Under the pieces are notes generated by a model, which saw nothing but the letters and a program-made list of their open reading frames with translations, had not been told where the DNA came from and did no database searches. A program made the translations under genes and the position numbers. DNA of 21,410 nucleotides from a virus, in IMG/VR virus record IMGVR_UViG_3300012189_000011, positions 1 through 21,410 of that record. One strand, written 5' to 3'. Below, piece after piece: positions 1-21,410 of the stretch; the stretch's first letter is position 1; each line of letters starts with the position of its first letter.

Positions 1-165
1 CTCAAACCCATCGACATCGCCGTAGATGGTTGTGGATGGGACACCAGTTGCGTCGGAAAGGTCGATCGCACGCGCGGCTTGCTCGGGGTCGTCGTCGAGT
101 GCAGCGGCGTTGGCGCGCTTGGCGGCACCAACCTCTTCGGCAAGGAAATCGCTGTAGTCGGTCAT
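1..165 (-). CDS. Large internal virion / ejection protein, N-terminus only (gp16 position)
   Basis: Only the first 55 codons are inside the window and the frame is open to the left edge. The ATG overlaps the TGA of the upstream gene as ATGA (162-165), which fixes the start. The visible part begins MTDYSDFLAEEV, has an Ala/Asp-rich stretch, then the segment RAIDLSDATGVPSTTIYGD. Segments of the form A-x-x-LS-x-x-TGVP-x-x-x-x-x-D are common near the N-termini of very large phage virion proteins. By position after gp14- and gp15-like genes it corresponds to T7 gp16, the ejected protein that can carry a transglycosylase domain. No enzymatic domain can be seen in this fragment, so the role is inferred from synteny and this one motif. 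Confidence 0.75.
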   Translation of the reverse strand, partial: MTDYSDFLAEEVGAAKRANAAALDDDPEQAARAIDLSDATGVPSTTIYGDVDGFE

Positions 166-1949
166 GGTTGATCTGGGACCTTAGAGCTTGAGCGTGAGGC
201 TGAGCCACCGTATTTCTGTTGATAAAGCTCAGCGCGGTAGTAGCGGTTGATCTTGCCTTCGTCTGGGGTTGTACCTTTCCAGAACGGGAGGGCCCGGATG
301 CGTTCTTTGTCCTCGGTTGGTGCGGACATTTGGTAGAATGCTTCGTGCGACTGCCACCAATGGGAGGCTTGTTCTTGCATTAGCTGTGCGCCGATCTTTC
401 TAACATCCTCCGGAGGCGGCATTTTGCCCGGGTGGTCGGTTTGGTATTGCTCAAGAGAGTCGGCAAGGCCACCAACGAATTGGAAATAGTTCTGCGGATC
501 TTTCTTTGGATCGATTGGGTAGTCGGCACCGCGGAGGTCTGGGGTTAGGATGTGCAATGCCCGAGCTACGCGTGGATCATCGTATTGGTTTTTCTGCATG
601 CGCTCTTGGAGATTCATGAGATGATCACGCTGGGGCAGGGATAGGCGATTGTCGGCGCCGAAATTCTGGGCCATGAAACTCGCGCGTTTGTCATCGTCAG
701 GGGATAGGGACATGCCTTTGTATTGATGAAACAGCATGAGATTGGCCTGGGTAGTGGGGATTCGATTGGTGCCCGCTGCATTGTGTTCGAGTTGCTTGAG
801 GATGGCTTGTTGCTTGCGTGGATCGCGGGAGATGGCGTCCCAGGCTGGGGATACGGCTGGATCGATGCCTTTTAGTTCTTCCAAGGTGGTTGGGGATTGG
901 CCTTCGGCATTGGCTTTGATTAAGGCCTTACCAATGGTCCGCACGTTTAGGTTGTCGGAATCGGTTTCGATGGATTTTTGTTGCTTGTATTTGGTCATGA
1001 TGCTGGTGCGGACCCGGTCTTTGAATTGTTCCATGCGCTCTGGGTCGAGACCGAGTTTGTCCGCTTCTTTCATCCCTGCGTCGATGTAGGTATCGACGGG
1101 TTTATCATCTTCCTCTTCGCCTGCGCGGCGGTCGGCGAGGACTTTGTTAGTGATGACACGAGAGCCTTGGGTATCGAATTGTTGTTGAACAGTTGCGGAG
1201 ACACGACCGGCATCGATTGGGGTGATTGCTTTAGACTTCGTCGCGGTGTCGAGCATCTTCTGGGCACCGATAGCGTCGGTTTTGGATAGGCTGGCGATGC
1301 GTTTGGACCAGTAGTCGGAGATGTCGGATTGGTTGCTGGCTTCGAGTTGGTCTGGAGACCAACCACCGTTATCAGCTAGGCGAGAGTTTTCGCCACGAAG
1401 GGCTTGGGTACCCCGGTGGAAGGTGACTTCGTCGTTGGGATCGGCCTCGATGTTGTTTTTGATAATCTCCTTGCGCGAGGTCGCGGCGTTGTTATTGGCG
1501 ACCTTCATTTGCGTACCGGAGTAGCCCGAGGCTAGTCGGATGTAGCTGCCCATGTTGGAGAGAGATGAGCCATCGTACATACGCGCGGCGGCGGGATTGA
1601 GATTGCCACGAAGGCTAGTGCGGAGATCGTTGAGATCAGTGATGTGCTTGGCGAGAGCCTCTGGCCCAGCATTGAGACCTTCGCGCTGTTTGAATTCCTC
1701 GTTTTTGATGCCAGCTTGCATCATATATTGCGCATCGGCGTTCTTGGCTTCGGTTTCGTTTTGCAGGTTTTTGTTGGCGACGACCTGTTGCCAGATTTCA
1801 TTTGTCGCGTGGGTGAGGTCGGTCCCGAAAGATTGGATAGCATGGCCGACTGCACCACCGAAGGCATCGACTGGGACTGGAAGGGAGACCTCCGGAGTGC
1901 CGGTGAGGGAAGGTTGGGCGGTAGGGACTAGGCCAGGAGCGTTGGGCAT
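162..1949 (-). CDS. Internal virion protein, gp15-like by position (595 aa)
   Basis: A 595-residue soluble protein, rich in Gln, Asn, Ala and Asp, without Cys or an obvious membrane segment. The N-terminus is Pro-rich (MPNAPGLVPTAQPSLTG) and most of the rest looks alpha-helical, with many Q/N/K/E heptad-like stretches. It starts three bases after the gp14-like gene ends and finishes with an ATGA overlap into the next gene. T7 gp15 (about 750 residues) lies in the same place and forms part of the core that is ejected into the cell to build the trans-envelope channel. I cannot show homology to gp15 by eye. The assignment rests on gene order, size and helical composition. The ribosome-binding site is weak, which fits coupling to the gene upstream. 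Confidence 0.8.
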   Translation of the reverse strand: MPNAPGLVPTAQPSLTGTPEVSLPVPVDAFGGAVGHAIQSFGTDLTHATNEIWQQVVANKNLQNETEAKNADAQYMMQAGIKNEEFKQREGLNAGPEALAKHITDLNDLRTSLRGNLNPAAARMYDGSSLSNMGSYIRLASGYSGTQMKVANNNAATSRKEIIKNNIEADPNDEVTFHRGTQALRGENSRLADNGGWSPDQLEASNQSDISDYWSKRIASLSKTDAIGAQKMLDTATKSKAITPIDAGRVSATVQQQFDTQGSRVITNKVLADRRAGEEEDDKPVDTYIDAGMKEADKLGLDPERMEQFKDRVRTSIMTKYKQQKSIETDSDNLNVRTIGKALIKANAEGQSPTTLEELKGIDPAVSPAWDAISRDPRKQQAILKQLEHNAAGTNRIPTTQANLMLFHQYKGMSLSPDDDKRASFMAQNFGADNRLSLPQRDHLMNLQERMQKNQYDDPRVARALHILTPDLRGADYPIDPKKDPQNYFQFVGGLADSLEQYQTDHPGKMPPPEDVRKIGAQLMQEQASHWWQSHEAFYQMSAPTEDKERIRALPFWKGTTPDEGKINRYYRAELYQQKYGGSASRSSSKVPDQP

Positions 1950-1952
1950 TGG

Positions 1953-2483
1953 TTATACCATTCCAATAGATTTGGCCTGCATCCATTTGCTGCCAACAGA
2001 GCCCGCGGCGTTGATGAATGAACCGACCATTTCGATTTGGCCAGCTTTCTCCACACCAGTCGCAGACATTTGATCGAGATTGGATTCGGCAGTGTCCATG
2101 ACAGCTTTGGTTTCGTAGCCGTAGGAGGTTTTGGCTGCATCCCAGCGAATGATGTTTTGATTGAACGCGGCGATGGTGGTTTGGTCTTCGCGGATCTTTT
2201 CGTTGGTGCCAGAGTTGACGTCAAAGCCAGAAGCGGCCTGAACGACTTTGGTCTCTCCGATATCTTGGCGAGATTTCATTCCAGATTCTTGGGCTTGGAT
2301 GTCACCGGCTTGGGTAGCCCAATTGGCGTTTTGTTCGTTGATTTGTTTGTTGAGGAGAGCAACGCCGGATTTGTAGCGGTAGGCTGCGGCTTGGGAATTG
2401 GCAGAATCGGCTTGGCCAATGCCTGAGATGATACCGCCAGCAGCGGTTGCGGCCATGACACCGAGAGTGACTGGATCAGCCAT
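1953..2483 (-). CDS. Small internal virion protein, gp14-like (176 aa)
   Basis: A 176-residue protein beginning MADPVTLGVMAATAAGGI, a small-residue hydrophobic N-terminal segment (residues about 5-25) that could insert in a membrane. A long helical region with repeated Ala/Gln/Asn follows (residues about 28-150), then a Gly/Ala-rich end. This layout is typical of the T7 gp14 group, whose members are ejected first and form a pore in the outer membrane. The start overlaps the preceding stop by one base (TAATG at 2483), and an AGGG sequence lies a few bases upstream. Position directly after a gp13-like gene and before a long helical protein supports the call. Function is from family and synteny, not from a catalytic motif. 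Confidence 0.8.
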   Translation of the reverse strand: MADPVTLGVMAATAAGGIISGIGQADSANSQAAAYRYKSGVALLNKQINEQNANWATQAGDIQAQESGMKSRQDIGETKVVQAASGFDVNSGTNEKIREDQTTIAAFNQNIIRWDAAKTSYGYETKAVMDTAESNLDQMSATGVEKAGQIEMVGSFINAAGSVGSKWMQAKSIGMV

Positions 2484-2896
2484 TAGGAGACCCTACGGAT
2501 TGTGAAGGAGAGGATATCACCTGTGGTCGGTTCGAACTCCGCGCCAAGCCATTTCAGCCAACGCTGAGCTGAACGGGAGCTGCGCTTGCAATGACCAACT
2601 ATGGTAGGATAGCGCTTGAGCATTTCCTGGACTTGGATTTGGCTGCGCCGGATGAAGGTGAATTGCTGCGCGATCGGGCCTTGGGACCACATCCAAAGAT
2701 AGGCTTGGTTGGAAACAAACGATCCGGGGATCAGTCCCCAACAGCAGACGAACTTGTCATCAATGAATCCTGCATAGACTTGACCGAGTTTGTGGCAATA
2801 GTCCATCATTGAGGCTTCGCGCTCGAATAGAACATCGCCGGACTGTTGTCGAATGAAATCGGAGATGGGAAAGTGGACAAGTTCGATGCTAATCAT
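2483..2896 (-). CDS. gp13-like / GNAT-fold virion assembly protein (137 aa)
   Basis: A 137-residue protein with the size, position and pattern of T7 gp13, which is related in fold to GNAT acyltransferases. Visible features are a strand pair around YAGFIDDKFVCCWGLIPG, an aromatic segment QAYLWMWSQGPIAQQF, a long helix with a basic stretch, the segment VGHCKRSSRSAQRWLKWLG (in GNAT proteins the comparable helix is N-x-x-A-x-x-x-x-x-x-x-G), and a final strand ILSFTIRR. I do not see a convincing acetyl-CoA loop, so enzymatic activity is doubtful. The ATG at 2896 is preceded by GAGGTTGG and overlaps the nozzle-gene stop by eight bases. Upstream GTG and TTG codons at 2899 and 2902 are possible but less likely starts. 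Confidence 0.75.
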   Translation of the reverse strand: MISIELVHFPISDFIRQQSGDVLFEREASMMDYCHKLGQVYAGFIDDKFVCCWGLIPGSFVSNQAYLWMWSQGPIAQQFTFIRRSQIQVQEMLKRYPTIVGHCKRSSRSAQRWLKWLGAEFEPTTGDILSFTIRRVS

Positions 2897-5735
2897 CACC
2901 AACCTCGATTTCTGGAATTACACCAAGGATTGAAGCAGGATAGGGATTGGGTTGGGTGATGAAGTATTGACCGAAGACATCCCAATCTGGGTCGATGATC
3001 ATACGTGCGTCGGAGGTGACAAGGCCGGTGACGAGTTGGTTTGACATGGTACCGACGTTGTTGAGGATTAGGTCTTGCATCGGGAGAACGGTGGCTTGGG
3101 TTTTACCTGCGGATAGGCCGAGAGCGCCCTTGACTCGGGTGGTTACAGCAGCGACTTTCTTGCGTTTGCCTTGGACTGTGGGTTGGCCGAGATCGAGGGC
3201 CAGGGTTTGGAGTTGTGGAAGGAAGGCCAGACCGATGGTTACGATGGAGGCGTTCGCGATCGCTGTGAGACCGGCAGTGCCTCCGATGCCGAATTGGAAG
3301 GTTCCAGACACAGGCATGGTGAAGTTGATCACGGCACCATCGGCAACGCCAGTGACAGCCATACCGCCGAGGTGTTGGGCACCGGAGAAGATTGTAGTTG
3401 GAGCACCGTTATAGCCAATCCCTGCATCGACCTGCCATGAGGATTTGTAATCGTTGGGGTAGGTGAGTTCGACAAAGCGTTCGATGTATTGAACTGTAGT
3501 GCCATTGATAGTTCGTTGAACAACATGGTAGACTGCGTCGACGGAGCCGATTGTGGTTGTGGTTTCGGTGACTGATGCGATGGATTGGAACGTGCCCTGA
3601 GTATCAGAGTGAGCCCAGGCAATCATTTCTTGCTCTTTGACAAAACAAAGAGAGAGGAGCTGGCCATCGTTGCGAACGGCCCAGACGGTTTTGAAAGGCT
3701 CTTCGGCCCAGGTCCATTCCTTTAGGGTGAAGCCGTAGAAGAGGTGGGAGGAGAGGATGGAGATATCGGTACCAAGGTAGTTGTTCAGGTAGAAGTTGTA
3801 GGCGAGATCACGGACGATGGATTGTTTAGCTTGGACATAGAGGATGTCGGTCGGGGTGGTGATTGGTGGAAGGTCTGAGGCACCAGAGTAGCCTTGAGAG
3901 TTAGCGACTAGGCTAAGGGCAGAGATTGGAGAACCGGAAGAGCCACCATTAATTAACCAAGCGCCTTTGTCGGTGAGGACGATGAGACCGGCTGAGACTG
4001 GTATCATTGATTTGATACTGTTAAGAGTTGTATTGGTGAGGGTTGCTTGGATAGCATCATCAGGCTGGAGCGGGAATTCGGTGTTGAAATTGAATGGCGT
4101 CCCGGGCTGGGAGAAGTTCATCTGTGAAGGCGATAGAACTGGTCCAGAGAGGATTAAGCGTTGTTGATATAACGCTGGAACGGATGGATTTCCAGAACTG
4201 GCCGCACCAAGAACGGCTGTGGCGGCAGCTCCACCACTACCTGAGAAGGATACTGTTGGGGTGACTAGATAGCCTGTTCCGGGGTTGATGACTTGAACAG
4301 AACTAACAGTCCAATTTAGATTAAATGAAGCACCAGAGCCTCGACCAGCTCCTGATGAATTCACTGCTGGTATTGGATTGGCTGGTGTACTGCCACTAGT
4401 AAGAGGTGTTTGTCCAGATACACTAAAGGTGGCAATAGGACCAAATGAAGCGCCACCTACGATAGAAAGTACGGTTATGAATAGATTTGGAGTTAGAGCC
4501 TCGACATCACCTACTGCATAGGTGTTACCGGCGGCGTTTAGGTTCACATTAAGATTGACAAGAGTGCAGGTAGATGTGGCAGTAATCCCTGGTGAGGCAG
4601 TAAAGGAGACGGTCGGAAGTGGAACAGGAGCACCATAGCTACCGCCATTTGTTACGTTCACCGTTTGCACGCCAGAGCCTGAGAATGGATTCTGGCTGAT
4701 CGGTGAGCCTTGAGAGAAGTCTGGGGCTATATTGGAATCGTAGAATATCAATGAGGTTATATTGCCAACGAAGCCAAATTGGGAACCTGCCGGAACTGCA
4801 CTACCATAACGTGGATTGGCGCGGTAAACGTTGTAGCTACTAGCACCGACGACTGCGTTCCACGTAACAGCATTAGTGCCGCCTGTAGTGCGGATATCTA
4901 GCACGTTACTAACAGTAGCAAATCCAGAAGTAGGAGATTCCTGACCGTTATTGTCAACGGCAGTTACAATATAAGCATAGTTAACCGTACCAGCGGCTAG
5001 AGTAGAATTAGCCGCTTGCCCTGTCGGCGCTGCAAGTGTAGAACCGATTACGATAGGAGCCAAAGTCCAATTAGTAGAAGCGATTAATGTAAGGACATAA
5101 GGTGGATAGTTGGGGTGGGTAATATACATTTGGTTGACGTTCTGGACGAACTTCAACCCGGCGAGTTCACTAGATTGGTAGGGAGAAGTAATGGTGTAGA
5201 CACGTTGAGCGGTACCGCCGGAGGCGTAGGCGGTGTAGGTGGTGGAGTTGACTGGGTTGCCGAAGAGATCATTGAGCTGGAAGGTATTGGCAGTGACACC
5301 TGCGACGATGTAATAGTTGCCGTTGACTTGAGTCATTCCAGCCACACCGGAAATGAAAACCCAATCATTTGCAGAATAGCCATGAGCAGTGGCGGTTACG
5401 ACAGCAGGATTGGTTCGGGTTATACCAGAAATAGTTTTGGGAACTTCAAGGACAGGAGCAGCATTATTGAAGAACCGAACGTAGCCTTGACCGAATTCGA
5501 GGACATAGGTGACGGTGAATGAGGCTTGGAATGGGATAATGCGAACGGTGGTGGTCAGACGGGTCTGGAGAACATAGCGAGTGCCAGGGCGAGTGGTTGC
5601 ACCACCGCGGTAATCGACGAAGAAGTTTCGGAGTAGGGCAGCGCCAGAGTGATATTTGGCCAAGTCGACGCGAGCGTTTAGCGCTGGCGCCCACTCGCCT
5701 GAGTTGAAGGAAGGTTGGATGATTGGGTTGGACAT
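2889..5735 (-). CDS. Tail nozzle protein, gp12-like / tail tubular protein B (948 aa)
   Basis: This is the lower tail tube (nozzle) protein of podoviruses. The N-terminus carries the family signature: QPSFNSGEWAPALNARVDLA, then RNFFVDYRGGATTRPGTRYV (residues 7-55). Residues about 103-175 form the common phage module that starts ITRTNPAVVTATAHGYS and runs to YASGG. Residues about 235-345 look like a fibronectin type III-like insert (YAYIVTAVDNNGQESPTSG, later YNVYRA). Residues about 350-515 form a Gly/Thr/Ser-rich beta insert with two GxGY-type turns. The conserved nozzle core resumes at QQRLILSGPVLSPSQMNFSQ. At 948 residues it is longer than T7 gp12 (about 790), and the inserts explain the excess. 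The start directly abuts the preceding stop (TAAATG). Confidence 0.93.
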   Translation of the reverse strand: MSNPIIQPSFNSGEWAPALNARVDLAKYHSGAALLRNFFVDYRGGATTRPGTRYVLQTRLTTTVRIIPFQASFTVTYVLEFGQGYVRFFNNAAPVLEVPKTISGITRTNPAVVTATAHGYSANDWVFISGVAGMTQVNGNYYIVAGVTANTFQLNDLFGNPVNSTTYTAYASGGTAQRVYTITSPYQSSELAGLKFVQNVNQMYITHPNYPPYVLTLIASTNWTLAPIVIGSTLAAPTGQAANSTLAAGTVNYAYIVTAVDNNGQESPTSGFATVSNVLDIRTTGGTNAVTWNAVVGASSYNVYRANPRYGSAVPAGSQFGFVGNITSLIFYDSNIAPDFSQGSPISQNPFSGSGVQTVNVTNGGSYGAPVPLPTVSFTASPGITATSTCTLVNLNVNLNAAGNTYAVGDVEALTPNLFITVLSIVGGASFGPIATFSVSGQTPLTSGSTPANPIPAVNSSGAGRGSGASFNLNWTVSSVQVINPGTGYLVTPTVSFSGSGGAAATAVLGAASSGNPSVPALYQQRLILSGPVLSPSQMNFSQPGTPFNFNTEFPLQPDDAIQATLTNTTLNSIKSMIPVSAGLIVLTDKGAWLINGGSSGSPISALSLVANSQGYSGASDLPPITTPTDILYVQAKQSIVRDLAYNFYLNNYLGTDISILSSHLFYGFTLKEWTWAEEPFKTVWAVRNDGQLLSLCFVKEQEMIAWAHSDTQGTFQSIASVTETTTTIGSVDAVYHVVQRTINGTTVQYIERFVELTYPNDYKSSWQVDAGIGYNGAPTTIFSGAQHLGGMAVTGVADGAVINFTMPVSGTFQFGIGGTAGLTAIANASIVTIGLAFLPQLQTLALDLGQPTVQGKRKKVAAVTTRVKGALGLSAGKTQATVLPMQDLILNNVGTMSNQLVTGLVTSDARMIIDPDWDVFGQYFITQPNPYPASILGVIPEIEVGDD

Positions 5736-6830
5736 TTAATTGAATCCCGGCCACATAGCGCCCCAGTTGAAGCCGGTGTTGTAGGGGCCTGAATAATCTT
5801 CGACATAGTCGATGCCGCGAATGCGCAGCCAGTCAGGGGTGACGTCGTTTACCTTTAGACCTTCGTTGGCATCATTGCCGCGAGCTTCGGTGATCATCGC
5901 ATTGGCTTGGGCGATGGCAAGGTTGGCGCGTTTAGTGTCGCCGGTTAGGGCTTTGCAAAGAGAGGCGCCAAGGATATCGACGAAGGCTTCTTGGAAGGAA
6001 TCGTCGAAGACGTTTTCATCGGTGACATCGCGGACGTAGTTGAGAATGGCGAACTCTTGGTTGGTGAGGATGACTCGTTGGTCAGACGAGGCAGCATTCT
6101 GCGTGATAGTAAACGTCGCTCCTGTACCGACACCGGAGGTAGATCCTTGTGCAACTGGGTTGGCTTGGATCGCGAAGTAACTGCCACCGATCGATGTTGC
6201 TTCGCCCCGGATGACGTTGTTAACGCTGACAGTAGTAATGCTACCTCCACCGCCTATGCCTGTGACTGTAAGCACAACAGGTGCTCCTACCGGAGCCGAG
6301 CCTTGAGGAGCTTGGGCAAGGGTGATTTGTTCGCCAAGGACGTAGCCGGCTCCTACTGCACTGATAGCTGCGGAGGTGACGCCGAAGAATTGATCGATGG
6401 CAATGGAGAATTTGACCGGCGGGCCTTGCCAGAAGGAGGGGGATCCACCAGTGACCGCGGTGGTGATTGGAACGCCAGAGGAAAAGCCGGTTGCGGTTTG
6501 GGGAGTGACCCAACAAGCACGAATGCAATCGAGAGGGTATTGGTATTCGTAAGCCCAGGGCGGAGCTGGCTGGCCCTTTTGCCAAATGTTGGTGGCAGGA
6601 GAGGTGTTTTCCGGGGTGCCGAAAGATGAGGTGATGTAGTTGAGGAGGACTGTGTTGAATGCGCAGGACCACGGAGCCATGCGGAATAGGCGTCGGCGGT
6701 GAGGGATGTAGATAAGATTGGCTTGGATTGCTTCGTTGCTACCATTGCTGGCAAGGAGAGCGGCGGTCACGGTTGTGCGACTGCCAAAGGAGCTAAGGGC
6801 TCGGTTGACTATGGATGTTTGATCTGCCAC
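5736..6830 (-). CDS. Tail tube gatekeeper, gp11-like / tail tubular protein A (364 aa)
   Basis: The protein begins MADQTSIVNRALSSFGSRT and contains IPHRRRLFRMAPWSCAFNT, the hallmark of gp11-like adaptors that close the portal channel and attach the nozzle. The family motif W-x-Y-x-Y-x-Y-P-x-D-C-I-R-A appears as WAYEYQYPLDCIRA (residues 92-105). The C-terminal helices (DDSFQEAFVDILGASLCKAL) are also typical. T7 gp11 has 196 residues. The extra length here comes largely from an insert at residues about 152-246 that is Gly-rich and beta-patterned. The start is a GTG at 6830 with AGGAGA about eight bases upstream. It is followed at once by the nozzle gene, the same order as T7 genes 11 and 12. 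Confidence 0.92.
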   Translation of the reverse strand: MADQTSIVNRALSSFGSRTTVTAALLASNGSNEAIQANLIYIPHRRRLFRMAPWSCAFNTVLLNYITSSFGTPENTSPATNIWQKGQPAPPWAYEYQYPLDCIRACWVTPQTATGFSSGVPITTAVTGGSPSFWQGPPVKFSIAIDQFFGVTSAAISAVGAGYVLGEQITLAQAPQGSAPVGAPVVLTVTGIGGGGSITTVSVNNVIRGEATSIGGSYFAIQANPVAQGSTSGVGTGATFTITQNAASSDQRVILTNQEFAILNYVRDVTDENVFDDSFQEAFVDILGASLCKALTGDTKRANLAIAQANAMITEARGNDANEGLKVNDVTPDWLRIRGIDYVEDYSGPYNTGFNWGAMWPGFN

Positions 6831-6845
6831 CGCCGCTCTCCTGGG

Positions 6846-7121
6846 TTAGTATTTGCCTTGCGATCCACAACAGCCGTAGTTGGTTCCACCAAGGCCTGGA
6901 GAACCGGATTTGGCCGTGTCATATTCACAGCCATTGCCAATGCCATGGTTCATCCCATGGATACCCGGGGATTTTGGGTCCATGATGTTCTTTGGACCCA
7001 TTGGTGGTTGATAGTTGCGAACGTCTTTGGTGTCGCCTGGCATCACTCCGCCCTTTGAGATAACGCCGCGCTGTGGTTGGGAGGTTCCTGGGCCGTATTG
7101 GGAAAGGATGTCAGTTGGCAT
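6846..7121 (-). CDS. Small Gly/Pro-rich phage protein with GSQGKY tail (91 aa)
   Basis: Unrecognised. The 91 residues begin MPTDILSQYGPGTSQPQRG and are rich in Gly, Pro, Asn and Met, so probably mostly unstructured. The end has three Cys (NGCEYD and YGCCG) and finishes GSQGKY. The same six residues end the protein encoded at 7332-7601, written with different codons. I chose the ATG at 7121, which overlaps the previous gene by 11 bases and has AGGAG about ten bases upstream. The open frame extends to 7238, but the extra residues fall inside the neighbouring gene and have no ribosome-binding site. It lies just before the tail tube genes, so a tail-associated or assembly role is plausible but unproven. 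Confidence 0.7.
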   Translation of the reverse strand: MPTDILSQYGPGTSQPQRGVISKGGVMPGDTKDVRNYQPPMGPKNIMDPKSPGIHGMNHGIGNGCEYDTAKSGSPGLGGTNYGCCGSQGKY

Positions 7122-7317
7122 CGGTTTCGTGCTCCTCATGTTCGATTTCAGGTTCTCCTGGATCTTCCACTGCCGTTTCCTTCGGCTTGTCATGTTCTTC
7201 ATTGATAAGCCTGAGCTTGGCCATTGCTGTGTTGGCAATGTTCCTCAGCAAATCTCCATGCGCTGATGCTTTCTCGTGTACGTGGAGAAGGTTCGCTACT
7301 TCGTCTAGATCTGCCAT
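7111..7317 (-). CDS. Small acidic helical phage protein (68 aa)
   Basis: Unrecognised, 68 residues. The N-terminal half is helical (MADLDEVANLLHVHEKASAH, then NIANTAMAKLRLINEE), and the C-terminal half is strongly acidic and probably disordered (EDPGEPEIEHEEHETD). The pattern of a short amphipathic helix region with HEKA and AMAKL is what I would expect of a conserved phage accessory protein, but I cannot name a family. The ATG at 7317 has AAAGGA seven bases upstream. An in-frame ATG at 7323 sits too close to that site. The gene is flanked on both sides by the two small proteins that share a GSQGKY end. Confidence 0.7.
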   Translation of the reverse strand: MADLDEVANLLHVHEKASAHGDLLRNIANTAMAKLRLINEEHDKPKETAVEDPGEPEIEHEEHETDAN

Positions 7318-7331
7318 CGTCATTTCCTTTC

Positions 7332-7601
7332 TCAATACTTTCCTTGGCTTCCGCTGCGTCGTGTGACCATTCCAGCGCCCGGAGCGGAACCATCGGTGCT
7401 GGTAGAGTATGGAGGTGGGTTGTAGCCTTGGCCTGCGGACCAAGGTGTATGGTTGTTGAGCGGTTTGCCATTGGCTTCGGTTGCGTGGTTGCCAAGTTTG
7501 GCGCCAAGGTAGGAAACCGCGCCTGGATTGATTGCCTTGGAATTGGGTTCAACCTTTTGCCCAGTTGGGCCAGAGCGATCTGCACGTCCTTGTTGCTTCA
7601 T
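7332..7601 (-). CDS. Small basic, disordered phage protein with GSQGKY tail (89 aa)
   Basis: Unrecognised, 89 residues, basic and low in hydrophobic residues: it begins MKQQGRADRSGPTGQK and is rich in Gly, Pro, Asn, Ser and Lys, with YNPPPYSTSTDG near the end. It ends SGSQGKY, matching the end of the protein at 6846-7121. The start overlaps the preceding stop as ATGA (7598-7601) and has a strong AAAGGAGA site, so the start is secure. No catalytic or binding motif is visible. Its place next to tail genes and the shared tail suggest both small proteins bind the same partner, but this is inference. Confidence 0.7.
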   Translation of the reverse strand: MKQQGRADRSGPTGQKVEPNSKAINPGAVSYLGAKLGNHATEANGKPLNNHTPWSAGQGYNPPPYSTSTDGSAPGAGMVTRRSGSQGKY

Positions 7602-7978
7602 GATTGGTTCTCCTTTGGTTTGGTTAGTTGGCGAGTGTGGTCCCAGCGATTGAGTGGGTCTTTGGCCATCTCTCGGCGGACTTTTTCGAACGTGCCACCG
7701 TCCATGTGGAGTTCGACGAGTAGTTGGCGATAGCGATCGTCACAGCGTTCGAGTTCGCGGCTGATGTAATCGGGGACTGGAATGCCGCGGGATTCGTAGA
7801 GGTAGGAGACGTCGTGAACGTCGTGCATATACATGATGAAGCGCCGCATCTTCTCGGGGACTTCTGACTCGGCTTCGCGCATGTAATTGATAACCTCGGT
7901 CAACTGTCCGCGGATGATTTTCATGTCGTCCGCGATACGCTTGAGGTAGACCTCGGCGGAATGTTCTGGTTCGCTCAT
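7598..7978 (-). CDS. Conserved-looking helical phage protein (126 aa)
   Basis: Unrecognised, 126 residues, almost entirely helical and charged. It has an N-terminal helix EVYLKRIADDMKIIRGQLTE, a middle segment EKMRRFIMYMHDVHDVSYLY, then RGIPVPDYISRELERCDDRY and a basic end. There is no signal peptide or membrane segment. I chose the ATG at 7978 (MSEPEHSAEV), which lies 16 bases after the tail-spike stop and has AAAGG nine bases upstream. The open frame reaches 8050, but those residues overlap the spike gene. The stop overlaps the next start as ATGA. It could be a chaperone or regulator for the adjacent spike, but only its position supports that. Confidence 0.72.
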   Translation of the reverse strand: MSEPEHSAEVYLKRIADDMKIIRGQLTEVINYMREAESEVPEKMRRFIMYMHDVHDVSYLYESRGIPVPDYISRELERCDDRYRQLLVELHMDGGTFEKVRREMAKDPLNRWDHTRQLTKPKENQS

Positions 7979-7994
7979 TTGGGTTTGCCTTTCA

Positions 7995-9737
7995 TTAGAA
8001 ACACTTCCATGCTCCATTTTGTCGAAATGCCATCGAGCCAGTACTGGCACCGGTGCATGGGGATGAGGCCGGGGCGCCGTTTGTTACAAATATCTGGCTG
8101 CCGTTTTGCGCTGTTGCGGGTAATGAAGCGAATGCTAAGCCGACGTCATCGACGATCACTGTAGTTGTTGAGCTGTTGGTGTAATTGGTAACGATGTTAT
8201 TGTTGAAGATATTATGGGCAACTAATCCGTTTGTCAGGTTTACTCTGGTGATAATCCCAATTCCATTAGCACCGCCTCCTTGACAGTTATTTCCAATAAC
8301 CTGCACACCGCTGCCTGTGCCAATGTCCATACAAGTGCCGGAAGCATTTGGGGATAGGTGGTTGTTGGAAACGATAACGTTACTGAGCCATCCTGCGGTT
8401 GCGTCTGTGTTGAAACATGACGCGCAACCATTTATTTCATTCCCGACAATGTTAACGGTGCCGAATACAGTCCCCGAACCTTTGTTGAGCGAGATACCGC
8501 TAGAAGTAAAAGCCTCCATGCTATTCGCAGAGAAGAACAGGTCGGAAGTTGAAACGCCAGTGATGAGGCTTAGTAAGTAGCCGTTTGCATAATTGATAAT
8601 CTTGTTGCCGACAACTTTTAGGCCACCACCTGAGGTTTGGACAATGGCAGTGCCCGTTGCATTGCCACTGAATGTCGAGTCGTGAATGAATTGATCGCCA
8701 GCATCGGCTGCTGTGGTGTCTTCGATGAGTACGCTGGTGCCACTGGTGTTCGGCCCAATAAACAATCCATTGTCAATCGTCCAGCCCGAAGCGGTGACGT
8801 AGTGGACTTGGTTAAACCCACTTTGGAAATACATATCGCGCATTGTTGAACGCTGATTTGGATTCGTTGAACCAGAGTTCAGTTGGAACATATCACCAGC
8901 AGTAGCCGCAGCCTGGCCAGTGATTTGGAAGCTAAAGAAGTTGATTTGACCTAACGTGGTTGCGACGATGCCATTCTGGGTTGTTGAAGATAGACAGATG
9001 CCCTGGCCCACCTTATCGCGGCCCGGTCCTATCATGGTCAGGCCATTGGCGCTGTTGATTGTTAAGGCTGCGGTTATTTTGTAGCAGACGCTTGGAGGAT
9101 CAAGATAACAGATAAGTCGATTTGTAGCGCAGGCATTCATCCAATTCTGCAAAGCCGTAGTGTCGTCAGCTGAGTTGTCACCGACAACAGTAGGCGAGAA
9201 GTCCTTTAGATGAAGAAAACCACTCTGACATGCAATTGGAACGGCCGAGGAGGAGGTTGGGTTGCAGAGTGTATCGAAGGCAGCGATTGGTGCGCCAGCC
9301 GCAACTGTTGCGAAGGTAGCATCGGCTCGGAGAAAGGTGGTCGTACCTCCGCCTGAGGCAGGGACATATCCAGGCGCCGCCGAGCCAAAGGTTGGTGGCA
9401 CGGCGAAGGTAGAGTCGGCACGGAGGAAGGTAGTTGTGCCACCACCTGAGGACGGAACGCAGCCAGAGGCAATGGAGGTGAAGATGTTTGATCCGCAGAT
9501 AGTTACGAAGGGAACGTCTTTGAGAAGAGTACCGCTAGTATTGTTCCAAACAGCTATGTCGTTGACGGTGGAGGAGCCAGGGCCGACTACGGTTCCGCTA
9601 GAGGAGAATGCAGCGGGTGGGGCAGGACTGCCAGAGAGGTTGCCGCAGAGGGTATTGGCGGGGAATACGCCAGTGCATTGGGCCCAGGCAAGACTGGGAG
9701 TCAACAAAAGTGTGAGGGCTAAAAGGATGCGTTTCAT
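7995..9737 (-). CDS. Tail spike: pectate-lyase-like beta-helix with Sec signal peptide (580 aa)
   Basis: Likely the receptor-binding or glycan-degrading tail spike. Residues 1-19 form a classic Sec signal peptide (MKRILLALTLLLTPSLAWA, cut before Gln20), unusual for a phage tail protein. Residues about 20-150 hold a CGNLSGSPAPP segment and two 20-residue repeats containing SGGGTTTFLRAD, of the kind found in tail fibres. From about 175 the segment VVGDNSADDTTALQNWMNAC is the entry motif of pectate-lyase-3-like right-handed beta-helices, followed by many Asn/Ser/Gly-rich turns to about residue 520. The end, STGSMAFRQNGAWKC, is typical of phage fibre ends. Cys is frequent, suggesting an oxidising compartment. 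The start overlaps the preceding stop as ATGA. No catalytic residues can be assigned by eye, so hydrolase activity is unproven. Confidence 0.85.
   Translation of the reverse strand: MKRILLALTLLLTPSLAWAQCTGVFPANTLCGNLSGSPAPPAAFSSSGTVVGPGSSTVNDIAVWNNTSGTLLKDVPFVTICGSNIFTSIASGCVPSSGGGTTTFLRADSTFAVPPTFGSAAPGYVPASGGGTTTFLRADATFATVAAGAPIAAFDTLCNPTSSSAVPIACQSGFLHLKDFSPTVVGDNSADDTTALQNWMNACATNRLICYLDPPSVCYKITAALTINSANGLTMIGPGRDKVGQGICLSSTTQNGIVATTLGQINFFSFQITGQAAATAGDMFQLNSGSTNPNQRSTMRDMYFQSGFNQVHYVTASGWTIDNGLFIGPNTSGTSVLIEDTTAADAGDQFIHDSTFSGNATGTAIVQTSGGGLKVVGNKIINYANGYLLSLITGVSTSDLFFSANSMEAFTSSGISLNKGSGTVFGTVNIVGNEINGCASCFNTDATAGWLSNVIVSNNHLSPNASGTCMDIGTGSGVQVIGNNCQGGGANGIGIITRVNLTNGLVAHNIFNNNIVTNYTNSSTTTVIVDDVGLAFASLPATAQNGSQIFVTNGAPASSPCTGASTGSMAFRQNGAWKCF
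9309..9461 (-). repeat. Two tandem 20-residue repeats in the tail spike (93-base period)
   Basis: Within the spike gene, residues 93-112 (CVPSSGGGTTTFLRADSTFA) and 124-143 (YVPASGGGTTTFLRADATFA) are near-identical. They correspond to about 9402-9461 and 9309-9368, so the period is 31 codons. The two copies differ at many synonymous positions, which means the peptide, not just the DNA, has been kept. The motif is widespread in phage fibre stalks. Confidence 0.85.
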
Positions 9738-10165
9738 GGCGAGATCGAATTCCAGGTTGATTGGGCAGAGATGGGTTGGAGGGTGAAACCACCATAGTTA
9801 ACAGTGATTTGGATTTGGGCCAACCCCATTATTGTCTCAGTACCAGAAGCAGGTTGGATTGTGATGGGGTTGGCTTGGGCCTTGTTGCCGATATCGACGA
9901 TGGTGATAGGATTGTTGGCGAAGAGGCCTGGGAGAGCTCCTGCGCCAGCAGAGGGCGGGATCACCGAAGGGAGCTTTAGTATGACCGCACCGGCTACGTT
10001 CACTTCCACCAGCGAAGTGCTGGGGAGGATTAAGACCGTACCAGCGGTGGTGATCAGTAATATATTGCTCAACGGAACCATGATCCAGCCAATGGATGGG
10101 CCCATCCATTGCCGGGCCCATCCTCGAAATGTGCCGCCTTGGTCCAAGTCGAGCTGAGAGGTCAT
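9734..10165 (-). CDS. Beta-rich phage protein, tail-fibre-type end (143 aa)
   Basis: A 143-residue protein without signal peptide. The second half has the pattern ANNPITIVDIGNKAQANPIT, IQPASGTETIMG, then QITVNYGGFTLQPISAQSTW. This resembles a short beta-domain seen at the ends of phage fibres and small structural proteins, where strands alternate as pITi-x-D-x-x-G-x-A and finish near a Trp. The first part (ILLITTAGTVLILPSTSLVE) is hydrophobic but looks like strands rather than a membrane helix. AGGA lies seven bases before the ATG at 10165. The stop overlaps the spike start as ATGA, so the two are probably translated together. It could be a spike adaptor or head-fibre protein; the exact role is unknown. 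Confidence 0.72.
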   Translation of the reverse strand: MTSQLDLDQGGTFRGWARQWMGPSIGWIMVPLSNILLITTAGTVLILPSTSLVEVNVAGAVILKLPSVIPPSAGAGALPGLFANNPITIVDIGNKAQANPITIQPASGTETIMGLAQIQITVNYGGFTLQPISAQSTWNSISP

Positions 10166-10167
10166 GG

Positions 10168-10998
10168 TTAGATCCTACGCACCGGGTGGGAAGCTTTGAT
10201 CGGGGTTTTGGTCAGCCCCGCAGCAGCACGTTGGACAGCTTCAACGTCCTCGTTGGATGGGAGCGGTTCGAGATCGTCAACGACGTGGTTGGCGGGGTCA
10301 TAGGCAGGTTCCTCCCCGCCGCTCGGCGCTGCGCCTTCATTTCTCTTCTGGTTTAAGTCTCGGTTATAGCGCTGCTGCATTGCTGCTTGGCGCTTGGAAA
10401 GTGGAATTGTTTCGTCTTCTGGAGTTGGGTGCATACCAAGAGCAAGAGCCATGGACTCGCTTATACCTTCGCCTTTGCCTTCCACTCTCCTTCCGCTCCC
10501 CGACAAGGCGCTGATAAGAGACTCAATCTGTTTCTGTTGAGCCGCGACGAGGGCGCTGAGATTGGAGACTTCGGCATTGCTCCCAATGGAACCAACCTGG
10601 GTTTTGTTCATCTGCTGCTGGAGCGCTGCCAGGAGCTGATTGGCGAAGTCCTCACCCATGGTTGGGGAAAGGCCATCGATTGGGTTGATCCAATGAGGCC
10701 TCTCGATTTCTGATAGCTGGCGGGCTTCCTCGTCGAGGGGTTCCATGTCCGGGGTGGGTTTGAAGTTGGAGACGATTAGATCACCGGGTTGATCAGAGCC
10801 TTCTGTAGCGATGACGCAGTAGCCCAAGTGTCGGTTGATGCAATGAGGATCATCCGGATCGATGAACATCGGAACGGGATAAGTCTTGCGAAATGCCCGG
10901 CCGGATTGGACATTGATTTCCTCACGCTGCCATTCGCTGGGTTGGCCATATTGAAGGGCGTGAAGATAGTGCTTGGCGGTTAGTTTCCATCTCGGCAT
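10168..10998 (-). CDS. Conserved phage protein of unknown function (276 aa)
   Basis: A 276-residue soluble protein. Residues 1-100 look like a small folded domain (MPRWKLTAKHYLHALQYG, then RKTYPVPMFIDPDDP and GYCVIATEGSDQPGDLIVSN). Residues about 135-165 form a probable coiled coil (NLSALVAAQQKQIESLISAL), and the C-terminal third is charged and likely disordered. Proteins beginning MPRWKLTAKHYL and containing YPVP-x-x-x-DPDDP occur in the structural regions of many phages as far as I recall, but no function is known to me. The start has AGGAG seven bases upstream. It is followed by a spike-associated beta protein, suggesting a role in virion assembly. No enzymatic motif is visible. Confidence 0.8.
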   Translation of the reverse strand: MPRWKLTAKHYLHALQYGQPSEWQREEINVQSGRAFRKTYPVPMFIDPDDPHCINRHLGYCVIATEGSDQPGDLIVSNFKPTPDMEPLDEEARQLSEIERPHWINPIDGLSPTMGEDFANQLLAALQQQMNKTQVGSIGSNAEVSNLSALVAAQQKQIESLISALSGSGRRVEGKGEGISESMALALGMHPTPEDETIPLSKRQAAMQQRYNRDLNQKRNEGAAPSGGEEPAYDPANHVVDDLEPLPSNEDVEAVQRAAAGLTKTPIKASHPVRRI

Positions 10999-11007
10999 GG
11001 TTGGCTC

Positions 11008-11154
11008 CTAGTTGATTTCAGTTGAGGAAGTCTTCTGCTCTATAAGCTGCTGAGATATCTTCTGAATGAATGGCTGTGCATCACGGTAGGGCGCAAAGGA
11101 CATTAGATTAATGATGGCCACCCATTCTTGTTCGGTAAGTTCGACTTTCATCAT
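11008..11154 (-). CDS. Small phage protein (48 aa)
   Basis: A 48-residue reading frame that fills what would otherwise be a gap. It reads MMKVELTEQEWVAIINLMSF, then APYRDAQPFIQKISQQLIEQ and a short Ser/Thr tail. Short proteins of the form M-K-h-E-L-T-x-x-E-W-x-x-h-h-N-x-h are common in phage structural operons and have no known function. The first ATG overlaps the preceding stop as ATGA (11151-11154), which is good support for a real gene, and the stop is ten bases before the next start. Two helices are expected. The second Met (11151) could also be used. Confidence 0.78.
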   Translation of the reverse strand: MMKVELTEQEWVAIINLMSFAPYRDAQPFIQKISQQLIEQKTSSTEIN

Positions 11155-11414
11155 GGGAACAGCTTGTAAATAAACGATTTCTGGGTTGGAGCGCCACTGT
11201 CGAATGTGAACAAGAGTTGGGTTATGGCGCTGGAAGCATTGGTGATGTCTTGTGCGACGATATCAGTTCTGGCCCCGGGGGAGCTGAAGTATCGCGAAGA
11301 TAGGGTTGGGTCTTGGGCTAACTGGTCATTCAGCCCTCGCAGAGTTTGTAGGATGGTGTTGATCTGCTGGCATCCTGAGACGTAATTGTTAACAAAACTG
11401 ACTGGATTGGACAT
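11151..11414 (-). CDS. Conserved small phage structural-region protein (87 aa)
   Basis: An 87-residue protein beginning MSNPVSFVNNYVSGCQQINT, with LNDQLAQDPTLSSRYF, then RTDIVAQDITNASSAITQLL and FTFDSGAPTQKSFIYKL. It reads as two helices followed by a short beta end. I believe this family (N-P-V-x-F-V-N-x-Y at the start, F-T-F-D-S-G-x-P-T-x-K near the end) recurs in phage tail-fibre regions but has no assigned function. The ATG is preceded by TAAGGAAA. The position directly after the fibre gene suggests a fibre-associated role such as assembly, which is inference. Confidence 0.78.
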   Translation of the reverse strand: MSNPVSFVNNYVSGCQQINTILQTLRGLNDQLAQDPTLSSRYFSSPGARTDIVAQDITNASSAITQLLFTFDSGAPTQKSFIYKLFP

Positions 11415-11423
11415 TAGATTTCC

Positions 11424-12659
11424 TTACCAAGCTGGGATAAAGCGGGTGGTTCCGTTATCGTTGATGGGTATCCATTTAGTAGGATTGCCTGCGACAGGCC
11501 CATTTGTCAGCGTTGCGATCTGAGCCGCTGCACCGTTGGTGAGGGCAACTGATGTGGCAAACATAGTAGCTTGCGCAAAGGTCCATAATCCTGCATTGGT
11601 TACTCCGAAGTCGAGTTTGTTGACACCACCAATAATGAACTCCATATTGCGGGTGGAACCGGTGCCGCCCTTCTGGGTGCCGATGGTGAAGACATTGGCG
11701 GTCACATTCCAGTCAACGACCCCACGCTCATAGTTGGCGGTTGAAGCCAACGCATCTTGAAAGTTATAGATGTGCAACCCAACAGGCTGGGCATTGGATA
11801 TATTGTAATTCATCGACCAGATAGCGAAAGTCGTCAGGTTCATATCCAAAAGATTGATTTGCTCACCATCGGAAAAAGCGATGGTGCGATTGATACCGGT
11901 CGCGGGTCCACGATATCCGCCTATGTAGGTATTGGAATTTCCGCCTGTAATATTGCTGCCAGCATGATCTCCTATAAATACATTGCCACTTATATTGAAG
12001 GCCGTGCCCAAGACTTGGCCAGCCGCATTGCCTATGACGATATTGGCGGTAGCAGTATGGGGAGGCACCACGTTAGACAGGGTATTGAAGCCAACTGCAA
12101 CGTTACCGTTTCCAATCTCAACTTGGCCCAAGGCACCGAAACCAATTGCAATATTGGACGTATTATTTCCGCCACCGGCCCCGGCATTGCCTAGCTGCTG
12201 AAGTGCATTAGTTCCCACTGCTACGTTATTTGAATCGCTTTGAGACTGCCTTAGCGAATCAGAACCCAGAGCAAAGTTCTCAGAACCACCTAGCAGATTC
12301 TTCCCTGCCTTGGCCCCGAGCGCCACATTTTGAAAACCAGTCGTTAACGATAGAAGCGCCTGATCGCCCGTGCCAAAATTACCGTAGCCGGTGATAGTGA
12401 TATTGCCAGCAGATCCCTCAAACCAGTTGTTGCCACTGACATTCGGAATTGTGTAAATCGCCGCAGATGTGCCGATAAAATACTTACCGCCAATGCGCAG
12501 ATTGAAAAGACTGTCATCCCAAAAGAAGTTGGTGTTGTCTTGGGCTAGTTGGGATAGTGAATTGATAAACAGAACACTGCTCGGGGTGCTGCCAGTAACG
12601 GTCCCACCGATGGCCATACCACCACTGCCACCACCGCTTAAAGGAAAACCAACCGGCAT
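11424..12659 (-). CDS. Tail fibre with YadA-head-like repeats (411 aa)
   Basis: A 411-residue fibre-type protein. The N-terminal segment (GSTPSSVLFINSLSQLAQD, then FFWDDSLFNLRIGG) is common in phage fibres. Residues about 110-252 hold eight short repeats of the form N-h-x-h-G (NVALG, NFALG, NVAVG, NIAIG, NVAVG, NIVIG, NVFIG, NTYIG), spaced about 17-25 residues, as in the left-handed parallel beta-rolls of trimeric autotransporter heads. The C-terminal part (YERGVVDWNVTANVFTIGTQ, end KWIPINDNGTTRFIPAW) matches fibre tips. There is no signal peptide. I used the ATG at 12659, immediately after the preceding gene. A TTG 15 codons upstream would overlap it. It is probably trimeric and involved in surface recognition. 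Confidence 0.85.
   Translation of the reverse strand: MPVGFPLSGGGSGGMAIGGTVTGSTPSSVLFINSLSQLAQDNTNFFWDDSLFNLRIGGKYFIGTSAAIYTIPNVSGNNWFEGSAGNITITGYGNFGTGDQALLSLTTGFQNVALGAKAGKNLLGGSENFALGSDSLRQSQSDSNNVAVGTNALQQLGNAGAGGGNNTSNIAIGFGALGQVEIGNGNVAVGFNTLSNVVPPHTATANIVIGNAAGQVLGTAFNISGNVFIGDHAGSNITGGNSNTYIGGYRGPATGINRTIAFSDGEQINLLDMNLTTFAIWSMNYNISNAQPVGLHIYNFQDALASTANYERGVVDWNVTANVFTIGTQKGGTGSTRNMEFIIGGVNKLDFGVTNAGLWTFAQATMFATSVALTNGAAAQIATLTNGPVAGNPTKWIPINDNGTTRFIPAW
11904..12331 (-). repeat. Eight degenerate N-h-x-h-G repeats in the fibre
   Basis: Residues about 110-252 of the fibre contain eight copies of a five-residue core (Asn, hydrophobic, any, hydrophobic, Gly), usually followed two or three residues later by Ala or Leu (for example NVAVGTNAL, NIAIGFGAL, NVAVGFNTL). 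Spacing varies from about 14 to 24 residues. In trimeric autotransporter head domains such a core marks one rung of a left-handed beta-roll. The DNA copies are diverged, so this is a protein-level repeat. Confidence 0.8.
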
Positions 12660-12660
12660 T

Positions 12661-13077
12661 TTACCATCTATCCGCTGTGAACTTGTGTCCTGTGGTAGCT
12701 GCAATGATTGAGACTGAGTTTGACGGCTTCATATCTGGAGGAGTTTCATACCAACCTCCGTTGGCAGCTAGGCGAATGGATCCTGATGAGGCAATTGCCG
12801 CGGTTGTGAATAAAGAAATCCAAAGGTCTTCAGTTAGGTCTGGGTTGTATACTCCAAAGCCATTGGTTGGGGTAGCGCCACCGAAGAGGGTTTGGGCAGT
12901 CCCGCCTGAGGTGATTGTTCCTGAACCATCGGAGGCCGGGTCGCCAGTGGCGGAGATAATGACATTGACCGAACCATCATCGTTGATGACTAAAGGGTTC
13001 TGTGCTGCGGTGGTCGAGATAGATCGGGGACCCCATAGTGAAGTCCATATGCCCCGATATATGTCGATGGCATTCAT
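12661..13077 (-). CDS. Small beta-rich virion-type protein (138 aa)
   Basis: A 138-residue protein without signal peptide, mostly beta: GTAQTLFGGATPTNGFGVYN, then DLTEDLWISLFTTAAIASSG, IRLAANGGWYETPPDMKPSN and VSIIAATTGHKFTADRW. This order (GGTAQ, an N-x-x-x-x-D-L-W-I strand, a G-S-I-x-L-x-x-x-G-x-Y-E-x-P hairpin and a final T-G-x-x-F-T-A-x-x-W) is a recurrent small phage protein that I associate with decoration or fibre-base roles, but the function is not established. The start overlaps the previous stop by one base (TAATG at 13077). It directly precedes the fibre gene, with which it is almost contiguous. Confidence 0.78.
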   Translation of the reverse strand: MNAIDIYRGIWTSLWGPRSISTTAAQNPLVINDDGSVNVIISATGDPASDGSGTITSGGTAQTLFGGATPTNGFGVYNPDLTEDLWISLFTTAAIASSGSIRLAANGGWYETPPDMKPSNSVSIIAATTGHKFTADRW

Positions 13078-13424
13078 TAGAGTTTCTGTTTGATCGCGGC
13101 AAGTTCGTTTTGGACGGAGCGGAAGCGATCGGCGATTGAGTTTAGTTGTTCAGTTGCGGAGGCGAGTTCTTTGCGCTTTTCTTCCAACTTCGGGGTGAGG
13201 TTCTCGAGTTCGAAGTGTGCTTTGTCGAGTTTGGTTTGGTAGGCGGATAGGGTCTTTTGTTGAGCCACGGTTAGGCCAGCTTGGGCGATCTTTAGCTCTT
13301 CCTGGGCCTTTGCGATCTGGGTGTTGGTGGTCGCAAGAGCGGTCTTGGCCTCGCCATGCGCGGTTTGCATTGATGTTATGTGGTTGGCTAGGTCTGCGAC
13401 TAATTGATTGACTTGATCGGTCAT
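13077..13424 (-). CDS. Coiled-coil protein (115 aa)
   Basis: A 115-residue protein that is helical throughout: MTDQVNQLVADLANHITSMQ, then a long run with heptad-like spacing of Leu/Ala and many Lys/Glu/Gln (KLEEKRKELASATEQLNSIA, DRFRSVQNELAAIKQKL). It has no Cys, no Pro outside one Thr-Pro, and no membrane segment. The ATG at 13424 has AAAGG nine bases upstream. The open frame extends to 13472, but those residues overlap the preceding gene. It could be a fibre chaperone, trimerisation partner or scaffold element. The sequence alone shows only a coiled coil. Confidence 0.75.
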   Translation of the reverse strand: MTDQVNQLVADLANHITSMQTAHGEAKTALATTNTQIAKAQEELKIAQAGLTVAQQKTLSAYQTKLDKAHFELENLTPKLEEKRKELASATEQLNSIADRFRSVQNELAAIKQKL

Positions 13425-13437
13425 GGGATGTGCCTTT

Positions 13438-13890
13438 CTAGAACTGAGAGTAGTAGACCAGAACAGCATCACCGGTAGTGCCAGATCCAGTTACGATACA
13501 CAGCTGTGCTCCCGCAGGTACTTGGAGCACTGCATAAGTGATATGGTCAGCTGACGGGGCCGTGGAGGTGACATTGAATGCGGGAGTTATGACTGTGGTT
13601 GGAATAGGTGAGTTGCCACAAGGCCCTCCTTGGGTCCCGTATTCGAATTGAAAGGTAGAGGTTGTATTGAGAATGGAAGTGACATGCCATCCACAGATGT
13701 AAATTGACTGCCCAGCTACGCCACTGACTAAGGCTGTGGTCGTGGCTGATGTAGGGGTGGCTGATGCAGTCTTGCTGCAGAGAATGGCATTGGTTGGGCC
13801 AACTACGTTCTCGGCGTGGCTTGGGGCCCAAGCCAGAAGGCTCAGGCTCAAGGATAGGAGAAGGGTTAGAGTGAGCCTGAGCTTGCTCAT
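13438..13890 (-). CDS. Secreted beta-rich phage protein with Sec signal peptide (150 aa)
   Basis: A 150-residue protein. Residues 1-26 are a signal peptide (basic start MSKLR, long Leu/Ser core, SHA cleavage site). The mature part has four Cys (38, 66, 91, 131), compatible with two disulfides, and strands such as GVAGQSIYICGWHVTS, FQFEYGTQGGPCGN, and the end AQLCIVTGSGTTGDAVLVYY. The patterns S-I-Y-h-C-G-x, G-T-x-x-x-x-C-G and final Y-x-Q-F recur, as far as I recall, in small phage proteins near tail genes, probably carbohydrate or receptor-binding folds. The start overlaps the preceding stop by one base (TAATG at 13890), and the signal peptide beginning at that Met supports it. It should reach the periplasm of a Gram-negative host. 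Confidence 0.78.
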   Translation of the reverse strand: MSKLRLTLTLLLSLSLSLLAWAPSHAENVVGPTNAILCSKTASATPTSATTTALVSGVAGQSIYICGWHVTSILNTTSTFQFEYGTQGGPCGNSPIPTTVITPAFNVTSTAPSADHITYAVLQVPAGAQLCIVTGSGTTGDAVLVYYSQF

Positions 13891-14369
13891 TAGCGAATCC
13901 TTTGCCATTTGGAGGTTGCAAAGACGAACATCCATTCGAGGGAAGTTCCTGCAGTGAGGGTTTGAGCGCTAAAGGCCGCTTGGAGAGTTTGACCTGTCGC
14001 CGGGGTCACAGTGACCAGCGTAGTCAGAGTCGTGTCTGTGGCAAGCTGAAAGATTTGTCCATCGTAGGGTGCCACAGGAGTAGTGATGGTCCAGGTGGTT
14101 GGAGCGGTGCCTATCCAAAACAAGGTGCTGTCCAAGGGCAGCATCTGGTAAGTCTGGGCGCCTGAGCCGGAGAAGGTCTTGAGTCCGGTGGCGTTGCGGA
14201 GTTCGCTTATAGGGATGAAGATGGATGGGCCACCTGGGCCACCGATAGCGGCAACGATAACCTCGTTACCGGTGAGGGTTGAAGAGCTAAGCTGCTGGGC
14301 ATAAAGCCCACCGATGAAGGCAAGGGCGGCAATGACCACCCCTGCTAGAAGTGCGAGAAGTTTGGTCAT
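13890..14369 (-). CDS. Signal-anchored beta-rich phage protein (159 aa)
   Basis: A 159-residue protein. It begins MTKLLALLAGVVIAALAFIG, an N-terminal hydrophobic helix with a short basic start and the possible cleavage site LYA before Gln25. The site is not ideal, so it may stay membrane-anchored. It continues with TGNEVIVAAIGGPGGPSIFI, a segment seen in phage fibre-like proteins, and then a beta region TPVAPYDGQIFQLATDTTLT, ending TSLEWMFVFATSKWQRIR. There are no Cys in the mature region, unlike its two secreted neighbours. AAGGAAA lies about eight bases before the ATG. Likely exported together with the flanking signal-peptide proteins; function unknown. Confidence 0.75.
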   Translation of the reverse strand: MTKLLALLAGVVIAALAFIGGLYAQQLSSSTLTGNEVIVAAIGGPGGPSIFIPISELRNATGLKTFSGSGAQTYQMLPLDSTLFWIGTAPTTWTITTPVAPYDGQIFQLATDTTLTTLVTVTPATGQTLQAAFSAQTLTAGTSLEWMFVFATSKWQRIR

Positions 14370-14380
14370 TGCTGTTTCCT

Positions 14381-14833
14381 TTAGCTAACGCTACCGCAGA
14401 CCCAATTCCAGGTCGCGGCGGTGACAGTGTTGGGGGTGACAGTCAGGGCGGTTGTGGTTGAGCTGACGGTTAAAGCTACGTTGGTTGCGCTTGAGGAAGA
14501 AGCGATGCAACGCGGAGCGGTGACGTAGGCTTGGCTAAAGGTGACTGCGGCTGCGGCTGAGCAACCGGTTACCTGGCCATTGGCGTCTGTGGAACCTGCA
14601 GTGACAACGCAGCCAGCGCCAGCGACTGTCGGTAGGGCAGTTGTGCCAAGTTGGAATAATAGATGGCGGTTGTTTTGGATGTAGAGATTGCCATTGGTGT
14701 CTACGCCAAACTGACCTCTAGGATCTTGAGAGAGCTGGAGTGATTGGTTGATGACCTGTGCAGCACCGACGCTGCACAGGAGTAGGAGGAGGGCGAATGA
14801 GGTGCCCCAACGATGGAGGAAGTTTTTCATCAT
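14381..14833 (-). CDS. Secreted protein with fibre-tip-like domain and signal peptide (150 aa)
   Basis: A 150-residue protein. Residues 1-25 form a signal peptide (MMKNFLHRWG, then a Leu-rich core, cut near GAA before Gln26). The mature part begins INQSLQLSQDPRGQFGVDTN, and then has the order CVV...GSTDANGQVTGC...VTFSQAYVTAPRC (Cys 75, 91, 109), which resembles the terminal domain of many phage fibres (C-x-x-x-x-G-S-x-D-x-x-G-x-V...C-x-V-x-F-x-x-A-x-x-x-x-P-x-C), ending WNWVCGS (Cys146). So it looks like a free-standing fibre-tip domain equipped for export. Two adjacent ATG codons (14833 and 14830) follow AAGGAG; the second has better spacing. It is the first gene after the cement protein. 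Confidence 0.78.
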   Translation of the reverse strand: MMKNFLHRWGTSFALLLLLCSVGAAQVINQSLQLSQDPRGQFGVDTNGNLYIQNNRHLLFQLGTTALPTVAGAGCVVTAGSTDANGQVTGCSAAAAVTFSQAYVTAPRCIASSSSATNVALTVSSTTTALTVTPNTVTAATWNWVCGSVS

Positions 14834-14841
14834 GAGGCTCC

Positions 14842-15360
14842 TTAGTTGGCGATGGTGATGCCGGGCGGATAGCCACCGAGCACTGCGTTGGATTGTTCTG
14901 GCAGATCGTGCCGATCGAGGACGAGGAAGCCTTGGAGCTTGCCAGTAGTGTGGGTGCCGACGGAGACATAGCCCAGTTGGATGAAGCGAGGGAGTGGTTG
15001 GGCAGGAGCTGGCCGAGGCATGTCGATATCGAGGAGGCGTGCGCCGATGATGAGGTTGGCTTCTACGACAACCGGTCCGGAGGCCATGATGACGTAGGAG
15101 CCTGGGGCACCAGCACCGTTGTCTGGGGCGCCTTGGACGTTGACCTGCAGAGAAGTGCCAACGGTGAAGGCGGTTTGGACGATGACGAGCAGCTTCATAG
15201 CTGGGTCGTCGCCGATGCCAATGTCACGAGCGCCACCGCCGGAAGCTGAGGTTGGCAGACCGATGATGCCGAGGTCGAGCTGGTTTGTGGAGACTTGGGA
15301 ACCGGTGGTGGGGATATCGAATGCTGCTGCAGTGAACTGGAGAAATCCATCGAGAATCAT
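14842..15360 (-). CDS. Capsid cement protein, Bbp16-like (172 aa)
   Basis: A 172-residue protein beginning MILDGFLQFTAAAFDIPTTG and containing STNQLDLG, then KLLVIVQTAFTVGTSLQVNV, QGAPDNG, VEANLIIGARLLDIDMPR, and RFIQLGYVSVGTHTTGKLQG followed by FLVLD. This is the pattern of the Bbp16 family of capsid cement proteins of BPP-1-like phages (start MILD-x-x-LQF, middle D-x-A-F with V-x-L-Q-x-x-D, end G-x-h-x-A-F-L-V-L-D). It is thought to bind the outside of the shell at three-fold sites. It lies 12 bases after the major capsid stop, as expected, with AAAGGA eight bases before the ATG. No signal peptide. Confidence 0.9.
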   Translation of the reverse strand: MILDGFLQFTAAAFDIPTTGSQVSTNQLDLGIIGLPTSASGGGARDIGIGDDPAMKLLVIVQTAFTVGTSLQVNVQGAPDNGAGAPGSYVIMASGPVVVEANLIIGARLLDIDMPRPAPAQPLPRFIQLGYVSVGTHTTGKLQGFLVLDRHDLPEQSNAVLGGYPPGITIAN

Positions 15361-15372
15361 GCTATGTTCCTT

Positions 15373-16416
15373 TCAGCTCACGGTTGCTTCGTTGGAGAGG
15401 ATGGCGTCCACCGTGCGAACCGGGATGCCGCGGAATGTGGTGATGGGCTTCCCGTTAAATTCTTCGAGACGGAGTAGCACGTTGGTTTTGTTCATGGCCT
15501 GGAGATCAAGATAGGTCCGCAGGATACGGTTGCAATAGATGACGGTCCGGCCCATGTCAGCGCGGACCATTGGGGAGTCCGAGGTTTGAATGGTGGTTGC
15601 GGAGACGGGGGCGGTTGGGAGGCGGTAGAGCCCGCGGATGATGAGGTTGATTAGATTGGCCGCGGAGACGCCAGTGAGCTGGGTTACGTCGATGTTGGCA
15701 ACGCGGACCATGTAGCGCCAATCGCGTTGGACGAAGCCGATTTCCCATTTGAAGTGTTCGCGGTAGGCTTGGAAGGTGTTGCCGTTGGAGTCGGTGACTG
15801 GCCACTCGCCCATGTCACGCTGTTGTAGGCCAGTGAGTTTGCCTTTGGGGAAGGTAGCGTGGTTGGTGTCGACGCCCCAGGTTTGGATCCAGAGAGAAGT
15901 GTTGGTTGAGGCAGAACCGCCGCCGGAGAGAACGTTGGCAGCGGTTTGGGAGTTGGCGGCGGTGAGGGTGGAGTAGCGAGGGGCAAAGCCAGTGAAGCGT
16001 TCTGGGTTGATGAACTGGTTGCCATAGATGAGAACCTGGGCGACTTGTTGGGACATGCCTTCGAGGAAGGCACGGGACTCGGACAGGCGGAACTCTGGAG
16101 TGTTGCCATTGAGATCCGCGATGTCTTTGTCGATGACGGAGTAGGTTTCGAGGTTGCCAACGGTGTCGACGATTTGGGCAGTGGTGGACTTGGCATTGGG
16201 GACACCGGTGTTGAGCAGGCGCCAGGTGGCTTGGGGCAAGCCAGTTCGGACGGTGGTTTTGTGTCCGGTGGGAAGGTTGCCCTCGACGACCATCATGTCA
16301 TCGAGGATCTCGTTGGTTTGGGAAAGGAGCTCGATGATTGACGCGACTTTGTAGCCGTCATCGAGGCGCTTGGCCCAATCGGCGTAGGTTAGGGCGGTGG
16401 AGCCAATGATTGCCAT
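15373..16416 (-). CDS. Major capsid protein, Bbp17-like, HK97 fold (347 aa)
   Basis: A 347-residue protein starting MAIIGSTALTYADWAKRLDD. It contains the E-loop-like segment GHKTTVRTGLPQATWRLLN, then DTVGNLETYSVIDKDIADLN, FRLSESRAFLEGMSQQVAQV (spine helix), LIYGNQ and FTGFAPRYSTL, all typical of the Bbp17-type HK97-fold capsid proteins of BPP-1-like podoviruses. The C-terminal domain includes VQRDWRYMVRVANIDVTQLT and YCNRILRTYLDLQAM. Length fits the family. It sits between the scaffold gene and a Bbp16-like cement gene. AAGGA is about ten bases before the ATG. A strong ribosome supply is expected for the most abundant virion protein, but no separate promoter could be identified. Confidence 0.93.
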   Translation of the reverse strand: MAIIGSTALTYADWAKRLDDGYKVASIIELLSQTNEILDDMMVVEGNLPTGHKTTVRTGLPQATWRLLNTGVPNAKSTTAQIVDTVGNLETYSVIDKDIADLNGNTPEFRLSESRAFLEGMSQQVAQVLIYGNQFINPERFTGFAPRYSTLTAANSQTAANVLSGGGSASTNTSLWIQTWGVDTNHATFPKGKLTGLQQRDMGEWPVTDSNGNTFQAYREHFKWEIGFVQRDWRYMVRVANIDVTQLTGVSAANLINLIIRGLYRLPTAPVSATTIQTSDSPMVRADMGRTVIYCNRILRTYLDLQAMNKTNVLLRLEEFNGKPITTFRGIPVRTVDAILSNEATVS

Positions 16417-16517
16417 AGGCTAATCATCCTTGTGCAGAGGTTGAGGTTCATTGTGAGTGGCTTATCCTGTGGTCCTCTGGGCTGTGCCGTTCTACCGCTC
16501 CGCGGTGGACGTTGGGA
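16417..16517. other. Longest intergenic gap (101 bases) with a small hairpin before the capsid gene
   Basis: This gap between scaffold stop and capsid start is the only spacing above about 50 bases. On the plus strand it contains ACCGC-TCC-GCGGT (16494-16506), a perfect five-base-pair stem with a three-base loop. A run of T does not follow on the transcribed (minus) side, so it is not a typical terminator. I see no convincing -10/-35 pair. It may be an mRNA processing or stabilising element, or simply spacer, in front of the most highly expressed gene. Confidence 0.3.
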
Positions 16518-17288
16518 TTACTTTGGTCGATTACCGACGAGATGTGGGTACATCGCGGCTGCGGGGTCGATCGGGCCGGATGGGCGAGTTGGGTCGGTAT
16601 TGGCGGTGGTAGAAGGATTGCCTGACGGGACTGGGCGACCTTCCATGTGGGGTTTGAGCATGATGGAGAATGCTTCGAGCATGTCTGGGTTGGAACCGGC
16701 GCCGGTGAAGTCTAGGGCAGCACGGAAGGATCTTTGCAGGGTTGGGGGAAGGACTCGATTGATCACGTTGTTGATGTCACCTCGGAGCTTGTTGGAGCCG
16801 GATTCGCCACCGAAGCGGGAGAGGATCTCGGCGTTCCATTCACGCTGGGTGTTGGCCCAGAGATCGTAGGGGGCCGAGGTAGCAGCCAAGACTTGTTTTG
16901 AATAGGTGTTCACAAGCTTCTGAGCGCTTTCTTGGGAGAGGTTGAGTTCCTTGAACACGGCCTGGGCCTCGGTAAGGGCCGTGGCGTCGAATTTGAAACC
17001 CTCGGGGACGGTGAAGTCGGTGTATTTCTCCGGTGCTCCGGTGGTGGGTTCGGTTTTGGGAGCGGCTTCATCTTCCTTGGCCTTCCCCTTACCTTCCGCT
17101 TCCGTGGTTTCGGCATTGGTGAGGAAGGTTGAACCGATAGGGTCAGTTGGCTGGATCGTAGTCGGAGTTGTCTCTGGCGAAGGGGTCGTAGTCGGTCCTG
17201 GCGATTGATCCTTCAGCGTCCCGTCCGAAGTCCTCGCTTCCGGGGTGTTCCCCGCCGGGGCTTCGGGAGTTATCGTCACGTCGGTCAT
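16518..17288 (-). CDS. Capsid scaffolding / assembly protein (256 aa)
   Basis: A 256-residue acidic protein just upstream of the major capsid gene. Residues 1-85 are Thr/Pro/Glu-rich and disordered (ITPEAPAGNTPEARTSDGTL). Residues about 85-160 carry the conserved pattern EKYTDFTVPEGFKFDATALT, FKELNLSQESAQKLVNTYSK, then WNAEILSRFGG. The end, AAAMYPHLVGNRPK, is also typical. The segment Y-x-x-F-x-x-P-E-G with N-L-S-Q-E-x-A-Q-x-L-V is found in many phage scaffold-type capsid assembly proteins. The ATG at 17288 has AAGGA nine bases upstream and lies inside the end of the Bbp19-like gene in another frame (146-base overlap). No protease active site is evident. Confidence 0.85.
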   Translation of the reverse strand: MTDVTITPEAPAGNTPEARTSDGTLKDQSPGPTTTPSPETTPTTIQPTDPIGSTFLTNAETTEAEGKGKAKEDEAAPKTEPTTGAPEKYTDFTVPEGFKFDATALTEAQAVFKELNLSQESAQKLVNTYSKQVLAATSAPYDLWANTQREWNAEILSRFGGESGSNKLRGDINNVINRVLPPTLQRSFRAALDFTGAGSNPDMLEAFSIMLKPHMEGRPVPSGNPSTTANTDPTRPSGPIDPAAAMYPHLVGNRPK

Positions 17289-17595
17289 TTGCTAGGTTCC
17301 TTGTCGTTGCTTCTTGGGCCATAAGTTGATAGTCTTGCGGGCAGGCGGTCATGATGTCGGCGAGGAGTTGGAGGCCGAAATTGTGTTCACCCAAGTTGAA
17401 TGCGGTTTGATCAGGTTGACCCCCGATAAATGGAGTTTGAAAGATATGGCAACGCTCGAGTAGCTCCCACATCCACTCTCGACCGAAGCGATCCGCCATA
17501 ATGTGGCGGGTATAATTATGTCTTTGGGCCTCGCGTTGCTTGGCTTGTTTCTCTCGACGTTTGATTGCTTTGCGGTCCGTTGCATCGAAGGTCAC
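17143..17595 (-). CDS. Bbp19-like phage protein (150 aa)
   Basis: A 150-residue protein. Residues 1-100 are a compact helical domain with a basic start (RKAIKRREKQAKQREAQRHN), FGREWMWELLERCHIFQTPF, TAFNLGEHNFGLQLLADIMT and CPQDYQLMAQEA. The order G-R-x-x-x-W-x-L-L-E-x-C-x-h-F, F-x-x-G-x-x-N-x-G-L-x-L-L and Y-x-x-M-x-x-E-A is that of Bbp19-type proteins found beside portal and scaffold genes of BPP-1-like phages; their function is unknown. The C-terminal 50 residues are acidic and disordered (FARDNSDYDPAN) and are encoded in DNA that also encodes the scaffold N-terminus. The start is a GTG overlapping the preceding stop (GTGA, 17592-17595) with AGAGAGG upstream. Confidence 0.82.
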   Translation of the reverse strand: MTFDATDRKAIKRREKQAKQREAQRHNYTRHIMADRFGREWMWELLERCHIFQTPFIGGQPDQTAFNLGEHNFGLQLLADIMTACPQDYQLMAQEATTRNLANDRRDDNSRSPGGEHPGSEDFGRDAEGSIARTDYDPFARDNSDYDPAN

Positions 17596-17789
17596 TCCAC
17601 GGCGCCTCTCTGCGGGTCGGTTTCAGGTGTGGCCCAGGATTTGGTGATGAGGGTACAGCCTTGGGCTTTGAGAGCTTCGGCGAGCCATTCTTCGAGTTGG
17701 GAAATGGGCATGAAAGGTGGCGCGTGAATGTCGATGTTGCGACCATTGATGGAGAGGGTGGCTTTGTGCTGGACGCGTGGAGTAGTCAT
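17592..17789 (-). CDS. Small phage protein between portal and Bbp19-like gene (65 aa)
   Basis: A 65-residue protein starting MTTPRVQHKATLSINGRNID, with PISQLEEWLAEALKAQGCTL and a short acidic tail. It appears to be a strand pair followed by one helix (alpha/beta). I do not recognise a family. The start overlaps the portal stop as ATGA (17786-17789), and its own stop overlaps the next GTG start, so it is tightly coupled on both sides. A role in head assembly is suggested only by position. Confidence 0.75.
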   Translation of the reverse strand: MTTPRVQHKATLSINGRNIDIHAPPFMPISQLEEWLAEALKAQGCTLITKSWATPETDPQRGAVE

Positions 17790-19543
17790 TGGGTTAGCAT
17801 CTTCTGCATGAGATTTTGACCGCCACCAACATCGATTTGGGAAGCGTTGGCTCCAGCTTTGGACAGGGTCTCGGCGGTTTGGAGTTGCTGTTGCTGGGCG
17901 GCTTGTTGGGCACGTTGTTGACGGATGAAGGCAACGGCCTGGGGAGAGCGGATCATTCGCGGATCGTTGTTGAGGAGGTTGGCGTAGATGTCGAGGGCCA
18001 TGTCGAAATCGATGTTGTCGATGAGGGATGGGTCGAGACCACCGAGTTGGCCAGCGATTTGGAGAACGCGCTCGATGGAACCTGCTTGGGCTGCGCGTTG
18101 GGATAGGGCCAGCATGGAGACGTATTCGATGTTGACGAAGGCACCTGCAGCCTCAGGTGGTGGGGGAGGGAGGATATTGGCGCGGAGCATTATGCCCCAA
18201 ACGCGGTCGACGACGGGGGCTAGGACCTCGGTTTGAAGACGCTCGATGACGGGCGTGAGCATCATGAGAGATTCGGACTTGCGCATGTCCCATTCGACAG
18301 CGGTGATATTGGAGCGGGTTTCGAACTGGGAAGCGACTTGGAATAGAGAGTTGAAGAAGATATCTTTGATGCGTTGGCGGACTTCGGTCATGTCTTCGGA
18401 GATCGCCGCGATGTCCGGGCGCCAGTTGCCGTAGATGGGTTTCATGCCATCTTTGCCGGAAGACATCATGCCTTGGAGGAAGGTAATGCCACCAGGGAGG
18501 AGGGATGCGGGTTGGTTTTTGAGCTGAGCGTCGGCGACGAGTGGTGGGTTGATGCCTTTGTCGATGCCTTGGGCTTTACGGCGGGTTTCTTGTTGGAGTT
18601 GTTTGATGTCCGGTAATGCGTCCATGCCAGGACTTCTGCCGTAGGGATCGTTAGCAACCAAGTCCCATCGACCAATGATCGCAGCCCTTTCATTGAAGCC
18701 TCTCTTGCGCAAGAATCCACGGGCTGAAGTCCCGCCTTGAGGATTCGTTGCACCACCCCACTCCCAGTAAGTCTCACGATAGGCGAAGTGGTCTGGGATG
18801 CCGTAGCGCTTCGCGTCGGTGTTGGGTTCGATTGCATGGGCGATGATTACCTCGCGGGTTAGGTTGGCACCGTCTTGGAGATCGTAGAACTGTCGGATTT
18901 GCGGGGATGTGTTTTCATAGCCGAATTCATCAACGGTTTGGCCAACAGTGTAGGTGAATTCACGGTAGAAGATGACTGGGCGGTATTTGCCATCGATGTC
19001 GACGTAGTATTCGCCGAAGGCTGGGTTGATGCAGTTGACGACGTTGTCAAAGTCTTCGTAGACGAGGGTAACCGCGGTGCCGAAGACAACGAGGTCGAAG
19101 TAGAAGATCGCCATCGCGGTGTAGAAGTTGGATTCTGCGAGGACGAGGTACATGAGGCGTTCGCATTCAGCCAACCACAAGCTTGTAGGGGAAGTCTGCG
19201 TAGAGTCTAAACGCCCGATTTTCAATTTGAACCATGGTCTCGTAGGGGACGATATACCACTCATCATCCCCGCTGATAAGTTTCGTGCGGCTATCGTTCC
19301 AGTAGAATCCAGAATGTGCTGATTGATTGGCGATCCGCGGTTCTGTTGGTTCTGGGTTATGAGCCATTTGTATCGTCTTGGCAATATAAAGTCTGCCAAC
19401 TCCCTTGCATGTGTCCACCATGAATAGCGGTTGTTGCGGAGGCCCAACAGGCGGCCTTGCTGGAACTTGCGCAGGAGCATATCTTGCTCGGTTACGTACT
19501 CCGAGTAGAGTCCTGAGAACGGATTGGTTGTTAGTGCATTCAC
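17786..19543 (-). CDS. Portal protein (head-to-tail connector, 585 aa)
   Basis: A podovirus portal. The N-terminus contains LRNNRYSWWTHARELADFIL, PRRYKW, then GSPINQHILDSTGTIAARNL, SAGMMSGISSPTRPWFKL: the signature of the phage head-tail connector family (Pfam Head-tail_con). Later segments such as YGRSPGMDALPDIKQLQQET and GGITFLQG, followed by EWDMRKSESLMMLTPVIERL, complete it. The end is Gln-rich (RQQRAQQAAQQQQLQ), as in many portals of this type. Length is close to T7 gp8 (536) and relatives. It forms the dodecameric ring through which the terminase packs DNA. The start is a GTG four bases after the preceding stop, with no good ribosome-binding site, so it probably depends on coupling. Confidence 0.95.
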   Translation of the reverse strand: MNALTTNPFSGLYSEYVTEQDMLLRKFQQGRLLGLRNNRYSWWTHARELADFILPRRYKWLITQNQQNRGSPINQHILDSTGTIAARNLSAGMMSGISSPTRPWFKLKIGRLDSTQTSPTSLWLAECERLMYLVLAESNFYTAMAIFYFDLVVFGTAVTLVYEDFDNVVNCINPAFGEYYVDIDGKYRPVIFYREFTYTVGQTVDEFGYENTSPQIRQFYDLQDGANLTREVIIAHAIEPNTDAKRYGIPDHFAYRETYWEWGGATNPQGGTSARGFLRKRGFNERAAIIGRWDLVANDPYGRSPGMDALPDIKQLQQETRRKAQGIDKGINPPLVADAQLKNQPASLLPGGITFLQGMMSSGKDGMKPIYGNWRPDIAAISEDMTEVRQRIKDIFFNSLFQVASQFETRSNITAVEWDMRKSESLMMLTPVIERLQTEVLAPVVDRVWGIMLRANILPPPPPEAAGAFVNIEYVSMLALSQRAAQAGSIERVLQIAGQLGGLDPSLIDNIDFDMALDIYANLLNNDPRMIRSPQAVAFIRQQRAQQAAQQQQLQTAETLSKAGANASQIDVGGGQNLMQKMLTQ

Positions 19544-19547
19544 AGGA

Positions 19548-19625
19548 TTACCAAATCAAGAGCCAGAGGATGGCAAGGCCAACGATCATGCCAGCGGCGT
19601 ATTGGAGCTCCTCGAGAAAGGTCAT
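19548..19625 (-). CDS. Single-pass membrane peptide (25 aa)
   Basis: A 25-codon reading frame: MTFLEELQYAAG followed by a hydrophobic run (MIVGLAILWLLIW) that reaches the C-terminus. One transmembrane helix is predicted, with an acidic cytoplasmic-side start. The ATG overlaps the preceding stop as ATGA (19622-19625), with AGGTG five to six bases upstream, and the stop is four bases before the portal start. That precise packing supports a real gene despite its size. It could be a membrane-tethering or regulatory peptide, a small holin-like peptide, or a peptide whose main function is to carry ribosomes to the weak portal start. I cannot distinguish these. Confidence 0.6.
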   Translation of the reverse strand: MTFLEELQYAAGMIVGLAILWLLIW

Positions 19626-19816
19626 TTCAACACCTGGATTGGTTTGCGTGAGGGCTTCTTGCCGGTTTGGAGTGGTTGACCTGCGGGGATTGGCGCGGAG
19701 AGCTGACCAGATTTCTGCATGTCACTCGCAGCGATGAGGAAGTTGACTGGGTTGAGACCAGCACCTGACTGAGCCTTGGCCATTTCATCTGGTGGGAGCA
19801 TTGGAGCTTGAGGCAT
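19622..19816 (-). CDS. Small Pro-rich phage protein (64 aa)
   Basis: Unrecognised, 64 residues: MPQAPMLPPDEMAKAQSGAG, LNPVNFLIAASDMQKSGQLS, then a basic Pro/Lys-rich end (GKKPSRKPIQVLK). A single short helix is likely, with disordered flanks. The start overlaps the preceding stop by one base (TAATG at 19816) and the stop overlaps the next start as ATGA, so it is embedded in a chain of coupled genes between terminase and portal. No motif suggests a function. Confidence 0.68.
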   Translation of the reverse strand: MPQAPMLPPDEMAKAQSGAGLNPVNFLIAASDMQKSGQLSAPIPAGQPLQTGKKPSRKPIQVLK

Positions 19817-19977
19817 TAGCTGATCTCACGCTTGAGCCAGAGGATGAAACTGACAGATCCACTGATGAAACTTTCCTTCACAAACACAAGTTCCCATCCA
19901 CTCTTGCCAAGTTCTTCCAGTGCTACTTGTGGCTTCTGCCCAGCATCAACGACTAAATATTCAAATTGCTTGGTCAT
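19816..19977 (-). CDS. DUF4177-like small protein (53 aa)
   Basis: A 53-residue frame: MTKQFEYLVVDAGQKPQVAL, EELGKSGWELVFVKESF, ending FILWLKREIS. The pattern F-E-Y-h-V-V, L-x-x-L-G-x-x-G-W-E-L-V-x-V and a last strand F-I-L-W-L-K-R is that of DUF4177-type proteins: a small beta-alpha-beta unit found in bacteria and phages without a defined role. AGGA lies five bases before the ATG, which overlaps the previous stop by one base (TGATG at 19977). Its own stop overlaps the next ATG (TAATG). The packaging-gene context does not explain its function. Confidence 0.8.
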   Translation of the reverse strand: MTKQFEYLVVDAGQKPQVALEELGKSGWELVFVKESFISGSVSFILWLKREIS

Positions 19978-20165
19978 CACTGTCCTACCAGTTTCTTCCC
20001 GCCAGATTCAACACCCGGGCTGGGCAAAGCCGAGGAGTTGAGGAATGATGGGGTCATTGATTTCTTTCCCGGCTTTTGTCCCTGTGGATTCTGCGCAATC
20101 ACTGGCGGAGGTGGCGGAGCATTAGGCAACTGCGGAACCGCTTGCTGGGGTTGGGATGGGGTCAC
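19977..20165 (-). CDS. Small Pro-rich phage protein (about 62 aa)
   Basis: Unrecognised. The frame is Pro/Gln/Gly-rich: PSQPQQAVPQLPNAPPPPPV, then a basic stretch QGQKPGKKS and GVESGGKKLVGQ. It is likely disordered. Two GTG starts are possible: 20180 (67 residues), which lacks a ribosome-binding site, and 20165 (62 residues), which has AAGGA seven bases upstream; I prefer the latter. The stop overlaps the next ATG (TGATG). Pro-rich, basic segments in both this and the 19622-19816 protein suggest binding peptides rather than enzymes, which is inference. Confidence 0.62.
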   Translation of the reverse strand: MTPSQPQQAVPQLPNAPPPPPVIAQNPQGQKPGKKSMTPSFLNSSALPSPGVESGGKKLVGQ

Positions 20166-20201
20166 GGGCAGATCCTTCACAATGAGTCTGTTGGGCCAGC
20201 T

Positions 20202-20408
20202 TCAATGCCTAACCACATTGCGGATTGATGTTGCACGATTATGGGAACCGAGTGGGCCTGCTGGTTCGTTCGGGGAGAGGATGGTTGCGTGGCCCATGGC
20301 GTAGGTCACGTTCGGGAGATCGTCAAAGACAGTCCCGGCGCCAACGATTGACCATTGACCATCGAGGGGCATGTAGATATCGGATGTGAGTTTGTATCGG
20401 ATGTTCAT
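20202..20408 (-). CDS. Small phage protein (68 aa)
   Basis: Unrecognised, 68 residues: MNIRYKLTSDIYMPLDGQWS, IVGAGTVFDDLPNVTYAMGH, then a Pro/Gly/Arg-rich end. The first two thirds look like a compact beta structure. The ATG at 20408 is preceded by AGGAA about nine bases away. It follows the Cys-rich 47-residue gene after a 43-base spacer that holds only the ribosome-binding site. No family match is recalled and no enzymatic motif is visible. Confidence 0.68.
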   Translation of the reverse strand: MNIRYKLTSDIYMPLDGQWSIVGAGTVFDDLPNVTYAMGHATILSPNEPAGPLGSHNRATSIRNVVRH

Positions 20409-20451
20409 TGAAGTGTTTCCTGTTTGGAGTTAATTGAAGCAACAAGTATTT

Positions 20452-20595
20452 TCAGGTCAGGTTTTTCAACATACAGCCTCCGGAGTAGGTTTTGCATTCA
20501 AGGCATTTGTAGCGGTGGAAGAGTTTGCAAGCAAAGTCGAGGGCGGGCCAGGTGCCCATGTAGAGCATTTCTTTGTGGCATTTGAGACAGGTCAT
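20452..20595 (-). CDS. Cys-rich zinc-ribbon-like small protein (47 aa)
   Basis: A 47-residue frame: MTCLKCHKEMLYMG, a middle part WPALDFACKLFHRYK, and CLECKTYSGGCMLKN. It has two CxxC pairs (Cys3/Cys6 and Cys31/Cys34) and two more Cys (23 and 41), the arrangement of a zinc ribbon or treble-clef-like knuckle. The ATG overlaps the terminase stop as ATGA (20592-20595) with GGAGG seven bases upstream, so it is almost certainly translated with the terminase. It might bind nucleic acid or the packaging motor; that is inference. Too short for any catalytic role to be read. Confidence 0.78.
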   Translation of the reverse strand: MTCLKCHKEMLYMGTWPALDFACKLFHRYKCLECKTYSGGCMLKNLT

Positions 20596-21410
20596 TCTGC
20601 GGCCTCCATGTATTTGGGATCGAAGGGATTGTATTCGGAAATGTGCAAGGGTGTTTGAGGATGGTCACCACCTGCGAGCTGATGGGGAGTCAACGGACCG
20701 CCAAAGGTCAGGCAAAGGCCGTCGAGGGAATCGAGGTCGATGTCTGGGTGGTCGTTGAGGATGTCTTCTTTGGGCGTGAGGATGATTTCGCCGGTGGATT
20801 CTTTGATGGTATATTTGATTGCCAACATCGCGGTGCGGAGGTTAGTGTCGTATGGGAGCATACCGGTTTTGAGCCAAGCGCGGCAGGCTCCATACATGGC
20901 TGCGCGCATGTTGGCGTATTTCTCACCGGAAGTGTTGTTGATTAGACCGGTTATGGAATCTTTGGCGCCGAATTGGATTTCGGTGACGTAGAGAGCCTTG
21001 GCTCGACAGTTGTCGACGACGCCACCGCCGACGCCACCGCCGTCGATGAAGATTCCATCAGGTCGCCAGGTTGTCCAAGCATCGTGGATTTGATTGGCGA
21101 GGGCGACAGTGTCCATACCCGAGAATATCTTGCGCTCGAGGGTTCGTGCGTCACGACCTTTACGAGGGAATATAACTGAGTTGTTTCGTCCATAACGAGC
21201 AACGTCCACTCCAATAGCCAAGGGGGTGAGGGCATCTACGTAAACCTCTAGTTCTGGAGACATGGCGGCATCGATGTCGAAGGCTGAGAAAAACTCCATG
21301 AGACCGAGACGGGGGAACTGGCCAAGGATGCGGACGCGGGTGTAGTCAGAGTCGAGGCCATAGGTGGAGATGAGGTGTTCAATGCGTTTCTTGTTGGTGA
21401 TTGGGACTTC
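20592..21410 (-). CDS. terL: Terminase large subunit, C-terminal nuclease part (partial)
   Basis: The frame is open to the right window edge; 272 residues are visible. It starts within EVPITNKKRIEHLISTYGLD, continues YTRVRILGQFPRLG, and then has the RNase-H-like nuclease domain: strand 1 with Asp69 (IGVDVARYGRNNSVI), Asp123 in FIDGGGVGGGVVD, and Asp230 in IDLDSLDGLCLTFG (numbering of the visible part). The three acidic residues match the metal-binding triad of phage terminase nucleases. The ATPase half is outside the window. It cuts and packages concatemeric DNA through the portal. The first ATG inside the window (21299) is internal and not the real start. Its stop is shared with the next gene as ATGA. 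Confidence 0.92.
   Translation of the reverse strand, partial: EVPITNKKRIEHLISTYGLDSDYTRVRILGQFPRLGLMEFFSAFDIDAAMSPELEVYVDALTPLAIGVDVARYGRNNSVIFPRKGRDARTLERKIFSGMDTVALANQIHDAWTTWRPDGIFIDGGGVGGGVVDNCRAKALYVTEIQFGAKDSITGLINNTSGEKYANMRAAMYGACRAWLKTGMLPYDTNLRTAMLAIKYTIKESTGEIILTPKEDILNDHPDIDLDSLDGLCLTFGGPLTPHQLAGGDHPQTPLHISEYNPFDPKYMEAAE

Follow-up and report, generated by a model that had tools for sequence, protein, structure and literature searches.

Three small consecutive genes in the virion operon of a phage from a group of uncultured soil phages, here called A, B and C, are predicted to encode exported proteins. We propose that they are part of a cassette of exported virion-surface proteins (fibres, spikes or decoration) and that the virion would be built in two compartments, with the exported parts docking at lysis; in our judgement this proposal is evenly poised. 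A wider reading is put forward somewhat more tentatively: tailed phages of several unrelated lineages might build part of the virion in the periplasm, from fibres and decorations that would pass through Sec or Tat, undergo oxidation, be stored and join the cytoplasmically assembled particle at lysis. The textbook view is that tailed phages assemble entirely in the cytoplasm. If the proposal is true, receptor-binding parts can mature in a compartment other than the cytoplasm, and the role of lysis for the particle changes. The annotation of such phages would change as well, and their receptor binders would be best expressed in oxidising conditions without the signal peptide.

Signal peptides between the cement and tail genes

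The window is the whole stretch of DNA analysed, a 21,410-base IMG/VR record. Its virion operon lies on the minus strand in the order terminase, portal (PF12236), scaffold, major capsid protein (PF20911), Bbp16-type cement protein (PF21190), a variable stretch and two tail proteins (Table 1). An earlier note, made from the sequence alone, had placed three consecutive genes with an N-terminal signal peptide or signal anchor beside the cement gene, two of them with four cysteines in the mature part. All three reading frames are present as described, with N-termini that begin with a positive charge and run through a hydrophobic core to a site of the A-x-A type (GAA, LYA and SHA), and the cysteine counts also hold (four in A, four in C, none in B). 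With a slash for the predicted cut, the N-termini read MMKNFLHRWGTSFALLLLLCSVGAA/QVINQ for A, MTKLLALLAGVVIAALAFIGGLYA/QQLSS for B and MSKLRLTLTLLLSLSLSLLAWAPSHA/ENVVG for C. No additional membrane segment was found in the mature parts. Shine-Dalgarno-like stretches (aactAAGGAGcctcATG, ctAAAGGAaacagcaATG and gcAAAGGAttcgctaATG) precede the starts of A, B and C, respectively. The start of C is most likely at 13890 and not at 13935; there the ATG shares bases with the B stop codon (TAATG), and the homologues of C begin at the same place.

Table 1 Features of the cassette and its borders in the window
Feature	Position	Strand	Properties and basis
Tail protein (tubular A type); downstream border of the cassette	5736..6830	-	Gene order in relatives and outgroups
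F580, fourth signal-peptide protein (AWA/Q), fibre-like	7995..9737	-	580 aa, 16 Cys in the mature part
g143, putative non-exported fibre anchor (DLDQGGTFR...GPSVGW)	9734..10165	-	Alignment; PHROG baseplate match, E 8e-4
g276, non-exported	10168..10998	-	
Protein C	13438..13890	-	Predicted signal peptide 26 aa (SHA/E), mature part 124 aa, 4 Cys; modelled jelly-roll beta-sandwich
Protein B	13890..14369	-	Predicted signal peptide 24 aa (LYA/Q), mature part 135 aa, no Cys; modelled T4 gp9/gp10-like connector fold
Protein A	14381..14833	-	Predicted signal peptide 25 aa (GAA/Q), mature part 125 aa, 4 Cys; fibre-tip-like domain; optional member
Cement protein, Bbp16 family, non-exported; upstream border of the cassette	14842..15360	-	PF21190, E 5e-7
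Major capsid protein, GP7 family (BPP-1/epsilon15 type)	15373..16416	-	PF20911, E 5e-126

Taken alone, A, B and C gave no usable match in Pfam or PHROGs and only chance-level matches among PDB sequence profiles, and a profile comparison of A with C detected no homology. None of the three matched PF21190 or phrog_427, for which the neighbouring cement gene is the sole matcher. In cultured phages, no match was found for A, B, C or g143.

We collected relatives of A, B, C and the capsid protein from dozens of IMG/VR contigs. Genes were called with one script, and signal peptides were called for all proteins by the same simple rule, which combines hydrophobicity, charge and an A-x-A site. The earlier note had named homologues that start past the hydrophobic segment as evidence against export. 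Instead, the N-terminal signal is kept in 29 of 30 homologues of A, 61 of 63 of B and 60 of 62 of C, and it is almost never seen in homologues of the core proteins (capsid 1/121, cement 0/81, portal 0/93, scaffold 0/103, tail 0/71), although not all of these counts are independent, since some contigs overlap or share a sample. Under a slightly wider rule, two of 699 core virion genes of the same phage group carry a signal peptide. The gene directly behind the cement gene is signal-bearing in 45 of 52 distinct contigs (deduplicated by cement sequence), and most of the seven exceptions are start-calling errors. In contigs with a cement gene, 203 of the 211 signal-peptide genes sit between the cement and tail genes. 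That the signals are kept in A, B and C while core virion genes almost never bear one indicates that they are selected and do not arise by chance.

The predicted cleavage site, A-x-A/Q, is nearly invariant. The residue behind the cut is Q in all 21 homologues of A and all 37 of B, and Q or E in all 46 of C, counts that are somewhat favoured by the method, which picked sites with a preference for Q or E; the alignments agree by eye. Nearly all homologues have an n-region with a net charge of at least +1 (mean about +2) and a hydrophobic core. In B, the signal segment evolves at a dN/dS of about 0.3-0.7 and the mature part at about 0.05-0.07, a constraint as strong as that on the capsid protein; the hydrophobicity and charge of the segment persist despite its divergence.

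Cysteine counts are consistent with export. Among non-redundant exported mature parts, even counts outnumber odd ones by 142 to 15. Counted by protein family, exported proteins show a ratio of 50 to 5, while the non-exported families in these phages divide almost equally, 103 to 99 (Fisher 2e-8). The four positions in homologues of A follow the patterns 1111 (n=16) or 0011 (n=5), and those in C 1111 (n=35), 0011 (n=4) or one of three others; most homologues of B have no cysteine. These patterns indicate that the cysteines of A and C are gained and lost in pairs, as for disulfides. Twin-arginine-like signals of the SRRGFLL type, for example MKVSRRGFLLATVSALAINSVTSAEA, occur in a few cassette proteins of relatives (L007:10778-13732, L043:5072-6487, L031:4847, L054:14323), which may therefore use Tat rather than Sec. 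All the above, namely the kept signals, the A-x-A/Q site, the even and paired cysteines and the Tat-like signals, point to the exported cassette proteins very probably reaching an oxidising compartment. As a prediction, the export claimed in the earlier note is thus well supported. Its description of a trio did not stand: in the homologue survey the usual pair is B and C, with A optional, within a larger variable cassette. As the sequences read, this cassette is a rapidly reshuffled set of genes between the cement and tail genes that includes exported fibres and tailspikes.

Fibre-type folds and a proposed split fibre

The AlphaFold model of B has a pLDDT of 84.5. Its mature residues 37-135 match connector domains of the KP1 baseplate protein, CBA120 TSP4, the Pa223 capsid spike and T4 gp10 (Z 9.2-10.4) as well as T4 gp9 (Z 8.3), with rmsd values of 2.1-2.6 over 88-94 residues, well above unrelated rows and as a likeness at the level of the domain only. 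The model also matches many fibre-like proteins in a viral structure library. At the sequence level, PF07880 gave no match to B of the window and matched two of 36 homologues at E values up to 0.1 (best 0.0028). The AlphaFold model of C is a jelly-roll (pLDDT 87) whose matches are generic, with the HFTV1 turret as the best (Z 8.5); since many of them are unrelated sandwiches, we assign no function to C from its fold. Larger exported cassette proteins of relatives contain PF07880 (T4 gp9/10 N; L002), PF12708 (pectate lyase; L018) and a beta-helix (L174), and one has Peptidase_S74 (endosialidase chaperone) just under the cut-off (L101). The modelled fold of B and the domains of the exported relatives support a cassette that encodes proteins of the fibre or spike type, with connector, tip and spike modules.

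The cassette extends beyond the three genes of the earlier note. F580, with the predicted N-terminus MKRILLALTLLLTPSLAWA/QCTG, belongs to it, and its start overlaps the stop of g143 by four bases. In four relatives (L083, L065, L081 and L100) g143 runs on into a protein of 737-1168 aa. Three of these long proteins have tail-fibre or beta-helix matches, and there are fused forms with tail-fibre PHROG 11393. By these fused forms, g143 is identified as a fibre anchor. A short g143 is followed by an exported fibre gene in 14 of 16 distinct contigs, and a fused long g143 in none of the three where the next gene is visible (p about 0.01 by hand, in a small sample). Domains are also shared with unsignalled proteins: in L071 the exported 286-aa C-terminus corresponds to the tip of a g143-anchored 803-aa fibre that has no signal, and an A-like stretch forms the C-terminus of a non-exported 730-aa protein in L105. 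From the fused forms, the contrast between short and fused g143, the shared unsignalled domains and the overlap of the two genes, we read g143 as the cytoplasmic base and F580 as the exported distal portion of a single, divided fibre. A profile comparison of B with g143 detected no relation.

The non-exported product of window positions 12661-13077 gives another example of a domain that occurs both with and without a signal peptide: its C-terminal half is related to the C-terminal end of an exported L054 protein (39%, E 6e-8).

Proposed assembly in two compartments and the alternatives

We envisage cytoplasmic assembly of the capsid, the tail and the non-exported anchor g143. A, B, C and the distal fibre F580 would meanwhile wait folded in the periplasm, the cysteine-bearing ones disulfide-bonded. 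Once the holin has breached the inner membrane, the cytoplasmic and periplasmic pools would mix, and the exported parts could dock on the capsid and the anchor before or as the cell bursts. The purpose of such a detour may be the formation of disulfides in tip domains, or keeping sticky tips off the assembling particle. Of the two roles suggested in the earlier note, addition to the particle after lysis is favoured over coating of the host envelope by the folds of fibre type, the link with a non-exported anchor and a constraint on B like that on the capsid protein. Soluble exported receptor binders would look the same as docking parts.

The main rival is receptor masking, in which free receptor-binding modules, exported to the periplasm or the cell surface, would block receptors and never join the particle, and so exclude other phages or spare progeny from binding debris. 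It shares the support for export itself (signals, A-x-A/Q site, even cysteines), and the tip-type domains that exported proteins have in common with anchored fibres would bind the same receptor. A precedent is lambda Lom, an exported outer-membrane protein encoded between tail genes (PMC12309495), and the complete relatives encode a second exported protein, barrel-like by eye, beside the endolysin. Yet Sec delivers to the periplasm and not to the outer face, and no split homologue of A, B or C has the +1 cysteine of a lipobox, by which the known exclusion lipoproteins of the Llp/Cor type are recognised. B, moreover, is constrained like a capsid protein and has the fold of a connector rather than a tip, and pectate-lyase and chaperone domains suit spikes rather than blockers. 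We regard masking as unlikely, though it deserves serious attention.

The proteins might instead be enzymes or decoys that lysis releases and that break down or bind extracellular polysaccharide, without ever being virion parts. The pectate-lyase-like domain of one exported relative would suit such a role, but A, B and C are small and have no enzyme match, and the coupling with the g143 anchor speaks against it, which makes this reading improbable. Hydrophobic N-termini that stay uncut, as membrane or assembly anchors of proteins remaining on the cytoplasmic side, would look similar if judged by hydrophobicity alone; the near-invariant A-x-A/Q directly behind the hydrophobic stretch, the even and covarying cysteines and the Tat-like signals of some relatives make them very improbable. 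That the N-termini are hydrophobic by chance or through wrong start codons, a concern with coordinates from mechanical ORF calling, is largely refuted here by the ribosome binding sites at the starts, the conservation in dozens of contigs and dN/dS well below 1, and we give it hardly any weight.

Distribution of the cassette and comparison with known systems

The cassette is found in phages with about 80% capsid identity to the window and above, and it is absent at 60-67% and below. In the cultured relatives phiV10, BPP-1, BcepC6B, Jess A, DC33 and vir555, the cement and tail genes are separated by one or two small genes. The same holds for prophages in genomes of acetic acid bacteria and alphaproteobacteria, whose capsid identity reaches 66-67%; prophages in the Telmatospirillum order (61-66%) are likewise without the cassette. 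In phages without it, a small gene related to g276 lies directly between the cement and tail genes. Since cultured relatives and prophages pass from the cement gene through one or two small genes to the tail, the comparison indicates that the cassette is a clade-specific addition. Limnohabitans phage DC33 (PQ492659.1, L135) is filed under Inoviridae despite its tailed-phage GP7 capsid operon.

Near relatives of the capsid gene of the window occur in a Terriglobia MAG contig (L106, 81-82%) and, as a partial copy, in a Telmatospirillum MAG (L107, 83%); in both cases no host flanks were seen and the contigs may have been misbinned. Of two relatives with complete or nearly complete genomes (49.5 and 49.8 kb), one has a GH108 endolysin gene, which makes ordinary lysis likely. 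Just behind the lysis region, a further exported protein with an AADLPxK... start, barrel-like by eye, is encoded at L138:14406-15086 and L141:2608-3363. Neither protein matched Pfam, the first was also without a phage or plasmid match, and the exported barrel-like and small proteins of the two complete relatives gave no database match.

The only matches of F580 in cultured phages are Shewanella phage vB_Sb_QDWS and a twin of identical length. The annotated start of the vB_Sb_QDWS tail fibre (OK094664.1, L170:5224-7287) lies 807 bases too late and hides a signal peptide; the full frame has the Sec signal MIKKILLTALLVPAMALA/QTYPSPTF and a beta-helix. The AQTYPSPTF pattern occurs in 57 IMG/VR contigs, with a signal peptide in 53 of 54 readable frames, and in three loci examined in full the fibre gene sits at the end of the baseplate genes. 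These frames indicate that signal-bearing tail fibres are not confined to the clade of the window and occur in unrelated phages too, and cultured material with such a fibre may exist, since the QTYPSPTF group includes contigs named as if they were isolate genomes. The length of OK094664.1 (47,902) and the matched stretch are the same as in Hujiaoplasma phage zrk29-1, which is odd for such different hosts. In the open-access literature, with most subscription journals outside this scope, we found no report of exported tail fibres; in the papers that contained export wording, it referred to lysis proteins, Lom or methods.

Among the closest known systems are the GP7/Bbp16 podophages epsilon15, phiV10, BPP-1 and BcepC6B, which share the window's capsid, cement, portal and tail proteins and their gene order, but have one or two small genes in place of an exported cassette, at a capsid identity of 45-54%. 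The fold of mature B is shared with T4 gp9/gp10-type domains, CBA120 TSP4 and the Pa223 capsid spike, and the T4 gp9/gp10 family also appears as PF07880 in one exported relative of the cassette. To our knowledge, these proteins have no signal peptide, unlike B. Lambda Lom, T5 Llp and similar exclusion proteins resemble the cassette in their phage-encoded export signals and, for some, in their place within the tail gene region, but they are outer-membrane barrels or lipoproteins that act on the host envelope, whereas a lipobox is absent from A, B and C, and the fold of B is of the fibre type. The QTYPSPTF fibres, as in vB_Sb_QDWS, share with the cassette a Sec signal, an A/Q site and a tail fibre with a beta-helix domain; they belong to another phage type with a baseplate-J tail, in which a single fibre closes the baseplate genes and no cassette stands beside the cement gene.
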